From contig NZ_REFP01000008.1 in the NCBI RefSeq assembly GCF_003688725.1, positions 372,001 through 436,000 on the forward strand: a stretch of 64,000 bases of DNA, in the 5' to 3' direction. The stretch comes from Thermoactinomyces vulgaris. GTDB taxonomy: Bacteria > Bacillota > Bacilli > Thermoactinomycetales > Thermoactinomycetaceae. Position numbers and translations under genes: made by a program. Positions within the stretch are counted from its first letter, which is position 1. The number at the start of each line of letters is the position of its first letter. This document shows positions 1 to 64,000 of this stretch, one piece after another. Below the pieces are notes generated by a model, which made no database searches, was not told the origin of the DNA, and was given only the letters and a program-made list of their open reading frames with translations.

Positions 1-117
1 TTAGATTATTTGAAAAGAATTTTCCATCTCCGATCCATGGATGAAGCGAGAGAAGTTTCGATCTTTTTGAAAAGCTGTCTCCCGGCATTGGGGAACCAGG
101 CCGAACGGGAATATTGA
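1..117 (+). CDS. C-terminal fragment of an unrecognised protein
   Basis: An open frame enters from the left edge and ends with TGA at 115-117, giving 38 residues ending in AEREY. It is followed directly by a good intrinsic terminator at 123-153, which supports it as the true end of a gene. The fragment is mostly helical and charged and shows no motif I recognise. In B. subtilis the gene left of SR1 is pdhD, but this tail does not look like a lipoamide dehydrogenase C-terminus. Confidence 0.5.
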   Translation, partial: LDYLKRIFHLRSMDEAREVSIFLKSCLPALGNQAEREY

Positions 118-122
118 CAGAA

Positions 123-153
123 AGAGCAAGTCTCCGGATTTGCTCTTTTTTAA
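123..153 (+). terminator. Intrinsic terminator after the partial left-edge gene
   Basis: Stem AAAGAGCAA (123-131) pairs with TTGCTCTTT (142-150) around a 10-base loop and runs into a T-tract. Confidence 0.8.
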
Positions 154-189
154 TGGAAAAATGAAGAATATGACATCCCATCCTCTCCT

Positions 190-218
190 TTGACAAAATT
201 AGTATATCATAATATACT
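190..218 (+). promoter_or_regulatory. Consensus sigma-A promoter of the SR1-like gene with a palindrome over the -10
   Basis: TTGACA (190-195), a 17-base spacer and TATACT (213-218) form a near-perfect sigma-A promoter. The -10 box is the right arm of an exact inverted repeat, AGTATAT (201-207) and ATATACT (212-218) around CATA, which could be a repressor operator. In B. subtilis SR1 is repressed by CcpN. The site matches the published CcpN consensus only partly, so the regulator is not assigned. Confidence 0.75.
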
Positions 219-279
219 ATTAATACATCACAATTGAATCGTTTTCACTCTTTATGAGATGTTATTGGAGGGGGTTCCT

Positions 280-426
280 GTGTTGGAAGTCATCGTATGC
301 CAAACCTGCGACAAAGTGATTGCTTATGTCGAATCAGAAAAAGCAGGCACCTTGTACGGTTCCTGCCAAGGTTGCGAAGATCATCCGTCCAAATCGTCTG
401 AAAAACAAGTGGAAGGCGTGGCTTAA
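280..426 (+). CDS. SR1P-like GapA-binding peptide (SR1 small RNA locus)
   Basis: A 48-residue protein that starts at GTG 280 (TTG 283 also possible) behind the strong ribosome site GGAGGGGG at 267-274. It begins VLEVIVCQTCDKVIAYVE, has the CxxC pair, a LYGSCQGCEDH segment and a charged tail, matching the SR1P family (short peptides beginning like MGTIVCQDC with a second LYG-x-C cysteine group). In B. subtilis the SR1 RNA both pairs with ahrC mRNA and encodes SR1P, which binds glyceraldehyde-3-phosphate dehydrogenase GapA. Its neighbours there are speA and the ykt genes, as here. The transcript from the promoter at 190-218 to the terminator at 459-486 would be about 260 nt. The peptide is somewhat longer than the Bacillus form. 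Family assignment is by motif and synteny. Confidence 0.8.
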   Translation: MLEVIVCQTCDKVIAYVESEKAGTLYGSCQGCEDHPSKSSEKQVEGVA

Positions 427-452
427 AGATAAAGAAGGACAAAGGTGGGTAT

Positions 453-486
453 AAAAAAAGGCCGCATCAAGCGGCCTCTTTTTTAT
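453..486. terminator. Bidirectional terminator between the SR1-like gene and speA
   Basis: AGGCCGC (459-465) pairs with GCGGCCT (471-477). An A-run precedes the stem and a T-run follows it, so it can stop the plus-strand SR1-like RNA and the converging minus-strand decarboxylase mRNA. Confidence 0.88.
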
Positions 487-1940
487 TCAATCACCCGGAT
501 CATTTTTACGTTCGGATCTTCCGTTCCTTTGACAGGCAATCCGGCGTGGATGTGCTCTTTGATATAGTCGATGTTTTCTTCCGTGATCCGTTCACCCGGC
601 GCAAAAACAGGGATCCCGGGCGGATAAATCATGATGAATTCGGCACTGATTCTTCCGGCGGCTTCTTCCAGCGGAACCGACACCGTCGGGCTGTAAAACG
701 CCTCGCGCGGCGACAAAACCAGTTCCGGAATTTCCGGGGTTTGAATGGGAACATGATTGGAACGTCCAGGCTGATAAAAATGATCGGATAAATCCTGAAG
801 GGCATCTATTAACGGAAGAATCGTTTCTTCGCTGTCGCCCGGCGTGACCAGACACAAAATGTTGTATAAATCGCTCAATTCGACTTCAATGCGATGATGT
901 TCCCGCAACCATTTTTCTGCATCATATCCGGTGATGCCCAAATGTTTTAAATGGATGAGCAGTTTGGTTTCATCGATGTCATATAATGCATCGCTTCCCA
1001 GCCATTCTCTCCCGATGCAATGCAGCCCGGGGATTTCATTGATCCGTTTTCGTGCCGTATCGGCCCAATATAATGTTTGTTCAATGATATCACTACCGTT
1101 TACGGCCAGATAACGGCGGGCGGTATCAAGGGATGCCAGCAAGGGATAGGAAGTGGAGGTGGTCGTCAACATGCTGATAATGGATTGCACCCGGTGGGGA
1201 TTGACCAGTCCTTCCCGTAAGTTGAGCACCGAGCTTTGCGTGAGCGATCCGCCCAATTTGTGGACACTGGTTGCGGCCATGTCCGCACCGGCATCCATAG
1301 CTGACAAAGGTAACCGGTCATGAAAATGGGTGAGCACGCCGTGTGCTTCATCCACCAAGACGGGAATGCCGTGCCGGTGGACAACCTCGACAATTTCGCG
1401 CAGATTTCCGGCGATTCCGTAATAAGTGGGATTGATGACCAGCACCGCTTTGGCATCCGGATGTCGGTTCAACGCTTTTTGAACCTGACTGGCGGTGATG
1501 CCGTGGGCGATTCCCAACCGCTCATCCATTTCCGGGTGGACAAAAACCGGGTAAGCACCGGCCAGAATAATGGCTGTAATCACTGATTTGTGCACGTTTC
1601 TCGGCACAATAATTTTTTCCCCCGGATGGACGACGGACATCACCATGCTCATGATTGCTCCGCTGGTTCCCTGAACGGAAAAGAAGGTATGGTCGGCCCC
1701 GAAAGCTTCGGCAGCCAGCTCCTGAGCTTCCTTGATCGCCCCCTTGGGAAGATGCAAATCATCCAACGGCTCTATGTTAATGAGGTCGATCGACAGGATG
1801 TTCGACCCGACAAACTGGCGAAATTCCGGATCCATTCCCTGCCCTTTTTTATGGCCGGGGATGTGGAATTGCAATGGATTTTTTTGTGAGTGTTCAATCA
1901 GCTTGGAAAACAGTGGTGTTTGATATTGTCTTTGGTTCAT
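483..1940 (-). CDS. speA: Orn/Lys/Arg decarboxylase, SpeA type
   Basis: A PLP-dependent amino-acid decarboxylase of aspartate-aminotransferase fold, 485 residues from the preferred ATG at 1940. An upstream in-frame ATG at 1970 lacks a ribosome site, whereas AGGCAGG lies about 8 bases before 1940. Visible motifs are FHIPGHKKG near residues 25-33, VDEAHG at 196-201 (cofactor-ring Asp and His) and SVHK with the Schiff-base lysine at about 228. The C-terminal small domain is present. Position between an SR1-like gene and yktB matches B. subtilis speA (arginine decarboxylase, agmatine for spermidine). The family also includes lysine and ornithine enzymes, so the substrate rests on synteny. A TATACT-type -10 lies on the minus strand at 1982-1987. 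Confidence 0.85.
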   Translation of the reverse strand: MNQRQYQTPLFSKLIEHSQKNPLQFHIPGHKKGQGMDPEFRQFVGSNILSIDLINIEPLDDLHLPKGAIKEAQELAAEAFGADHTFFSVQGTSGAIMSMVMSVVHPGEKIIVPRNVHKSVITAIILAGAYPVFVHPEMDERLGIAHGITASQVQKALNRHPDAKAVLVINPTYYGIAGNLREIVEVVHRHGIPVLVDEAHGVLTHFHDRLPLSAMDAGADMAATSVHKLGGSLTQSSVLNLREGLVNPHRVQSIISMLTTTSTSYPLLASLDTARRYLAVNGSDIIEQTLYWADTARKRINEIPGLHCIGREWLGSDALYDIDETKLLIHLKHLGITGYDAEKWLREHHRIEVELSDLYNILCLVTPGDSEETILPLIDALQDLSDHFYQPGRSNHVPIQTPEIPELVLSPREAFYSPTVSVPLEEAAGRISAEFIMIYPPGIPVFAPGERITEENIDYIKEHIHAGLPVKGTEDPNVKMIRVIE

Positions 1941-2023
1941 TGCTGTTGCCTGCCTTTTCGAGTAAATCATGCACGACCGTTAGTATAACAAAAAGCATTC
2001 TTAAACAAAAGAAAAAAATCCAT

Positions 2024-2055
2024 AAAAAAACCTGCAAAACCCTCAGGATTGCAGG
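2024..2055 (-). terminator. Terminator of yktB (minus strand)
   Basis: On the minus strand CCTGCAA (2055-2049) pairs with TTGCAGG (2037-2031) and is followed by a run of seven T, just past the end of yktB. Confidence 0.8.
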
Positions 2056-2067
2056 CAAGAATCAAGG

Positions 2068-2688
2068 TCAGGAAGAAACTGCCAACCGGTACAAAGGATA
2101 AAGCGTTTGAAAGACCGATTCGCTACGTTGGATGATGTCTTTACCTTTTAGGGAAACCGCTTCATCCCGGGGGATGAGAATTCCGCACAAAAACTCGGCT
2201 TTTTTCACCTTTTCCAGCCGGTCCAGCCCTTTTTCCACATCCCAATCCTTTTTGGGAGTGGTTTCAGGAACGGTGTGATCTTCCGAAATGTGGAAGTGGT
2301 CAGGAATCGCCGGCCAGATCTCGTCCAATTGCATACGAAGGTTGCGGGCAAAACTTGGTTTGCGTCCGCATTCATAAATCAAAGCAAACCAGATGAAAAG
2401 ATGCGTGTCGCGGATTCCCAGTTGAAAATGCGGATGGGCTTTATACCCGCGTTTGTTGGCGGCCCAGGCCATCCAAGTTTCATCCGGCGGATTCACGGTC
2501 CGGCGGGCATGTTTTGCAATATGCAGATAAAACGGTTCTCCGATCATTTGCTCAAGAAACGGAGTAATTTGTTCCCCGATGCTTTCAAACTTCGGCCGGA
2601 TCCGTTTCTTTAACTCTCCCATGCGTTCTTCAAGGCCGTTTACTTGAAAGACAGCAAAATCTTCTTCCGTAAATGAAGGAATTGCCAT
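2068..2688 (-). CDS. yktB: DUF1054 family protein (YktB)
   Basis: A 206-residue soluble protein of the DUF1054/UPF0637 family. It starts MAIPSFTEEDFAVFQVNGLEERM and holds the family segments FYLHIAKHARRTVNPP and HFQLGIRDTHLFIWFALIYE. The length is normal for the family. Function is unknown. In B. subtilis yktB sits beside yktA and speA, and the order here (SR1-like, speA, yktB) matches. It has its own terminator before speA, so the two minus-strand genes are probably separate units. Confidence 0.88.
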   Translation of the reverse strand: MAIPSFTEEDFAVFQVNGLEERMGELKKRIRPKFESIGEQITPFLEQMIGEPFYLHIAKHARRTVNPPDETWMAWAANKRGYKAHPHFQLGIRDTHLFIWFALIYECGRKPSFARNLRMQLDEIWPAIPDHFHISEDHTVPETTPKKDWDVEKGLDRLEKVKKAEFLCGILIPRDEAVSLKGKDIIQRSESVFQTLYPLYRLAVSS

Positions 2689-2963
2689 CGATTTTCACCA
2701 CCCTTTTCCGTTTTGATCACTATCTTACCACAAGGCAGTTCCATTCTGAAAATCATCCACTTTGTCAAGTGTCGTTCCGTTTGCAAGTTTTTAAGCATAG
2801 ATTATAGAAAATCAGAACCGGAGATTTCGAAGGGACAAAACGTTTTTCCGGGCAGGTTTATTTCTTGAAAAACAGGCAATGCTGTAGCCAAGCAACAAGA
2901 TGGCAGGCATCCTAAGATACCCGATTAAAAAATAAGGGGTGTAGCGGAACCATGGAGGATTTG

Positions 2964-3143
2964 ATGAAGGCTTACCGTTGTCGGGATGCGGAAGAAAGGA
3001 TCCTGGTGTTGAGAATGGAGTTGGATTATGAGCTGTTAAACCTGTACGATGCTCTCAAAGAAAACCATCCCCATAAAATCGACCAATGCAAAGCGCGACT
3101 GGAGGAAATCAGAAAAGAGATGATGATGCTGGAAGCGTTATGA
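2964..3143 (+). CDS. Small helical protein of unknown function
   Basis: I do not recognise this gene. The ribosome site decides the start: GGAGG at 2954-2958 is five bases before the ATG at 2964, whereas the ATG at 2952 overlaps that GGAGG, so the 59-residue form (MKAYRCRDAEER...) is preferred over 63. The protein is charged and predicted almost entirely helical, with two helices (about 10-30 and 35-55) forming a likely hairpin, ending LEEIRKEMMMLEAL. The hairpin resembles the size class of Spo0E-like phosphatases, but the SQxLD signature is absent, so I do not call it one. A weak hairpin at 3154-3171 may end its transcript. Confidence 0.6.
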   Translation: MKAYRCRDAEERILVLRMELDYELLNLYDALKENHPHKIDQCKARLEEIRKEMMMLEAL

Positions 3144-3473
3144 TCTACATCCGGACCCGCTCACGTGGGTCTCTTATTTATGGCGATAAATTATTTAAAT
3201 ATTATAAAAATTAAAAGGGATGAGAATTATTGATCGTGCGAAAACCGGCGAAAGAACAAACATGCCAAAGATGTATATAAGTATATATATTGTATATATT
3301 CATATTTCAATCCGCTTGATGCTTAGTTGTGTCTGTTATAAAACAATTTCGTCTATTTATCCAAGACAGGAAACGGGTCTGATTTTGTCGAAACTGTTAC
3401 ATGCAAGAATTTTTACAGAGATAATGCACTTTTAATTTAAGACATCCAGAAACCGATTTGGGGAGGCGTTTGA
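3144..3473. other. AT-rich intergenic stretch before pepA
   Basis: No convincing gene. It opens with a weak terminator-like hairpin (GACCC 3154-3158 with GGGTC 3167-3171, then a T-rich run), followed by a strongly AT-rich alternating TA tract around 3270-3310. A 71-codon frame at 3220-3435 has no ribosome site and no protein-like composition. The pepA promoter is probably here, but I see no good -35/-10 pair. Confidence 0.5.
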
Positions 3474-4964
3474 ATGGAATGGAAATTGACGAGAGAACCG
3501 CTTGCTTCATTGTCTGCGGATGCGATTGTGGTTTTTCATTTTCAAAAGCGCGAATCTTTGCTGGGCGTTACCCGGGAAATCGATGAAGCACTCGGTTTTC
3601 GGATTTCCAATCTCATTTCGCTGGGGGAAATCACCGGAAAGTTCGGTGAGATTACGACTCTTCACAATTGGGGGAAAATTCCGTCCGGTCGTGTCTTTGT
3701 CGTCGGTTTGGGCAAAGAGGGCAAACTGGATTTGCCGGCGTTTAAAGATGCCGTGGCGGCCGTGGCCCGCACCGCCAAAAAGAAAGGCATTGACAGTTTG
3801 GGAATCGGTTGTCCTTCCATTGTCATTGAAAGGTACAATCCGGTTGATGTCGTACAATCGGTCGTTGAAGGCATGGAATTGGGTACTTATGAGCATCACA
3901 CCTATAAACAAGAGCAATCGAAAAAGAAAATCAACGCTGTGTGGATTTCCGACGCAACGCTCCGGGAATCGGCGTTTGAAGCCGGAAAACAACGCGGCCA
4001 AATCTTTTCCAAGGCCACCAATTACGCCCGTTATCTGGTACATGAACCGGGCAACCGCATGACTCCGGACCAATTGGCCGAAGAAGCAAGACAAATCGCC
4101 GAAAAACGCAATTTGAAAGCTGATATCATCACCACCGGCCGGTTGGAGGAGCTGGGGATGTACGGGTTATTGAGTGTGGCACAAGCCGGAGCCCATGATC
4201 CGTACATGCTTGTGCTGACGTATCAAGGCGCGCCGGACAGCCAGGAAGTTCTGGGGCTGATTGGAAAAGGAATCACTTTCGACTCCGGCGGATTGCAAAT
4301 TAAACCGGCACGCTTGATGGGGGAAATGAAAGACGACATGGCCGGGGGGGCAGCGGTCTTGGCGGCGATGGATGCCATCGGTGAATTGCAGCCGCACTTT
4401 AATGTATGCGCTGTCATTCCGGTGTGCGAAAACGGAGTGGGTGCGAAAGCATACCGTCCCGGCGATGTGATTTCCACTTTTAGCGGCAAAACGGTTGAAA
4501 TCCAACATACCGATGCGGAAGGCAGAGTGGTGTTGGCTGATGCGATCGCTTATGCGAAACGGTTGGGAGTGACCCGGATTGTTGATGTTGCGACGTTAAC
4601 CGGGGCGGTCCAAGTGGCGTTGGGCTATGAGGTGACCGGTTTGATGAGTAATGATGAGAAGTGGGCAGAGGAAGTGAAAGCAGCTGCACGCATCGCGGGG
4701 GAAAAGGTGTGGGAGCTTCCGCTGTACGAAGAATATGATGAATATCTGAAAAGCGATATTGCCGACTTGAAAAATGAAGGAGGTTTTCCGGCCGGAGCCA
4801 TCCAGGGGGGCATGTTTTTAAAAGCTTTTGCCGGAGACACCCCGTTTGTCCATTTGGATATCGGCGGAACGGTTGAATCCCCCAAAGAAAAAGGGATATT
4901 CGTCAAAGGGGCAACCGGCGTGATGACGCGCACGTTGATCCAACTCGCCGTCCGGTTGGGATGA
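3474..4964 (+). CDS. pepA: Leucyl aminopeptidase, M17 family
   Basis: A cytosolic two-metal exopeptidase that removes N-terminal residues from peptides, 496 residues, normal for M17. The ATG is preceded by GGGGAGG. The C-terminal catalytic domain shows GKGITFDSGG (metal ligands K265 and D270), the catalytic K277, MKDDMAGGAA (D288), and HTDAEGRVVLADA (D347, E349 and catalytic R351), followed by VDVATLTGA. The N-terminal third is the variable hexamer-forming domain. Short gaps link it loosely to the glycerophosphodiesterase downstream. Confidence 0.95.
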   Translation: MEWKLTREPLASLSADAIVVFHFQKRESLLGVTREIDEALGFRISNLISLGEITGKFGEITTLHNWGKIPSGRVFVVGLGKEGKLDLPAFKDAVAAVARTAKKKGIDSLGIGCPSIVIERYNPVDVVQSVVEGMELGTYEHHTYKQEQSKKKINAVWISDATLRESAFEAGKQRGQIFSKATNYARYLVHEPGNRMTPDQLAEEARQIAEKRNLKADIITTGRLEELGMYGLLSVAQAGAHDPYMLVLTYQGAPDSQEVLGLIGKGITFDSGGLQIKPARLMGEMKDDMAGGAAVLAAMDAIGELQPHFNVCAVIPVCENGVGAKAYRPGDVISTFSGKTVEIQHTDAEGRVVLADAIAYAKRLGVTRIVDVATLTGAVQVALGYEVTGLMSNDEKWAEEVKAAARIAGEKVWELPLYEEYDEYLKSDIADLKNEGGFPAGAIQGGMFLKAFAGDTPFVHLDIGGTVESPKEKGIFVKGATGVMTRTLIQLAVRLG

Positions 4965-5052
4965 GGGCATCTTTTTTCCCGAATTGACAAGGAATGCCAA
5001 AGCGGCGTGTGGAAATCAACAGGAAAGAACGAAAGTATTGTGGGTGGAATCG

Positions 5053-5790
5053 GTGAGTTTGACCAAAGTGTTTGCCCACCGGGGCTTTTCGGGGGCGGCT
5101 CCGGAAAATACGTTGTCTGCCTTTGAAAAAGCCGTGGAAGCCAAGGCGGACGGCGTGGAGTTGGATGTGCATTTAAGCCGCGACGGGCATGTGATTGTGA
5201 TGCATGATGAAAAAGTGGACAGGACCACCGACGGAACCGGATGGATCAAAGACATGACGCTGGCAGAGCTGAAACAACTGGATAATGGAAGTTGGTTTCA
5301 TCCATCCTTTCAAAACGAACCCGTTCCCACATTGGGTGAAGTGCTGGAAAGGCTCGAAGGGGTTCCTGTTGAGATCAACATCGAGCTGAAAAACGGCATC
5401 ATCCGGTATCCCGGATTGGAACAGAAAGTGATTGCAGAAGTGGAGCGGTTTCACGTGCAGGGCCGGGTCATTCTCTCTTCTTTCCGGCATGAGTCGCTGT
5501 TGGCTGTGAAACAAGCCCGTCCCGGCATGCAAACCGGTGCGCTTTACGCCTGCGGCATGGTCGATCCTTGGGTGTATGCAAAGTATCTGGGGGTGGATGC
5601 GGTTCATCCGCATCATCTGGCCGTCACCACCGGGATGATTGACGGTTGTCACCGGCATGGAATCCGGGTCCGTCCGTATACGGTGAATGAGGAAAAAGAG
5701 ATGAAACGGTTGATGGATGCCGGGGCGGACGCAGTGATCACCAACTATCCGGACCGGATGAGAAAGTTGCTATCGCCAAAGGAAAAGTGA
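5053..5790 (+). CDS. Glycerophosphodiester phosphodiesterase
   Basis: Hydrolyses glycerophosphodiesters to glycerol-3-phosphate and an alcohol. It is a TIM-barrel GDPD enzyme of about 245 residues, with no signal peptide, so probably cytoplasmic. The start is GTG 5053, five bases after GGTGG (5043-5047), because the barrel begins at once with TKVFAHRGFSGAAPENTL. The open frame extends 23 codons further upstream, but those residues lie outside the domain. Visible catalytic residues: the His of AHRG, the Glu of PENT, ELDVH, the His of VMHDEKVDRTTDGTG, and EINIELK. The C-terminal repeat VRPYTVNEEKEMKRLMDAGADAVITNYPD is typical. The nfo promoter may lie inside its 3' end. Confidence 0.88.
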   Translation: MSLTKVFAHRGFSGAAPENTLSAFEKAVEAKADGVELDVHLSRDGHVIVMHDEKVDRTTDGTGWIKDMTLAELKQLDNGSWFHPSFQNEPVPTLGEVLERLEGVPVEINIELKNGIIRYPGLEQKVIAEVERFHVQGRVILSSFRHESLLAVKQARPGMQTGALYACGMVDPWVYAKYLGVDAVHPHHLAVTTGMIDGCHRHGIRVRPYTVNEEKEMKRLMDAGADAVITNYPDRMRKLLSPKEK

Positions 5791-5834
5791 TAAAATATGA
5801 ACGTGAACGGCGCCTTTACCTCAGGCGCTTTTTG
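5767..5834 (+). promoter_or_regulatory. Possible promoter followed at once by a terminator-like hairpin, upstream of nfo
   Basis: TTGCTA (5767-5772), 18 bases and TAAAAT (5791-5796) resemble a sigma-A promoter at the end of the GDPD gene. The hairpin GCGCC (5810-5814) with GGCGC (5824-5828) and TTTTT follows, just before the nfo ribosome site. It may simply be the GDPD terminator, or an attenuator for nfo. Confidence 0.4.
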
Positions 5835-5855
5835 TCTTTACAGGAGGAGAAGTCC

Positions 5856-6686
5856 ATGAAAATCGGTTGTCATATCAGCGTTGCCAAAGGTTTTTACAAA
5901 GCTGCGCAAAAAGCCCGCGAATTGGGAGCGGATTCGTTTCAGGTGTTTACGAAAAATCCGCGTGGCTTACGCCCCAAAAAATTAAATCACACGGATGCCG
6001 GGCGGGGAAGGCGATTTTGTGAAGAGCACGGCATTTCGTTGGTTTGCCATACACCTTATATCACCAATTTGTCCACCCCCAAACCGGATCTTCATGAAGT
6101 GACCATTCGTTCCATCAAGGAAGATTTAATGATTGCCGAAGCTTACGGCGCTGTCGGAGCGGTGGTTCATTGCGGAAAACATGTGGGGGAAGGGGAAGAG
6201 TACGGTCGTGAAAGAATGGTGGAGACACTGAATAAAATTTTGGCGGATTATGAAGGAAACACCAAGCTGCTGCTGGAAAACACCGCCGGGCAAGGCAGCG
6301 AATTGGGACTTACGATTCAGGAGCTTGTCGACATTCGGGAAGCCACCGATGCGCCGGAGAAAATCGGATTCTGTTTTGACACATGTCACGGGTTTGCCGC
6401 CGGGATCTGGACGGAAGAAACCTTTTCAGATCTTGTGAACGAAATGGAAAAGACGAAGTATCTTGAAAATTTGGTGGCGATTCACTTTAATGACAGCAAA
6501 GCCCCGGCCGGAAGCCGGAAGGACCGGCATGAAAAAATCGGCAAAGGGGAAATCGGGGAAAAAGCCTTGTCCCTGTTTCTGAAAGAACCCCGTTTTGAAG
6601 GATTGCCCGTGGTTCTGGAAACGCCGGTGGAGGATGAACAAGAATACAGTGAAGAGATGAAATATCTCCATCAATTGAAAGGATAA
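5856..6686 (+). CDS. nfo: Endonuclease IV (AP endonuclease)
   Basis: Cleaves DNA 5' of abasic sites in base-excision repair. It is a trinuclear-zinc TIM-barrel enzyme of 276 residues. The start is ATG 5856, five bases after CAGGAGGAG, so the protein begins MKIGCHISVAKGF. Family signatures seen: VHCGKHVG, LLENTAGQGSELG, IGFCFDTCHGFAAG, IHFNDSKAPAGSRKDRHEKIGKGEIG and VLETP. These contain the His, Glu and Asp zinc ligands. In spore formers this enzyme helps repair damage met at germination. ylaH follows after 12 bases. Confidence 0.95.
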   Translation: MKIGCHISVAKGFYKAAQKARELGADSFQVFTKNPRGLRPKKLNHTDAGRGRRFCEEHGISLVCHTPYITNLSTPKPDLHEVTIRSIKEDLMIAEAYGAVGAVVHCGKHVGEGEEYGRERMVETLNKILADYEGNTKLLLENTAGQGSELGLTIQELVDIREATDAPEKIGFCFDTCHGFAAGIWTEETFSDLVNEMEKTKYLENLVAIHFNDSKAPAGSRKDRHEKIGKGEIGEKALSLFLKEPRFEGLPVVLETPVEDEQEYSEEMKYLHQLKG

Positions 6687-6698
6687 AAGGGGTGTAAG

Positions 6699-6992
6699 AT
6701 GTTGGCATGGCTCAATAACTGGTTGAATTCTTTACCGATTTCAGGCATTTATCTCGTGATTTTGGTGTTAACGGCCGTGATTTACAAAACGGCATTTGCG
6801 GTCCGGCTGCCCGTGTTAAAAACGGTGTTGGTTTACATTACTTTGGCTGTCGGCTGTTGGCTGCTCGCCCTTTTTCATCTGATGGGACTGCCCATCGTTC
6901 CCGCGCTGCTGGTCACGGTGGTGTTGATTGCAGTGACGCGGTTGCGGCTTTATCTGGTGCGAAAGAAAGAACAAGACGAAAAAATGGCATGA
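6699..6992 (+). CDS. ylaH: YlaH-like small membrane protein
   Basis: A 97-residue protein with three hydrophobic segments (about residues 14-32, 43-62 and 63-83) and a basic charged tail RKKEQDEKMA. The pattern YKTAFAVRLPVLKTVLVYITLAVGCWLLALF matches the YlaH family of Bacillales, which has no known function. It starts 12 bases after nfo, behind AAAGGGGTG. ylaI and ylaJ lie just downstream on the other strand, as a rearranged yla block. Confidence 0.8.
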   Translation: MLAWLNNWLNSLPISGIYLVILVLTAVIYKTAFAVRLPVLKTVLVYITLAVGCWLLALFHLMGLPIVPALLVTVVLIAVTRLRLYLVRKKEQDEKMA

Positions 6993-7010
6993 AATCAGGG
7001 AGAGATGACC

Positions 7011-7295
7011 ATGCAACTCAAGGATGCTCTGTTTAACTGGCTGCAAATTCAAGTGGTTCAGGATGCAAGGCCCAGCGATCGTTCTGCACGGGACACCGTG
7101 CAGTTTTTTGAGGAAATGTTGCGGGAAGATCACCGCGTGGAAAATTTGGAAAAGAGAAAAGAAAAAGACCGGTATGTGGTTTGTTATCAGGTGGATGGAG
7201 AAGAAAAAGAGGAGATTTTCCCAAAAGACACGGCGGAACAATTGCTCCGCGACATCATGGCGGAACCAAAGTACAATCAAGTCTTTGAAGATTGA
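7011..7295 (+). CDS. Small acidic protein of unknown function
   Basis: I do not firmly recognise this 94-residue protein. The ATG at 7011 is chosen over 7005 because GGGAG at 6998-7002 is eight bases upstream of 7011 but only two from 7005. It begins MQLKDALFNWLQIQVVQDARPSD and is rich in Glu, Lys and Arg. Its alternation of two helices and a beta pair (DRYVVCYQVDGEEKEEIFP) looks like a compact alpha/beta domain. No membrane segment. It follows ylaH after 18 bases, so it is probably cotranscribed. Its last 19 bases overlap the 3' end of convergent ylaI. Confidence 0.7.
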   Translation: MQLKDALFNWLQIQVVQDARPSDRSARDTVQFFEEMLREDHRVENLEKRKEKDRYVVCYQVDGEEKEEIFPKDTAEQLLRDIMAEPKYNQVFED

Positions 7296-7441
7296 TTTTT
7301 TTTCCGTTCCGTCACTTGTTTGGTGATTCGTTCGTGACATTGCGGACAAATTTGAATCCGGTGCGGATGCTTTTTGATTTTTTTCTCTGTGAGCGGGTCC
7401 GGACGGAAAACTTGGTCACACAAAATGCAAATCACTTTCAT
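7277..7441 (-). CDS. ylaI: YlaI-like zinc-ribbon protein
   Basis: A 54-residue minus-strand gene. It reads MKVICILCDQVF, a basic middle KKIKKHPHRIQ, then ICPQCHERITKQ and a Lys/Ser tail. The two pairs CxxC (residues 5 and 8) and CxxC (32 and 35) form a four-cysteine zinc ribbon as in YlaI/DUF2197 (B. subtilis begins MRVKCMLCDK and has YMCPVC). AAAGGAAG lies about eight bases before the ATG. It is adjacent to ylaJ as in B. subtilis. Function is unknown. It converges on and overlaps the preceding plus-strand gene by 19 bases. Confidence 0.85.
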   Translation of the reverse strand: MKVICILCDQVFRPDPLTEKKIKKHPHRIQICPQCHERITKQVTERKKNQSSKT

Positions 7442-7553
7442 GAGGCATCTTCCTTTAACGGATCAAATAGGCTATTTTCTAGTATACTATATTTTATGAA
7501 AGCGGAAGGCAAACAAGTTTGATCAATTGATTAACAAAAGAAAAAGAAGAAAA

Positions 7554-7588
7554 GCAAACATGGGAAAATCCCGATGTTTGCTTTTTTA
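7554..7588. terminator. Bidirectional terminator at the 3' end of ylaJ
   Basis: GCAAACAT (7554-7561) pairs with ATGTTTGC (7574-7581), with an inner GGGA/TCCC. A T-run follows on the plus strand and T-rich sequence on the minus strand. It ends ylaJ. Confidence 0.8.
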
Positions 7589-8143
7589 TTTCAGCCGCTG
7601 TTGATCTTCCTTCGAGGGGGGGTGTTCGTTTTTCTCGGTTTCCCTGGAAGGTTGCGGAACGATACGGGCTGCGATTTCGGCCAGTTCTTCCATCACTCCT
7701 TGAACCGGACGGCCGTTTTGAAGATCTTCATTCAGTTCCCGGATCCGCTGTGTGATGTCGGGGTCCGCGGTGACCAGTGCATTGGCTCCTTGCGGATCTT
7801 CTTTCAGGGCTTGGGCCACCGTATATTTGATGGTGCCGGTTCTTCCCCGGTCCAGGGTCGGATCCAGGTCCACCCCGACAATGGTGTATTTGCCAAGCAC
7901 GATGGCGGAGGCCCCTTTGACGTTCGGGACGTTTTGAGCAATGGTCACCAGGCGGTTTGCAACGGCCTGGGACGACTGGTCTTTCTTTTCGTTCGGAGCG
8001 GTCTGCCTGACTTTCACAGTTTGCGGTGGCTGATTGGGTGAAGGCGATGCATTGTCCGCCGGAGGTTCATTTTTTTGCGAACAAGCCGAAAGAATCAAGA
8101 CAAGGCCGGCAAGACCGCTGATGGTTTTCAGAAGTGTGTTCAT
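7586..8143 (-). CDS. ylaJ: YhcN/YlaJ family sporulation lipoprotein
   Basis: A 185-residue lipoprotein. The ATG at 8143 follows AAGGAAGTGGG. Residues 1-20 form a signal peptide ending LILSACSQK, a lipobox whose Cys is lipidated and anchored to the membrane. A Pro/Ser/Asn-rich linker follows, then the YhcN/YlaJ domain: AVANRLVTIAQNVPNVKGASAIVLGKYTIVGVDLDPTLDRG and VKYTVAQALKEDPQGANALVTADPDI-type text. Members are forespore proteins found in the spore inner membrane. A forespore-type promoter match lies upstream at 8177-8206. In B. subtilis it is next to ylaI, as here. The open frame extends upstream, but that part is not protein-like. Confidence 0.88.
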   Translation of the reverse strand: MNTLLKTISGLAGLVLILSACSQKNEPPADNASPSPNQPPQTVKVRQTAPNEKKDQSSQAVANRLVTIAQNVPNVKGASAIVLGKYTIVGVDLDPTLDRGRTGTIKYTVAQALKEDPQGANALVTADPDITQRIRELNEDLQNGRPVQGVMEELAEIAARIVPQPSRETEKNEHPPSKEDQQRLK

Positions 8144-8176
8144 CCGGTCCCACTTCCTTTCCGTATATTTGTGTTT

Positions 8177-8206
8177 ATTTTGTCCGAAAACGGAACTTCC
8201 ATGTAC
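8177..8206 (-). promoter_or_regulatory. Candidate forespore (sigma-F/G) promoter for ylaJ
   Basis: On the minus strand GTACA (8206-8202), a 16-base spacer and GGACAAAAT (8185-8177) match the sigma-F pattern GYWTA and GGNRANANT with one mismatch in each element. The sporulation role of YlaJ supports it. Two inverted repeats surround it: AAAACGG/CCGTTTT (8187-8193, 8206-8212) and CTGAAAA/TTTTCAG (8214-8220, 8226-8232). Confidence 0.5.
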
Positions 8207-8275
8207 CGTTTTGCTGAAAAGCGCATTTTCAGTGTAGAATGAGCATAAATCCGATGAATGAGATGGGGTGAGAAG

Positions 8276-8908
8276 ATGAAGGTGGAATCTTTTGTATTGG
8301 GGCCGGTGATGGTCAACACTTGGTTGCTTTATCTTCCGGATGAAAAACGCGGTGTGGTGATTGACCCGGGCATGGAACCGGCACCATTGGTTGAACGGAT
8401 TCAGGAATTGGAACTCAAGATTGAAGCGGTGCTGTTGACGCACGCTCATTTTGACCATATCGGCGGGCTGGAAGAGGTTCGTTCATTGACCGGGGCTCCG
8501 GTCTATGTCCATGAGGCGGAAGCGGATTGGCTGACCAATCCGGATCTGAACGGCTCCTCGTTTTTCGGGTTGCCGAAAGTGCAAGCGAAACCGGCGGACC
8601 ATTTGCTGAAAGGCAAAGAGGTGCTGACTTTGCTCGGAAAATCATGGGAAGTGATACATACGCCGGGCCATTCGCCGGGCAGTGTGACTTATGTGGTGGA
8701 TTCCCTTTTATTGAGCGGTGATGTCTTGTTTCAAGACTCCATCGGGCGAACGGATTTGCCGGGAGGGGATCACGAGACCCTGATGCGCACCATTCACGAC
8801 ATCATCATGGAGTTTCCCGAAGAAACCCGTGTTTTGTGCGGACACGGACCGGAAACCACGATCGGGAGGGAACAGATGCATAATCCGTTTGTGACCGGAA
8901 TGCTGTAA
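8276..8908 (+). CDS. yqgX: MBL-fold metallohydrolase, YqgX/glyoxalase II-like
   Basis: A 210-residue metallo-beta-lactamase-fold enzyme with the dinuclear zinc motif THAHFDHIGG (about residues 55-64), then HTPGHSPGS, LSGDVLFQDSIGRTD and CGHGPETT, which supply the remaining His and Asp ligands. The start ATG 8276 follows GGGGTGAG. B. subtilis YqgX lies next to yqgY, and yqgY is found 5.6 kb downstream here, so the block looks split by insertion. Glyoxalase II-type thioester hydrolysis is likely. With rhodanese and cysteine synthase nearby, a role in sulfur metabolism (persulfide dioxygenase-like) is an alternative that sequence alone does not settle. Confidence 0.85.
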   Translation: MKVESFVLGPVMVNTWLLYLPDEKRGVVIDPGMEPAPLVERIQELELKIEAVLLTHAHFDHIGGLEEVRSLTGAPVYVHEAEADWLTNPDLNGSSFFGLPKVQAKPADHLLKGKEVLTLLGKSWEVIHTPGHSPGSVTYVVDSLLLSGDVLFQDSIGRTDLPGGDHETLMRTIHDIIMEFPEETRVLCGHGPETTIGREQMHNPFVTGML

Positions 8909-8986
8909 ATAAGGTTTAAAGAATCCGGCCGTTGACATATACTTTGGACAACGAAGCAATGAGTCCATCATCAAAGGGTGTTTGCA

Positions 8987-9559
8987 ATGAACAAGCGACA
9001 AACCGTTATTGCCGCGGTTTTGGCTGCAGCGGTGGCAGGAGCCGTCTTCATGGCCGTTGACAAACCAAAAGGAAATTCGACTTCCGTGATGAACCGGGTG
9101 GTGTGCCAAGGGGAACCCAAACCGGCACAAGGATTTTGTGCGCCCAATTTTAAGTTGCCCGTCTTATCCGGTGAAGAAGTGGAGTTATATCAAAACCAGG
9201 GGAAACCGACCGTCGTGAATTTCTGGGCTACCTGGTGCCCGCCATGCAAGGAGGAGATGCCTTATTTCCAAAAATTGCATGAAACATACGGCGAAAAGAT
9301 CAATGTGATCATGGTGAATGAAACCGCGATGGAGCGCGATGAAAGCGATGTCAAACCTTATCTTGACAACCACCGGTACACGTTTCCGGTCGCCCTTGAC
9401 CGGGACCGGAACGGGACGGTGGTCGGTGTGGACCAATATCAATTGTTCAGCATTCCCGCCACGTTTATCATCAATGAAAACGGAAAAATCACCCATCACT
9501 TTATGGGGGCCGTTTCGGAAAAACAGCTTTTTTCTGCGGTGCAAGAACTGATGCAATGA
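8987..9559 (+). CDS. TlpA/ResA-like membrane thioredoxin
   Basis: A 190-residue thiol-disulfide oxidoreductase. Residues 6-24 form an N-terminal membrane anchor, so the thioredoxin domain faces outside. The active site is WATWCPPCKEE (Cys 84 and 87), and the cis-Pro loop is SIPATFIINENG. An extra cysteine pair, Cys 40 and Cys 51 (VCQGEPKPAQGFC), sits between anchor and domain and is unusual for ResA-like proteins. The start ATG 8987 is eight bases after AAAGGG. GTG 8978 overlaps that site and is rejected. ccdA starts 19 bases downstream, so CcdA probably reduces it. Confidence 0.87.
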   Translation: MNKRQTVIAAVLAAAVAGAVFMAVDKPKGNSTSVMNRVVCQGEPKPAQGFCAPNFKLPVLSGEEVELYQNQGKPTVVNFWATWCPPCKEEMPYFQKLHETYGEKINVIMVNETAMERDESDVKPYLDNHRYTFPVALDRDRNGTVVGVDQYQLFSIPATFIINENGKITHHFMGAVSEKQLFSAVQELMQ

Positions 9560-9578
9560 AAAAGGGAGGGAAGAAATC

Positions 9579-10280
9579 ATGGTTGAGCAAGTCAGCTGGT
9601 GGTTGGCTTTTGGAGCGGGGGTGCTTTCCTTTGTCTCTCCGTGCTCTTTGCCGCTGTATCCGTCCTATCTTTCCTACATCACGGGAATTTCAGTCAACCA
9701 GCTGAAGGAAAAACGCCGGATGCGGGAAGTCATGTTGCATACCGTTTTTTTTCTTATCGGTTTTTCCATGATTTTTTATGCCATTGGATTCAGCGCAAGC
9801 TGGTTTGGCGCTTATTTTAAAGAATACCAGGATCTGATTCGGATGCTGGGGGCCGTTCTCATTGTGGCGATGGGTTTGTTTATGCTGGGGATTTTTCGGC
9901 CCGCTTTTTTAATGCGTGAGTATAAATGGCAGGTGTCCAAAAAAAATGTCAGCTATTTGGGTTCGCTGGCCGTGGGGATCGGTTTTTCCGCCGGATGGAC
10001 CCCCTGCATCGGCCCGATCTTTGCCGCCATCATCACGCTTACGGCTTTGAATCCGGAAATGAGATTTGTTTATGTGACGGCTTATATTTTAGGATTTTCG
10101 ATTCCATTTTTGCTGATGGCATTTTTCATGGGAAAAACCCGTTGGATTTTGCGGTATTCGGAAAAATTGATGAAGGCCGGCGGGGCATTGATGGTTTTGC
10201 TGGGGGTTTTGTTATATACTGATCAGATGACGGTTTTCACCGCCTGGCTGGCAAAAGTCACAGGTTTTCAAGGATTTTGA
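9579..10280 (+). CDS. ccdA: CcdA-type thiol electron transporter
   Basis: A polytopic protein of 233 residues with six hydrophobic segments, which carries reducing power across the membrane to extracellular thioredoxins (cytochrome c maturation, spore cortex synthesis). The two redox cysteines are visible: Cys 22 in FVSPCSLPLYPSYL and Cys 143 in AGWTPCIGPIFAA, one in each half of the internal repeat. The length is normal for CcdA. GGGAGGG precedes the ATG. It sits between two thioredoxin-fold proteins, which are its likely partners. Confidence 0.92.
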   Translation: MVEQVSWWLAFGAGVLSFVSPCSLPLYPSYLSYITGISVNQLKEKRRMREVMLHTVFFLIGFSMIFYAIGFSASWFGAYFKEYQDLIRMLGAVLIVAMGLFMLGIFRPAFLMREYKWQVSKKNVSYLGSLAVGIGFSAGWTPCIGPIFAAIITLTALNPEMRFVYVTAYILGFSIPFLLMAFFMGKTRWILRYSEKLMKAGGALMVLLGVLLYTDQMTVFTAWLAKVTGFQGF

Positions 10281-10316
10281 TTTGAGGTACATTGGATTAG
10301 AAAGTCGGGTGAGGCC

Positions 10317-10850
10317 ATGGACAAAAAAACGAGGTACTGGGTGCGGCGCATCTTGTTTCTTGTGATGGTGGTTTTAATTGGTTATGCTTTATATCAGGCC
10401 GTGACCCAGGATTCAAAAAGCAGATTGCAGGAAGGAGAACCGGCACCCAACTTTACCCTGACGACATTGGACGGGAAAACGGTGCAGCTGAGCGATTACC
10501 GGGGAAAAGCCGTTTTACTCAATTTCTGGGGGACATGGTGTGAACCTTGCCGCACAGAAATGCCGGCGCTGCAAAATGCTTATGACCAGTACAAAGACCA
10601 GGGGTTTGAGGTGTTGGCCGTCAATATTGCGGAAACCGATGTGGCTGTTTCTTCTTTTGTGGAGCAATATCAATTGAATTTTCCGGTTTTGTTGGACCGA
10701 AATCGTGAAGTCACTGAGCTTTACGGCATTGTTCCGATTCCGAGCTCTTTTTTCATTGATAAAGAGGGAAAAATCTGCAAGATAGTGGAAGGTCCCTTGA
10801 ACCTTGACCAACTTCGCATTCATATTTTACCCATTTTACCAAAGGAGTGA
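10317..10850 (+). CDS. resA: ResA-like thiol-disulfide oxidoreductase
   Basis: A 177-residue extracytoplasmic thioredoxin. Residues 9-27 form an uncleaved signal anchor. The active site is WGTWCEPCRTEMP, with the CEPC motif (Cys 75 and 78) characteristic of Bacillus ResA, which reduces the haem-binding cysteines of apocytochrome c. The glutamate after the motif and the cis-Pro segment VPIPSSFFIDKEG are present. It lies downstream of ccdA and is probably reduced by it. No resBC or cytochrome gene is nearby, so the physiological target could be another membrane protein. Confidence 0.88.
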   Translation: MDKKTRYWVRRILFLVMVVLIGYALYQAVTQDSKSRLQEGEPAPNFTLTTLDGKTVQLSDYRGKAVLLNFWGTWCEPCRTEMPALQNAYDQYKDQGFEVLAVNIAETDVAVSSFVEQYQLNFPVLLDRNREVTELYGIVPIPSSFFIDKEGKICKIVEGPLNLDQLRIHILPILPKE

Positions 10851-10855
10851 CCGGT

Positions 10856-11173
10856 GTGAGCAAATATCAGGATATTGAAGCCAAAGAATTAAGCAAGGCT
10901 TTTGACCCGGAGCAATATGTGGTGGTGGATGTGCGCACGGATGAAGAATATCAAGAAGGGCATATTCCCGGAGCGGCCCACATTCCATATGATGAAATGG
11001 AAAACCGTTTTCATGAATTGGAACATGCCAAAGACAAACCGATCTTGCTGGTTTGCCGGAGCGGCCGGCGGAGTGTGATCGCGGCAGAGGTTTTGTCCCA
11101 AAAAGGTTTTGAACAATTGTTTAATTTAAAAGGTGGAATGTTGGAATGGAACGGACCCGTCAGCAAAGAGTAA
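10856..11173 (+). CDS. Single-domain rhodanese-like sulfurtransferase
   Basis: A 105-residue cytoplasmic rhodanese. AAAGGAG at 10841-10847 overlaps the GTG at 10847 and lies eight bases before the GTG at 10856, so the latter is the start. Motifs: VVDVRTDEEYQEGHIPGAAHIPYDEM and the active-site loop VCRSGRRS with the persulfide-carrying Cys at about 67. It moves sulfane sulfur to thiols or cyanide. It begins five bases after resA, and its 3' end overlaps cysK by 28 bases, which suggests translational coupling and a shared role in sulfur handling. Confidence 0.9.
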   Translation: MSKYQDIEAKELSKAFDPEQYVVVDVRTDEEYQEGHIPGAAHIPYDEMENRFHELEHAKDKPILLVCRSGRRSVIAAEVLSQKGFEQLFNLKGGMLEWNGPVSKE

Positions 11174-12093
11174 GCGTTGCGGAAAATATTTTGGAATTGG
11201 TGGGCCGGACCCCGATGGTCAAATTAAACCGTCTGGTTCAGCCGGACTGGGCGGATGTGTATGTGAAGCTGGAAAAATTTAATCCCGGTGGAAGCGTCAA
11301 AGACCGCACGGCGCTGAACTTGATCCTGGATGCGGAAAAACGGGGAGTCTTAAAACCGGGGGCAACCATTATTGAGCCCACCAGCGGCAACACCGGAATC
11401 GGATTGGCACTGGTCGGTGCCGCGCGCAACTATGAAACCATTTTGGTTATGCCGGACAATATGAGCCAGGAACGGATTAAACTCTTAAAAGGCTACGGGG
11501 CCAAAGTGGTGTTGACACCGGGCAGGGAAAGGATGCCCGGGGCAATTAAGAAAGCGGAAGAACTGGCCAAAGAAATTCCGAATTCCTTCATGCCTTATCA
11601 GTTCCAAAATGAGGCCAATCCGGAAGTTCACCGCAACACGACCGGACCGGAAATCTTGGAGCAGATGGAAGGAAAGATCGATGCATTTGTGGCAACGGCC
11701 GGTACGGGAGGAACCATTACGGGAACCGGAGAATATTTAAAATCTCATTTGCCGGATTTATTTATTGCGGTGGTCGAACCCGAAAACTCCCCCGTCCTGG
11801 CGGGCGGCAAACCCGGACCGCACCAAATTCCGGGGACAAGCCCCGGGTTTATCCCGCCGGTGTTGAATCAGTCCATTTATGATGAAATTTTTCATGTCAG
11901 TGATGAAGACGCCATTGAAACCACACGCAAGTTGGCCAGCCAAGAAGCCCTGCTGGTCGGCCCTTCATCAGGAGCATCGGTGTGGACGGCTCTGCAAGTG
12001 GCGAAGCGGTTGGGAAAAGGCAAGAAAGTGGTTTGCATGGCTCCGGATACCGGCGAACGGTACCTGAGCGCCAATGTGTTTGATTTCTCATAA
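11146..12093 (+). CDS. cysK: Cysteine synthase (O-acetylserine sulfhydrylase)
   Basis: A PLP enzyme of 315 residues that makes cysteine from O-acetylserine and sulfide. Motifs: KFNPGGSVKDRTA with the Schiff-base lysine at about 52, EPTSGNTGIGLA (asparagine loop, residues 78-88), NPEVHRNTTGPEI, and GTGGTITGTG (phosphate cup). GPSSGAS near the end is typical. There is no C-terminal regulatory domain. The ATG lies inside the rhodanese gene with only a weak GGTGG ahead, consistent with coupled translation. The same fold includes CysM and cystathionine synthases, but the PTSGNTG and HRNTTGPEI text favours CysK. Confidence 0.92.
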   Translation: MERTRQQRVSVAENILELVGRTPMVKLNRLVQPDWADVYVKLEKFNPGGSVKDRTALNLILDAEKRGVLKPGATIIEPTSGNTGIGLALVGAARNYETILVMPDNMSQERIKLLKGYGAKVVLTPGRERMPGAIKKAEELAKEIPNSFMPYQFQNEANPEVHRNTTGPEILEQMEGKIDAFVATAGTGGTITGTGEYLKSHLPDLFIAVVEPENSPVLAGGKPGPHQIPGTSPGFIPPVLNQSIYDEIFHVSDEDAIETTRKLASQEALLVGPSSGASVWTALQVAKRLGKGKKVVCMAPDTGERYLSANVFDFS

Positions 12094-12105
12094 GGGGAGC
12101 TTGTC

Positions 12106-13209
12106 ATGAGTAATTCTCTCTTGGACGGGTTGATTCAAGAAATTGAATCGACCCGCCTCCGTGCCATCGGGTTTCCCCGGTTTATGGAACAGGCGTTGTA
12201 TCATCCGGTATGGGGTTATTACGCAAAAGAACAGACCAAATTGGGGAAAAAGGGTGATTTTTTCACCAACGCGCACGTGGGTGACCTGTTTGGCAAGGTG
12301 CTCAGCCGTTTTTTTGCAGACTGGCTGAAAAGAAACCAAATCCGGTCCCGTTGGACGATTGTTGAATGGGGAGCCGGTGACGGCCGCATTGCCGAACAGT
12401 TTGCGCAAGGTTTGATGGAGCAGGGTTTTTCCCCGGAAGAGATCTCATTTTACTTAATCGAAACCAGCCCGTATCATCGCCGTTTGCTGGAAGAACGTTT
12501 CGCCTCGTCCCCGGTCGGTTTTCGGACCGTCAACCGCTTGAGCGACATTCCTGCACGGCCTTTCTCATTTATTTACAGCAACGAGCTGGTTGACGCTTTT
12601 CCGGTTCATCGGATAAAAAAAGATCAGGGCAGATGGACTGAGGCGTTTGTGACCACCATGAACCGGAAGCCTTATTTGAAGGAAAAGTGGATTCCTTTGT
12701 CTGAAGACAGTCCCGTCCGTCAACAAATGGAAAGTTGGCTTATGAAATTAAAAGAAGGCCAAGAGATGGAAATCTGTCTGGCGGCGCGTGACTGGCTGCA
12801 GGAAATTGCCGGCTGGATGGAGCAAGGAGTGCTGGTTACCATTGACTATGGCGGGACCGGCGAACAATTACTGCAAAAGGGAAAAACCATCCGCGCCTAT
12901 CAAGCGCATCGGGTTTGCCATGATTTCTATTCGGATCCGGGTGAAAAGGATCTTACATATGACGTGAATTTTTCCCATTTGATCGAATGGGGCCGGGAGG
13001 CCGGGTTTACGGGGGAGCAGTTATGGTCCCAGTCCCGGTTTTTGATTGAGGCGGGCGTGTTTGACTGGCTGCCTGAATCCCCCGGGAGGGATCCGTTTGG
13101 CGAGGATGCAAAGCGGCTTCGGGCCATCAAGCAGCTCATTCATCCCGAAACCATGGGCGAAGCATTCCAAGTGCTCATCCAGACTAAATCCACTGGTGAA
13201 AAAAAATGA
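12106..13209 (+). CDS. SAM-dependent methyltransferase, MidA/DUF185 family
   Basis: A 367-residue class I methyltransferase of the MidA/NDUFAF7 type. In animals this family methylates an arginine of a complex I subunit. The bacterial substrate is not known. Seen: the N-terminal HPVWGYYAKEQTKLGKKGDFFTNAHVG, the SAM-binding VEWGAGDGRIAEQFAQG (about residues 85-100), EISFYLIETSPYHRR, FIYSNELVDAFPVHR and VTIDYGGTGEQLL. All are conserved features of the family. GGGGAGC precedes the ATG, and the gene starts 12 bases after cysK. Confidence 0.88.
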   Translation: MSNSLLDGLIQEIESTRLRAIGFPRFMEQALYHPVWGYYAKEQTKLGKKGDFFTNAHVGDLFGKVLSRFFADWLKRNQIRSRWTIVEWGAGDGRIAEQFAQGLMEQGFSPEEISFYLIETSPYHRRLLEERFASSPVGFRTVNRLSDIPARPFSFIYSNELVDAFPVHRIKKDQGRWTEAFVTTMNRKPYLKEKWIPLSEDSPVRQQMESWLMKLKEGQEMEICLAARDWLQEIAGWMEQGVLVTIDYGGTGEQLLQKGKTIRAYQAHRVCHDFYSDPGEKDLTYDVNFSHLIEWGREAGFTGEQLWSQSRFLIEAGVFDWLPESPGRDPFGEDAKRLRAIKQLIHPETMGEAFQVLIQTKSTGEKK

Positions 13210-13226
13210 ATGAAAGAGGATGAAAG

Positions 13227-14426
13227 ATGATCATTAAACCGAAATTTCGCGGCTTTATCTGCACAACGGCCCATCCGGACGGTTGTGCGAAGCAAGTGCA
13301 AAATCAAATCGATTATGTCAAAAGCAGGCCCAAAATTGACGGGCCGAAAAAAGTGCTGGTTATCGGTTCTTCAACCGGTTACGGACTGGCTTCGAGGATA
13401 GTGGCGGCTTTTGGTTGCGGAGCCGACACCATCGGGGTGTTTTTTGAAAAACCCAGTGTGAAAAACCGGACGGCCACGGCAGGCTGGTACAACACGGCGG
13501 CTTTTGAGAAAGAAGCCCGTAAAGCCGGATTGGTGGCAGAGAGCATAAACGGGGATGCATTCAGCAAAGAGATCAAAGAACAAACGATCCAAAAGATCAA
13601 AAACCGTTTGGGGGGCAAAGTGGATATGGTGGTTTACAGCCTGGCGGCCCCCCGGCGAGTCCATCCGGAAACGGGAGAGACCTTCCATTCCGTTTTGAAA
13701 CCGATCGGAAAACCCTTTAGCAACAAAGCGGTGGATTTCCACAGCGGAAACGTGTCCGAAATGACGATTGAACCGGCCACCGACGAAGAGGTTCATGACA
13801 CCATTCAAGTCATGGGCGGGGAAGATTGGCAGATGTGGATGGACGCTTTGAAAGAAGCGGATGTGTTGGCAGAAGGCGTCACCACCATTGCCTATTCCTA
13901 TATCGGTCCGGAATTGACTTTCCCCATTTACCGGGAAGGGACCGTCGGAAAAGCCAAAGACCATTTGGAAAAAACCGCTCATGAACTGGACGCAAAACTG
14001 AAAGACTTGGGCGGACGGGCATTTGTGTCTGTCAATAAAGCCCTGGTGACGCAATCCAGTGCCGCGATTCCGATTGTTCCGCTTTACATTTCCATCTTGT
14101 ACAAAGTGATGAAAGAAAAAGGGTTGCACGAAGACTGCATCATGCAAATGTACCGTCTCTTTTCGGAAAGACTTTACCAAGGCGGAGAAGTGCCCGTGGA
14201 TGAAAAAGGGCGCATCCGGATTGATGATTTGGAAATGATGCCGGAAGTGCAGCAGGCGGTGATGGAGCAGTGGGAGTTGATCGACAGCGCCACTTTGGAA
14301 GAAATTTCGGATATTGAAGGATATCGCCGCGATTTCTTCCAGCTGTTTGGTTTTGAAACAGAGGGCGTCGACTATGATCAAGAAGTGGATCCGGCCGTGA
14401 ACATTCCAAGTATCGATGAAGCATGA
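13227..14426 (+). CDS. fabV: FabV/trans-2-enoyl-CoA reductase (NADH)
   Basis: A 399-residue monomeric short-chain-dehydrogenase-like reductase that saturates the trans-2 double bond of enoyl-ACP or enoyl-CoA. It shows the FabV N-terminus MIIKPKFRGFICTTAHPDGC, the extended NAD-binding VLVIGSSTGYGLASRIVAAFG, VVYSLAAPRR and the active site YSYIGPELTFPIYREGTVGKAK, with Tyr and Lys eight residues apart. Bacillales normally use FabI or FabL, so FabV is unusual here. FabV enzymes are intrinsically insensitive to triclosan. It could instead be a trans-2-enoyl-CoA reductase acting with nearby CoA-ester genes. Confidence 0.92.
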   Translation: MIIKPKFRGFICTTAHPDGCAKQVQNQIDYVKSRPKIDGPKKVLVIGSSTGYGLASRIVAAFGCGADTIGVFFEKPSVKNRTATAGWYNTAAFEKEARKAGLVAESINGDAFSKEIKEQTIQKIKNRLGGKVDMVVYSLAAPRRVHPETGETFHSVLKPIGKPFSNKAVDFHSGNVSEMTIEPATDEEVHDTIQVMGGEDWQMWMDALKEADVLAEGVTTIAYSYIGPELTFPIYREGTVGKAKDHLEKTAHELDAKLKDLGGRAFVSVNKALVTQSSAAIPIVPLYISILYKVMKEKGLHEDCIMQMYRLFSERLYQGGEVPVDEKGRIRIDDLEMMPEVQQAVMEQWELIDSATLEEISDIEGYRRDFFQLFGFETEGVDYDQEVDPAVNIPSIDEA

Positions 14427-14486
14427 AAAAGAGCCGTCAAAAAAGACGGCTCTTTTCTTTTGCTTTCACCACAAAGAAAAGAGCCG
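14427..14486. terminator. Overlapping double terminator between fabV and yqgY
   Basis: AGAGCCGTC (14430-14438) pairs with GACGGCTCT (14445-14453), followed by a T-rich run, for fabV. The same central strand, CGGCTCTTTTCTTT (14447-14460), also pairs perfectly with AAAGAAAAGAGCCG (14473-14486). The two stems exclude each other. The second would serve converging yqgY. Confidence 0.8.
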
Positions 14487-14537
14487 CCGGGATGAGGTTT
14501 TTTAAAGTGAAAACGCTTTGCAATCTTTTCGTAAATA

Positions 14538-14762
14538 TTACATCATGAAAGTGGCATACCCAACCATACCGATAAAGGAAATAAACATATAACCACCAAA
14601 CAGATACATATATGTTTTTTCCGTGAAACGCATGTAACCCAATACCGTGAAGAGGATGGTTTGCGCGATGAAAAGGAAGGCCGGGATGTACATTTGGCCA
14701 GCCAGGAACATGAGGGCGATCGCAAAAGCCCAGAAACCGAGAACACGAAACATGCGGTCCAT
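14538..14762 (-). CDS. yqgY: DUF2626 family membrane protein (YqgY)
   Basis: A 74-residue membrane protein with three or four hydrophobic segments. It begins MDRMFRVLGFWAFAIALMF and contains LGYMRFTEKTYMYLFGGYM, which matches the DUF2626/YqgY family of Bacillales. Function is unknown. AAAGGAGTGGG is close upstream on the minus strand. In B. subtilis it directly follows yqgX. Here seven genes lie between them. Confidence 0.85.
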   Translation of the reverse strand: MDRMFRVLGFWAFAIALMFLAGQMYIPAFLFIAQTILFTVLGYMRFTEKTYMYLFGGYMFISFIGMVGYATFMM

Positions 14763-14873
14763 GGTCCCACTCCTTTCTATGTACCCTGATACGTTGAGAT
14801 CTCAGAAGACGATGACAGATTTATTATACCCTCAGTGTCATGCGGCTATCAAGCAATGAAGAAAGGATGTTCC

Positions 14874-15644
14874 ATGATGGAGACAATTCAAGTGAAAAAA
14901 ACGGGGAAAACCGGATGGATCCGTTTTCACCGGCCGGAAGTCCGAAATGCAGTGAATCAGAAGATGATGGAAGAGTTGGAGTCCGTATGGAATGAATGGG
15001 AAAAGGATGAACAATTGCAGGCGGTTGTGTTTTACGGCGATGAGAAAGCTTTTTTATCCGGAGGCGATGTGGGGGAATTTCACCAAATGACCAAAACGGA
15101 AGAAATCCGGCCCGTCATGTTGCGGATGGGAAAATGCCTGGAACGGATTTACCAGTCGCATTTGCTTTCGATTGCGGCGGTGGAGGGGCCTGCCGTGGGA
15201 GGCGGGTGTGAGTTTGCCACCAGCTGCGACCTTTGTGTGTCTTCGGATTCGGCACGGTTCGGGATGATCCAGGTGAATTTGCATATTACTTCCGGGTGGG
15301 GAGGCGCCAGCCGGTTGATGAAAAAAATCGGACCGGGACGGGCCTTGCCGGTTTTGTTGTCCGGAAAAGTGATGGAGGCAAGAGAGGCTTTTGAGACGGG
15401 ACTGGTTGATCGGGTATGGGAGCGTGACCGGTTTTGGGATGAAGTCAAGCGGTTTGTTGATTCCCTGGTGAAAGGTTCTCCGGAAGTCACTGCCCGATAT
15501 AAATTGCTTGCCAAAGCAGTCCGGGAGGGCAAAGACACTGCGGAGCTTTTGCATCAAGAGGCGGAAAATTGTGCCGCTTTGTGGGAAAGCGAGAGTCACC
15601 ATCGGGCGGTTTCCGATTTTTTAAAGCGTACCCGCACGAAATGA
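14874..15644 (+). CDS. Enoyl-CoA hydratase/isomerase family protein
   Basis: A 256-residue crotonase-fold protein. The start is ATG 14874 (or 14877) after AAAGGATG. The oxyanion-hole segments SGGDVGEF and EGPAVGGGCEFATSCD are present, and the glutamate equivalent to hydratase E144 is in GGGCE. The position of the second catalytic glutamate (E164, usually in FGxPE) is Gln here (RFGMIQV). The usual LGxxPGxGG loop is replaced by NLHITSGWGG. A simple hydratase activity is therefore doubtful, and an isomerase, hydrolase or lyase activity is possible. It has no close operon partner. Confidence 0.82.
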   Translation: MMETIQVKKTGKTGWIRFHRPEVRNAVNQKMMEELESVWNEWEKDEQLQAVVFYGDEKAFLSGGDVGEFHQMTKTEEIRPVMLRMGKCLERIYQSHLLSIAAVEGPAVGGGCEFATSCDLCVSSDSARFGMIQVNLHITSGWGGASRLMKKIGPGRALPVLLSGKVMEAREAFETGLVDRVWERDRFWDEVKRFVDSLVKGSPEVTARYKLLAKAVREGKDTAELLHQEAENCAALWESESHHRAVSDFLKRTRTK

Positions 15645-15691
15645 ACAAAGGAAAACCGTAACTTCGATTTCTTTTATTTCGCCCTGCTGGG

Positions 15692-15721
15692 GTATACTTC
15701 TACATTCGGATGGTAATAAAA
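15692..15721 (+). promoter_or_regulatory. Candidate sigma-F promoter of rsfA
   Basis: GTATA (15692-15696), exactly 15 bases and GGTAATAAAA (15712-15721) match the forespore sigma-F pattern GYWTA-15-GGNRANANT, with one mismatch at the last position. rsfA is under sigma-F in B. subtilis. A TATACT at 15734-15739 could also serve sigma-A. Confidence 0.55.
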
Positions 15722-15824
15722 ATTAGTAGATCCATATACTATGATTTATATCAATTGCATATAGTAAGGATAAGGAAGTTGACCTTGTGTGAGAGGGGCT
15801 TAAGAGGGATAGGAGGTACGGTTT

Positions 15825-16433
15825 ATGGCAGTGAAACGCCAGGATGCTTGGACTCCTGACGATGACATGATTTTGGCGGAAGTGACTTTAAGGCATATCC
15901 GGGAAGGAGGAACACAATTATCCGCGTTTGAGGAAGTGGCCGAGAAGTTGGGGAGAACCCCGGCTGCTTGCGGATTCCGATGGAACAGCACGGTACGCAA
16001 AAAGTACGAATCCGCCATTCAAATCGCCAAGCAACAGCGGCAAAAAAAGTTACAGGAACGGGGCAAAACCGGTTACCGTTTCCGGCCGGATTCTTTGTCT
16101 TCCGAAAACATGGTTCAGTCCATCGATAAGATCATCCGCTTTTTGCGTCAATATAAAACGGAAGTGAGTGAACTGCAAAGGCAACAACAACAATTGGAAA
16201 AGGAATTGAAGGAACGGGAAAACCAGATCCGGAAGCTGGAAAAAGAAAACCAAGAGATGAAAGAACAACTGAATGATGTAAAGAGCGATTACCGTCTTGT
16301 CAATGATGATTACCGCACCCTGGTGCAAATCATGGAGAGAGCCCGCAAGCTGGCGATTCAAGGGGATGGGGAATTGCAAGACAAGAGCCGGTTCAAACCG
16401 GGGGAAGAATCCCTGGAGCAGATCGACAAGTAA
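15825..16433 (+). CDS. rsfA: RsfA-family prespore transcription regulator
   Basis: A 202-residue DNA-binding protein. Residues 1-60 form a Myb/SANT-like domain (DAWTPDDDMILAEVTLRHIREGGTQLSAFEEVAEKLGRTPAACGFRWNSTVRKKYE as separate segments), and residues 105-165 a long coiled coil rich in Gln, Glu and Lys. This is the RsfA/YlbO family, which modulates sigma-F-dependent genes in the forespore. AGGAGG precedes the ATG. ylbP follows on the other strand, matching ylbO-ylbP in B. subtilis, so this is the positional equivalent of ylbO. Confidence 0.9.
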   Translation: MAVKRQDAWTPDDDMILAEVTLRHIREGGTQLSAFEEVAEKLGRTPAACGFRWNSTVRKKYESAIQIAKQQRQKKLQERGKTGYRFRPDSLSSENMVQSIDKIIRFLRQYKTEVSELQRQQQQLEKELKERENQIRKLEKENQEMKEQLNDVKSDYRLVNDDYRTLVQIMERARKLAIQGDGELQDKSRFKPGEESLEQIDK

Positions 16434-16435
16434 AA

Positions 16436-16469
16436 AAAAGACCCGCATATTGAAACATGTGGGTCTTTC
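16436..16469. terminator. Bidirectional terminator between rsfA and ylbP
   Basis: AAAGACCCGCAT (16438-16449) pairs with ATGTGGGTCTTT (16458-16469) with one G-T pair. A-rich on one side and T-rich on the other. Confidence 0.85.
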
Positions 16470-16491
16470 CGTTTATGGGTGTGAAAATCCC

Positions 16492-16965
16492 TCAATCTTT
16501 TAAAGCGACCCCTTCCGGCAACCAGACATAGGGACTTTCGCCGCGGTCGCGTTCCGGGTGGTATTTGACGGGGATGAAGCCCATTTTTTTCCAAAATTCA
16601 TCCGTCCGGCAGCGGGCATTGGTTTTGACCGGCAATCCCAAACTTTTGGCGTAGGAGACCAGCGCTTTTCCCATGCCTTGTCGGCGAAACGGGGGTAACA
16701 CTTCCAACTTCCAAATTTCATAATAATCCTGAGCGGGTGAAAAATAGCGGTCATATTTGGCATCCACCCGGTATAAGCTGATTCTGGCCGCCAGTTTTCC
16801 ATCTTGGTATATGCCGTAAAAAGGGGAATGGCTGTTGTTTTCCACCATATTCTCTTGCAGATCTTCCAACATGGATAATTCCGGAAGTCCGAACTCATGG
16901 AATTGTTGGAATTCCTCGAATGTTTTATAATTAATTTTCAATCTTTCGACTTTTAAAGCATTCAT
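16492..16965 (-). CDS. ylbP: GNAT N-acetyltransferase (YlbP)
   Basis: A 157-residue GNAT protein on the minus strand. The start ATG 16965 follows AGGGGGC, and longer frames upstream add only unrelated residues. It shows VERLKINYKTFEEFQQF, ELSMLEDLQENMVEN, SPFYGIYQDGKLAARISLYR and the acetyl-CoA pyrophosphate loop RRQGMGKALV, all typical of YlbP. The acceptor is unknown. It is divergent from the leucine operon across a 161-base region holding a large palindrome. Confidence 0.9.
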   Translation of the reverse strand: MNALKVERLKINYKTFEEFQQFHEFGLPELSMLEDLQENMVENNSHSPFYGIYQDGKLAARISLYRVDAKYDRYFSPAQDYYEIWKLEVLPPFRRQGMGKALVSYAKSLGLPVKTNARCRTDEFWKKMGFIPVKYHPERDRGESPYVWLPEGVALKD

Positions 16966-17074
16966 GGTTCCTGCCCCCTGAATTTTTAAGATTTTTATTC
17001 TTGTTCCCCCTATTTTACCACAAAACTTTGATTTATTTGAGAAGGAGTAAAAACCGTTTTTGTAGAACAATTTA

Positions 17075-17103
17075 AAATATAATCATTAATAATGATTATA
17101 TTT
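17075..17103. promoter_or_regulatory. Perfect 29-bp palindrome between ylbP and yngH
   Basis: Arms AAATATAATCATTA (17075-17088) and TAATGATTATATTT (17090-17103) are exact complements around one central base. The left arm contains TATAAT (17078-17083), a possible -10 box, so a repressor bound here would block transcription. It resembles a 7-1-7 dyad, but its core (ATTA-N-TAAT) differs from Fur, PerR and Zur boxes. Confidence 0.7.
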
Positions 17104-17126
17104 ATTTTAGAATAAAGAGGTGAATT

Positions 17127-18464
17127 ATGTCGATAAAAAAGGTACTTGTTGCAAACCGGGGAGAAATCGCCTGCCGTATCATCCGAACGTGCCGGGAAAA
17201 AGGGTTAAAAACCGTGGCGGTCTTTTCCGAAGCGGATCAGGAAATGCCGTTTGTCCGGATGGCGGATGAAGCCGTCTGCATCGGTCCACCCCCGGTTCCC
17301 AAAAGCTATCTGAATATGGAAGCGATCTTGGATGCCGCTTTTCAAACCAAGGCGGATGCGATTCATCCGGGTTACGGCTTTTTATCGGAAAATGCCGTGT
17401 TTGCCGAAAAAGTGCAAGCCAACGGGCTGATTTGGATCGGATCGGATCCTTCCGTCATTTCGCGGATGGGCGATAAAGTCGTGGCCAGAAAAACCATGAA
17501 AAAAGCGGGAATTCCGGTCATTCCGGGCTCCGACGGTTTGTCCCGCCCGGATGACGCCGTCGCCGTGGCCGGGGAAATGGGTTATCCGGTTTTGGTCAAA
17601 GCAAGCGCCGGCGGGGGCGGAATCGGGATGCGAGTTTGTTTGAGTGAAGAAGAGCTGAAAAAGCATTTTCAATCGCTGAAAAGCCGGGCCAAGGCTTATT
17701 TTGGCCATGACGGTTTGTTTATCGAAAAAGTGATCTCTCCTGCAAGGCACATCGAAGTCCAAATTGCCGCAGACCAACACGGAAATGTGGTTCATTTGTA
17801 TGAAAGAGAGTGCTCGGTGCAAAGACGGAATCAAAAAGTGATCGAAGAGGGATTATCGCCGTCCATTCATGAATCCACCCGCGAAAAATTGAGAAAAGCG
17901 GCGGTCCAAGCAGCCAAAGCGGCACAGTTTACCGGAGTGGGCACGGTTGAATTTTTGGTGGATGCATCCGAACAATTTTATTTTTTGGAAATGAACACGC
18001 GCTTGCAGGTGGAACATCCTGTCACGGAAGCCATCACCGGTGTTGATTTTGTGGACTGGCAAATCCGGCTGGCGGAAGGAAATTGCTTGCCGCTAAAGCA
18101 GGAGGAAATTTCGTGCCGGGGCCATGCCATGGAGTTTCGCATCTATGCTGAGGATCCGAAACGTTTTTTGCCTTCGCCGGGTAAAGTGACCCGACTCTCT
18201 TTTCCCGAAGGAGAAGGTGTGCGCGTGGATACGGGGATTCAGGAAGGAAACGTGGTTTCGCCCTTTTATGATCCCATGATTGCCAAGTTGATTGTAAGCG
18301 GTTGCAGTCGGGCGGAAGTGTTGGAAAAAGCCGGAGAAGCTTTGCGAAAGTGTAAGGTGGAGGGGATCCAAACCAATCTTCCGCTCTTAAAAAGCGTGTT
18401 GGAGAGCGAACTGTTTCAGCAAGGGAATTATGATACGAAATTGATCCAAAACATTTTAAAATGA
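17127..18464 (+). CDS. yngH: Biotin carboxylase subunit of an acyl-CoA (methylcrotonyl-CoA) carboxylase
   Basis: A 445-residue ATP-grasp enzyme that carboxylates biotin using bicarbonate and ATP. Visible: the N-terminal KKVLVANRGEIACRIIRTCRE, the glycine-rich ATP lid KASAGGGGIGMRV, HIEVQIAADQHGNVVHLYERECSVQRRNQKVIEE, and EMNTRLQVEHPVTE with the catalytic residues. The first gene of five encoding the leucine degradation enzymes, as yngH is in B. subtilis. Biotin and carrier domains are not fused. The carrier is the next gene. A housekeeping AccC is an alternative from sequence alone, but the HMG-CoA lyase and carboxyltransferase neighbours favour methylcrotonyl-CoA. Confidence 0.9.
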   Translation: MSIKKVLVANRGEIACRIIRTCREKGLKTVAVFSEADQEMPFVRMADEAVCIGPPPVPKSYLNMEAILDAAFQTKADAIHPGYGFLSENAVFAEKVQANGLIWIGSDPSVISRMGDKVVARKTMKKAGIPVIPGSDGLSRPDDAVAVAGEMGYPVLVKASAGGGGIGMRVCLSEEELKKHFQSLKSRAKAYFGHDGLFIEKVISPARHIEVQIAADQHGNVVHLYERECSVQRRNQKVIEEGLSPSIHESTREKLRKAAVQAAKAAQFTGVGTVEFLVDASEQFYFLEMNTRLQVEHPVTEAITGVDFVDWQIRLAEGNCLPLKQEEISCRGHAMEFRIYAEDPKRFLPSPGKVTRLSFPEGEGVRVDTGIQEGNVVSPFYDPMIAKLIVSGCSRAEVLEKAGEALRKCKVEGIQTNLPLLKSVLESELFQQGNYDTKLIQNILK

Positions 18465-18474
18465 GGTGAGTCAA

Positions 18475-18687
18475 ATGGCCAAAGTGGAAGCGACCATGGC
18501 GGGAACCGTCATGCAAGTATTGGTGGCCGTGGGGGACAAAGTGGAGGCCGGACAGGATGTGGTGATTTTGGAATCGATGAAAATGGAAGTGCCGGTACAG
18601 TCGGAATATTCTGGCGTTGTCAAAGAAATCAAGGTGGAATCCGGTTCCTTTGTCAGTGACGGAGATGTTTTGATCGAGCTTTCTTAA
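18475..18687 (+). CDS. yngHB: Biotin carboxyl carrier protein, YngHB type
   Basis: A 70-residue stand-alone biotinyl domain. The start ATG 18475 follows GAGGTGAG. The biotinylation motif ESMKMEV carries the modified lysine at about residue 36. The beta hairpin sandwich (VEATMAGTVMQVLVAVGDKVEAGQ and GVVKEIKVESGSFVSDGDVLIEL segments) is complete. It carries CO2 between the YngH biotin carboxylase and the YngE carboxyltransferase, which flank it in the operon. Confidence 0.93.
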   Translation: MAKVEATMAGTVMQVLVAVGDKVEAGQDVVILESMKMEVPVQSEYSGVVKEIKVESGSFVSDGDVLIELS

Positions 18688-18716
18688 AAACTCTGATCCG
18701 AGGTGGCGTAATCCAA

Positions 18717-19646
18717 GTGGATGTCAAAATTGTGGAAGTCGGCTTGAGGGACGGGTTGCAAAACGAGCCCGTCACGTTGGCAACCGAAGTGAAGCAGGAA
18801 CTTATCGAGCGCTTGTTTCAATCGGGGGTAAAGCATCTGGAAGTGACTTCGTTTGTCCATCCCAAATGGATTCCCCAATTGTCCGATGCCGATCGGTTGG
18901 CTTCCGGTCTTCCCCGTTTGCCGGTGACCTATCGAGCGCTCGTTCCGAATCTGCGGGGGTTGAAGCGAGCCCTTGACACCCGCGTCGATGAGTATGCCGT
19001 GTTTTTGTCCGCGAGCGAAAGCCATAATCGGAAGAATATCAATAAAAGCATCCGGGACACGATTCCGGTTTTAAGGGAAGTGGTTCAACTCGCACACCAA
19101 CATGGGAAGAGGGTGCGGGGGTACGTTTCCACCGTCTTCGGATGTCCGTATGAAGGGGATGTTCCGCTTCAAAACGTGGTTCACATTTGTGAACAGCTTC
19201 TGGATATGGGGGTTTACGAAATTTCATTGGGCGATACGATCGGGGTTGCCGCGCCTCTTGAAGTGAAAAAACGGTTGAAAGACCTTTTGACAGCGGTTCC
19301 AGCTTCGAAACTGGCCGGTCACTTCCATGACACCCGCGGGACCGGATTGGCCAACGCCTATGTTTGTCTGGAAGAAGGAATTCACACCCTGGATACTTCC
19401 TTCGGCGGCTTGGGCGGTTGTCCGTATGCACCGGGAGCGGCGGGGAATCTGGCCACCGAAGACCTGGTTTACATGCTGAAGAGACAAGGTATCGACCCGG
19501 GAATCGATCTGGACCGGCTGTGTGAAACCAGCCTGTATGTGCAGAAGTATTTGGGAAAAACGTTGCCCTCCAAAGTGTTGCAAAGTTATGTGGCCAAGAA
19601 AAAAGAAAGCGGGGGAGGGAATGAAGATGGCACCGGTGGTCACTGA
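18717..19646 (+). CDS. yngG: Hydroxymethylglutaryl-CoA lyase
   Basis: A 309-residue TIM-barrel lyase that splits HMG-CoA to acetoacetate and acetyl-CoA, the last step of leucine breakdown. Motifs: VGLRDGLQNEP at the start, EVTSFVHPKWIPQ, GHFHDTRGTGLANA and the signature FGGLGGCPYAPGAAGNLATED with the active-site Cys. The start is GTG 18717 behind GAGGTGG. Its 3' end overlaps yngF by 20 bases. Confidence 0.93.
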   Translation: MDVKIVEVGLRDGLQNEPVTLATEVKQELIERLFQSGVKHLEVTSFVHPKWIPQLSDADRLASGLPRLPVTYRALVPNLRGLKRALDTRVDEYAVFLSASESHNRKNINKSIRDTIPVLREVVQLAHQHGKRVRGYVSTVFGCPYEGDVPLQNVVHICEQLLDMGVYEISLGDTIGVAAPLEVKKRLKDLLTAVPASKLAGHFHDTRGTGLANAYVCLEEGIHTLDTSFGGLGGCPYAPGAAGNLATEDLVYMLKRQGIDPGIDLDRLCETSLYVQKYLGKTLPSKVLQSYVAKKKESGGGNEDGTGGH

Positions 19647-20403
19647 GTGGAAAGAGCATACGGCCATTGTCACGATCAACCGTCCTGAAGTACACAATGC
19701 CCTGAACATGCCGGCACTTCAGGCATTGCAGTCGGCGATTGAAACGTTGACCGATCATCCGAAGGCACGGGCCGTGATTATTACCGGAGCCGGAGAAAAA
19801 GCTTTTTGCGCGGGAGCCGACCTCAAGGAGCGCCGCACGATGGATGACAGGGAGGTTCGCCGTTTTATCCGGTTGATTCGGGATACCTTCACCCGCATCG
19901 AACAAATGCCGCAGCCCGTCATTGCCGCCATCAACGGGTTCGCTTTCGGGGGCGGGACGGAACTGGCTTTGGCCTGTGATATCCGGATTGCCGAACAACA
20001 TGCGGTGATGGGGCTGACGGAAACGTCGCTCGGGATCATTCCGGGAGCAGGGGGGACACAGCGCCTTCCACGGTTGGTCGGAAAAGCAAAGGCAAAGGAA
20101 TGGATATTCACGGCACAAAAAATCACCGCATCCGAAGCGGAAAAACGGGGTCTCGTCAATGAAGTGACGGAGAAAGGAAAAGCTTTGGAGACGGCTTGCC
20201 GGTTGGCCGGACGAATCGGAGAAAATGCACCGCTTGCGGTCCGGCAGGCCAAGCTGGCCATTGATCGCGGATTGGAGACTGATCTCATGACCGGGCTGGC
20301 TCTGGAAACATCGGCTTATGAAACGCTGATTCCGACAAAAGACCGGCAGGAAGGGCTCAAAGCATTCGCAGAAAAAAGAAAACCCCGCTATACCGGGGAA
20401 TAA
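19627..20403 (+). CDS. yngF: Enoyl-CoA hydratase, probable methylglutaconyl-CoA hydratase
   Basis: A 258-residue crotonase. The start ATG 19627 is eight bases after GGAGG within GGGGGAGGG. ATG 19621 is too close. Both catalytic glutamates are present: the one in GGGTELALACD and the one 20 residues on in MGLTETSLG, followed by IIPGAGGTQRLPRLVG. The oxyanion segment is CAGADLKER. Its place between HMG-CoA lyase and carboxyltransferase points to hydration of 3-methylglutaconyl-CoA to HMG-CoA. Contrast the crotonase-like protein at 14874, which lacks the second glutamate. Confidence 0.9.
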   Translation: MAPVVTEWKEHTAIVTINRPEVHNALNMPALQALQSAIETLTDHPKARAVIITGAGEKAFCAGADLKERRTMDDREVRRFIRLIRDTFTRIEQMPQPVIAAINGFAFGGGTELALACDIRIAEQHAVMGLTETSLGIIPGAGGTQRLPRLVGKAKAKEWIFTAQKITASEAEKRGLVNEVTEKGKALETACRLAGRIGENAPLAVRQAKLAIDRGLETDLMTGLALETSAYETLIPTKDRQEGLKAFAEKRKPRYTGE

Positions 20404-20420
20404 ACCGGGAGGGATGGTTT

Positions 20421-21956
20421 GTGAAAGAATCCGTTGTCGGGCAATTGCGCAAAAACAAAGAAATCGTGCAAAAAGGGGGTGCCCCCAAATATCATGAAAA
20501 GCTGAAGCAACAAAACAAGCTTTTCGTGCGGGATCGATTGAAACGGTTGTTTGATGACGAATTTCAATTGGAAGACGGGTTGTTTGCCAACTTCATGGCC
20601 GGTGATCTTCCGGCGGACGGTGTGGTGACGGCGATTGGAAAGGTCAACGGCCAAACGGTTTGCGTCATGGCCAATGACTCCACTGTGAAAGCCGGTTCCT
20701 GGGGAGCGCGGACCGTGGAAAAAATCATACGAATTCAGGAGACGGCCATAAAATTGAAAGTCCCCATGATTTACCTGGTGGACTCGGCCGGTGCCCGGAT
20801 TACGGACCAAATTGAAATGTTTCCCGGCCGGAGGGGAGCGGGCCGCATTTTTTACAACCAGGTAAAAATGTCCGGAATGGTTCCGCAAGTCTGTCTTTTG
20901 TTCGGGCCTTCAGCGGCCGGCGGAGCTTATATCCCCGCTTTTTGCGATATTGTGATCATGGTGGACAAAAACGCGAGCATGTACTTGGGTTCCCCGCGCA
21001 TGGCGGAAATGGTGATCGGGGAAAAAGTTTCCCTGGAAGAAATGGGCGGAGCGCGGATGCACTGTACCGTGAGTGGATGCGGGGATGTGCTGGTTTCGTC
21101 GGAGGAAGAAGCGATTCAATCCGCACGAAAGTATTTAAGTTATTTCCCGGCCAACTACCAGACAAGCCCGGAGCCTGTTGAAGCGAAGGAACCGTCCCCA
21201 AAGGCGCGTCCCGTTTCGGAAATTGTCCCGGATCACCAAAACACTCCTTTTGACATGATGGAAGTGATTGAAAGCCTGGTGGATGAAGGGTCGTTCTTTG
21301 AGATCAAAAGCTTGTTTGCCAAAGAATTGATCACCGGATTGTCTCGGATTGACGGGCAGGTTGTCGGGATTGTGGCAAACCAGTCAAAGGTCAAAGGCGG
21401 GGTTTTGTTTGTGGACTCGGCGGACAAAGCAACCCGTTTCATCAACTTATGTGATGCTTTCCATATTCCGTTGTTGTTTTTGGCGGACGTCCCCGGTTTC
21501 ATGGTCGGGACGCAAGTGGAGCGGGCCGGGATTATCCGGCACGGAGCAAAGATGATTTCCGCCGTTTCGGAGGCGAGCGTGCCCAAAATCTCGGTCATTG
21601 TCCGGAAAGCATATGGCGCCGGATTGTATGCCATGGCCGGCCCGGCCTTTGAACCGGATTGTTGCCTGGCCCTCCCGACGGCACAAATTGCCGTGATGGG
21701 GCCGGAAGCGGCTGTCAACGCGGTGTACAGCAACAAAATCCGGGAGTTGGAAGAACCGGAGAGAACCCGTTTTGTCATGGAAAAGCGGGAAGAATACAAG
21801 CAAGACATCGATATTTACCGTCTGGCCGGCGAAATGGTGATTGACGGCATTGTGGAGCCGGATGAATTGCGGACGGAATTAAGCCGGCGCTTCGAGGCTT
21901 ATGCGAGCAAACAGCTTCAATTCAGCCAACGGAAACATCCCGTTTACCCTGTATGA
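20421..21956 (+). CDS. yngE: Acyl-CoA carboxylase carboxyltransferase (methylcrotonyl-CoA type)
   Basis: A 511-residue carboxyltransferase that moves the carboxyl group from carboxybiotin to an acyl-CoA. Two crotonase-like halves are seen: DSAGARITDQIEMFPGRRGAGRIFYNQ and GPSAAGGAYIPAFCDIVIMV in the first, FLADVPGFMVGTQVERAGIIRHGAKM and KAYGAGLYAMAGPAFEPD in the second. The start is GTG behind GGGAGGG. Last gene of the operon. A strong terminator follows at 21991. Propionyl-CoA is an alternative substrate for the family. Confidence 0.9.
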   Translation: MKESVVGQLRKNKEIVQKGGAPKYHEKLKQQNKLFVRDRLKRLFDDEFQLEDGLFANFMAGDLPADGVVTAIGKVNGQTVCVMANDSTVKAGSWGARTVEKIIRIQETAIKLKVPMIYLVDSAGARITDQIEMFPGRRGAGRIFYNQVKMSGMVPQVCLLFGPSAAGGAYIPAFCDIVIMVDKNASMYLGSPRMAEMVIGEKVSLEEMGGARMHCTVSGCGDVLVSSEEEAIQSARKYLSYFPANYQTSPEPVEAKEPSPKARPVSEIVPDHQNTPFDMMEVIESLVDEGSFFEIKSLFAKELITGLSRIDGQVVGIVANQSKVKGGVLFVDSADKATRFINLCDAFHIPLLFLADVPGFMVGTQVERAGIIRHGAKMISAVSEASVPKISVIVRKAYGAGLYAMAGPAFEPDCCLALPTAQIAVMGPEAAVNAVYSNKIRELEEPERTRFVMEKREEYKQDIDIYRLAGEMVIDGIVEPDELRTELSRRFEAYASKQLQFSQRKHPVYPV

Positions 21957-21971
21957 GAAAAAGGTTATGAT
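21943..21971 (+). promoter_or_regulatory. Possible promoter at the end of yngE
   Basis: TTTACC (21943-21948), 17 bases and TATGAT (21966-21971). It would start RNA just before the hairpin at 21991-22011, which then could act as an attenuator for panE. Confidence 0.35.
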
Positions 21972-21990
21972 AGAAAATGAAGACGTTTAC

Positions 21991-22020
21991 GAGCCATGAT
22001 CCCAATGGCTCTCTTTTTTT
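21991..22020 (+). terminator. Terminator of the leucine degradation operon
   Basis: GAGCCAT (21991-21997) pairs with ATGGCTC (22005-22011) and runs into eight T within nine bases. Confidence 0.85.
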
Positions 22021-22042
22021 AGCCAAAGTGAGGGATGAAACG

Positions 22043-22966
22043 GTGAGAATAGCAGTATGGGGAGGCGGAGCGCTGGGATTGTTATGGTCTGCACGCCTTG
22101 CACCCCGAACCGGTCCGTTTTTGCTGGTCACCCGTACGGCCGGTCAGGCCCGGCAAGTGAACAATACGGGAATCACCTTGACAACGTTGTCGGGAGAACG
22201 GAAAAAAATCCGGGTAAAGGCCCGGCCGGCCGGTTGGATCCGGGAAGACCCCCCCTTTGATGTCATTTTGGTGATGGTGAAACAACACCATTTGCCATCG
22301 GTTATTCCCCTGTTGAAAAACGTGATTCACCCGGAAACACAGGTGTTGTTTTTTCAAAACGGATGGGGCCACCAAAAATGGTTGGAACAGTTGTCTTCCC
22401 GTTGCGAAACCTATTTGGCGGTTACGACGGAAGGCGCATTAAAAAACGGCAATCATGTGAGGCATACGGGAAAAGGAACGAGCTGGATCGGCTCTTATCC
22501 CGATGGGGATAAAAAAACGTCGCCGGCACTCAGGTCTTTGCTGGAAACAGCGGGAAAAGACCTTCTTCAATATGATGAAGACATCCGGCAAAGGCTTTGG
22601 GGGAAGTTGGCCGTCAATTGCGTGATCAATCCGATGACTGCTTGGTATGAAATCCGAAACGGTGCGTTGTTACACCCCAAATATGATGCGGAAAAAGAGG
22701 GGATTTTAACAGAAGTGGCGGAAGTGGCGTCACTGGAAGGGATTTCGCTTCCGTTCCAGCAGATGTGGGAACAAATTCATGAGGTTTGCCGGCGGACTTC
22801 CGCCAATTTTTCTTCCATGCTGCAGGATGTGAAACACCACCGGCCGACGGAAATTGATTATTTAAACGGGGCGATTGTCCGTTTGGGGGCCAAACACCAA
22901 AGAAATTTGCCCGTCAATCAACTGTGGACCGGACGGATTCGGGAGAAAGAAAAGTTCATGATATAA
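22043..22966 (+). CDS. panE: 2-dehydropantoate 2-reductase (ketopantoate reductase), YlbQ/PanE
   Basis: A 307-residue NADPH-dependent reductase that makes pantoate for coenzyme A. The frame is open from 21977, but that part overlaps the operon terminator. The GTG at 22043 follows GAGGGATG and gives the standard N-terminus VRIAVWGGGALGLLWSARL (Rossmann GxGxxG-like). Other segments: VILVMVKQHHLPSVI, FFQNGWGH, LAVTTEGALK and KLAVNCVINPMTAW with the catalytic Lys and Asn. In B. subtilis ylbQ follows ylbP directly. Here the leucine operon separates them. Confidence 0.87.
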   Translation: MRIAVWGGGALGLLWSARLAPRTGPFLLVTRTAGQARQVNNTGITLTTLSGERKKIRVKARPAGWIREDPPFDVILVMVKQHHLPSVIPLLKNVIHPETQVLFFQNGWGHQKWLEQLSSRCETYLAVTTEGALKNGNHVRHTGKGTSWIGSYPDGDKKTSPALRSLLETAGKDLLQYDEDIRQRLWGKLAVNCVINPMTAWYEIRNGALLHPKYDAEKEGILTEVAEVASLEGISLPFQQMWEQIHEVCRRTSANFSSMLQDVKHHRPTEIDYLNGAIVRLGAKHQRNLPVNQLWTGRIREKEKFMI

Positions 22967-23015
22967 TGGGAAGAATGAAGACAATTATGGATAGGAGTAC
23001 TGTGGGGGGATTGGT

Positions 23016-24368
23016 TTGTCTCGTCCCAAATCGTTGTCATTTGATACGTATATCATCAGCATGGTTTTCAGCACATTCGATTTGTTGACGGTGGTGCCCG
23101 TTTTATCTTTGATTATCCAGGAGTACCATTTGTCGATGAATTGGGCGGTGTGGGCCGTTTCACTCCATTTGGCTTTTTTTGCCTTTTCTTTGCCCATGAT
23201 GGATAACTGGGTGGCTTCCAAAGGGAAAATGGAAGTATTGTGGACGGCTCTCACTTTCTTTGTGCTTGGAACCTTGCTCGCCGGATTGGCCGTGGAGTGG
23301 GTATGGTTCATGTGCGGCCGTGTCATTCAGGCCATCGGAACCGGCGGCATGGTGCCGGTTGTCTCCTCGCAATGCCGGCGCAAACTCGGCAAAATGCCCA
23401 AAGGCAAACGCAGTTTGATCATGCTGGCATTTGCAGTCACATGGTGTTCAGTTCCCTTGGCATCCGCCGGGCTGGCAGGAGCCCTGGGATGGAAATCGGT
23501 TTTTATTTTGCATATTTTGTTTGCTTTTTTGGTGCTGTTGATATCCCAAACGTGGAAAATCGTTGATCAGCCGAACCGCAAAGGGGTCGGCGGCGAATCC
23601 ATCGTATTTTTCGGGTTGATCGTCTTGTTTTTGATGATGGCCGTCACCAGCACCGATTTTTCCGGAGGGATCTCCTCAGTCTTGCATAAAGAAGTGTTGC
23701 CGCTTTGGATTGTGGCCATTGGAATGGTGGTTCCTCTGTTGATGGTTGAACGCCAGGGAAGCTATCCGTTTTTTGAACCGCATCTGTTTGCCAATTGGCG
23801 TCTGTGGATTTTATATATACAGGTCACTTTGCAAGGGTTTCTGTGGACGATTCTGACCTTGCTTCCTTTTTGGTTTGCCCGGCAGTATGAAACCGGGACA
23901 TACGGCACAGCGGTCTGTTTGAGTTTGATTGTGACCGGTGCCATGATGGCGCTATCTGTCATCGGTTTTTTGTCCAATCCTGTGTATGTGCACCGTCTGG
24001 CTTATACGGCTTTTTTGCTTTCGGCCGTCACTTGTGCGGGTTTGATCTGGGTCCCGGACAGCCGGTGGATGCTTTTTGCGTTCAGTTTCTTGGGATGGTT
24101 TCTGAGCTTTGCAGTGGCTGATCCCGTTCACCGATATATGTTCAAATGGGTATCGCCCCGCCGGATCCGTTCAGGATTGATGGCTGCCGGCATGTTCAGG
24201 GCGGCCGGGGGAGCGCTGGGATTTGTGACGGCGGCCCGCTTGTTTGAACCCGGTGTGCTCATCGGTGAAGAGGTGCGCATCTTTTTGTTTGTTGCAGGAG
24301 TTTCTTTTCTGGGATTTTTGTTTAGTCTGTTTTTGGGGACAAAAAAAGTTAGCCACTATAATAATTGA
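23016..24368 (+). CDS. MFS transporter, drug-efflux-like
   Basis: A 450-residue integral membrane protein with about 12 to 14 hydrophobic segments and a TTG start five bases after GGGGGGA. It resembles DHA2-type multidrug proton antiporters: FCGRVIQAIGTGGMVPVV-like text (MCGRVIQAIGTGGMVPVV) corresponds to motif C/A regions. The substrate cannot be told. It sits between panE and bshC. In B. subtilis nothing comparable lies there, so it is an addition to the block. TATAAT at the very end of panE (22962-22967) may be its -10. Confidence 0.8.
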   Translation: MSRPKSLSFDTYIISMVFSTFDLLTVVPVLSLIIQEYHLSMNWAVWAVSLHLAFFAFSLPMMDNWVASKGKMEVLWTALTFFVLGTLLAGLAVEWVWFMCGRVIQAIGTGGMVPVVSSQCRRKLGKMPKGKRSLIMLAFAVTWCSVPLASAGLAGALGWKSVFILHILFAFLVLLISQTWKIVDQPNRKGVGGESIVFFGLIVLFLMMAVTSTDFSGGISSVLHKEVLPLWIVAIGMVVPLLMVERQGSYPFFEPHLFANWRLWILYIQVTLQGFLWTILTLLPFWFARQYETGTYGTAVCLSLIVTGAMMALSVIGFLSNPVYVHRLAYTAFLLSAVTCAGLIWVPDSRWMLFAFSFLGWFLSFAVADPVHRYMFKWVSPRRIRSGLMAAGMFRAAGGALGFVTAARLFEPGVLIGEEVRIFLFVAGVSFLGFLFSLFLGTKKVSHYNN

Positions 24369-24425
24369 AGTGATATACTTTGTAACGGTGGAGCATCAGA
24401 CTTTTCTTTTAAAGAGGAGTTATAT

Positions 24426-26063
24426 ATGAGGTTACAAAAGATAGCAATGACCAAGAAATCCAGTATATTTGATGAATTTCTTCACGACCGGGAGTTTGCC
24501 GGTTCGTTTTATCAGTACCATCCTTGGCAGGAGGAAAGCATTTACGAACGCGCCCGCGATTTGAAAACATCGAAACCGGCCGTTTCGCGTCAGGAATTGG
24601 TCAGGGTGCTCCGGTCTTACCATCAGCCGGATTTGTTGCATCCCGAAGTGGAGCGAAATTTGAACCGGTTGGCCAAAGAGGACAGCATGGTCGTGATCGG
24701 GGGCCAACAAGCCGGTTTGTTGGGCGGACCGTTATATACTTTTTATAAAGCCATCACCATTATCCGGTTGGCAAAACAGGCAGAGGAACAACTGGGACAG
24801 CCGGTGATTCCCGTTTTTTGGATTGCCGGTGAGGACCATGATTTGGAGGAAGTGAACCATGTATGGGTGCAAAACGGCGAGAAAGAACCGGTGAAACACC
24901 GGTTTGCAGTGAAAGATCAGCGGAAAATCCCCATTTCCCGGCGTAGGCTGGATGAAAAACAGTACCGGGACTGGCTGGATCAATTGGCCAAGATCCTGCC
25001 GGACCGTCCTTACAAAGAAGAATGGCTGGCACAGTGCCAAAAGTGGGGAATTGGCACACGGTCATGGACCCGCTTGTTTGCCAAAGTGTTCCATCATTTT
25101 TTCGGCCCGTACGGATTGTTGTTGGTGGATTCCCATGACGAAAATCTGCGCCGGCTGGAGGTGCCGGTTTTTAAAAGCATGATCCGGCAAAGCCAAGCGA
25201 TTGCCCGGGCGGTGCAGAACGCTTCCGGCCGTCTGGCTGCAAGGGGACTGGAAGTTCCGGTCGATTTAAAAGAGGATCAGGGAAATTTGTTCATTCAAGT
25301 CGATGACGAGCGGCAGCTCCTGTTTCAAAAAGGGGGGCAGTGGACCACCAAAGACGGCCTGAAAAAGTGGTCGGAAGATGAATTGATGTCATTGGTCGAA
25401 CAAGAGCCTGCATTGTTCAGCAATAATGTGATCACCCGTCCGCTCATGCAGGAAGCCTTGTTCCCCACCCTTTACTTCGTGGCCGGACCCGGTGAAATTG
25501 CGTATTGGTCCCTGTTGAAAGAGGCGTTTTACGAACTCGGCCTGAAAATGCCGATTGTGATTCCGCGCGTGTTTGTCACGATGATGGACCCGGCGTTGGA
25601 AAAACGGATGGACGAGTTTGCTTTGGGGCTTGAGGAACTGGATAACTTGAATCAGAAAAAATTGAAGTGGATTGATGAGCAACAGCCTCCGGATCTGACC
25701 GACCGGTTTCAGGAAGCGGCGGATGCCATCATAGTGCATCATGAGCAGCTGGTTGGTTATTTGCACCAAACCATCGGCATGAATATGAGGGAAATCGGAA
25801 AAAAAAATGAAGAAAAAATCAAAGCGCAAATCGATTACTTGCACCGTTTTGCCAAAAAAAGCCTGGAAGAGAAACATCGCGCATCGTTACGGAAATGGGA
25901 CGAACTGATTCACGGAATTTATCCGAACGACAAACCCCAGGAAAGGGTTTACAATATGATATGGGCATGGAATGAACACGGGATGGATTGGGTTGACTTT
26001 TTGCTGCGGGCGCCTTCTTACGAAGTGCGGCTGGATGGTTCCGTCCATGTCCTGTTGATTTAG
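24426..26063 (+). CDS. bshC: Bacillithiol biosynthesis cysteine-adding enzyme
   Basis: A 545-residue BshC, the last enzyme of bacillithiol synthesis, joining cysteine to GlcN-malate. Signature segments: VVIGGQQAGLLGGPLYTFYKAITI, VFWIAGEDHDLEEVNHVWV, FGPYGLLLVDSHDENLRRLE, NNVITRPLMQEALFPTLYFVAGPGEIAYW and a helical segment near residues 440-500 forming the coiled coil of the dimer. The ATG follows AGAGGAG. In B. subtilis it also lies next to mraZ. Here ahcY intervenes. Bacillithiol implies the low-GC Gram-positive thiol system. Confidence 0.95.
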   Translation: MRLQKIAMTKKSSIFDEFLHDREFAGSFYQYHPWQEESIYERARDLKTSKPAVSRQELVRVLRSYHQPDLLHPEVERNLNRLAKEDSMVVIGGQQAGLLGGPLYTFYKAITIIRLAKQAEEQLGQPVIPVFWIAGEDHDLEEVNHVWVQNGEKEPVKHRFAVKDQRKIPISRRRLDEKQYRDWLDQLAKILPDRPYKEEWLAQCQKWGIGTRSWTRLFAKVFHHFFGPYGLLLVDSHDENLRRLEVPVFKSMIRQSQAIARAVQNASGRLAARGLEVPVDLKEDQGNLFIQVDDERQLLFQKGGQWTTKDGLKKWSEDELMSLVEQEPALFSNNVITRPLMQEALFPTLYFVAGPGEIAYWSLLKEAFYELGLKMPIVIPRVFVTMMDPALEKRMDEFALGLEELDNLNQKKLKWIDEQQPPDLTDRFQEAADAIIVHHEQLVGYLHQTIGMNMREIGKKNEEKIKAQIDYLHRFAKKSLEEKHRASLRKWDELIHGIYPNDKPQERVYNMIWAWNEHGMDWVDFLLRAPSYEVRLDGSVHVLLI

Positions 26064-26080
26064 TCTTTTTCCTTTTGGAA

Positions 26081-26109
26081 GATAATCGTGTATAATAACC
26101 ACGATTATC
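26081..26109. promoter_or_regulatory. 10-bp inverted repeat enclosing a TATAAT box upstream of ahcY
   Basis: GATAATCGTG (26081-26090) and CACGATTATC (26100-26109) are perfect complements. The nine-base centre starts with TATAAT (26091-26096). No good -35 is seen. The geometry is that of an operator for a dimeric repressor over the ahcY promoter. Confidence 0.65.
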
Positions 26110-26139
26110 GGATTTACATATGGGAACAGGGGGATTTAT

Positions 26140-27399
26140 ATGTCAGCAGAAAACAGCATTGTCCGTGATATGAACCTGGCCCCGCAAGGCCGCTTGAAAA
26201 TGGATTGGGCTTGGGATCATATGCCGGTGCTGAGCCGGTTGCGGGAACGGTTGAGCTCGGAAAAGCCGCTGGCCGGAAAAAAAGTGGCGATTTCCCTGCA
26301 TTTGGAGGCAAAAACGGCTTGCCTGGCTGAATTGATTCGGGATGCAGGAGCGGAAGTGGCCATTACGGGAAGCAACCCGCTTTCCACCCAGGATGACATC
26401 GCCGCAGCCTTGGCTGATTCCGGCGTGACAGTGTTTGCCAAATACAACCCGTCTCCGGAAGAATATAAAGACCATTTGATCAAAACGCTTGAAACGAAAC
26501 CGGATTTGATCATTGATGACGGCGGGGACCTGGTCAGCATTTTGCACTCGGAACGTCCGGACCTGTTGGAAAATGTTTTGGGCGGATGTGAAGAAACCAC
26601 CACCGGGATTTTGCGTTTGCGCTCCCTGGAGAAAGAGGGGACATTAAAATTCCCGATGGTGGCGGTCAATGATGCTCATTCCAAATACTTGTTTGACAAC
26701 CGGTACGGAACCGGGCAATCTGTTTGGGACGGAATCAACCGCACAACCAACCTGGTCGTTGCCGGGAAAACCGTGGTCGTTGTCGGCTACGGATGGTGCG
26801 GACGGGGCGTTGCCATGCGCGCCAAAGGCTTGGGTGCGAAAGTGATCGTCACCGAAGTGGATGCTGTCAAAGCAACGGAAGCATACATGGACGGCTTTGA
26901 AGTGATGCCGATCAAGGAGGCGGCCCGGCACGGAGACTTCTTCATCACCACCACGGGGAATAAAGGAGTCATTTCGGGTGAGCATTTCCAAGTGATGAAA
27001 AGCGGAGCCATCATGGCCAATGCAGGCCACTTCAACGTCGAAATCGACGTGGAACAGTTGGAAAAAGCGGCCGTGAAACAACGCGTGGTGAGAAAAGACA
27101 TCGCGGAGTATGAGATGGCTGACGGACGGAAACTTTACCTGTTGGCCGAAGGGCGTCTGGTGAATCTGGCCGCGGGAGACGGGCATCCGGCCGAAATCAT
27201 GGATATGACCTTTGCCCTGCAGGCGCTTTCCCTGCTGTATGTGCATGAACATCATGGCGAATTGGGACCGAAAGTGTTGGATGTGCCTTATCAGATCGAC
27301 GAGCAAGTGGCCCGCTATTTCCTGGAAGCCAATGGAGTGGCGATCGACCGCTTGACGGAAGAACAGGAAAAATATCTGGCAAGCTGGCAGTTGGATTGA
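26140..27399 (+). CDS. ahcY: Adenosylhomocysteinase
   Basis: A 419-residue NAD-dependent hydrolase that splits S-adenosylhomocysteine into adenosine and homocysteine and so relieves product inhibition of methyltransferases. Motifs: KVAISLHLEAKTACLAELI, GSNPLSTQDD, GGCEETTTGILRL, NDAHSKYLFDNRYGTGQSVWDGI, VVVVGYGWCGRGVAMRAKGLGAKV (NAD fold), NAGHFNVEID. The form is the short bacterial/archaeal type. B. subtilis lacks AhcY and uses Pfs/LuxS instead, so it is a notable difference. AGGGGGA precedes the ATG. Confidence 0.96.
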   Translation: MSAENSIVRDMNLAPQGRLKMDWAWDHMPVLSRLRERLSSEKPLAGKKVAISLHLEAKTACLAELIRDAGAEVAITGSNPLSTQDDIAAALADSGVTVFAKYNPSPEEYKDHLIKTLETKPDLIIDDGGDLVSILHSERPDLLENVLGGCEETTTGILRLRSLEKEGTLKFPMVAVNDAHSKYLFDNRYGTGQSVWDGINRTTNLVVAGKTVVVVGYGWCGRGVAMRAKGLGAKVIVTEVDAVKATEAYMDGFEVMPIKEAARHGDFFITTTGNKGVISGEHFQVMKSGAIMANAGHFNVEIDVEQLEKAAVKQRVVRKDIAEYEMADGRKLYLLAEGRLVNLAAGDGHPAEIMDMTFALQALSLLYVHEHHGELGPKVLDVPYQIDEQVARYFLEANGVAIDRLTEEQEKYLASWQLD

Positions 27400-27427
27400 T
27401 TGGAGATGAAAGGAAATATACGGTTGA

Positions 27428-27456
27428 ATCCTGCACATTGCGTGCAGGATTTTTTA
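27428..27456 (+). terminator. Terminator of ahcY
   Basis: ATCCTGCAC (27428-27436) pairs with GTGCAGGAT (27442-27450) and runs into TTTTT. It ends only about ten bases before the mraZ promoter. Confidence 0.9.
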
Positions 27457-27465
27457 TATTCCGTG

Positions 27466-27508
27466 TGGTATAATTACCAGTGTGGTGGAGAGTGGTGGAA
27501 AGTGGTGA
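27466..27508 (+). promoter_or_regulatory. mraZ promoter (extended -10) with three MraZ-box repeats
   Basis: TGG then TATAAT (27469-27474) is an extended -10; no clear -35. Three 10-bp direct repeats follow at exact spacing: AGTGTGGTGG (27479), AGAGTGGTGG (27489) and AAAGTGGTGA (27499). They share GTGGTG, like the GTG-rich repeats bound by MraZ in other bacteria, and cover the expected start of transcription, so MraZ would repress its own operon. Confidence 0.8.
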
Positions 27509-27538
27509 GGAAGGGAGGCCAGAGGGGAGGACAGCGGT

Positions 27539-27970
27539 ATGTTCATGGGTGAATTCAGGCATAATATCGATGATAAAGGGAGATTGATCATCCCTGCGAA
27601 GTTTAGGGAATCATTGGGATCTTCTTTTGTGATCACCCGTGGCTTGGACCGCTGTTTGTTTGCTTATCCTCCTTCCGAATGGACGCAACTGGAACAAAAA
27701 TTAAAAGCTCTTCCTTTTACCAAAGCGGATGCACGTAAATTTACGCGCTTCTTTTTTTCTGGAGCAAGCGAAGTGGAATTTGACAAACAAGGCAGAATCC
27801 ATATTGCTCCCCATTTGCGGGAGTATGCTCGTTTGAAAAAAGAGTGTGTGATCATCGGTGTCTCCACCCGTGTTGAGATTTGGTGCAAAGAACAATGGGA
27901 AGAGTATTACTGTAACTCCGAAGAATCGTATAATGAAATCGCAGAAAGTTTGATTGATCTGGATTTGTAG
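27539..27970 (+). CDS. mraZ: Transcriptional regulator MraZ
   Basis: A 143-residue DNA-binding protein made of two SpoVT/AbrB-like halves, each with the DxKGR motif: [15 protein letters not shown] near residues 10-24 and [17 protein letters not shown] near 81-97. Begins the dcw cluster in most bacteria and represses it by binding GTG-rich repeats, seen here at 27479-27508. GGGAGG to GGGGAGGAC lies upstream of the ATG. Usual length. rsmH follows after 16 bases. Confidence 0.96.
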
Positions 27971-27986
27971 CAAAGGATGAATGAAA

Positions 27987-28919
27987 GTGTTTAAACATGA
28001 AACGGTATTAAGAGAAGAAGCAGTCCATGGACTTTGTATCAAATCGGATGGCATCTATGTGGATTGTACGCTGGGCGGAGGGGGACACAGTCAGTTGATC
28101 GCCGAGCAACTGTCTCCATCAGGAACCCTCATCGGATTAGACCAGGACAAGCAAGCATTGGATCATGCCAAAAATAAATTAAAAGAACACACATGCAACT
28201 TGCATTTGATAAACACCAACTTTCGACATGTCAGGAAAGTTGTGAATGAACTAGGTTATGAAAAGGTCGACGGCTTGTTGTTTGATCTGGGTGTTTCATC
28301 CCCCCAGCTCGATCAGGGAGAACGGGGCTTCAGTTATCACCAGGAAGCTCCGCTCGACATGCGGATGAATCAGTCACAGGAATTAAGCGCCTTTCATGTT
28401 GTCAATGAATGGCCGGAGGAAGAATTGGCTCGCATCTTGTTTGAATATGGCGAAGAAAAATTTTCCCGGCGAATTGCCGGCGAAATTGTCCGGACGAGAA
28501 AGCAAGCACCGATTCGCACCACTTTGGAGCTGGTGGACGTGATCAAGCAGGCGATTCCCGCTCCTGCACGCAGAAAGGGGCCTCATCCGGCACGTCGTTC
28601 GTTTCAGGCGATTCGGATTGCCGTCAATGATGAATTAAACGCTTTTCAAGAGGCGTTGAAAGAAAGTGTGAAATTGCTCCGCCCGCAAGGGCGCATCAGT
28701 GTGATCACCTTTCATTCTCTGGAAGACCGGATTTGTAAACAGTTTTTCAAGGAACAATCCCGGGGATGCATTTGTCCTCCTGATTTTCCTGTCTGCACGT
28801 GCGGCAGAAAACCGGAATTGAAGATGATTACAAAAAAACCCGTCCTGCCGAGTCCGGAAGAAATAGAGAGAAACCAACGGGCCCGGTCCGCAAAATTGAG
28901 GGTCGCGGAAAAAATATAA
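27987..28919 (+). CDS. rsmH: 16S rRNA (cytosine-N4)-methyltransferase RsmH
   Basis: A methyltransferase of 310 residues that modifies C1402 of 16S rRNA. The GTG at 27987, nine bases from AAAGGA, gives the usual start [13 protein letters not shown]. The ATG at 27981 is only three bases from it and is less likely. Motifs: [19 protein letters not shown] (SAM site), [64 protein letters not shown]. Positioned between mraZ and ftsL as in nearly all Firmicutes. Confidence 0.95.
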
Positions 28920-28956
28920 AAATGAAAGAAGCAGGTAGTGTGAGGAGGATTTATAT

Positions 28957-29322
28957 ATGAGAGCGGATCGTTTTCATGGTTCGGCTGCAAAACAGCTCCA
29001 TAAGCCTTACAGAGTGGAGCGGAAGCAAAAAAGGCCAACCCCTTTTAAAGCGTTTCCGACCGGTGAAAGACTGCTTTACCTGTTCAGCGTTATTTTGTGC
29101 GTTGCTTTGGCTGTTCTGGTTTTGTCGCGTTATGCCAAAGTGTCGGAGTTAAATGTGGCGATTCAAAATACGGAACTTGAAATCGAAAAGGTGGAAAAAG
29201 AGAATCTCCAATTGGAAACAGAAGCCAACAAATTAAGAAGTGTGGAGCGTATTCGCAAATTTGCTGAACAGAAAGGATTAGAGTTGACAGCACCAAAATA
29301 CTTACCTTCAACCAGCCCCTGA
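28957..29322 (+). CDS. ftsL: Cell division protein FtsL
   Basis: A 121-residue bitopic membrane protein. The basic cytoplasmic tail is residues 1-40, one membrane helix is about 44-62 (LLYLFSVILCVALAVLVLS), and the extracellular leucine-zipper coiled coil is 64-110 (SELNVAIQNTELEIEKVEKEN..). This is the FtsL/DivIC-like plan, which forms a complex with DivIB and DivIC at the septum. GTGAGGAGG precedes the ATG. Sequence identity is low in this family; placement between rsmH and pbpB is the main support. Confidence 0.9.
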   Translation: MRADRFHGSAAKQLHKPYRVERKQKRPTPFKAFPTGERLLYLFSVILCVALAVLVLSRYAKVSELNVAIQNTELEIEKVEKENLQLETEANKLRSVERIRKFAEQKGLELTAPKYLPSTSP

Positions 29323-29369
29323 TGCCGAAATAGACACAATATTTGTCAGAGAGATGGGAGAGGCTTGAC

Positions 29370-31130
29370 ATGGGTTCGATGTTTAAGAAGAGCAAACGGC
29401 GTTCTCTTCTGATCGGGCTCGTTTGGATCGTGGGATTCATCATTGTGATTGGAAGATTGTTTTGGCTGCAAGCGGTGGACCATAACAAATTGCTCGCGGC
29501 GGCCAAAGAAACGTGGATCAAAGAAGATGCACTTCGCCCCAAACGAGGCACTGTTTATGACCGGACCAAGCAGCAGCAATTGGCATGGGAAGTGGACGCT
29601 TATTACTTTGTCGCAGACACCCGGCAGGTGAAAAATCCTGAAAAAACCGCAAAGTATCTGGCACCGGTGTTGAAAATAAAAGAAGACGAGTTGGTCAAAT
29701 TGCTGTCGAAGGATTCAGACTCTGTGGAACTCCGGTACAATGGGAAGTACAAGTATCCGGAAGAGACACTCAATCAGGTGGAATCCTTAAAAAAGGACGG
29801 GCTTATCCAAGGCATTTATGCTTTTCCCACTTTCATGAGGCAGTATAACGGAACCATGGCCGCTCATGTTTTGGGATTTTTGCGGTATGATGACACAGCC
29901 GTTGGCGGCATCGAAAAATATTACGATAAATGGCTCAGGGGAAAAGAAGGTTACATCAAATACCTGAAGGCCAGAAACGGTGTGATGGTCACGGATCAGC
30001 CGGAAAAAAACCAGCCTCCGGAGCATGGGAAAGATCTTGTCTTAACCATTGATTCGCGCATCCAACATCAAGTGGAACTGGAGTTGGACGAAGCGATCAG
30101 TGCTCATGAGGCCAAAGGGGGAACGGCGATTGTCGCTGATCCCAATACGGGAGAAATTTTGGCCATGGCATCCCGCCCGACTTTTGACCCGAACCGGTAT
30201 GCCGAGACCCTGAGTGACGAAAACAGTATCAACCGGGCCGTGCAAGGACAGTTTGAACCTGGCTCCACCTTTAAGATTGTGACTTTGGCCGCGGCGATTG
30301 AAGAAGGCATATTCAATCCGGATCAAACATTCCCGTCCGGCTCGATCCGGGTGGATGACCGGGTGATCCATGATTGGAACGGAAGCGGATGGGGAAACAT
30401 CACGTTTCGGGACGGAATCAAGCTGTCCAGCAATGTCGCTTTTGTCATTCTGGGGCAAAAGTTGGGCGCACAGAAATTAACGGATTACATCAACCGGTTT
30501 GGTTTCGGAAATATCACGGAGCAATACGGGAAAAAAACCGGAATCGACCTGCCGGCAGAGGGAAGGGGATACTTTTTCGGACGGAACCTGTATGCCACGG
30601 AATTGGCCACCACCTCATTCGGACAAGGGATTTCGGTCACACCGATTCAGCAAGTTGCAGCCGTGAGCGCCATTGCCAACGGCGGTGTCTGGAAGACCCC
30701 CCATATCATGAAATCGATATGGGAACCAGGGTTGAAAAAAGAAGTGAAATCTTTTCAACCCGAAAGCCGTCGGATCGTAAAAGAATCCACGGCAAAACAA
30801 GTGCGGGAGTTATTGCGTGGGGTGGTACAAAACGGAACCGGTGTCGAAGCCGATTTACCGGGCTATGGTGTGGCCGGAAAAACGGGGACGGCACAAAAAC
30901 CGGATCCGGACGGGGGATACATGGAGAATCAATACATCGTATCCTTTATCGGTTTTGCCCCGTATGACAAGCCTGAAGTGGTCGTATATGTCGCCATTGA
31001 TGAGCCGTCATCGTCCAAAAATGCCACCGGGGGAACAGTGGCCGCTCCGATCGCCAGGGAGATCATGAAAAAATCGCTGCAAATCAGGCAAGTACAACCA
31101 AATGACAAATTCGCCGAGACGATTAAATAA
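29370..31130 (+). CDS. pbpB: Septal transpeptidase, PBP2B-like, lacking PASTA domains
   Basis: A class B penicillin-binding protein of 586 residues that cross-links septal peptidoglycan. The start ATG 29370 follows GGGAGAGG. N-terminal anchor at residues 13-33, dimerisation domain, then the transpeptidase domain: EPGSTFKI with the active Ser about 299, SSN near 353-355 and KTGTAQ with Lys about 504. B. subtilis PBP2B carries two C-terminal PASTA domains. Here the protein ends soon after IAREIMKKSL with none. The following paralogue, SpoVD, has one. A strong terminator closes the gene. Confidence 0.9.
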   Translation: MGSMFKKSKRRSLLIGLVWIVGFIIVIGRLFWLQAVDHNKLLAAAKETWIKEDALRPKRGTVYDRTKQQQLAWEVDAYYFVADTRQVKNPEKTAKYLAPVLKIKEDELVKLLSKDSDSVELRYNGKYKYPEETLNQVESLKKDGLIQGIYAFPTFMRQYNGTMAAHVLGFLRYDDTAVGGIEKYYDKWLRGKEGYIKYLKARNGVMVTDQPEKNQPPEHGKDLVLTIDSRIQHQVELELDEAISAHEAKGGTAIVADPNTGEILAMASRPTFDPNRYAETLSDENSINRAVQGQFEPGSTFKIVTLAAAIEEGIFNPDQTFPSGSIRVDDRVIHDWNGSGWGNITFRDGIKLSSNVAFVILGQKLGAQKLTDYINRFGFGNITEQYGKKTGIDLPAEGRGYFFGRNLYATELATTSFGQGISVTPIQQVAAVSAIANGGVWKTPHIMKSIWEPGLKKEVKSFQPESRRIVKESTAKQVRELLRGVVQNGTGVEADLPGYGVAGKTGTAQKPDPDGGYMENQYIVSFIGFAPYDKPEVVVYVAIDEPSSSKNATGGTVAAPIAREIMKKSLQIRQVQPNDKFAETIK

Positions 31131-31140
31131 AGGGATGGAA

Positions 31141-31170
31141 AGACCCGCTTTTAAAGCGGGTCTTTTTTTT
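31141..31170 (+). terminator. Terminator between pbpB and spoVD
   Basis: AGACCCGCT (31141-31149) pairs with AGCGGGTCT (31155-31163), followed by eight T. It separates the vegetative division genes from spoVD. Confidence 0.92.
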
Positions 31171-31190
31171 ATGGAAGAAGACAGGCTGTG

Positions 31191-31219
31191 TCATTTTTTT
31201 CCGGCGGATTTCATAGTTT
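31191..31219 (+). promoter_or_regulatory. Candidate sigma-E promoter of spoVD
   Basis: TCATTTT (31191-31197), 14 bases and CATAGTTT (31212-31219) resemble the mother-cell pattern KMATATT-14-CATACAMT. spoVD is a sigma-E gene in B. subtilis. Confidence 0.5.
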
Positions 31220-31253
31220 TAGAGTAAGAGATGGGAAGGAGAGGAAGGGGAAG

Positions 31254-33170
31254 ATGCACGGCCAACAAATCACCGTTCGAAAACGATTGTTTTCTTTGTT
31301 TTTGATTTCCGTATTTGTATTTATGGTTTTGATGGCACGGCTTGCTTACGTCCAATTGATTGCCGGCGGGGAATTGGCGGAAAAAGCCAAAGACCTGTGG
31401 AGCCGGAATATTCCTTATGAACCGAAACGGGGAAAGATATTGGACCGGAATCAAAAGAAGCTGGCATACAACATCAGTTCCCCTTCCGTCATGGCGATTC
31501 CGGCCCAAATCAAAGATCCGGCCGATACAGCAAAGCAATTGGCCCGTATTCTCCAGGCACCCGAACAAAAAATCTATGAAAAAATCACACAGCGGCAATT
31601 GATTGTTAAACTTCATCCGTGGGGGAGAAAGATTTCGGAAGAGAAAGCACGGCAAATTCAAGGGCTCAGGCTCCCGGGGATTGCCATTGCAGAAGACAGT
31701 AAACGGTATTATCCCCATGGCAGTTTTGCCGCCCATCTTTTGGGATTTACCGGGATCGACAATCAGGGGCTGGCCGGGTTGGAATTGATCTATGATGAAA
31801 AATTGAAAGGAAAAAAGGGATATGTTTCGTTCAGTGCCACCGCCAGCGGGGACAAATTGCCGGGAGGGGTGGACCGGTTTATTCCCCCTCAGGATGGTCT
31901 GGACTTGATGCTTACCCTGGATTACCAGATTCAAACCATCATCGAACGGGAATTGGATCAGGCGATGGCCCAGTATCAACCGGAAAATGCCTTGGCCATT
32001 GCCATGAACCCCAATACCGGTGAAATTCTGGGGATGAGCAGCCGTCCCACTTTTCACCCGGATCAGTACAAGGTGACCGACCCGTTGATTTATAACCGGA
32101 ATCTGCCGATCTGGAAAACATATGAACCGGGATCGACTTTCAAAATTATCACTTTGGCCGCGGCACTGGAAGAAAAGAAAGTGAATTTACAGGATCACTT
32201 TCATGATCCCGGTTACATCAAGGTGGGCGGTGCCCGGTTGCGTTGTTGGAAATCGGGAGGCCATGGACATCAGACATTTTTGGAAGTGGTGGAAAACTCC
32301 TGCAACCCGGGATTTGTCACGTTGGGACAGCGGCTGGGAAAAGAAACATTGTTTTCCTATATCCGCAAGTTCGGGTTTGGGGAGAAAACCGGGATTGACC
32401 TGAATGGAGAAGCACGCGGAATTTTATTTGAGGAAAGTCAAGTGGGGCCGGTTGAATTGGCAACCACGGCATTCGGACAAGGGGTTTCAGTGACCCCGAT
32501 TCAACAGGTGGCTGCCGTTTCGGCCGCGATCAACGGCGGGAAGCTGATGGTTCCCCACATCGCCAAGGCATGGGTGGATCCGGAAACCGGAAAAGTGGTG
32601 GAAGAAGTCAAACCCAAAGTCAAACGGCAGGTCATTTCCGAAGCGACTTCCGCCCAAGTCCGGCAAACCTTGGAGAGTGTCGTGGCGAAGGGGACGGGAC
32701 GGAAAGCGTTTGTGGATGGATACCGGGTGGGCGGAAAGACCGGAACCGCACAAAAGGTGGGACCGGATGGCAGATACATGCAAAATAACCACATCGTCTC
32801 GTTCATCGGCTTTGCGCCGGCGGATGATCCGCAATTGGTCGTCTATGTGGCAGTCGACAATCCCAAGGGAATTCAATTCGGCGGAGTGGTTGCCGCCCCC
32901 ATTGTCGGCAATATTTTGGATGACAGCTTGCGGTATTTAAAAATCCCCAAACGAACCAAACAAATCCCGCCGGAAAACGGACCGGCAGAAATCCCGATTG
33001 TCCCGGCACCCAATTTGGTCAATCAAGACATCGATGAAATTCGTTCCAGTTTATATTCCTTTCCGCTGCAAGTTTATGGAAACGGGCAAAAGGTGATTGA
33101 TCAAATGCCCAAGCCCGGGCAACGTGTCAAAAAAGGAACGACCATCAAAATCTATTTGGGGGATTCATAG
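31254..33170 (+). CDS. spoVD: Sporulation penicillin-binding protein SpoVD
   Basis: A class B transpeptidase of 638 residues for spore cortex synthesis. The start ATG 31254 follows GAGGAAGGGG. One N-terminal anchor (about residues 13-32), then the penicillin-binding dimer and transpeptidase domains with EPGSTFKI (Ser about 294), SCN (349-351) and KTGTAQ. A single PASTA domain covers the last 60 residues (APNLVNQDIDEIRSSL ... GTTIKIYLGDS), matching SpoVD and unlike the gene before it. Reduced or opened disulfides in SpoVD are maintained by StoA-type thioredoxins in Bacillus. The cysteine next to the SxN motif (C350) is noteworthy in that light, and the CcdA/ResA set at 9-11 kb could serve it. 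Confidence 0.92.
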   Translation: MHGQQITVRKRLFSLFLISVFVFMVLMARLAYVQLIAGGELAEKAKDLWSRNIPYEPKRGKILDRNQKKLAYNISSPSVMAIPAQIKDPADTAKQLARILQAPEQKIYEKITQRQLIVKLHPWGRKISEEKARQIQGLRLPGIAIAEDSKRYYPHGSFAAHLLGFTGIDNQGLAGLELIYDEKLKGKKGYVSFSATASGDKLPGGVDRFIPPQDGLDLMLTLDYQIQTIIERELDQAMAQYQPENALAIAMNPNTGEILGMSSRPTFHPDQYKVTDPLIYNRNLPIWKTYEPGSTFKIITLAAALEEKKVNLQDHFHDPGYIKVGGARLRCWKSGGHGHQTFLEVVENSCNPGFVTLGQRLGKETLFSYIRKFGFGEKTGIDLNGEARGILFEESQVGPVELATTAFGQGVSVTPIQQVAAVSAAINGGKLMVPHIAKAWVDPETGKVVEEVKPKVKRQVISEATSAQVRQTLESVVAKGTGRKAFVDGYRVGGKTGTAQKVGPDGRYMQNNHIVSFIGFAPADDPQLVVYVAVDNPKGIQFGGVVAAPIVGNILDDSLRYLKIPKRTKQIPPENGPAEIPIVPAPNLVNQDIDEIRSSLYSFPLQVYGNGQKVIDQMPKPGQRVKKGTTIKIYLGDS

Positions 33171-33171
33171 A

Positions 33172-33301
33172 AAACCCCCGATTGGCTCGTCAACCAGCGC
33201 TTCTTTGTTACTTAAATGCAAACAATTTGCAAACAAAATGCAAACATTTCTAAGGGGATTCTGTGGCTTGATTTTGCTCACTCCTTGAATTCTCGGGGGT
33301 T
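33172..33301. repeat. Split hairpin arms enclosing a period-11 triple repeat
   Basis: ACCCCCGA (33173-33180) and TCGGGGGT (33293-33300) are complementary arms that would make a good spoVD terminator, but they are separated by about 112 bases. Inside lie three TGCAAAC copies at 33217, 33228 and 33239, exactly 11 bp apart. No gene is visible. The inner part may be an insertion into a terminator loop or an array of protein binding sites. Confidence 0.6.
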
Positions 33302-33341
33302 TATCCGGTAATTGCAGGAAAGTGCGTACTTGCCAAGGAAA

Positions 33342-33370
33342 GTGACAAATGATAGAAAGGAGATTAAAAT
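33342..33370 (+). promoter_or_regulatory. Sigma-A promoter upstream of murE
   Basis: GTGACA (33342-33347), 17 bases and TAAAAT (33365-33370), each one base off consensus. Confidence 0.65.
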
Positions 33371-33388
33371 AGGGTATGTGAATAGACC

Positions 33389-33413
33389 ATGCCAGGAATA
33401 CCCCTGGCATTTT
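33389..33413 (+). terminator. Terminator-like hairpin in the murE leader
   Basis: ATGCCAGG (33389-33396) pairs with CCTGGCAT (33403-33410), followed by TTT and T-rich sequence. It lies between the murE promoter and its ribosome site, so it could attenuate murE. Confidence 0.5.
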
Positions 33414-33448
33414 CTGTTGTCTTTCTGTTGTCGAAAAGGAGGAAGAAG

Positions 33449-34936
33449 ATGCGAATATGTGAGTTAATCCGGCCGTTAATGTTGTACAAGACGACAGGGG
33501 ATCTGATGACCGAAATTCATGGCATCCAAATCGATTCCCGTCAGGTTCAGCCGGGAGACTTGTTTATTGCTCTGAGAGGGACGAAGGTGGATGCCCACCG
33601 TTTTGTCGAGCAGGCGGTGGCCAACGGCGCCGCGGCGGTCATGGTGGAAAAACCGGTTGATTTGCCGGGCATTCCCGTGATTCAAGTGCCTGACACACGC
33701 AGAGCGATGGCCGTGGTGGCTGCGAAATTTTACCACTATCCGACGCAAGAATTAAAGCTGATTGGAGTGACGGGAACAAACGGAAAGACAACCACGACTT
33801 ATCTGATTGAACAGCTTCTCAGACACAAAGGTTCTCTAACCGGCGTGATCGGAACCATTCAGACAAAAATCGGAAAGAAAAAGTTTGCAACCAAAAATAC
33901 AACTCCCGAAGTGACAGATTTGCAAAAAACGTTTCGAATGATGAAAGATGAGGGTTGTGAGTATTCTGTCATCGAAGTTTCATCGCATGCTTTGGACATG
34001 GGAAGAACCAGAGGTTGTCAATTTCGGATCGCTGTTTTCACGAATTTGACGCAAGATCATTTGGATTATCATGAGACGATGGAAAACTACCGCGAAGCGA
34101 AAAGTTTGCTGTTCAGTCAATTGGGAAATGCTTATGCGGAAGATTTAGAAGATAATGCGTTTGCCGTTTTCAACGCGGATGACAAAGCTTCCGGTTATTT
34201 CATGCAACGGACGCCGGCGCAGGTGATTACCTACGGCATCGAGCAGCCTGCTGACGTCACGGCGGAAAATATCCGGTTTTCATCTTCGGGAACGACCTTT
34301 ACGTTAAAGACATTTCGCGGAGAAGTTCCCATCCGGTCAAGATTGGTCGGCAAATTTAATGTATATAATGTATTGGCGGCCGTTTCCGTCGCGCTGATTG
34401 AAGGCATGGACCTGAAACAGATTCAGTCGGCCTTGGCCAAAGTGGAAGGAATCAGCGGACGGTTTGAACCGGTTGATTTGGGACAGCCTTATTCGGTTCT
34501 TGTGGATTACGCCCACACACCGGACAGCCTGGAAAATGCGTTGACCACCATTCGCGAATTTGCCAAGGGTCGGGTGATTTGCATTGTGGGTTGCGGTGGG
34601 GACCGCGATCGCAGCAAGCGTCCGCTGATGGCGGAGATTGCGGTGAAAAACAGTGATTTGGCCATTTTCACCTCGGATAACCCTCGTACGGAAAATCCGG
34701 TCACGATTTTGGAAGATATGTTGGTCGGGGTGGATCAGTATCCCAAAGACCGTTATTTGGTGGTTGAAAACCGCAAGGAAGCGATTTATGAAGCGGTGGC
34801 CAAAGCCAAACCGGAAGATGTGATTTTAATTGCCGGAAAAGGTCATGAAACCTATCAGGAAATCAACGGCGTACGCCATCATTTTGATGACCGGGAAGTG
34901 GCCGCCGATGCCATTCGATCCATGTGGGCAAAGTGA
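33449..34936 (+). CDS. murE: UDP-MurNAc-L-Ala-D-Glu:meso-diaminopimelate ligase
   Basis: Adds the third residue of the peptidoglycan stem peptide in the cytoplasm; 495 residues. The start ATG 33449 follows AAAAGGAGGAAG. Motifs: GVTGTNGKTTTTYLIEQLL (P-loop), NTTPEVTDLQKTFR, VEVSSHALDMGRTRG-like VSSHALDM, LTQDHLDYHETMENY, GISGRFEPV, VDYAHTPDSLENAL and TSDNPRTENP. The DNPR tetrad is the meso-diaminopimelate specificity motif, so the wall is of the DAP type. Confidence 0.96.
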   Translation: MRICELIRPLMLYKTTGDLMTEIHGIQIDSRQVQPGDLFIALRGTKVDAHRFVEQAVANGAAAVMVEKPVDLPGIPVIQVPDTRRAMAVVAAKFYHYPTQELKLIGVTGTNGKTTTTYLIEQLLRHKGSLTGVIGTIQTKIGKKKFATKNTTPEVTDLQKTFRMMKDEGCEYSVIEVSSHALDMGRTRGCQFRIAVFTNLTQDHLDYHETMENYREAKSLLFSQLGNAYAEDLEDNAFAVFNADDKASGYFMQRTPAQVITYGIEQPADVTAENIRFSSSGTTFTLKTFRGEVPIRSRLVGKFNVYNVLAAVSVALIEGMDLKQIQSALAKVEGISGRFEPVDLGQPYSVLVDYAHTPDSLENALTTIREFAKGRVICIVGCGGDRDRSKRPLMAEIAVKNSDLAIFTSDNPRTENPVTILEDMLVGVDQYPKDRYLVVENRKEAIYEAVAKAKPEDVILIAGKGHETYQEINGVRHHFDDREVAADAIRSMWAK

Positions 34937-34947
34937 GGAATGATGAA

Positions 34948-36333
34948 ATGCAACGTACATGTCAATGGATTTTGGAAACAACCGGCGGAAGCTGGAGGGG
35001 AAGCCCTGTCGATCTTCACCGGCTGGTGTGCGGGGTGTCGACAGACACGCGGAACATCCGGGCCAATCAGCTTTATGTTCCGCTTGTTGGCGAACGTTTT
35101 GACGGGCATCAGTTTGTAAAGGATGCCGGAGAAAAAGGGGCGGCAGCCGTCTTGTGGCAGCAGGACCGGCCGTTTCCGGAGCTTCACCTCCCTGTCATTG
35201 TGGTTGAAGACACGTTGAAAGCATTGCAACAACTGGCTGCCGGATACCGCGCGGAATGTCAGGCCAAAGTCGTAGCGGTGACGGGAAGCAATGGAAAAAC
35301 CACCACCAAGGATCTCATCGCATCTTTGTTGGCTGAAAAATATGCGGTGCATAAAACGAAAGGAAATCTTAATAATCATATCGGTGTGCCTTTAACCTTG
35401 TTATCGATGCCGGAGGAAACGGAAATTGCGGTGATCGAGATGGGAATGAACCATCGCGGGGAGATTTCCGTCCTTTCGAACATTGCCCGTCCGGACGTCG
35501 CGGTGATCACCAACATCGGCGAGTCCCATATCGAACATCTGGGGAGCCGGGAAGGAATTGCGAAGGCAAAATTGGAAGTTAAAGATGGACTGTCCCCGAC
35601 GGGGGCACTGGTGATCGACGGAGATGAACCGTTGCTTCGGAACTTGTTGAAAGAGGAGTCCAGGCTGTTGATCAAAACCGGATGGGAAGCCGATTCTGAC
35701 GAATCTCCGGAACAAATAGAGGTCAGGGGAACCGAGGGGGTTTCTTTTCAATCCCGGAAAACCGGTACCCGTTTCACTTTGCCGTTATTGGGAAGGCACA
35801 ATGTCAAAAACGCGTTGCTTGCCATCGAGGTGGCCCGGTATTTTAAACTTCGGGAAGAGGAGATTGTCCGTGGCCTGGCAAATGTGACCCTGACCGGCAT
35901 GCGTTTGGAGACGAAGATGGCAAGAAATGGAATGTTGCTGATCGATGATGCCTACAATGCCAGTCCCACATCCATGAAAGCAGCATTGGACTTGTTGGCA
36001 GAGATTGAGCCGGAAAAAGAGAAATGGGCTCTTCTGGGAGATATGCTTGAAACCGGAGAACAAGAGGAGCATTATCATAGAGAGTTGGGGGTGTATGCCA
36101 TGGAAAAAGGCATTCACCGCTTATATACGATTGGCGAACGGGGCCGGTGGATTCATGAGGGAGCTATGAAAGCAAAAGCTTGTGACAATCAAGCCCTCGT
36201 TCATTTCCATACGCCGGATGAAGCTGTAGAAACATTGCTCCGGGAAGGACATCCAGAGACCATCCTCTTAGTCAAAGCTTCACGTGCAGCGAGGCTCGAT
36301 CAGATTGTCAAAAATATGACTGAAGGAGCGTAG
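34948..36333 (+). CDS. murF: UDP-MurNAc-tripeptide--D-alanyl-D-alanine ligase
   Basis: Completes the UDP-MurNAc-pentapeptide; 461 residues. The start ATG 34948 is nine bases after GAGG and 11 bases past murE. Motifs: STDTRNIRANQLYVPLVGERFDGHQF, VAVTGSNGKTTTKDLIASLL, KGNLNNHIGVPLTLL, IEMGMNHRGEI, TNIGESHIEHLGSREGIAKAK and DDAYNASPTSMKAAL. In B. subtilis murF lies elsewhere. Its place between murE and mraY here is the order found in many other bacteria. Confidence 0.95.
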   Translation: MQRTCQWILETTGGSWRGSPVDLHRLVCGVSTDTRNIRANQLYVPLVGERFDGHQFVKDAGEKGAAAVLWQQDRPFPELHLPVIVVEDTLKALQQLAAGYRAECQAKVVAVTGSNGKTTTKDLIASLLAEKYAVHKTKGNLNNHIGVPLTLLSMPEETEIAVIEMGMNHRGEISVLSNIARPDVAVITNIGESHIEHLGSREGIAKAKLEVKDGLSPTGALVIDGDEPLLRNLLKEESRLLIKTGWEADSDESPEQIEVRGTEGVSFQSRKTGTRFTLPLLGRHNVKNALLAIEVARYFKLREEEIVRGLANVTLTGMRLETKMARNGMLLIDDAYNASPTSMKAALDLLAEIEPEKEKWALLGDMLETGEQEEHYHRELGVYAMEKGIHRLYTIGERGRWIHEGAMKAKACDNQALVHFHTPDEAVETLLREGHPETILLVKASRAARLDQIVKNMTEGA

Positions 36334-36343
36334 GGGAAGAACT

Positions 36344-37363
36344 ATGGGGAATCTAGAATTTCGATTTATTTTAATTCCACTTGCAGTTGCTTTTGGTATT
36401 GCCGTCATCCTGGGACCGATGATCATTCCGGTGTTAAAACGGTTGAAATTTGGTCAAAGCATCCGTGAGGAAGGGCCGCAAGCCCATTTGAAAAAAGCGG
36501 GAACCCCGACGATGGGCGGAGTGATTATCCTCACCGCGATTGTGTTGACGGCCGTTCCGCTCAGCAGTTTGACCTTGTTGAACAACAACGATGCCATTAT
36601 TAACGCAGACCTGTTCTTTTTGGTGTTTGCGACATTGGGTTACGGAATTCTCGGCTTTTTGGATGATTATATTAAAGTGGTTATGAAACGGAATCTCGGA
36701 CTGACCGCCAACCAGAAATTACTCGGTCAGCTGTTTATCGGTTTGGTTCTTTTCTGGGTGCTTTTGGAAGTGCGGACAGGCGGTCCCAACAACTATATTT
36801 TCAGCTTGGACATTCCTTTTACTGATTTGACCATTCATCTGAATTGGTTATATCTGCCTCTTCTCTTGTTAATGATGATCGGTGCTTCCAATGCCGTGAA
36901 CCTGACGGATGGTTTGGATGGCTTATTGGCTGGAACAGCAGTGAGTGCGTACGGCGCTTATGCCGTGATCGGGATTTTGCAAAGCAACCCGACGGTGACG
37001 ATTTTTTCCGTGGCCGTGGTCGGAGCGCTTCTGGGATTCTTGGTGTTTAATGCCAATCCGGCTAAAGTGTTTATGGGAGATACCGGTTCATTGGCTCTCG
37101 GCGGCGGCATTGCAGCGTTGGCCGTGATTACGAAAACGGAATTATTGTTACCCATTATCGGTGGAATTTTTGTGATTGAAACATTGTCTGTGATGATCCA
37201 GGTGACTTCATTTAAATTCCGTGGCAAACGGGTGTTTCGCATGAGCCCGTTACACCACCACTTTGAATTGTGCGGCTGGTCTGAGTGGCGGGTGGTGACC
37301 ACCTTTTGGTTCTTCGGTCTGGTACTCGCCGGTTTGGGTGTCTTCTTGGAGATGTGGTTGTAA
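36344..37363 (+). CDS. mraY: Phospho-MurNAc-pentapeptide transferase
   Basis: Integral membrane enzyme of 339 residues and about ten hydrophobic segments. Transfers phospho-MurNAc-pentapeptide to undecaprenyl phosphate, making lipid I. Motifs: KKAGTPTMGGVIIL, GFLDDYIKV (DD pair), NAVNLTDGLDGLLAG, FMGDTGSLALGGG and MSPLHHHFELCGW. These are the catalytic aspartates and the HHH loop. Its TAA overlaps the murD ATG by one base. Confidence 0.97.
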   Translation: MGNLEFRFILIPLAVAFGIAVILGPMIIPVLKRLKFGQSIREEGPQAHLKKAGTPTMGGVIILTAIVLTAVPLSSLTLLNNNDAIINADLFFLVFATLGYGILGFLDDYIKVVMKRNLGLTANQKLLGQLFIGLVLFWVLLEVRTGGPNNYIFSLDIPFTDLTIHLNWLYLPLLLLMMIGASNAVNLTDGLDGLLAGTAVSAYGAYAVIGILQSNPTVTIFSVAVVGALLGFLVFNANPAKVFMGDTGSLALGGGIAALAVITKTELLLPIIGGIFVIETLSVMIQVTSFKFRGKRVFRMSPLHHHFELCGWSEWRVVTTFWFFGLVLAGLGVFLEMWL

Positions 37364-38733
37364 TGAAAAATACCGGAATTTGGGCGGGCCGCCAGGTGGT
37401 TGTTTTGGGGCTGGCCCGCAGTGGAGTTGCTGTTGCAAAATGTTTGCATGAGTTGGGCGCCAACGTGGTGGTCAATGATTTAAAACCGCGGGAAGCATGT
37501 CCCGAAGCCGAAGAATTGGAAGGAATCGGGATCCCGGTTCTTTGCGGAAGTCATCCGGATGATTTGATCCATGATGAAGTGGATTGGTTGGTGAAAAATC
37601 CGGGCATTCCTTATCATGCCAAACCGGTGGCTCAAGCATTGGAAAAGGGGATCCCCGTCATAACGGAAGTGGAGATCGCCGGACTCCTTTCCGATTCGCC
37701 GGTCATCGGAATCACGGGTTCCAACGGAAAAACCACCACCACAACCCTGGTGGGGGAAATGTTGACCAAAAGCGGAATCCAAAATCAGGTGGCCGGAAAC
37801 ATCGGACAAGCATTGACGGAAGCGGTCCGCTCCAACCCGGACAACGGGTGGCTGGTTGCGGAGCTCAGCAGCTTTCAGTTGAAAGGCACCCGCACATTCA
37901 AACCTGACATCGCTTGTCTCCTGAATGTTTATCCGGCGCATTTGGACTACCATTCGAATATGGAAGATTATATTGCTTCCAAAATGAAATTGTTTCAAAA
38001 TCAGACGCCGGAAGACATCGCCGTCCTGAACCGGGATCATCCGGTATGTCAAGAGGCGGCCGGACAAATCAAAAGTGAGGTTTGGTGGTTCAGCCGGAAG
38101 GAGGAAGTGCCGGAAGGAGTGTTTGTCCGAGAGGGCATGGTGACCGCCCGGATCGGGGACAAAACGGAACCCGTCCTTCCGGTGAATGACATTGCCCTGC
38201 GCGGTGAATTCAACCTGGAAAATGTACTGGCGGCCACCGCGATGAGTCTGGCAGCCGGAGCGGACGTGTCTGCGATCCGTGAGGTGCTGAAAAACTTTCG
38301 CGGGGTGGAGCACCGCTTGGAATTTGTGGCTGAGATCAACGGAGTCCGTTTTTACAATGATTCCAAAGCGACCAATCCGCAAGCGGCTTCCAAAGCCTTG
38401 GAATCCTTTCGTGAACCCGTCATCTGGATCGGGGGAGGATTGGACCGGGGCATCGACTTTAAAGAGTTGATCCCGGTTTTTAACAAAAGGGCGAAAGCGT
38501 TGATTGCATACGGCCAAACCAAAGAGATCCTGACCCGGCGGGGAAAGGATGCCGGGCTGAAAGATGTGTATTCCGTGGACGGTTTGGAAACGGCTGTGAA
38601 ACGGGCATTTGACCTGGCCCGGCCCGGGGATGTGGTGTTGCTCTCCCCGGCATGTGCAAGCTGGGACCAGTTCACCTCTTTTGAGGAAAGGGGAAGCATA
38701 TTTAAGAAGACTGTGCATAATCTTCAAGTATAA
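37363..38733 (+). CDS. murD: UDP-MurNAc-L-alanine:D-glutamate ligase
   Basis: Adds D-glutamate to UDP-MurNAc-L-Ala; 456 residues. The ATG at 37363 overlaps the mraY stop (TAATG), so translation is probably coupled. Motifs: VVVLGLARSGVAVAKCL, KNPGIPYHAKPV, GITGSNGKTTTTTLVGEML, ELSSFQLKGTRTF, YPAHLDYHSNMEDY, VEHRLEFV, FYNDSKATNPQAASKAL and LLSPACASWDQFTSFEERG. The last signature is specific for MurD. A sigma-E promoter for spoVE lies in its 3' end. Confidence 0.96.
   Translation: MKNTGIWAGRQVVVLGLARSGVAVAKCLHELGANVVVNDLKPREACPEAEELEGIGIPVLCGSHPDDLIHDEVDWLVKNPGIPYHAKPVAQALEKGIPVITEVEIAGLLSDSPVIGITGSNGKTTTTTLVGEMLTKSGIQNQVAGNIGQALTEAVRSNPDNGWLVAELSSFQLKGTRTFKPDIACLLNVYPAHLDYHSNMEDYIASKMKLFQNQTPEDIAVLNRDHPVCQEAAGQIKSEVWWFSRKEEVPEGVFVREGMVTARIGDKTEPVLPVNDIALRGEFNLENVLAATAMSLAAGADVSAIREVLKNFRGVEHRLEFVAEINGVRFYNDSKATNPQAASKALESFREPVIWIGGGLDRGIDFKELIPVFNKRAKALIAYGQTKEILTRRGKDAGLKDVYSVDGLETAVKRAFDLARPGDVVLLSPACASWDQFTSFEERGSIFKKTVHNLQV
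38696..38723 (+). promoter_or_regulatory. Candidate sigma-E promoter of spoVE
   Basis: GCATATT (38696-38702), 13 bases and CATAATCT (38716-38723), within the 3' end of murD. The -35 is an excellent match and the -10 matches six of eight. B. subtilis spoVE has a sigma-E promoter in the same place. Confidence 0.6.
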
Positions 38734-38768
38734 GAGCTTGCCCAAATTTTCAAGAGGTGAAAACGCCC

Positions 38769-39875
38769 ATGAATCCAAAGAGCCAAACACCCGATATCGT
38801 CATTGTGGTTGCGATCGTTTTGCTTTTGACCATCGGTGTATTGATGGTGTACAGCGCAAGTGCCGCTTTTGCTTATCATAAATACGACGACGCGTTTTAT
38901 TTCGCCAAGCGGCAATTCTTGTTTGCATCTTTGGGTGTTTTCTTGATGTTTTGGATTGCAAAACTGGACCCGGAAAAGTTTCGTGAATGGGCGAAACCAG
39001 GGATTGTGATATGTTTCATTCTGTTGTTGATCGTCTTGATCCCCGGGGTTGGAATTTTGCGTAACGGTGCAAGAAGCTGGTTGGGAATCGGGGCTTTCAG
39101 CATCCAGCCTTCCGAGTTTATGAAACTGGCCATGATTATGTTTTTGTCCCGCATATTTTCCAACCCCGACTATGACATCAAACATTTTACCCGGGGTTTT
39201 TTACCTGCACTTCTGTTGTTGGGGCTCGCTTTCGGGCTTATCATGATGCAGCCGGACCTGGGAACGGGCACCGTTTTGATGGGAGCCGGAATTATTTTGA
39301 TTTTTGCTGCCGGAGCCAGAAAAAAACATTTGGCTTTCTTTTTCTTATTGGGTGTGGTCGGATTCGTCATGCTGATACTGGCTGCACCTTACCGTATTCA
39401 ACGGATTGTCGCTTTTTTAAATCCGTGGCAGGATCCGCTTGGTGCGGGTTATCATTTGATCCAGTCATTATATGCCATCGGCCCCGGCGGGCTCATGGGG
39501 CTGGGGCTTGGCATGAGCAAACAAAAACACCTGTATCTTCCCGAACCGCATACGGATTTTATTTTTTCGATTTTAGCCGAAGAGTTGGGTTTTTTGGGAG
39601 CGGCCACGGTGATTTTGCTGTTTGCCGTCCTGGTATGGCGCGGCATCCGGGTGGCCATGGGTGTTCCCGACATGTTTTACAGCTTGGTGGCAACAGGGAT
39701 CACGGCGATGATCATCATTCAGGCCGTGATCAATATCGGGGTTGTCTCCGGGGTTTTTCCAGTGACCGGAATCACATTGCCTTTTTTGAGTTACGGAGGT
39801 TCTTCCCTCACATTGACATTAGCAGCCGTAGGAATATTGATGAATTTATCGCGGTTTGTACGTAAATCCAAATAA
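38769..39875 (+). CDS. spoVE: SEDS glycosyltransferase SpoVE
   Basis: A polytopic SEDS-family peptidoglycan polymerase of 368 residues with about ten membrane segments. The start ATG 38769 follows AGAGGTGA; the GTG at 38757 lies within that site. Motifs: MVYSASAAFAY, GARSWLGIGAFSIQPSEFMKLAMIMFL (with the catalytic-region Asp later in PDLGTGTV), QSLYAIGPGGLMGLGLGMSKQKHLYLPEPHTDFIFSILAEELGF and PVTGITLPFLSYGGSS. SpoVE rather than FtsW is favoured by position (between murD and murG) and by the sigma-E promoter. It likely pairs with SpoVD. Confidence 0.9.
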   Translation: MNPKSQTPDIVIVVAIVLLLTIGVLMVYSASAAFAYHKYDDAFYFAKRQFLFASLGVFLMFWIAKLDPEKFREWAKPGIVICFILLLIVLIPGVGILRNGARSWLGIGAFSIQPSEFMKLAMIMFLSRIFSNPDYDIKHFTRGFLPALLLLGLAFGLIMMQPDLGTGTVLMGAGIILIFAAGARKKHLAFFFLLGVVGFVMLILAAPYRIQRIVAFLNPWQDPLGAGYHLIQSLYAIGPGGLMGLGLGMSKQKHLYLPEPHTDFIFSILAEELGFLGAATVILLFAVLVWRGIRVAMGVPDMFYSLVATGITAMIIIQAVINIGVVSGVFPVTGITLPFLSYGGSSLTLTLAAVGILMNLSRFVRKSK

Positions 39876-39890
39876 TCAGGAGGAAGGATC

Positions 39891-41003
39891 ATGAAACGAA
39901 TCTTGTTATCCGGTGGCGGAACCGGCGGGCATATTTACCCGGCTTTGGCAATTGCCCGGGCAGTCAGAAAAAAATTCCCGGATGTGGAAATCGCTTATAT
40001 CGGTACCAGTGAAGGATTGGAATCACGAATTGTTCCCAAAGAAGGGAACATTCATTTTTATACCGTGGAAATCCAAGGGTTTAAGAGAAGCGTTTCTTGG
40101 GAAAACGTCCACACCTTGCACAAATTCATCAAAGCCGTTCGCAAATCCAAAGAATATATGCGCGAATTTGAGCCGGATGTGGTGGTGGGAACCGGCGGTT
40201 ACGTCAGTGGTCCGGCTGTGTATGCGGCCCATCAGATGGGAATTCCGACCCTGATTCATGAGCAAAATGTCGTGTTGGGCTTGACCACCAAATTTTTATC
40301 GCGGTTTGTGGATGTGGTTGCCATCAGCCTGGAGGAATCGCAAAAATATTTGAGCCGTGCCAACCGCATTGTATTCACCGGCAACCCGAGGGCGACCGAA
40401 GTGGTACAAGCCAATGCCGCGAACGGGAGAAAATCTTTGGGAATCACGGATGCCCACAAACCGATTATCTTGATTTTCGGGGGAAGCCGGGGAGCCAAAG
40501 CCATTAATGAAGCGGTTCTCGAAATGATCCCCCGCATGAAAGAAATGCCGGATGTCCATTTTGTCTATGTGACTGGCGAAGTTCACTATGATAAAATTCG
40601 TGAAATGGTTGAAACCGATGATATCCCCAATCTGGATATCAAGCCGTTTATCTATAACATGCCGGATGTGCTGGCAGCCACTTATCTGGTGGTTGGACGA
40701 GCAGGGGCTTCGACGCTGGCCGAGTTGACAGCATTGGGTTTACCCTCTATTCTGATTCCGTCCCCTTATGTCACCAACAACCACCAGGAAGCCAATGCAA
40801 GATGGCTGGAGGAACAAGGGGCATCCAAAATGCTTCTGGAAAGTGAATGCACGGGCGAAAACTTGTGGCGTGAAGTGAAACGGCTGATTGAAAATAAAGA
40901 GGAACATCATGCGATGAGTGAAGCGGCCAGCCGTCTGGGGCGCCCCCATGCGGCGGAAGTATTGGTCAGCGAGTTGGAAAAAATTGCAGTTACCCATGAA
41001 TGA
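39891..41003 (+). CDS. murG: Lipid II synthase (GlcNAc transferase) MurG
   Basis: Peripheral membrane glycosyltransferase of 370 residues that adds GlcNAc to lipid I. Motifs: LLSGGGTGGHIYPALAIA at the start, VVVGTGGYVSGPAVYAA, HEQNVVLGLTTKFLSRF, GGSRGAKAINEAV, and the GT-B donor site VVGRAGASTLAELTALGLPSILIPSPYVTNNHQEANAR. AGGAGGAAGG precedes the ATG. Confidence 0.97.
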   Translation: MKRILLSGGGTGGHIYPALAIARAVRKKFPDVEIAYIGTSEGLESRIVPKEGNIHFYTVEIQGFKRSVSWENVHTLHKFIKAVRKSKEYMREFEPDVVVGTGGYVSGPAVYAAHQMGIPTLIHEQNVVLGLTTKFLSRFVDVVAISLEESQKYLSRANRIVFTGNPRATEVVQANAANGRKSLGITDAHKPIILIFGGSRGAKAINEAVLEMIPRMKEMPDVHFVYVTGEVHYDKIREMVETDDIPNLDIKPFIYNMPDVLAATYLVVGRAGASTLAELTALGLPSILIPSPYVTNNHQEANARWLEEQGASKMLLESECTGENLWREVKRLIENKEEHHAMSEAASRLGRPHAAEVLVSELEKIAVTHE

Positions 41004-41034
41004 GAAAAGTAGGGTCTCTACCAATTAGACGTTC

Positions 41035-41063
41035 GTCACAATCAGTACGGACCGGCATAAACT
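41035..41063 (+). promoter_or_regulatory. Candidate sigma-E promoter of murB
   Basis: GTCACAA (41035-41041), exactly 14 bases and CATAAACT (41056-41063), the -10 matching seven of eight consensus positions CATACAMT. It would raise precursor supply in the mother cell for the cortex. Confidence 0.58.
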
Positions 41064-41119
41064 ATGTTAAGCCAGTGGTTGGAGGGACTCTTTCGGGGTA
41101 GGCGAGGAGGGACGATCAA

Positions 41120-42028
41120 GTGGAACAAATCATACAAGAGATGAAAAGCATCGGAATTCAGGATGTGCGAGTCAATGAACCTTTGTCCCGCCATACGACG
41201 TGGAAAGTGGGAGGCCCTGCCGATCTCCTGATCTATCCGCGCAATAAGGAAGAATTGGAACAGGCGATGCAGGTGGTGTACCGGCATCAGATTCCTTGGA
41301 GAGTGATTGGCAGAGGGTCCAATCTGTTGGTGCGGGATGGTGGAATCCGGGGTGTGGTGTTCAAATTGGATGAAGGGTTTAACGAGTTGAAAGTGGATGG
41401 AACCCGGGTCACCGCCGGCGGCGGGTATTCCACCATCTTGCTGGCAACCATGACCTCCAGACAAGGGCTGACCGGATTGGAGTTTGCGGCGGGAATCCCC
41501 GGTAACGTGGGGGGCGCCGTCTACATGAATGCGGGTGCGCATGGTTCTGACATTTCTAAAGTTCTTCATTCCGCGACTGTGCTTTTGGAAACCGGTGAAT
41601 GGGTGACATTGTCGAATGAAGAGATGGAATTTCGCTATCGTACTTCCGTGCTTCAAACCAAACTGAAAGGAATCGTGACCGAAGCTTCCTTCACATTGGA
41701 GTACGGTGAACGGGATGAGATCATGTCGCGGCTGACTTCTTATAAAGACCGCCGGAGAAAGACACAGCCATTACAATATCCTTGCGCTGGTAGTGTTTTC
41801 AGAAATCCGCCGGGGGATTACGCCGGCCGCCTGATCCAGGAAGCCGGTTTAAAGGGCTTTCGGATCGGGGATGCCGAAGTGTCTACCACGCATGCGAACT
41901 TTATTATCAACCGGGGTAATGCCACGGCCAAAAATGTTTTGCAATTGATCGAGCACATCATTCAAACCATTGATGAGAAATACAATATCCGTCTCGAACC
42001 GGAAGTGCAGGTGGTGGGTGAAGAGTAA
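41120..42028 (+). CDS. murB: UDP-N-acetylenolpyruvoylglucosamine reductase
   Basis: FAD-dependent enzyme of 302 residues that makes UDP-MurNAc. Start GTG 41120 behind GAGGAGGG. Motifs: HTTWKVGGPADLLIYP (FAD site), GRGSNLLVRDGGIRGVV, GLEFAAGIPGNVGGAVYMNAGAHGSDI, EFRYRTSVLQ, RKTQPLQYPCAGSVFRNPPGDYAGRLIQEAGLKG and STTHANFIINRGNATAKNV. This is the type IIb MurB without the extra domain. A 15-base gap leads to murA. Confidence 0.96.
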   Translation: MEQIIQEMKSIGIQDVRVNEPLSRHTTWKVGGPADLLIYPRNKEELEQAMQVVYRHQIPWRVIGRGSNLLVRDGGIRGVVFKLDEGFNELKVDGTRVTAGGGYSTILLATMTSRQGLTGLEFAAGIPGNVGGAVYMNAGAHGSDISKVLHSATVLLETGEWVTLSNEEMEFRYRTSVLQTKLKGIVTEASFTLEYGERDEIMSRLTSYKDRRRKTQPLQYPCAGSVFRNPPGDYAGRLIQEAGLKGFRIGDAEVSTTHANFIINRGNATAKNVLQLIEHIIQTIDEKYNIRLEPEVQVVGEE

Positions 42029-42042
42029 ACGGAGGTGACACA

Positions 42043-43311
42043 TTGGAACGGTTTGTGATTGAAGGTGGCAAACCTCTGTCCGGATCTGTTCGTGTCCAAG
42101 GATCAAAAAATGCAACCTTACCCATCCTGGCTGCTACGGTTTTAGCCGAAGGAATTCACCAAATCGAAAACGTTCCCGGACTGACCGACATTTTTGCAAT
42201 GTGTAAGATTTTGGAGTCGTTGGGGGCGGAAATCGTTCGTGAACGGTCGACGTTGTATGTGGATACACGGAACATGGAAAGACATTGCATTCCGGAACAT
42301 CTAATGAGGCAAATCCGGTCATCGGTTTTTCTGATGGGGCCGTTGCTTTCACGCCTTCAGCGGGTTCGTGTGACCAAACCCGGGGGATGCAATATCGGTG
42401 CACGGCCGATTGATCTCCATCTCAAAGGGCTTGCCATGTTGGGAACGGAAATTGTGGAGACGGATGGGATCATTCAGTGCGAAGCGCCCAAACTGACCGG
42501 CACACACATCCCGTTGGAGTTTCCGAGTGTCGGCGCCACGGAAAACATCATGATGGCGGCGGTGTGTGCCGAAGGGGAGACCATCATTGAAAATGCAGCT
42601 TGTGAGCCGGAAATCGTTGAGTTGGCAACATACCTGACCAAAATGGGAGCTCAGATTGAAGGAGCCGGCACGCCCGAGATTCGGGTCATTGGGGTCGATT
42701 ATTTGACAGCCGCTTCCCATCAGGTCATGTCCGACCGGATTGCCGCGGGCACTTTCGCAATTGCCTCGGCAATCACCGGGGGAAAATTGGTTATGAAAGG
42801 GATCAAGGAAGCTGAGATGGAAGGGCTCGCCGAACATCTTGAGCCATTGGGGGTTCATTTCAGTCGGGATCCGGAGGGCATCCGGGTAAAGGCGGGTTCA
42901 TCCATCCGGCCGGCTTCTGAATTGGTGACAAAGCCGTTTCCCGGATTTCCGACCGATATGCAACCACAAACCATGGTCCTGCTTGCGCTGGCGGAGGGCG
43001 AAAGCCGGGTGACCGAAAACATTTTTGAACGGCGCCTGAAACATGTGCATGAATTGAAGAAAATGGGAGCGGATATGCATTTGAACGGGCGTACGGTCAC
43101 GATTCGCGGGGTAAAAAGACTGAAGGGAGCGGAAGTGTTTGCATCAGATTTGCGTTCCGGAGCGGCATTGGTGATCGCCGGATTGGCGGCTTGCGGCCGG
43201 ACCATTGTTCATGGCGTTCATCATATTGACCGGGGTTATGAGCCAATGGAGGAAACATTCGGACAATTGGGAGGAAATATCAAACGGATCAAGAAGGATG
43301 CTGAACAGTAG
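42043..43311 (+). CDS. murA: UDP-N-acetylglucosamine 1-carboxyvinyltransferase
   Basis: First committed enzyme of peptidoglycan synthesis, 422 residues. Start TTG 42043 behind ACGGAGGTGAC. EPSP-synthase fold with VQGSKNATLPILAATVLAEG, LGAE, KPGGCNIGARPIDLHLKGL (the Cys that reacts with phosphoenolpyruvate and is hit by fosfomycin), EFPSVGATENIMMAAV, FPTDMQPQTMVL, NIFERRLKHVHEL and DLRSGAALVIAGL. Bacillus often has two murA copies outside the dcw cluster; here one lies between murB and divIB. A terminator overlaps its stop codon. Confidence 0.96.
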   Translation: MERFVIEGGKPLSGSVRVQGSKNATLPILAATVLAEGIHQIENVPGLTDIFAMCKILESLGAEIVRERSTLYVDTRNMERHCIPEHLMRQIRSSVFLMGPLLSRLQRVRVTKPGGCNIGARPIDLHLKGLAMLGTEIVETDGIIQCEAPKLTGTHIPLEFPSVGATENIMMAAVCAEGETIIENAACEPEIVELATYLTKMGAQIEGAGTPEIRVIGVDYLTAASHQVMSDRIAAGTFAIASAITGGKLVMKGIKEAEMEGLAEHLEPLGVHFSRDPEGIRVKAGSSIRPASELVTKPFPGFPTDMQPQTMVLLALAEGESRVTENIFERRLKHVHELKKMGADMHLNGRTVTIRGVKRLKGAEVFASDLRSGAALVIAGLAACGRTIVHGVHHIDRGYEPMEETFGQLGGNIKRIKKDAEQ

Positions 43312-43335
43312 CACAGATTGTGCCGCTGTTTTTTT
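43304..43335 (+). terminator. Terminator at the end of murA
   Basis: GCACA (43311-43315) pairs with TGTGC (43319-43323), flanked by ACAG/CTGT, then a T-run. It overlaps the murA stop codon. Confidence 0.7.
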
Positions 43336-43441
43336 GTGCGAAAACCTTTCAACATCCCATATTTGTGGTAATATATAGGGAAGATTATATTTTTTGCATC
43401 TTGGTCAGTCAGGCGAAAGCAGAGGAAAGGAGTATCATTTG

Positions 43442-44173
43442 GTGGATGAACGCATTCCTCCCTTTCGCAATTGGATTGGCAAAAAACGGTCCCCGTCACC
43501 ATGGATTTTGGCATTTATCTTTTTGTTTTTTATGGGAGCGTTGTTTGCCATATTCTTGCGATCGCCGCTGAGTAAAATCAAAGAGATTCAAGTGTCCGGA
43601 AACCAATTGGTATCAACCGAAACGATTTTAAAGAAAGCGCAGATACAGGAAGGGGTTTCTTTTTTTGGTGTCCAACCCGACGAAATCGCAAGTCAAATCC
43701 GGACCATTCCCGAAGTCCGTCACGCAGAGGTCAAAAAATCGTTTCCGGACAAAGTGACCATTTTGATTCGGGAAAAACCGGTTGTCGGTTGGTTTGAAAC
43801 CAAAGATCAGAAACATCTCCCCATTTTATTGGACGGTACTATTTTACCTCACCGGCAGCTTTCATTCAAATCTGACCGGATTTTATTTAAAGGATGGGAT
43901 CTTGCCTATCCCATGCTGCAACAAACAGTGAAAGAAATTGGAAAAATCCCTCCGATGATTCAACGTTCCATCAAAGAAGTCCGACCCGTTTCCAAACACC
44001 AGGATCAAGTGGAAATTTTAACCGGTTATCATCACCGCATTTTTGTGCGAGTGGAAGATCTTTCACAAAAAATGAATTACTATCCCTCGTTTTTTAAACA
44101 TCCGCAAGGTACACTGTATTTGTTGGAAAGCATCTGGTTTATTCCGGATGACGGAGCGGAGCCGGCAACCTGA
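43442..44173 (+). CDS. divIB: Cell division protein DivIB/FtsQ
   Basis: Bitopic septal protein of 243 residues. Start is GTG 43442 (nine bases from AAAGGAG); TTG 43439 is also possible. Short basic cytoplasmic part, one membrane helix at about residues 21-41 (WILAFIFLFFMGALFAIFL), then a POTRA domain (SKIKEIQVSGNQLVSTETILKKAQIQEGVSFFGV) and the FtsQ beta domain (IREKPVVGWFE, ILLDGTILP). Works with FtsL and DivIC. Preceded by a murA terminator, so it may have its own promoter. Confidence 0.9.
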   Translation: MDERIPPFRNWIGKKRSPSPWILAFIFLFFMGALFAIFLRSPLSKIKEIQVSGNQLVSTETILKKAQIQEGVSFFGVQPDEIASQIRTIPEVRHAEVKKSFPDKVTILIREKPVVGWFETKDQKHLPILLDGTILPHRQLSFKSDRILFKGWDLAYPMLQQTVKEIGKIPPMIQRSIKEVRPVSKHQDQVEILTGYHHRIFVRVEDLSQKMNYYPSFFKHPQGTLYLLESIWFIPDDGAEPAT

Positions 44174-44243
44174 TATGAGGTGGAAGATTGTTTAAAAAGA
44201 AAAACATGGAAATAGGAATATAAATAAAAATGTTTTGCTTTAG

Positions 44244-44269
44244 AGGGGATCACTCTGTGATTGTTGAAT
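44244..44269 (+). promoter_or_regulatory. Possible sigma-H promoter of ftsA
   Basis: AGGGGATCA (44244-44252), ten bases and GTTGAAT (44263-44269) partly match RNAGGAWWW and RNNGAAT. The -10 is good; the -35 has two mismatches and the spacer is one or two short. B. subtilis ftsAZ has a sigma-H promoter that raises FtsZ before sporulation. Confidence 0.42.
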
Positions 44270-44369
44270 ATGGTTTGTAAGAGTTTCCTCCCTTTTCCTT
44301 AATATATTTTCATTCTAAAATGGATACCCATACATTAAGACTGACTCCCGGGCAAGGAGGTGCCCAGAA

Positions 44370-45611
44370 TTGAGCAATGAGGATTTCGTTATCACTTTGG
44401 ATATTGGATCTTCACAAGTTCGTGTCATCGTAGCCGAAATCAACGCAGACGGAACACCACACATTGTGGGAGTAGGGACGGCAGAGTCACAAGGAATGAA
44501 AAAGGGAGCTATCATCAATATTGATCAAGCCGTACAATCAATACGTGAAGCGGTGGATCATGCTGAACGCATGGTTGGCATAGAGATTTCCGAGGTGTTT
44601 GTCGGAGTGTCTGGACACCATGTCTCTTTGCAGCCGAGCCATGGTGTTGTTGCTGTTTCCAGTGAAGACAGGGAGATCAGCCTTCATGACATTGACCGTG
44701 TGTTGCAAGCGGCGCGTGTGATTGCGTTGCCGCCGGAACGGGCAGTGATTGAAGTCGTTCCAAAGCAATTTATTGTTGACGGCCTCGATGATATCAAAGA
44801 TCCAAACGGAATGGTCGGTGTCCGGTTGGAAGTGGATGCGATCATTGTCACCGGGACCAAGACGATATTGACCAATCTGCTTCGCTGTGTGGAGCGGGCG
44901 GACTTAAATATCGCCGGAATGGTGTTTTTGCCGCTGGCCGTCAGTGAGCTTTGCCTGTCTGATGATGAGAAAAATCTGGGTGTCGTCATGGTGGACATGG
45001 GTGGCGGAACCACGACACTGACGGTTTATCAGCACGGTCACCTTGCAGGAACTTCCGTCATTCCGATTGGTGGGGAATACATAACCAATGACATTGCGAT
45101 AGGACTCAGGACACAGACCAGTTCAGCCGAGGAAGTGAAATGCAAATACGGGGTTGCCTGTAAAGAATTTGCGTTGACAGACAAGATGTTTAATGTGCAA
45201 ACGATTGGAACGAGCAGAGACCGGATTGTAACCCAACTGGAGTTGGCGCAAATCATCGAACCCCGGCTGGAAGAAATGTTTCAGTTGATCCGCCAACAGG
45301 TCAAAGCCATGGGCTTTTCGGAAGAACCTGCCGGTGGTTATGTGTTGACGGGAGGAGTCATGGCAACACAGTATATCCTGCATGTTGCGCAAAACCAATT
45401 GGGCGGAGCCGTACGGATTGCCACTCCCCAAAATATTGGCGTCAAAGAACCCTCATACACCGGCGGAGTCGGCATGATTCACTACTTGCATAAACGCGGG
45501 GCTTTCCAAACCGAGTCGCATCGAACCTCCCATCACCCTCCTCGCCAGAAAAAGCAGCGTGGACCGTCGGCTTTTGAAAAAATGAAAAACTGGTTAAATG
45601 AATTCATTTAA
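44370..45611 (+). CDS. ftsA: Cell division ATPase FtsA
   Basis: Actin-like membrane tether of FtsZ, 413 residues. Start is TTG 44370, seven bases after a perfect AAGGAGGTG. Motifs: ITLDIGSSQVRVIV (phosphate 1), the 1C domain near residues 85-165, VVMVDMGGGTTTLTVYQHG (phosphate 2), and VLTGGVMATQYI (adenosine). The C-terminal amphipathic helix KMKNWLNEFI binds the membrane. A short basic linker precedes it. ftsZ follows after 39 bases. Confidence 0.96.
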   Translation: MSNEDFVITLDIGSSQVRVIVAEINADGTPHIVGVGTAESQGMKKGAIINIDQAVQSIREAVDHAERMVGIEISEVFVGVSGHHVSLQPSHGVVAVSSEDREISLHDIDRVLQAARVIALPPERAVIEVVPKQFIVDGLDDIKDPNGMVGVRLEVDAIIVTGTKTILTNLLRCVERADLNIAGMVFLPLAVSELCLSDDEKNLGVVMVDMGGGTTTLTVYQHGHLAGTSVIPIGGEYITNDIAIGLRTQTSSAEEVKCKYGVACKEFALTDKMFNVQTIGTSRDRIVTQLELAQIIEPRLEEMFQLIRQQVKAMGFSEEPAGGYVLTGGVMATQYILHVAQNQLGGAVRIATPQNIGVKEPSYTGGVGMIHYLHKRGAFQTESHRTSHHPPRQKKQRGPSAFEKMKNWLNEFI

Positions 45612-45650
45612 AAAGATTTTGGTAAGCTTTTGTATTGGAGGGACAAGAAT

Positions 45651-46799
45651 ATGTTGGATTTTGATCTTGAAATGGAACAAATTGCCCAGATAAAAGTCAT
45701 TGGTGTCGGTGGTGGCGGAAGCAATGCAGTCAACCGGATGATTGAGGCGGGCGTGCAAGGGGTCGAATTTATTGCCGTCAACACGGATGCACAGGCTTTA
45801 AACCGCTCCAAGGCGCCTGTCCGCCTGCAAATCGGGGAAAAATTGACCAGGGGGCTCGGAGCCGGAGCCAAACCGGAAATCGGAAAAAAAGCGGCTGAAG
45901 AAAGCCGGGAACAAATCGAAAGCGTCTTAAAGGGAGCCGACATGGTGTTTGTCACCGCCGGAATGGGTGGAGGCACCGGAACCGGAGCGGCACCGGAGAT
46001 TGCCGCGGTGGCCCGTGAATTGGGGGCGCTGACTGTCGGTGTGGTCACCAAACCGTTTACTTTTGAAGGACGGAGAAGAGCGAATCAGGCGGAACAAGGG
46101 GTTGCGGCATTAAAGGAAAATGTGGACACGTTAATCGTGATTCCCAACGACCGGCTGTTGGAAATCGTTGATAAAAACACCCCGATGCTGGAAGCGTTCA
46201 GAGAAGCGGATAACGTGTTGAGACAAGGGGTTCAAGGGATTTCTGATTTGATTGCCGTCCCGGGGCTCATTAACCTTGACTTTGCGGATGTCCGCACCAT
46301 TATGACGGAACGGGGTTCCGCCTTGATGGGAATCGGTTCGGCCAACGGGGAAAACCGCGCTGCCGATGCGGCCAAAAAAGCGATTTGCAGTCCTTTGCTC
46401 GAAACCTCGATCGAAGGAGCCCGCGGTGTGTTGATGAATATCACCGGCGGCACCAATTTGAGTTTGTACGAAGTATATGAAGCGGCGGATATTGTGACCC
46501 AGGCTTCCCACTCGGAAGTGAACATGATTTTCGGGGCTGTCATTAATGAAGATCTCAAAGATGAAATTTTGGTCACGGTGATTGCCACCGGCTTCGATCA
46601 TGAAGAGCAAGAGAAAAAGAGCGCCAAACCGCAATCACAGGGAAAACCTTCATTTGGCGGAAGGGAAGATAACAATTTGAACCCGTTCCAACGCTTGCAA
46701 AAAGACCCTGCCCCCAAAAAACCGGATGAAGAAAGCATCATGGATCCTTACGGCAACTTGGAAGTGCCCACTTTCTTACGCAACCGCAAAAACAAATGA
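45651..46799 (+). CDS. ftsZ: Cell division GTPase FtsZ
   Basis: Tubulin homologue forming the Z-ring, 382 residues. Start ATG 45651 after GGAGGGAC. Motifs: [25 protein letters not shown], the tubulin signature [11 protein letters not shown] (about 105-115), and RRANQAEQG. The flexible linker is about residues 318-365, and the C-terminal peptide [15 protein letters not shown] binds FtsA and SepF. Ends the dcw cluster with a strong terminator. Confidence 0.97.
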
Positions 46800-46812
46800 A
46801 CGCCTGTTTGTT

Positions 46813-46848
46813 GCAACCGGACTCCTTCGGGATTCGGTTGCTTTTTTT
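46813..46848 (+). terminator. Terminator of ftsZ with a nested TTCG loop
   Basis: GCAACCG (46813-46819) pairs with CGGTTGC (46835-46841), with an inner stem capped by TTCG, followed by seven T. Confidence 0.92.
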
Positions 46849-46888
46849 GTGCATGCCGTGCGGATGGAGCCTGCATGTTGTTTCCCGG

Positions 46889-46956
46889 TTCGACGAAAAA
46901 AGTCAAATGGGGTTGGCAAGTTTAGACAGACTTTGAAATATAGATTAAGATATACT
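46889..46956 (+). promoter_or_regulatory. spoIIG promoter: Spo0A box and 22-bp spacer
   Basis: TAGACA (46923-46928) and TATACT (46951-46956) are separated by exactly 22 bases, the unusual spacing of the B. subtilis spoIIG promoter activated by Spo0A~P. TTCGACG (46889-46895) matches the reverse Spo0A box TTCGACA at six of seven positions. Confidence 0.75.
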
Positions 46957-46985
46957 ATTCTCACCCCGATTTGGAGAGAGAGCTT

Positions 46986-47894
46986 ATGACAGTGTATGCG
47001 GATGTGATTTTCTTTCTCAACAGCGCAATTGATTTTTTGCTCCTTTGGCTTACTTCCGGGATCCGGAAGCAAAAGGCTGTCTGGTGGCGGTTATTGCTTT
47101 CTGCCCTTCTGGGCGGGTTTTACTCGATGTTGCATCTGTGGCCGCAATTTTCCATCGCTTACTTTTTGCCGGTGAAAATCATTGTTTCCATTTTTATGAT
47201 TTGGATTGCTTTTGGTTTTAAGGATCCGGTTGCTTTTTTCAGGAATTTGGGAATGTTTTATCTTATTTGCTTTATTACGGGAGGAGCGATGGTTGCTTTT
47301 CACTATGTCATGACCGGTGACAGCCAGGTGGCCGGAGGCATTTTTTACACGGAGTCCCAACATGGTTGGGGATCCCCGGTCTCATGGGGGCTGATCATTT
47401 TCGGATTTCCGTTTGTGTGGTTGTACACCCGCTTGTCATTGCGTTCGTTGGATGAGCGGCAAATGTTTCACCAATTCACAGCCGATGTGAAAATCCGTCT
47501 GAAGGATCAAGAATTGTGTTGTGTGGGATTGGTGGACACCGGAAATCAATTGCGGGACCCGATCACCCGCGCGCCGGTGATCATGGTGGAATTGGAGCAG
47601 TTAAAACCGCTGCTTCCGGAACCTTTGTGGAAAATAGCAAAAGAGCCGGGGTTTGAAAAAGACTGGGATGAGCTGCCGGCGGATTGGATGAATCGCATTC
47701 GCCTGATTCCTTATCGGGCGGCCGGAACAAAGAATAATCTCCTGATGGCCCTCAAACCGGATTATGTCATCATTTCGCAAGGAGAAAATGAGAATAAAAT
47801 CAAGAAAATTCTCATAGGTATAGATGTCGGAAGTCTTTCATCCGACGGGACTTACCAGGCGATCATTCATCCATCCTGTGTATCAGCCGTTTAA
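46986..47894 (+). CDS. spoIIGA: Sigma-E processing protease SpoIIGA
   Basis: Membrane aspartic protease of 302 residues that cleaves pro-sigma-E in the mother cell after septation. Start ATG 46986 gives [20 protein letters not shown], matching the family start; the TTG at 46971 overlaps the ribosome site. Five membrane segments in residues 1-155, then the protease domain with [18 protein letters not shown] (catalytic Asp in DTGN), [19 protein letters not shown] and [21 protein letters not shown]. Forms an operon with sigE, 17 bases away. Confidence 0.95.
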
Positions 47895-47911
47895 AAGAGG
47901 GGGTAAATGGG

Positions 47912-48634
47912 ATGTTTGCCAGATGGAAAATGGCGTTTCAATTATTTTGGTATCGTATTTTAATTCATTTCGGGCTGAAGGGAGAAGAAATCTATTATAT
48001 CGGAGGCAGCGAAGCCCTTCCGCCGCCGCTGAGCAAAGAAGAAGAAGCCCATTTGTTAGAACGGCTTCCAAGCGGGGATTCGGCCGTCCGGGCCATCCTG
48101 ATCGAAAGAAACCTGCGCTTGGTTGTGTACATCGCAAGGAAGTTTGAAAACACCGGGATCCATATCGAGGATCTGGTTTCGATCGGAACCATCGGTTTGA
48201 TTAAAGCGGTGAACACCTTTGATCCGGAGAAAAAAATCAAATTGGCCACCTATGCTTCCCGTTGTATCGAAAATGAAATTTTGATGTTTTTGCGCCGCAA
48301 CAACAAAGTCCGGTCGGAAGTTTCGTTTGACGAGCCCTTAAACACGGATTGGGATGGAAATGAGTTGCTGCTGTCTGATGTATTGGGGACGGATAATGAC
48401 ATCATTTGCCGCGACATAGAAGAAGAAGTGGATAAAAAAATTTTGCGGACGGCATTATCGCATCTATCAGACCGGGAGCGGAAAATTATGATTTTGCGTT
48501 TTGGTCTGGATGGCGGTGAAGAAAAAACACAGAAGGATGTCGCGGATCTGTTGGGAATCTCTCAGTCCTATATTTCCCGTCTTGAAAAAAGAATTATTAA
48601 GAGATTGCGTAAAGAATTCAATAAAATGGTTTAA
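47912..48634 (+). CDS. sigE: RNA polymerase sigma-E factor (pro-protein)
   Basis: Early mother-cell sigma factor of 240 residues. Amphipathic pro-sequence in residues 1-27 ([21 protein letters not shown]), ending at the conserved processing region [21 protein letters not shown]. Region 2: [60 protein letters not shown]. Region 4: [56 protein letters not shown] lies before the ATG. Controlled through the spoIIG promoter. Confidence 0.97.
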
Positions 48635-48645
48635 TTTCATTTTCA

Positions 48646-48674
48646 TTATAAATTCTCCTTCGCAGGACATACTG
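48646..48674 (+). promoter_or_regulatory. Candidate sigma-F/sigma-G promoter of sigG
   Basis: TTATA (48646-48650) and GGACATACT (48665-48673), 14 bases apart, fit sigma-F (GYWTA, GGNRANANT) with one mismatch each. The overlapping CATACTG (48668-48674) fits the sigma-G -10 CATACTA. Both holoenzymes read sigG in B. subtilis. Confidence 0.6.
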
Positions 48675-48708
48675 TAAGTTAGTTCCATCCTGAGGAGGAG
48701 AATTTTTC

Positions 48709-49485
48709 ATGGCACGAAACAAAGTGGAAATCTGCGGTGTGGATACATCAAAACTCCCGGTCCTGAAAAACCAAGAGATGCGTGTATTGTTTCAGAAATA
48801 TCAAGCCGGAGACCTTGAAGCGAGGGAAAAATTGGTCAATGGGAACCTGCGCTTGGTATTGAGTGTGATTCAGCGTTTTAACAACCGTGGAGAATGCGTG
48901 GATGATTTATTCCAAGTCGGATGTATCGGATTAATGAAAGCCATTGATAATTTTGACCTCAGCCAAAATGTTAAATTCTCAACCTATGCCGTGCCGATGA
49001 TCATCGGAGAGATCCGTCGATATTTGCGGGATAACAATCCGATTCGCGTATCCCGGTCGCTGCGGGATATTGCATACAAAGCACTGCAGGTTCGCGATCA
49101 ACTAACCAACCGGCATTCCAGGGAACCGACGATCTATGAGATATCGGAAGCATTAAATGTCCCAAAAGAAGATGTAGTGTTTGCACTGGACGCAATTCAA
49201 GACCCGGTTTCGTTGTTTGAACCGGTTTATCAGGATGGCGGTGATCCGATTTTTGTCATGGATCAATTAAGTGATGACAAATCCAAAGATATGCAGTGGA
49301 TTGAAGAGATTGCGCTGAAAGAGGCGCTGAACCGGTTAAACGGAAGAGAAAAAATGATTTTGTCCATGCGTTTTTTCGAAGGAAAAACACAAATGGAAGT
49401 CGCGGATGAAATCGGCATTTCCCAAGCTCAGGTTTCACGCTTGGAGAAAGCAGCCATACAACAAATGAATAAATTTATTAATTAA
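48709..49485 (+). CDS. sigG: RNA polymerase sigma-G factor
   Basis: Late forespore sigma factor of 258 residues. MARNKVEICGVDTSKLPVL is the conserved sigma-G N-terminus, which carries the anti-sigma (Gin/SpoIIAB) contact region. Region 2: NLRLVLSVIQRFNNRGECVDDLFQVGCIGLMKAIDNFDLSQNVKFSTYAVPMIIGEIRRYLRDN. Region 4: LNGREKMILSMRFFEGKTQMEVADEIGISQAQVSRLEKAA. GAGGAGGAG precedes the ATG. Separate promoter from sigE. Confidence 0.97.
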   Translation: MARNKVEICGVDTSKLPVLKNQEMRVLFQKYQAGDLEAREKLVNGNLRLVLSVIQRFNNRGECVDDLFQVGCIGLMKAIDNFDLSQNVKFSTYAVPMIIGEIRRYLRDNNPIRVSRSLRDIAYKALQVRDQLTNRHSREPTIYEISEALNVPKEDVVFALDAIQDPVSLFEPVYQDGGDPIFVMDQLSDDKSKDMQWIEEIALKEALNRLNGREKMILSMRFFEGKTQMEVADEIGISQAQVSRLEKAAIQQMNKFIN

Positions 49486-49495
49486 AATAAACCGG

Positions 49496-49528
49496 AGCTT
49501 GCCAACGGGTGGAAATGGCAAGCTTTCT
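49496..49528 (+). terminator. Terminator of sigG
   Basis: AGCTTGCCA (49496-49504) pairs with TGGCAAGCT (49516-49524), then TTCTTT. Confidence 0.85.
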
Positions 49529-49635
49529 TTGTTACGGAAAAAGTTCCACTTAAAAAAGGGATGTCCCAATTACATTTTCCAGCCTGTTTACATATATATA
49601 ATAAAAATGAAATGGCAAACGGAGGGCATCTTCCC

Positions 49636-49932
49636 ATGAAAATATCCGAGTTGCAGGAAAAAGATGTGGTGAATATTGCAGACGGGCGCAAGTTGGGACA
49701 AATTTATGATTTGGAGTTGGATATGCAAAAAGGCGTGATCCAAGCCATTGTGGTTCCCGGGGAAACGAGATGGTTCGGGCTGGTTTCCGGGGGGCATGAG
49801 TGGGTGATTCCATGGCGTCACATTGTAAAAATCGGTTCGGATGTGATTTTGGTCCGGTTGGACAGCGGCCGCTCCTCCCCGATGGCACCCCCTTCCCATT
49901 CCATGTTACCGGACGGTGATGAGTACCGTTAA
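49636..49932 (+). CDS. ylmC: YlmC/YmxH family PRC-barrel protein
   Basis: A 98-residue PRC-barrel-like protein. Start ATG 49636 is nine bases after GGAGGG; the frame is open to 49561 but the family begins MKISELQEKDVVNIADGRKLGQIYDLELDMQKG. Conserved IQAIVVPG and WVIPWRHIVKIGSDVILVRL. Related to sporulation protein YmxH. Function unknown. First gene of the ylm block after sigG, as in B. subtilis. Confidence 0.88.
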   Translation: MKISELQEKDVVNIADGRKLGQIYDLELDMQKGVIQAIVVPGETRWFGLVSGGHEWVIPWRHIVKIGSDVILVRLDSGRSSPMAPPSHSMLPDGDEYR

Positions 49933-49985
49933 TCGGTTTGTTCCGGTGTGAAGATATGGTAATATGGTTGGAAGGGAGGGTGTAT

Positions 49986-50819
49986 ATGGAGCCTTTTCGT
50001 TATCAACAGAAAAGTGGCGTGCCTTATTTTACGGTGGATGCATGGGAAAACGCATTTCCTCATCTGACCGTGGGTTTTAGCGCCAAAGATCACAGAGAAG
50101 ATAAATTTTGCCGAAATTACGCACTTCATGTCGGTGATCAACCAAAACAAGTCGTATCCAACCGGAAAGAACTGTCTTCTGTGCTTCAGATGCCTTTTTC
50201 CGCCTGGACTTGCGGCGAACAGATCCATGGTGTCCATATCGAAACGGTGGAAGAGAAACACCGGGGATATGGAAAAGACGCGCGGAAAACCGCTTTCCAA
50301 GACACCGACGGTATGGTGACAAACGAAACCGGAATCTTGTTGGCGGCCTACTTTGCCGATTGTGTTCCGCTTTATTTTTATGCCCCCGATGTCGATTGGA
50401 TCGGGATTGCGCATGCCGGTTGGAAAGGAACGGTCGGGGGAATCGGTTCAAAAATGGTCAGACGTTTGCAATCGCTTGGAGCAGATCCCGGAAAAATCCG
50501 TGTCGTGATTGGTCCGTCGATCGGCTCCTGTTGTTATGAAGTGGATGAACGGGTATACCGGCCGCTGGAAAACATATTGTCTGATGAAGAAGCCGTAAAT
50601 GAAGTCGCAGTAAGTCGGGGACGGGGCCGCTGGCAACTGGATTTGAAAAAAGCCAATGCTAAAATTTTGGAAAAAGCCGGCGTCCATCCGCGACATATCC
50701 TTTTGTCCCGATTTTGTACAAGCTGTGATAAAGATTATTTTTATTCCCATCGTCGCGATCAGGGAGAAACCGGACGAATGGTTGCATACATCGGAAAGAA
50801 GGAAAGGGGATCGGAATGA
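49986..50819 (+). CDS. ylmD: PgeF/YlmD family (laccase-domain) protein
   Basis: A 277-residue protein of the DUF152/YfiH family, known as multicopper-oxidoreductase-like proteins with purine nucleoside phosphorylase activity, or as a peptidoglycan editing factor (PgeF) in E. coli. Start ATG 49986 after GGGAGGG. Metal-site motifs: CGEQIHGVHIE, ADCVPLYFYAPD, GIAHAGWKGTVGGI and GPSIGSCCYEVDE. The last four bases overlap ylmE (ATGA). Confidence 0.9.
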   Translation: MEPFRYQQKSGVPYFTVDAWENAFPHLTVGFSAKDHREDKFCRNYALHVGDQPKQVVSNRKELSSVLQMPFSAWTCGEQIHGVHIETVEEKHRGYGKDARKTAFQDTDGMVTNETGILLAAYFADCVPLYFYAPDVDWIGIAHAGWKGTVGGIGSKMVRRLQSLGADPGKIRVVIGPSIGSCCYEVDERVYRPLENILSDEEAVNEVAVSRGRGRWQLDLKKANAKILEKAGVHPRHILLSRFCTSCDKDYFYSHRRDQGETGRMVAYIGKKERGSE

Positions 50820-51517
50820 ACGAATTTGCTAACCGGTGGGAAAAAGTGAAACAACGAATCGAGCAGGCGTGTCAGCGTTCCGGCCGGGATCCAAAGGAGG
50901 TTCATGTGCTTGCGGTCACTAAATATTTAGATACAGAAGCGACTAAAAACATATTGGACCTGGGGTTGGAGCATGTCGGCGAAAACCGGGTGCAAAACGC
51001 CCTTCCCAAATGGGAGGAGTTAAAGGACCGGGGAACTTGGCATTTTATTGGCCATTTGCAACGGCGGAAAGCAAAAGATGTGGTTGGCAAGTTTTCCTAT
51101 ATCCACTCGCTGGACCGTTTTTCCCTCGCGGAAGAAATCAACAAACGGGTTTTGCAAGGCGGATATCCGCCGCAACGTTGTTTTTTGCAAGTCAATGTCT
51201 CGGGAGAAGAATCAAAATATGGAATTTCTCCTCAAGAATTAGAAGAATTTGCCCGTGAGGTGGCGAATTTAAACACCATTGACATCACCGGCCTGATGAC
51301 CATGGCACCCATTGCGGACAACCCCGAAGAAGTGAGGCCTGTCTTTCGTGAATTAAAACGATTGCAAGGAAAATTACAACGGTTAAACCATCCCCGTTTG
51401 CAAGTACCTCATTTATCCATGGGCATGTCCCAAGATTTTGAAATTGCCATCGAAGAAGGAGCGACTTGGGTGCGATTGGGCTCTGTTTTGATTGGGGGTG
51501 AAAAACGGGGTGGCTAG
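50816..51517 (+). CDS. ylmE: PLP homeostasis protein, YggS/YlmE family
   Basis: A 233-residue single-domain PLP-binding barrel (alanine racemase N-terminal fold) that controls the vitamin B6 pool rather than acting as a racemase. Motifs: HVLAVTKYLDTE with the PLP lysine at about 38, GENRVQNALPKWEEL, WHFIGHLQRRKAKDVVG, LQVNVSGEESKYGI, GLMTMAPI and LSMGMSQDFEIAIEEGATWVRLGSVLIG. Overlaps ylmD by four bases, so coupled. Confidence 0.95.
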   Translation: MNEFANRWEKVKQRIEQACQRSGRDPKEVHVLAVTKYLDTEATKNILDLGLEHVGENRVQNALPKWEELKDRGTWHFIGHLQRRKAKDVVGKFSYIHSLDRFSLAEEINKRVLQGGYPPQRCFLQVNVSGEESKYGISPQELEEFAREVANLNTIDITGLMTMAPIADNPEEVRPVFRELKRLQGKLQRLNHPRLQVPHLSMGMSQDFEIAIEEGATWVRLGSVLIGGEKRGG

Positions 51518-51543
51518 CCTTTGTGTCGGGAGGCGATTTCCTA

Positions 51544-51954
51544 ATGACATTCATGGATCGGATTATGGGTTTTTTCGGCGTGACCGATGAGGATTTGTAC
51601 GAAGAAACGGAAGAAGAGCAAGGAACTTCCAGTCCGAAGGGACGAAACAATGTGGTTTCGCTCCATACACAAAAAAACATTCGTATGGTATTATTTGAAC
51701 CGCGCGCATATGAAGAGTCGCCGGAAATTGCGGATCACTTGAAAAGCCACCGCCCTGTGGTTGTCAACCTGCAAATGGTCCGCCGCGAACAAGGGGTGCG
51801 GATCATCGACTTTTTAAGCGGTACCGTCTATGCTTTGGGAGGAAACATTCAAAAACTGGGTGAAAATATCTTTATTTGCACACCGGCGAATGTGGATATC
51901 CAGGGATCGATCACAGATCTGTTCAAAGAGGAAGAGGCAAAAAATTTGAGGTGA
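51544..51954 (+). CDS. sepF: Cell division protein SepF
   Basis: FtsZ-bundling membrane anchor of 136 residues. Start ATG 51544, ten bases after GGGAGG; a GTG at 51523 is upstream of that site. N-terminal amphipathic helix MTFMDRIMGFFGV binds membrane, then an acidic linker (DEDLYEETEEEQ), then the SepF core VVSLHTQKNIRMVLFEPRAYEES, KSHRPVVVNLQMV, RIIDFLSGTVYALGGNIQKLGENIFICTPANVDI. Order ylmE-sepF-ylmG matches Bacillus. Confidence 0.95.
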   Translation: MTFMDRIMGFFGVTDEDLYEETEEEQGTSSPKGRNNVVSLHTQKNIRMVLFEPRAYEESPEIADHLKSHRPVVVNLQMVRREQGVRIIDFLSGTVYALGGNIQKLGENIFICTPANVDIQGSITDLFKEEEAKNLR

Positions 51955-51964
51955 AGTGGAAAAA

Positions 51965-52225
51965 ATGATTTACTCCATCGTGAACCAGTTTTTCAATATC
52001 TATTCGATTGTGCTCATCATTTATGTTTTGTCTTCGTGGTTTCCCAATTTCAGGGACACTCCGGTGGGCGTTTTTCTCGCGAAAGTTTCCGAACCGTATT
52101 TGAGTGTGTTTCGCCGCTTCATTCCACCGATCGGCGGGATGATTGACATCTCCCCCATCGTGGCGCTTTTTGTTTTGCATTTCGTAGAATTAGGCGTTTA
52201 TACAATTATCGGTTGGGTGCTATAA
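51965..52225 (+). CDS. ylmG: YggT/YlmG family membrane protein
   Basis: An 86-residue protein with two membrane helices (about residues 10-27 and 66-83) and the family core SSWFPNFRDTPVGVFLAKVSEPYLSVFRRFIPPIGGMIDISPIVALF. Start ATG 51965, about ten bases after GAGGTGA; GTG 51956 is too close. Implicated in cell-shape and membrane-protein roles; exact function unknown. Confidence 0.9.
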   Translation: MIYSIVNQFFNIYSIVLIIYVLSSWFPNFRDTPVGVFLAKVSEPYLSVFRRFIPPIGGMIDISPIVALFVLHFVELGVYTIIGWVL

Positions 52226-52232
52226 TTCTGTG

Positions 52233-53012
52233 ATGTCAAAAGAGAATATTTTTATGCATTTTCGTCCGGAAGAACGCCCTTTTGTGGAACGTTCTTTGGA
52301 CTATGTGCACCGCGCATCCGACAAAAACCAATTCGTTGTCACTCCATTTTTGGATCCGAGAGAGCAGTTTATTCTGACGTCGGTTGTCAAAAGGGAGCCG
52401 GCTCTTCTCTTCTGTCTGGATGGCGGGTATCCGGAAGCAGAGCGAAAGCGCGCTTTGATTGCTCCCGATTATTACGGGGAAAATCCGGAATGGACGGATT
52501 TGGTTTTTTACAGACTTGAAACAAAAGATTCAAAAGAACTGAAACACCGTGATGTATTGGGAGCTTTGACGGGTTTGGGAATCAAACGGAACATGCTGGG
52601 GGACATCCTGCCACACGCAAAAGGATGTGATATTATCGTTGCCGGCGAGATGGCGGAATATATTTTTTTGGGTATTGGACAAGTCGGACGCCATCGTGTT
52701 AGTATAAGGAAGATTAATCGCGCGGAACTGACTCTTCCCGAAAGAAACGGAAAGATCCGGACGGCTTCTGTGGCCTCGATGCGTGTCGATGCAGTAATAT
52801 CAGAAGGTTATCGGGTCTCTAGAACAAAGGCTGCGTCCATGGTGAAAAGCGGTAAGTGCAAAGTGAATTGGAAATTAGTGGATCAACCGGATTATCCGGT
52901 GGCGCCGGGCGACTTGATTTCACTAAGAGGATTTGGACGTTTGGCTGTAGAAAGTATTGAGGGACATAGCAAAAAAGGAAGAATATGGATAAAACTGAGT
53001 ACTTATCATTGA
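52233..53012 (+). CDS. ylmH: YlmH family S4-domain RNA-binding protein
   Basis: A 259-residue protein. N-terminal YlmH domain (HFRPEERPFVERSLDYV, TPFLDPREQFILTSVVKRE, GGYPEAERKRALIAPDYY), then ALTGLGIKRNMLGDI, and a C-terminal S4 RNA-binding fold (ASMRVDAVISEGYRVSRTKAASMVKSGKCKVNWKLVDQPDYPVAPGDLISLRGFGRL). The ribosome site is weak; ATG 52233 is chosen because family members begin a few residues before HFRPEE, with GTG 52230 as an alternative. Likely ribosome or RNA associated. Confidence 0.9.
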   Translation: MSKENIFMHFRPEERPFVERSLDYVHRASDKNQFVVTPFLDPREQFILTSVVKREPALLFCLDGGYPEAERKRALIAPDYYGENPEWTDLVFYRLETKDSKELKHRDVLGALTGLGIKRNMLGDILPHAKGCDIIVAGEMAEYIFLGIGQVGRHRVSIRKINRAELTLPERNGKIRTASVASMRVDAVISEGYRVSRTKAASMVKSGKCKVNWKLVDQPDYPVAPGDLISLRGFGRLAVESIEGHSKKGRIWIKLSTYH

Positions 53013-53106
53013 TGGGAGCCCGGATGGATTTTTGCAGGCTTTCGGAAGGACGTTTTTTCATTTTGTAGAATAAGAATGCGTGCAATTTTTTCAGGAGGTG
53101 CGAAAG

Positions 53107-54021
53107 ATGCCATTAACACCTTTAGATATACACAATAAAGAGTTTAAAAGATCTTTCCGTGGATATGATGTTGATGAAGTGAACGATTTTCTTGACCAGA
53201 TTATTAAAGATTTCGAACTGCTCACACGGGAAAAACTGGAACTGGAACAACAAGTGGAAGAGTTACAGGCAGAGATTGAGCGTTTGATGGAAGACGAGTC
53301 CATGTTCCAAACCGGGCCGCAGCAAATGCAACAACAGCAGCAAGCCGCACAACCGCCGGCGCCGGCACCGGCACCGCAACCGATGCAACGTTATCCGGAG
53401 CCTGTTCAGCATCCGTCGCCTCAAGCATTGAGCTCGATGGAACAAAGCATTCACAAGTCGATCCGTGTGGCTCAGGAAGTGGCCGAGGAAGTTCGCTTAA
53501 ACGCCAAGAAAGAAGCCGAGTTGATTGTTCAGGAAGCAGAGAAAAATGCCGACCGGATCATCAACGAAGCATTGCAAAAGGCCCGTGCCATCCACAGCGA
53601 GCTGCTTGATTTGAAACAAAAAGCCACCGTCTACCGTGCACGTTTCCGCACACTGGTGCAATCGCATCTGGACATTCTGGAAAACTCCGATTGGGAATCT
53701 TTGGAAGAGTTGGAGTCCGGTTTGGAAGAGCAAGGTAAGAAACTTGAACAATATGCGGAACAGGATCAATCCCGGGAGATGTTGATGGATCAAAACACCC
53801 AGGAGTATAAAGACTTCAACACCCAGGAGTATCAGGATTTCAACACCCAAGAGTACCAAGATTTCAACACGCAGGAATTCCAGGATTTCAATAACATGAA
53901 CAATGTCGAAGATAATGCCGTCATGGACGAAGTCGCCGCTTCTTCTTATTATGAAGAAGAAGAACCACGCCGCGAGTTGCGCAGAACATCCAGAAAACTG
54001 AAGAAGAAAGCCATGTTTTAA
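53107..54021 (+). CDS. divIVA: Septum/pole protein DivIVA with C-terminal octapeptide repeats
   Basis: Coiled-coil protein of 304 residues that recognises curved membrane and recruits pole and division partners. Start ATG 53107 after CAGGAGGTGCG. Family N-terminus MPLTPLDIHNKEFKRSFRGYDVDEVNDFLDQIIKDFELL, with the membrane-inserting Phe/Arg pair at about 18-19. Then a coiled coil, a Gln/Ala/Pro-rich linker at about 78-115, a second coiled coil at about 120-215, and four tandem octapeptides NTQEYQDF at 230-261. A basic tail RRELRRTSRKLKKKAMF ends it. Longer than B. subtilis DivIVA (164) because of linker and repeats. Confidence 0.95.
   Translation: MPLTPLDIHNKEFKRSFRGYDVDEVNDFLDQIIKDFELLTREKLELEQQVEELQAEIERLMEDESMFQTGPQQMQQQQQAAQPPAPAPAPQPMQRYPEPVQHPSPQALSSMEQSIHKSIRVAQEVAEEVRLNAKKEAELIVQEAEKNADRIINEALQKARAIHSELLDLKQKATVYRARFRTLVQSHLDILENSDWESLEELESGLEEQGKKLEQYAEQDQSREMLMDQNTQEYKDFNTQEYQDFNTQEYQDFNTQEFQDFNNMNNVEDNAVMDEVAASSYYEEEEPRRELRRTSRKLKKKAMF
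53794..53889 (+). repeat. 24-bp minisatellite inside divIVA
   Basis: Four in-frame copies of 24 bp (53794, 53818, 53842, 53866) encode NTQEYKDF, NTQEYQDF, NTQEYQDF and NTQEFQDF. Copies differ mainly at synonymous sites. Confidence 0.92.
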
Positions 54022-54049
54022 TGGACACGCCGATGTTCTGGGAGATCAG

Positions 54050-54315
54050 CAAAAGAGAATCAGGGCTAATGGTAAAGAAAGGGAAGAGTAGATAGGTAAA
54101 CTCGTGTTTGCAGCGAATTAGGGATGGTGTAAGCCTAATCCGAGTTTCTATCGAAAATCACCCTGGAACTGTCACCTGAAATTGGAGTAAGGTCGACCGC
54201 GTCATCCACGTTAAGGATGGTTGAGAGGTTTTGTCTCCAATTCAAGGATACGAAGCCAGTAGGGTGGTACCGCGGGAAACCTTCTCGTCCCTAGAGGATG
54301 CAGAAGGTTTTTTTA
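54050..54315 (+). ncRNA. T-box riboswitch (isoleucine) upstream of ileS
   Basis: The T-box core AGGGTGGTACCGCGG is at 54261-54275, within the antiterminator that reads uncharged tRNA. In stem I the specifier loop presents ATC (54150-54152), an Ile codon. The terminator AACCTTCT (54278-54285) with AGAAGGTT (54302-54309) and T-run follows. Uncharged tRNA-Ile should stabilise the antiterminator and switch on ileS. The 5' limit is approximate. Confidence 0.93.
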
Positions 54316-54347
54316 TGTTTTTAGAAAGGATAAAGGAGTGATCACAC

Positions 54348-57119
54348 ATGCCGGACTACCGTCAAACATTAAACCTGCCGAAAACCGATTTTCCAATGCG
54401 CGGGAACTTGCCCAACCGTGAACCGGAAATGCAAAAATGGTGGGATGAGATCGACATTTATCAGCAAGTGCTGGAAAAAAGAAAAGGAGCCAATTCCTTT
54501 ATTCTGCATGACGGCCCTCCTTATGCCAACGGGGATTTGCACATCGGGCATGCTCTGAACAAAATTCTCAAAGATTTCATTATCCGGTATAAATCGATGA
54601 AGGGATATTATGCTCCTTACATTCCCGGTTGGGATACCCACGGTTTGCCGATTGAGCATGCCATCGTCAGCAAGAAAAAAGTGGACCGGAAAAACGTGGA
54701 TCCGGTCAAATTCCGGGAAATGTGCAAAGAGTATGCTTTATCCTTTGTCAATAAACAAAAAGAACAATTCAAACGCCTGGGGGTCCGGGGAGACTGGGAC
54801 AACCCTTATATTACGTTGAAACCGGAATATGAAGCCGAACAGATCCGTGTGTTCGGGGAAATGTTGAAAAAGGGTTATATTTATCGCGGGCAAAAAGCCA
54901 TTTACTGGTCCCCGTCTTCCGAGACGGCACTGGCCGAAGCGGAAATTGAATACCGTGATAAACGCTCGCCGTCCATTTATGTTTTGTTCCCGGTGAAACG
55001 GGGCAATGATGTGCTTTCGGATGACAACACCTATGTGGTGATCTGGACCACCACGCCTTGGACGATTCCCGCCAACCTGGCCGTTGCTTTGCATGAGGAT
55101 TTTGAATACAACCTGGTTGAGGCGAATGGACGCAAACTGGTGGTCGCCAAAGCATTGTTGGAGAAAGTGATGGAAGAGGCCGGCATTTCCGATTACCGGG
55201 TGCTGTCAACTTTTAAAGGGAAAGAGCTGGAAGGCGTCATTTGCCGGCATCCGCTGTATGACCGGGAAAGTCCCGTCATCTTTGGAGATCATGTCACTTT
55301 GGATGCAGGGACCGGTTGTGTTCATACGGCTCCGGGACACGGGGAAGAGGACTTTTATGTCGGACAAAAATACAATTTGGGAGTGCTTTGCCCGGTGGAT
55401 GAGAAAGGGCGCATGACGGAGCAAGCTCCCGGCTTTGAAGGATTGTTCTATGACGATGCCAACAAAAAAGTGACGGAAAAGCTGGAGGAAGCCGGTTACT
55501 TATTAAAATTGGGCTTTATCACCCACCAATATCCCCATGACTGGCGGACCAAAAAACCGGTCATTTTCCGGGCGACCGAACAATGGTTTGCTTCGATTGA
55601 CGGATTCCGTGAAGCAATGTTGGAAGAGATCCGGAAAGTCAAATGGACACCGTCCTGGGGAGAAATCCGCCTTCACAACATGATTGCCGACCGTGGAGAT
55701 TGGTGTATCTCGCGGCAGCGGATTTGGGGCGTCCCTTTGCCGATCTTTTATTGCACCAAATGCGGCCATCCTCATGTGACCGATGAAACCATTGATTATA
55801 TTGCCAATCTGTTTAAAGAACGGGGCTCTTCAGTCTGGTATGAAAAACCGGTTGAAGAATTGATGCCGCCAAATTCCACCTGTTCCGAATGCGGTCATGA
55901 CAAGTTCCGCAAAGAAACCGATACGATGGATGTGTGGTTTGATTCCGGCAGCAGTCATCGTGCGGTTTTGGGAGGACGGGAAAACTTGCAATGGCCGGCG
56001 GACATGTATTTGGAAGGATCAGACCAATATCGAGGCTGGTTTAACTCGTCTCTGTCCACCGCCGTGGCAACCAAAGGGCAAGCTCCATATAAAGAAGTGC
56101 TGAGCCACGGATTTACCTTGGACGGAGAAGGGCGGAAAATGTCCAAGTCCCTGGGGAACGTGATTGCCCCGGCCAAAGTGATCCAACAATATGGTGCGGA
56201 TATCTTGCGCCTGTGGGTGGCTTCTTCGGATTATCAGGCTGATGTGCGGATTTCGGATGCCATCTTGAAACAAACAGCCGAAGCTTACCGGAAAATCCGG
56301 AACACGTTCCGCTTTTTGCTGGGCAACTTGAACGGATTTGATCCCGATTCGGATCGTTTGGCTCTGAATGAACTGACCGAATTGGACCGTTATGCGCTCA
56401 TCAAGCTGAATCGTCTGGTCGAGCGGGTGAGCAACTCTTATGATGAATATGATTTTCACCAAGTATACTATGACATCCACCATTTCTGCACGGTGTTTTT
56501 AAGCCAGTTCTACCTGGATGTGTTAAAAGACCGGCTGTATGTATTGCCCACGGATTCGGAAGTGCGCCGTTCGGCACAAACCGTGTTGTATGAAGTCTTG
56601 CTGACACTGGTGAAAATCATCAACCCCATCCTGCCGCATACGACGGAGGAAGTCTGGAAATACATTCCGGGCGATCGTGAAATCAGTGTGCAACTTTGTG
56701 ATTTCCCGGTTGCAAGAGAAGATTGGTATGACGAAGCTTTAGAGAAAAAATGGGATGAATTGTTGACCATCCGCGATGTGGTCTTAAAAGCGCTGGAAGA
56801 AGCGCGGGCCGAAAAATTAATCGGAAACTCGCTGGGAGCGACTGTCGAAATCACACCGAATCCGGAAGCCGGGGAGTTGCTCAGGTCGACAGATCATTTG
56901 GATCAACTGTTTATTGTCTCCGATGTCGTCCTGAACGAAGCTTCTTCTGAAGTGACGGCGGAGGAGAAGGTGAAAGTGACGGTTCGTACGGCGGAAGGAG
57001 AAAAATGCGAGCGCTGTTGGGTGATTTCCCCGACTGTGGGTCAAGATGCCGACCATCCGCATCTGTGCTCGCGCTGTGCCACCATTGTGAAAAAATTGGG
57101 TGTCGATTTGAGCGAATAA
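54348..57119 (+). CDS. ileS: Isoleucyl-tRNA synthetase
   Basis: Class I synthetase of 923 residues. The HIGH motif is [11 protein letters not shown] (about 65-68) and the KMSKS motif is [10 protein letters not shown] (about 597-601). Between them lies the editing domain ([34 protein letters not shown]). The C-terminal zinc finger CERCW...CSRC is present, so this is the common bacterial type, sensitive to mupirocin, rather than the resistant eukaryote-like type. AAGGAGTG lies before the ATG. Expression is under the T-box. Confidence 0.97.
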
Positions 57120-57139
57120 AACAGAAAACGCAACAAATC

Positions 57140-57173
57140 AAAGCCCCCTTCTCAATAAAGAGAAGGGGGCTTT
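57140..57173. terminator. Bidirectional terminator between ileS and the permease gene
   Basis: AAAGCCCCCTTCTC (57140-57153) pairs perfectly with GAGAAGGGGGCTTT (57160-57173) around AATAAA. The T-tract is short on both sides. Confidence 0.82.
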
Positions 57174-57192
57174 GGATTTGTCGTGCGTAAAA

Positions 57193-58545
57193 TCAAGAAG
57201 AAGAGTCGGGCAACGGCTGATCCGCAAGGCCCGATTTGAACCGGGCCGCGCAAAACAGTACGATCATCATGGACAGGAAGACCATGCTGTTAATAATGTT
57301 ATCCGGATTCAGCAACAGTGTGATGAAAATCACTGACAATACGGCCAGGGTGAAACCTGTCAAATACGGGTATAAAGGAATTTGGAAAAAAGGTTTTTCC
57401 TTGTATTGCTTCCGCAATTTCAACTGAGAAAGGCAAATGATGATCCAAAGCATGATGGTGGTGTAACCCGGAATTCCCATCAGATATTGAAACACGCTCT
57501 CTTCAGCCGCCATGGCGACAACCGACCCCAGAAGCAGGCTACCGGCGCACAGAATGAGGCTGTAAATGGGCACGCCGTTTTTGTTCAACCGGCTGAAAAT
57601 CGCAGGGGCCTCTTTTTGTTTTGCCAACGAATACAGCACCCGGGAGCTGGAGTAAATCCCGGTGTTGGCTGCCGAAGTCACGGCGATCAGCAGGATAAAA
57701 TTCATGATGTGCGCCACGCCTTTTAATTCCAAAGCGGAAAAGACGGTGACAAACGGGCTTCCTGCCTCGCCGACCTGATTCCAGGGCACCAGTCCCATGA
57801 TGATAAACAATGGCAATACATAGAACAGGCAAATCCGGATAATGATATCTTTAATCACTTTGGGCAAGGATTTTTCCGGATCTTTCATTTCGGTGATGGT
57901 GAGCCCGATCATTTCGGTTCCACCATAGGAGAAGATTACAATCAAAAGGGAGGAAATCACGCCTTTCCATCCGAGGGGCAAGAAACCTCCGTGTGCCGTC
58001 AGATGGGTGAGATACGGCGGATTTTCCGTCGGAAACCATCCAAACATCAATCCGGAACCCAAAATGACAAAAGCCATCAGTGTGAACACTTTGATGCCGG
58101 TCAACCAAAATTCCACTTCTCCGAACAGGCCGACACTCAAAAGGTTTAAACCGACCAGCACCAAAGCGACCATAAAGCTGAGCAGCCAGACCGGAAGGCC
58201 GGTAAACCAGTAATGCAAAAAGGTTCCGGCGGCCACGATTTCCACGGCCATCACCAAAATCCACATGATGAAATAAATCCAACCGACCACAAATGAAACT
58301 TGGTATCCCAATGCTTTATAAATGAGTCCCCTTATGTCCAATCCTTTGTTGGCCAGCGCCATTTCCGCAAGCGATCCCATCACGATAAACAACAAAACTC
58401 CGGCGATCAGATAAGCGATCAGTACCCCGGGGCCGGCGGATTGGATCGTTTCTGCACTGCCCTGAAAAATTCCCGCTCCGATTGCGCCTCCCAAGGCAAT
58501 CATTTGAACGTGGCGAGGGCGTAATTTTCTTTGCAATTGGCTCAT
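57193..58545 (-). CDS. Amino-acid permease, APC superfamily
   Basis: A 450-residue transporter with about 12 membrane segments. It begins RPRHVQMIALGGAIGAGIFQGSAETIQSAGPGVLIAYLIAG, the TM1 signature of the AAT family, and has SYGGTEMIGLTITEMKDPEKSLPK and SAANTGIYSSSRVLYSLAKQKEAP. Resembles Bacillus proline/amino-acid permeases. The substrate is not evident. It is on the minus strand between ileS and the yteA-type gene, where B. subtilis has nothing, so it is an addition. Convergent with ileS. Confidence 0.87.
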   Translation of the reverse strand: MSQLQRKLRPRHVQMIALGGAIGAGIFQGSAETIQSAGPGVLIAYLIAGVLLFIVMGSLAEMALANKGLDIRGLIYKALGYQVSFVVGWIYFIMWILVMAVEIVAAGTFLHYWFTGLPVWLLSFMVALVLVGLNLLSVGLFGEVEFWLTGIKVFTLMAFVILGSGLMFGWFPTENPPYLTHLTAHGGFLPLGWKGVISSLLIVIFSYGGTEMIGLTITEMKDPEKSLPKVIKDIIIRICLFYVLPLFIIMGLVPWNQVGEAGSPFVTVFSALELKGVAHIMNFILLIAVTSAANTGIYSSSRVLYSLAKQKEAPAIFSRLNKNGVPIYSLILCAGSLLLGSVVAMAAEESVFQYLMGIPGYTTIMLWIIICLSQLKLRKQYKEKPFFQIPLYPYLTGFTLAVLSVIFITLLLNPDNIINSMVFLSMMIVLFCAARFKSGLADQPLPDSSS

Positions 58546-58725
58546 TCGATGTTTTCACCCCACTTTATTACCCAAAAGCATAACAGTATAAAAGTGAAAA
58601 AGAAAGGGGTTTAATAAATTTGCGTTTATTCGAAATTATCAAATCGTCAACGGATGGGATACATGAAAAGGAGGTCAGGCGGAGAAGATATTGCTGACTC
58701 CATCAAACAGGAGGTGAAATGTAAA

Positions 58726-59421
58726 GTGGCAAATCCGGTTGTCCAACAAAGGCTGCGTCAAAAATTGGAACAGGAAAAAAGCCAAATTGAAAAACGGTTG
58801 AAACAAAACGATTCATACAGCATGGATCAAAGCATGAACGGATCGATCGGCGAATTGTCCGGTTATGATAACCACCCGGCCGATTTGGGGACGGAGATTT
58901 TCGAGCGGGGCAAAGATTTGGCCCTGAATGAAAATGATGAGCGCCGGTTGAAGGAAATTGACAAGGCGCTGGAGAGGATGAATCAGGGAACCTACGGGAT
59001 CTGCAAAGTTTGCGGCCAAGAAATCGCGGAAGACCGGTTGGAAGCGGTGCCGACCACAGAGTATTGCGTGAATCACCATCCGGAGCAACATTCCTCCATC
59101 AGGCGTCCGGCGGAAGAAAAAGTGATGGATTCCGGCGGACGCAATCAGGACCAAAGTGACAAGAATTTTTACGATGGAGAAGATGCCTGGCAGGATGTGG
59201 AACAGTACGGCACTTCCAATCCCCCGGATTTTTTTGTGGAAGAAAGAAATTATAATGAGTTGATGATTGATTCGCATGAGCACCGGGGGTATGTCGACTT
59301 GACGGAAGGGTTTTCGATTACGGATTTATCCGGGAAAACGGATGAGATCACAGAAATCACCCACAATGATGCCTATGCTCAAAAAGAGCGGGAAGAACGG
59401 GAAGACGACCCGTTGTCGTAA
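58726..59421 (+). CDS. YteA/YlyA-type DksA/TraR zinc-finger protein
   Basis: A 231-residue protein. Start GTG 58726 follows a perfect AGGAGGTGA; an upstream ATG at 58654 has no site of its own. Residues 10-35 form a charged helix, then SGYDNHPADLGTEIFERGKDLALNENDERRLKEIDKALERMNQGTYGICKVCGQEIAEDRLEAVPTTEYCVNH. The DksA finger has three Cys; the fourth ligand position is His. The C-terminal acidic half resembles YteA. In B. subtilis the gene in this place is ylyA (124 residues), which binds RNA polymerase and tunes sigma-G; this one is nearer YteA in length. Confidence 0.85.
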   Translation: MANPVVQQRLRQKLEQEKSQIEKRLKQNDSYSMDQSMNGSIGELSGYDNHPADLGTEIFERGKDLALNENDERRLKEIDKALERMNQGTYGICKVCGQEIAEDRLEAVPTTEYCVNHHPEQHSSIRRPAEEKVMDSGGRNQDQSDKNFYDGEDAWQDVEQYGTSNPPDFFVEERNYNELMIDSHEHRGYVDLTEGFSITDLSGKTDEITEITHNDAYAQKEREEREDDPLS

Positions 59422-59423
59422 GC

Positions 59424-59453
59424 TTGTGAGAAGACTCCGGCCTGTGCTACAAT
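59424..59453 (+). promoter_or_regulatory. Probable sigma-A promoter of lspA-rluD
   Basis: TTGTGA (59424-59429), 18 bases and TACAAT (59448-59453), just past the stop of the preceding gene. Confidence 0.55.
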
Positions 59454-59500
59454 CGGAGGGATAAAAGGATTATCGACGGTGGGGGACAGGAGGAGGACTC

Positions 59501-59989
59501 TTGAGATATTATTTGATTGCGTTACTCATTCTTTTATCGGATCAAACCACAAAATGGCTCGTTGAACATAAAATGAATCTGTATGAATCGATTCCGGTGA
59601 TTGACGGTTTTTTCTATCTGACCTCGCACCGGAACCGGGGAGCCGCATTTGGCATTTTGCAGGATAAAATTTGGCTGTTTGTCTCCATCACGCTGATTGT
59701 CATTGGCTTTGTGGTTTATTACTTATGGCAGGTCAAAGATGAAAAAAACCCATGGATGCCGACGGCGTTTTCCCTGATTTTGGGCGGTGCCGCCGGCAAT
59801 TTGATCGACCGGATCCGGTTGGGAGAAGTGGTGGATTTCCTGCATTTCCAATTCGGTGCTTATCAATTTCCGATCTTTAATCTTGCGGATTCATCGATCG
59901 TGGTCGGCGTTTTTCTGCTCGTGGTGTTGACTTTTGCCAGTCCCGCGGCAGAAAAAGAGCCTTTAACCAAAGTGAGGGACACACAATGA
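59501..59989 (+). CDS. lspA: Lipoprotein signal peptidase
   Basis: Membrane aspartic peptidase of 162 residues that removes signal peptides from lipidated prolipoproteins, such as YlaJ here. TTG start behind AGGAGGAGG. Four membrane segments. Catalytic dyad in AAGNLIDRIRLGEVVDFL and FNLADSSIVVG. NRGAAFGIL is also conserved. Its stop overlaps the rluD start (ATGA). Confidence 0.96.
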   Translation: MRYYLIALLILLSDQTTKWLVEHKMNLYESIPVIDGFFYLTSHRNRGAAFGILQDKIWLFVSITLIVIGFVVYYLWQVKDEKNPWMPTAFSLILGGAAGNLIDRIRLGEVVDFLHFQFGAYQFPIFNLADSSIVVGVFLLVVLTFASPAAEKEPLTKVRDTQ

Positions 59990-60930
59990 ACGAGTCATGG
60001 GAAAACATGGAGCATTATGAATGGACAATCGATGATTCTGCAGACGGGGAGCGGTTAGACAAATTCCTTCCCCAAAAAAATGAAGAATGGTCGCGTGCAC
60101 GGGTTCAAGAATGGATCCGTGCCCAATTGGCTTGGGTGAACGGAAAAAATAAAAAAGGAAATTACCGTTTGAAGCAAGGGGATGTGGTCACCCTCAATGT
60201 CCCGCCGGTCACAGAGGCCGAAATCCGCCCGGAACCGATTCCCTTGGACATCCGTTATGAAGATGAGGATGTCATTGTGGTGAATAAACCCCGGGGGATG
60301 GTGGTGCATCCGGGACCGGGAAACAACTCGGGAACGTTGGTTCATGCGCTTTTGGCCCATTGCGGGGATGAACTGTCGGGGATTGGAGGGGTTGCCCGCC
60401 CCGGAATCGTTCATCGCATTGACAAGGACACCTCCGGGTTGTTGATGGTGGCTAAAAATGATCTGGCACACCAGTCGTTGGCGGCACAATTGAAGGAGCA
60501 TTCGGTTGAGCGGGTGTATGTTGCTTTTTGCCATGGCGTGATTCCGCACGATCACGGCACAGTGGATGCCCCCATCGGAAGGGATCCCAAACACCGTCAG
60601 CGAATGGCTGTGATCTCTCAAAACAGCAAACCGGCGGTGACGCATTTTTTTGTGCGGGAACGATTTCAACAGGCGACATGGGTGGAGTGCCGGCTGGAAA
60701 CGGGCCGGACGCACCAGATTCGGGTACATATGAAATATATCGGGCATCCGCTCATTGGGGATCCGGTCTACGGTCCGAAGAAAAATCCCTATGCGATTGA
60801 GGGGCAAGCCCTGCATGCACAAGTGCTCGGCTTTACGCACCCGAGAACGGGCCGGCGTATCCGTTTGGAAGCGGAGTGGCCGGAGGATATGAGAAAAATT
60901 TACAAGGCATTAAAGCAGCCGTTTTGTTGA
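59986..60930 (+). CDS. rluD: Ribosomal large-subunit pseudouridine synthase, RluD family (YlyB)
   Basis: A 314-residue enzyme. N-terminal S4 domain (ADGERLDKFLPQKNEEWSRARVQEWI...VNGKNKKGNYRLKQGDVV), then the RluA-type catalytic domain with VVNKPRGMVVHPGPG, GIVHRIDKDTSGLLMVAKND (catalytic Asp in RIDKDTSG), LETGRTHQIRVHM and GHPLIGDPVYGP. B. subtilis ylyB has the same position between lspA and pyrR. Coupled to lspA by a four-base overlap. Confidence 0.95.
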   Translation: MNESWENMEHYEWTIDDSADGERLDKFLPQKNEEWSRARVQEWIRAQLAWVNGKNKKGNYRLKQGDVVTLNVPPVTEAEIRPEPIPLDIRYEDEDVIVVNKPRGMVVHPGPGNNSGTLVHALLAHCGDELSGIGGVARPGIVHRIDKDTSGLLMVAKNDLAHQSLAAQLKEHSVERVYVAFCHGVIPHDHGTVDAPIGRDPKHRQRMAVISQNSKPAVTHFFVRERFQQATWVECRLETGRTHQIRVHMKYIGHPLIGDPVYGPKKNPYAIEGQALHAQVLGFTHPRTGRRIRLEAEWPEDMRKIYKALKQPFC

Positions 60931-60955
60931 CAATCACAAAACCAACCGGTATGAT
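60927..60955 (+). promoter_or_regulatory. Promoter of the pyr operon
   Basis: TTGACA (60927-60932), 17 bases and TATGAT (60950-60955). It overlaps the rluD stop codon. Confidence 0.85.
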
Positions 60956-60967
60956 ACAGATAAGTGA

Positions 60968-61669
<702 letters not shown>

Positions 61670-61674
61670 CATCA

Positions 61675-61782
61675 ATCCCTTTTAAATCGGTCCAGTGAGT
61701 CCGGCAAAGGGATGCGGTTGACAAACAAGCGCTGTATTGTTTTACTGCGTCTCTTTGCGTATGGGCAAAGAGACGTTTTTTT
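61675..61782 (+). promoter_or_regulatory. PyrR attenuator 2, upstream of pyrP
   Basis: The PyrR-binding hairpin ATCCCTTTTAAAT...GGTCCAGTGAGTCCGGC...AAAGGGAT spans 61675-61712. The terminator CGTCTCTTTGC (61748-61758) with GCAAAGAGACG (61765-61775) and a T-run follows. Confidence 0.88.
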
Positions 61783-61807
61783 ATCCTCAACAAAGGAGTT
61801 AAGGCCA

Positions 61808-63172
61808 ATGAGTTCACAAAAAATTGTCATGGATGTGCATGAAAAACCCAAAGCTTTGTCATGGCTCTTTCTCAGCTTTCAACATTTGTTCGCCATGTTT
61901 GGCGCCACGATGCTGGTGCCGTTGTTGACGGGGATGAATCCGGCCGTCGCACTGTTATCCAGCGGAATCGGGACGCTGGCCTATTTGATTGTGACACGGG
62001 GCAAAATCCCGGCATATCTGGGGTCTTCGTTTGCCTTCATTGTTCCGGTGATCACCATTTCCCAAGGAGGAAAGCATCTGGGTGAAGCGTTATTCGGATG
62101 TTTCCTGGTCGGGATTGCCTACGGAGTGGTGGCCCTGATTGTATACCAGTTTGGCGTGAAATGGCTGGATCATTTGCTGCCCCCGGTTGTAATCGGCTCG
62201 GTGGTGATTGTCATCGGCCTTTCGCTGGCAGGCACGGCGGTGGACATGGCCAGCAAAAAAGAAGTGATCGTGGACATGCCGCAAACCGCAAGCGGATGGG
62301 CGGCATTGGACGGAACCATTCAATCCGTCGATCCGGAAAATGAAAAGGTTCAATTGCAGGTTTATTCTTTGGAGAACTTTATCGTGGCACTTGTCACCTT
62401 GGGAATCGCCATCACGGCCAATTTAGCATTCAGCGGATTCCTTCGCTTCATCCCGATACTGCTTGGGCTGATTGGCGGATACCTGACGGCTTTGATGATG
62501 GGGATGGTGGACTTTGCCACGGTGAGGGAAGCCCCGTGGTTTGCCGCTCCTGAGTTGACGGCACCGGTCGTTTCGTGGCATGCGACTGTGGTGATGTTGC
62601 CGGTGGTGTTGGTGGTGTTGGCCGAACACATCGGACACTTGGTGGTACAAGGAAACATCATGGGCAGAGACTTGGTGAAAGATCCCGGATTGCACCGTTC
62701 TTTGTTGGGGGATGGGCTTGCCACCAGCATCGCTGCCCTGGTCGGCGGCCCTCCGGCCACCACTTACGGGGAAAACATCGGGGTGATGGCCATGACCCGC
62801 ATTTTCAGTGTCTGGGTGATCGGAGGAACGGCTGTCCTGGCTGTCATGTTCAGTTTCGTGGGAAAAATATCGGCACTCATTCAAACCATTCCCACTCCGG
62901 TGATGGGCGGCGTTTCGATCCTGTTGTTTGGTGTCATCGCCTCCAGCGGGTTGCGGATGCTGATTGAAAATCAAGTGAACCTGGATAACCGTCGCAACCT
63001 GGTGATTGCATCGGTCATTCTGGTGATCGGAGTCGGAGGGGCGTTGCTGAAATTGGCCAACATCCATCTGGAATTGGAAGGGATGGCGTTGGCAACCGTC
63101 ACCGGCATTCTGCTCAATCTGGTCTTGCCTGAAAAAGATTCGCGGCAAAAAGAGTTGGCGGAAGCAGCCTGA
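61808..63172 (+). CDS. pyrP: Uracil permease
   Basis: NCS2 proton-uracil symporter of 454 residues with about 12 to 14 membrane segments. Start ATG 61808 after AAAGGAG; the longer frame crosses attenuator 2. Family text: FQHLFAMFGATMLVPLLTGMNPAVALLSSGIGTL, VLAEHIGHLVVQGNIMGRDL with the substrate Glu, and GDGLATSIAALVGGPPATTYGENIGVMAMTRIFS. A 63-residue insertion-like hydrophilic part near residues 165-190 (DMASKKEVIVDMPQ) is also seen in PyrP. Brings in uracil for salvage. Confidence 0.93.
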   Translation: MSSQKIVMDVHEKPKALSWLFLSFQHLFAMFGATMLVPLLTGMNPAVALLSSGIGTLAYLIVTRGKIPAYLGSSFAFIVPVITISQGGKHLGEALFGCFLVGIAYGVVALIVYQFGVKWLDHLLPPVVIGSVVIVIGLSLAGTAVDMASKKEVIVDMPQTASGWAALDGTIQSVDPENEKVQLQVYSLENFIVALVTLGIAITANLAFSGFLRFIPILLGLIGGYLTALMMGMVDFATVREAPWFAAPELTAPVVSWHATVVMLPVVLVVLAEHIGHLVVQGNIMGRDLVKDPGLHRSLLGDGLATSIAALVGGPPATTYGENIGVMAMTRIFSVWVIGGTAVLAVMFSFVGKISALIQTIPTPVMGGVSILLFGVIASSGLRMLIENQVNLDNRRNLVIASVILVIGVGGALLKLANIHLELEGMALATVTGILLNLVLPEKDSRQKELAEAA

Positions 63173-63190
63173 CAGACAGGAGGGATTCAG

Positions 63191-64000
63191 TTGACTGTGA
63201 CGAAGCGAAGGTTCGCCCCCAACCATTTGTTTGATACCAAGGATTTATCCAGAAATGAAATACAAACGCTTTTGGACCGGGCGCAGTATTGGGAGGAGCA
63301 TTGGCAACCGGGACATGCACCGTATCAAGGGCGGTTTGCGGCAAATCTGTTCTTTGAGCCGAGCACCCGGACCCGCTTTTCCTTTGAAGTGGCCGAAAAA
63401 AAGTTGGGAATGGAAGTGATTCATTTCTCTCCGGAAGTTTCCAGCACGGCCAAAGGAGAGTCGCTGTATGACACGGTCAAAACCTTGTCTTCGCTCGGAG
63501 TCCGTGTCGTGGTGATCCGGCACGCCGACCCCTGTGTTTTTCAGGAATTGGCCGACCGGCTGCCGGAATGCGCGCTCGTCAATGCCGGAGCCGGATGCCT
63601 GGCCCACCCGACACAAGCCTTGTTGGATTTGTACACCATGAGGAAGCATTTTAAAGAGTTGGAAGGAAAGAAAGTAGCGATGATTGGCGATATCAAGCAC
63701 AGCCGGGTGGTGCGTTCCAGTCTCTGGGCGTTGTCCCGGTTTGGCATGGAGATCATGGTGAGCGGTCCGGATGGAATGCGGGATGAAGAGATTGAACAAC
63801 TGGCGCCTTATGTGCCGTTTGAAGATGCTCTCCGGGAAGCTGATGTGGTGATGATGCTGCGGGTGCAGTTGGAACGGCATGACCAAACGCTGTTTTCTTC
63901 TGCACAAGCGTATTTCAGGCAATTCGGGCTGACCCGTAAACGGGCCCGGCTCATGAAGCCGGATGCCATCATCATGCATCCGGGACCGGTCAACCGGGGC
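63191..64000 (+). CDS. pyrB: Aspartate carbamoyltransferase catalytic subunit (partial, 3' end off the window)
   Basis: The first 270 codons are present without a stop. TTG 63191 is six bases after AGGAGGG; GTG 63197 is another option. Begins RRFAPNHLFDTKDLSRNEIQTLLDRA. Motifs: FFEPSTRTRFSFEVAEKKLG (carbamoyl-phosphate loop), GAGCLAHPTQALLDLYT, IGDIKHSRVVRSSLWAL, MMLRVQLERHD and IIMHPGPVNRG at the edge. It transfers carbamoyl phosphate to aspartate. The 18-base gap to pyrP leaves no room for a third attenuator. Confidence 0.95.
   Translation, partial: MTVTKRRFAPNHLFDTKDLSRNEIQTLLDRAQYWEEHWQPGHAPYQGRFAANLFFEPSTRTRFSFEVAEKKLGMEVIHFSPEVSSTAKGESLYDTVKTLSSLGVRVVVIRHADPCVFQELADRLPECALVNAGAGCLAHPTQALLDLYTMRKHFKELEGKKVAMIGDIKHSRVVRSSLWALSRFGMEIMVSGPDGMRDEEIEQLAPYVPFEDALREADVVMMLRVQLERHDQTLFSSAQAYFRQFGLTRKRARLMKPDAIIMHPGPVNRG

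What the first reader, a model, noticed from the sequence alone, without database searches (positions are those of the whole stretch)
53794..53889. In-frame 24-bp minisatellite in divIVA
Four octapeptides NTQEYQDF near the DivIVA C-terminus, with mainly synonymous differences, mean selection on the protein repeat rather than fresh DNA slippage. Copy number may vary between strains. The Gln/Asn/aromatic repeat could mediate self-assembly or recruit a partner at the pole.
Basis: seen in the sequence. Interest (0 to 1): 0.55.

Follow-up and report, generated by a model that had tools for sequence, protein, structure and literature searches.

The report
Repeat tail of a remodelled DivIVA
The four repeats sit in a floppy tail that most relatives in one order of bacteria, thread-forming species among them, carry on the cell-pole protein DivIVA along with a second floppy stretch in its middle; what the tail does is not yet known.

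Summary
The repeat is real: four in-frame 24-bp units at 53794-53889 encode NTQEYKDF, NTQEYQDF, NTQEYQDF and NTQEFQDF in a 304-aa DivIVA. Silent sites differ between copies about as much as independent codon choice gives, yet the peptide is nearly fixed: old duplication kept by selection on the protein, not fresh slippage. Unit number varies between species (4 here, 3 in Thermoactinomyces mirandus, 1 in T. daqus).

The repeat is one case of something wider. In 38 of 41 DivIVAs found in the order, the protein carries a P/Q-rich insert between head and coiled coil, an acidic tail rich in [QNH][DE][FY] triplets, and a basic cap ending KAMF. Of 78 other Bacillota DivIVAs none has the insert or the cap. 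Two genomes of a sister family lack all three; one outlier has a different tail. The insert matches a layout that a 2025 preprint calls actinobacterial, against an unbroken coil in Firmicutes.

I propose that the tail is a multivalent flexible arm that clusters DivIVA and docks partners at hyphal tips. Anatomy is well supported; function and partner are inferred. New variant of a known kind.

The parts
53107..54021 (+). divIVA, 304 aa, ATG start behind AGGAGG
   Evidence: Pfam DivIVA 119.5 bits; PDB sequence match to DivIVA 2wuj, E 2.9e-17 over residues 1-55
53107..53286 (+). N-terminal DivIVA domain and first coil (residues 1-60)
53287..53430 (+). P/Q-rich insert between N-terminal domain and coiled coil (residues 61-108)
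   Evidence: pLDDT below 50 for residues 68-99; spacing 92 here against 44 in 78 of 78 Bacillota outside the order
53431..53706 (+). second coiled-coil domain (residues 109-200)
   Evidence: helix 105-193, pLDDT mostly above 90; aligns without internal gaps to 11 tail-less relatives
53794..53889 (+). four 24-bp repeats, residues 230-261, NTQE[YF][QK]DF
53890..53964 (+). acidic spacer ending DEVAASSYYEEEE
53965..54018 (+). basic C-terminal cap PRRELRRTSRKLKKKAMF
   Evidence: pattern R[KT][LMF][KR][KR]KAMF at the C-terminus in 38 of 41 order DivIVAs and 0 of 78 others

Best explanation
The repeat is part of a disordered C-terminal arm that DivIVA gained, together with a flexible insert in its middle, most simply once, on the stem of all families of this order except f2 (supported by distribution and one gene tree). 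The N-terminal domain still holds the protein to the membrane and the coiled coil still oligomerises it (known for the DivIVA family). The insert uncouples the two, as proposed for actinobacterial Wag31. The arm carries a lineage-variable number of acid-aromatic stickers ([QNH][DE][FY]; seven in this protein) and ends in a conserved Arg/Lys-rich cap. Inferred: on an oligomer many arms lie side by side, and stickers and caps, of opposite charge, cross-link neighbouring DivIVAs or dock partners, so that a stable cluster marks a hyphal tip or branch site. Unit number tunes the valency, which would explain why units are gained and lost while their sequence is kept.
For: Spacing from Tyr20 to the coiled-coil start is 44 residues in 78 of 78 other Bacillota and 79-127 in 38 of 41 order genomes. 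AF2 draws one helix 22-145 for a Paenibacillus DivIVA, but helix 22-68, a gap, helix 105-193, a weaker helix 196-238 and low confidence beyond (233-271, 282-291 and 297-304 below pLDDT 50) for the window protein. Over 23 genera, [QNH][DE][FY] is seen 48 times, 6.5 expected from shuffled tails, maximum 16 in 2000; reversed [FY][DE] 10 against 27.4. In ten genera of families f3-f6 alone, 8 against 2.6, reached by 6 of 5000 shuffles; the middle inserts have none. Beyond residue +95 of the coiled coil, 91 triplets in 3428 residues in the order, 0 in 476 in the 78 others. The variable tail is net negative in 38 of 38, the cap +5 to +8. Cap identity 0.80 against 0.20 for the variable tail. IleRS tree: the two f2 genomes are sister to 26 genomes that have the additions, support 1.0. 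Thermoactinomyces species form branched, septate mycelium (PMC7840651, passages).
Against: No binding, localisation or condensate data. I chose the motif class after reading all the tails, those of f3-f6 included, so the split test is not blind. Five of 38 tails have no such triplet, and tandem structure at 0.01 is found in only 12 of 38, so a high repeat number is not essential. AF2 lets a weak helix run into the first repeat. G007, in the same family, has a 67-residue spacing and an S/T/P/Q-rich tail without the cap. Two of the 78 others also have longer C-terminal ends (L125, L130). That the f2 genomes are rods is recalled, and mycelial growth was not checked for each genome with the additions.
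Confidence: 0.48

Rival explanations
1. The cap is a docking peptide for the DivIVA-type groove, of GpsB or of DivIVA's own N-terminal domain, through an [ST]Rxx[RK][RK] sequence like the GpsB-binding SRxxR(R/K) motif of PBP1; the repeats are only a spacer.
For: Loose motif [ST]R..[RK][RK] in 36 of 38 caps, strict [ST]R..R[RK] in 3 of 38. Motif and groove residues from PMC6335420 (passages and section 6). The positions of Tyr25, Leu34 and Asp35 are kept in 20 of 20 GpsBs examined. Three of four transglycosylase-domain PBP frames of this genome carry SRxxR ahead of the membrane segment, in one of them ahead of the first Met of the frame.
Against: Asp31, which salt-bridges the key arginine, is Asn in 20 of 20 GpsBs, the two f2 genomes included, and Glu17 is Asp in 20 of 20. 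The second arginine is Lys in 35 of 38 caps. The paper's motif lies close to the membrane; this one ends a long arm. Mapping to B. subtilis numbering rests on recall.
Confidence: 0.2
2. The basic cap binds anionic membrane or the nucleoid and the acidic tail keeps it apart; the repeats are a passive disordered spacer under weak constraint.
For: Cap charge +5 to +8; low predicted order of most of the tail; variable tail of 28 to 175 residues.
Against: A passive spacer does not explain a directional acid-then-aromatic grammar across 23 genera, nor near-fixed amino acids beside randomised silent sites. The KAMF end shared by 38 of 41 is more specific than charge alone needs.
Confidence: 0.22
3. 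A plain minisatellite from recent slippage in a tolerant region, with no role.
For: Unit count differs between species (4, 3, 1), and repeats arise easily in disordered tails.
Against: Silent sites between copies are as different as independent codon choice gives, and the frame stays open to the cap in 38 of 41 order DivIVAs.
Confidence: 0.1

Closest known systems
Bacillota DivIVA (B. subtilis type)
   Same: N-terminal domain, coiled coil, place in front of ileS (neighbours named by eye, not searched)
   Different: Insert of about 35-83 residues, added tail and cap; the predicted coil is broken
Actinobacterial Wag31/DivIVA
   Same: Disordered insert between membrane-binding and coiled-coil domains (PMC12393619: abstract start, passages and section 7)
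   Different: No second insert inside the coiled coil; Wag31 equivalog score 77.2 against a cut-off of 260; no such cap mentioned in the passages I saw
FtsZ C-terminal linker plus conserved C-terminal peptide
   Same: Works like: variable disordered linker, then a short conserved peptide (search listing and abstract starts only; otherwise recalled)
   Different: Unrelated protein; no homology claimed
GpsB-binding SRxxR(R/K) peptide of PBP1
   Same: Loose resemblance of the cap
   Different: Second Arg mostly Lys; the cognate Asp31 is Asn

Membership tests
DivIVA family | N-terminal DivIVA domain over the curated cut-off | tested here: met
   PF05103 119.5 bits, cut-off 28; 2wuj E 2.9e-17
DivIVA family, Bacillota type | single continuous coil from the N-terminal domain into the C-terminal coil | tested here: not met
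   spacing 92 against 44 in 78 of 78; broken helix in the AF2 model, unbroken in the one control
Actinobacterial Wag31/DivIVA type | disordered insert between the two domains | tested here: met
   feature
Actinobacterial Wag31/DivIVA type | second conserved insert within the coiled-coil domain | tested here: not met
   coiled coil aligns without internal gaps to 11 tail-less Bacillota
Actinobacterial Wag31/DivIVA type | Wag31 equivalog score over its cut-off | tested here: not met
   77.2 bits, cut-off 260
GpsB-groove ligand | SRxxR(R/K) in the peptide | tested here: inconclusive
   strict [ST]R..R[RK] 3 of 38, loose 36 of 38
GpsB-groove ligand | cognate Asp31 in GpsB | tested here: not met
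   Asn in 20 of 20
GpsB-groove ligand | binding | not testable with these tools
   needs an assay
Recent minisatellite | near-identical DNA copies | tested here: not met
   identity not clearly above what independent codon choice gives
Recent minisatellite | variation among strains of one species | not tested
   one genome per species held

The most novel reading that the evidence does not exclude
Mycelial Bacillota made a hyphal-tip organiser out of an ordinary rod-type DivIVA by the same step that actinobacteria took, splitting head from coil with a disordered insert, and added a sticker tail with a conserved cap; the three additions came with the mycelial habit and are needed for it.
Probability: 0.33. 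Interest if true: 0.78.

Novelty: new variant of a known kind. Interest (0 to 1): 0.5.

Why it matters
Which features of DivIVA allow polar, branching growth is mostly studied in actinobacteria. A second lineage with the split layout, and a sister family without it, gives a natural comparison. It also limits the generalisation in PMC12393619 (section 7) that Firmicutes DivIVA is one continuous coil. Searches of the held library for DivIVA with Thermoactinomyces and with Thermoactinomycetaceae found no paper; that library lacks most subscription journals, so earlier notice elsewhere is possible.

Tried and rejected
Further copies of the repeat or of the cap in the genome: none at E up to 10. 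Loss of the Min system as the reason for a changed DivIVA: MinC is in 42 of 42 genomes of the order, so it does not separate the groups. Strict GpsB motif: 3 of 38 only. Ordering the units across species: window copy 2 and T. mirandus copy 3 share 21 of 24 bases, as many as the closest copies inside the window, so the units cannot be ordered. A first regex for the insert length failed or misplaced 31 of 78 outgroup rows and was replaced by alignment; its tail lengths failed for 33 of 78 and were recounted. Rod shape of the sister family: the papers found did not settle it. Paper searches without a use here. Rows dropped: the IleRS tree used 35 of 40 loci; G004, G007 and G042 gave no IleRS frame in the stretch, G005 and G044 scored low; 26 of the 38 genomes with the additions are in it. 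Searches trimmed the acidic block next to the cap and used one tail per genus. One search stopped on a script error; one search is the mended run.

Full report
What is there. The closest named DivIVAs are those of Thermoactinomyces mirandus and T. daqus and of related genera such as Lihuaxuella and Laceyella; the window's G+C is 49.1%. divIVA runs from 53107 to 54021. Two encode NTQEYQDF, one has K for Q and one has F for Y.

Old copies, fixed protein. Pairs of copies share 17-21 of 24 bases; pN is 0-0.10, and there are 2-5 silent differences on about 3.3 silent sites. Drawing codons independently for the same peptides gives a mean identity of 19.2; 19.7 is observed, and 29.5% of 5000 draws reach it. 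Silent sites thus keep no clear memory of the duplication. With 24 bases per unit this is a small sample. T. mirandus has three units, T. daqus one.

The tail across the order. The order search covered 42 genomes; 41 have a DivIVA match, and G006 (68% complete) has none. I read all 41. In 38 the protein has insert, tail and cap. G023 and G028, both in family f2, have none of the three (167 and 166 aa). G007 has a smaller spacing (67) and an unrelated tail without the cap. Other genera repeat other units: DFHTGQ in Laceyella, DFQQHN in Hazenella, NQEYH in Paenactinomyces, NNDFR in Thermoflavimicrobium, NEFP in Baia and Croceifilum. Tandem structure beats shuffles at 0.01 in 12 of 38 tails.

A shared grammar. 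The repeated units just named contain an acidic residue followed by an aromatic one. Over one tail per genus (23), [DE][FY] occurs 70 times against 27.6 expected, the reverse order 10 against 27.4, and [QNH][DE][FY] 48 against 6.5. Without six genera with tandem repeats the triplet count is 17 against 3.4, reached by 0 of 2000 shuffles. As a check I split the data: in ten genera of families f3 to f6 the count is 8 against 2.6, reached by 6 of 5000 shuffles, and the middle inserts of the same proteins have none. I had seen these tails before choosing the motif, so this is a split and not a blind hold-out. The last 30 residues of the 78 outgroup proteins show no direction: 17 [DE][FY] and 16 [FY][DE]. 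Five of 38 tails lack the triplet.

The cap. 38 of 41 match R[KT][LMF][KR][KR]KAMF at the C-terminus, 0 of 78 others do. Among the 38 one further arginine is invariant; cap identity averages 0.80, variable tail 0.20, coiled coil 0.94 (the fixed letters of the pattern are invariant by construction). A search of 398 genomes of the class found the cap in 33, all 33 of them in this order; G008 and G017, whose cap is visible by eye, were missed at that threshold, so the search is not fully sensitive.

The insert. From Tyr20 to the coiled-coil start there are 44 residues in 78 of 78 other Bacillota DivIVAs and 79-127 in the 38. The 78 are the 59 loci outside the order among the best 80, plus 19 genomes of the class; they are not a random sample. 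After the coiled-coil start, 76 of the 78 have at most 118 residues, L130 has 141 and L125 173, while the 38 have 157-304. AF2 draws one helix from 22 to 145 in a Paenibacillus control. In the window protein it draws helices 22-68 and 105-193 with residues 68-99 below pLDDT 50 between them, a weaker helix to 238, and mostly low confidence after that; of the repeat, residues 230 and 233-261 are below 50. A 2025 preprint reports such an insert in actinobacterial proteins and a single continuous coil in Firmicutes (PMC12393619; passages and section 7). The present order is an exception to the latter.

Origin. In an IleRS tree of 35 genomes the two f2 genomes are sister to 26 genomes that have the additions, with support 1.0. 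One gain on that stem, with a later change in G007 (not in the tree), is the simplest reading. Thermoactinomyces is mycelial (PMC7840651, passages). I recall that Novibacillus, which I suspect to be G023 from its single contig of 3,629,225 bases, is a rod; no call shows this.

Mechanism. Shown: sequence, conservation, distribution, low predicted order, and opposite net charge of tail and cap. Known for the family: membrane binding by the N-terminal domain and oligomerisation by the coil. Inferred: that the arms work as multivalent stickers at hyphal tips. The GpsB-groove idea is a lead with one feature against it (Asp31 is Asn in 20 of 20 GpsBs).

Verdict.

Noticed in passing
window 54066-54295 (+): T-box leader between divIVA and ileS, 113 bits.
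   Followed up: no
window 60971-61089 and 61674-61783 (+): Two PyrR binding sites.
   Followed up: no
L121 (G007): A family member whose DivIVA has an S/T/P/Q-rich tail without the cap and only a 67-residue spacing.
   Followed up: partly
L173 (G005), L195 (G044): The best frame near divIVA aligns only weakly to the window's IleRS (scores 1096 and 1067; the loci kept for the tree scored 2989 or more), perhaps another IleRS type.
   Followed up: no
L117 (G013): The longest tail (458-aa open frame), with a second repeat series of NMMDYQPNNN type ahead of NDFR units.
   Followed up: no
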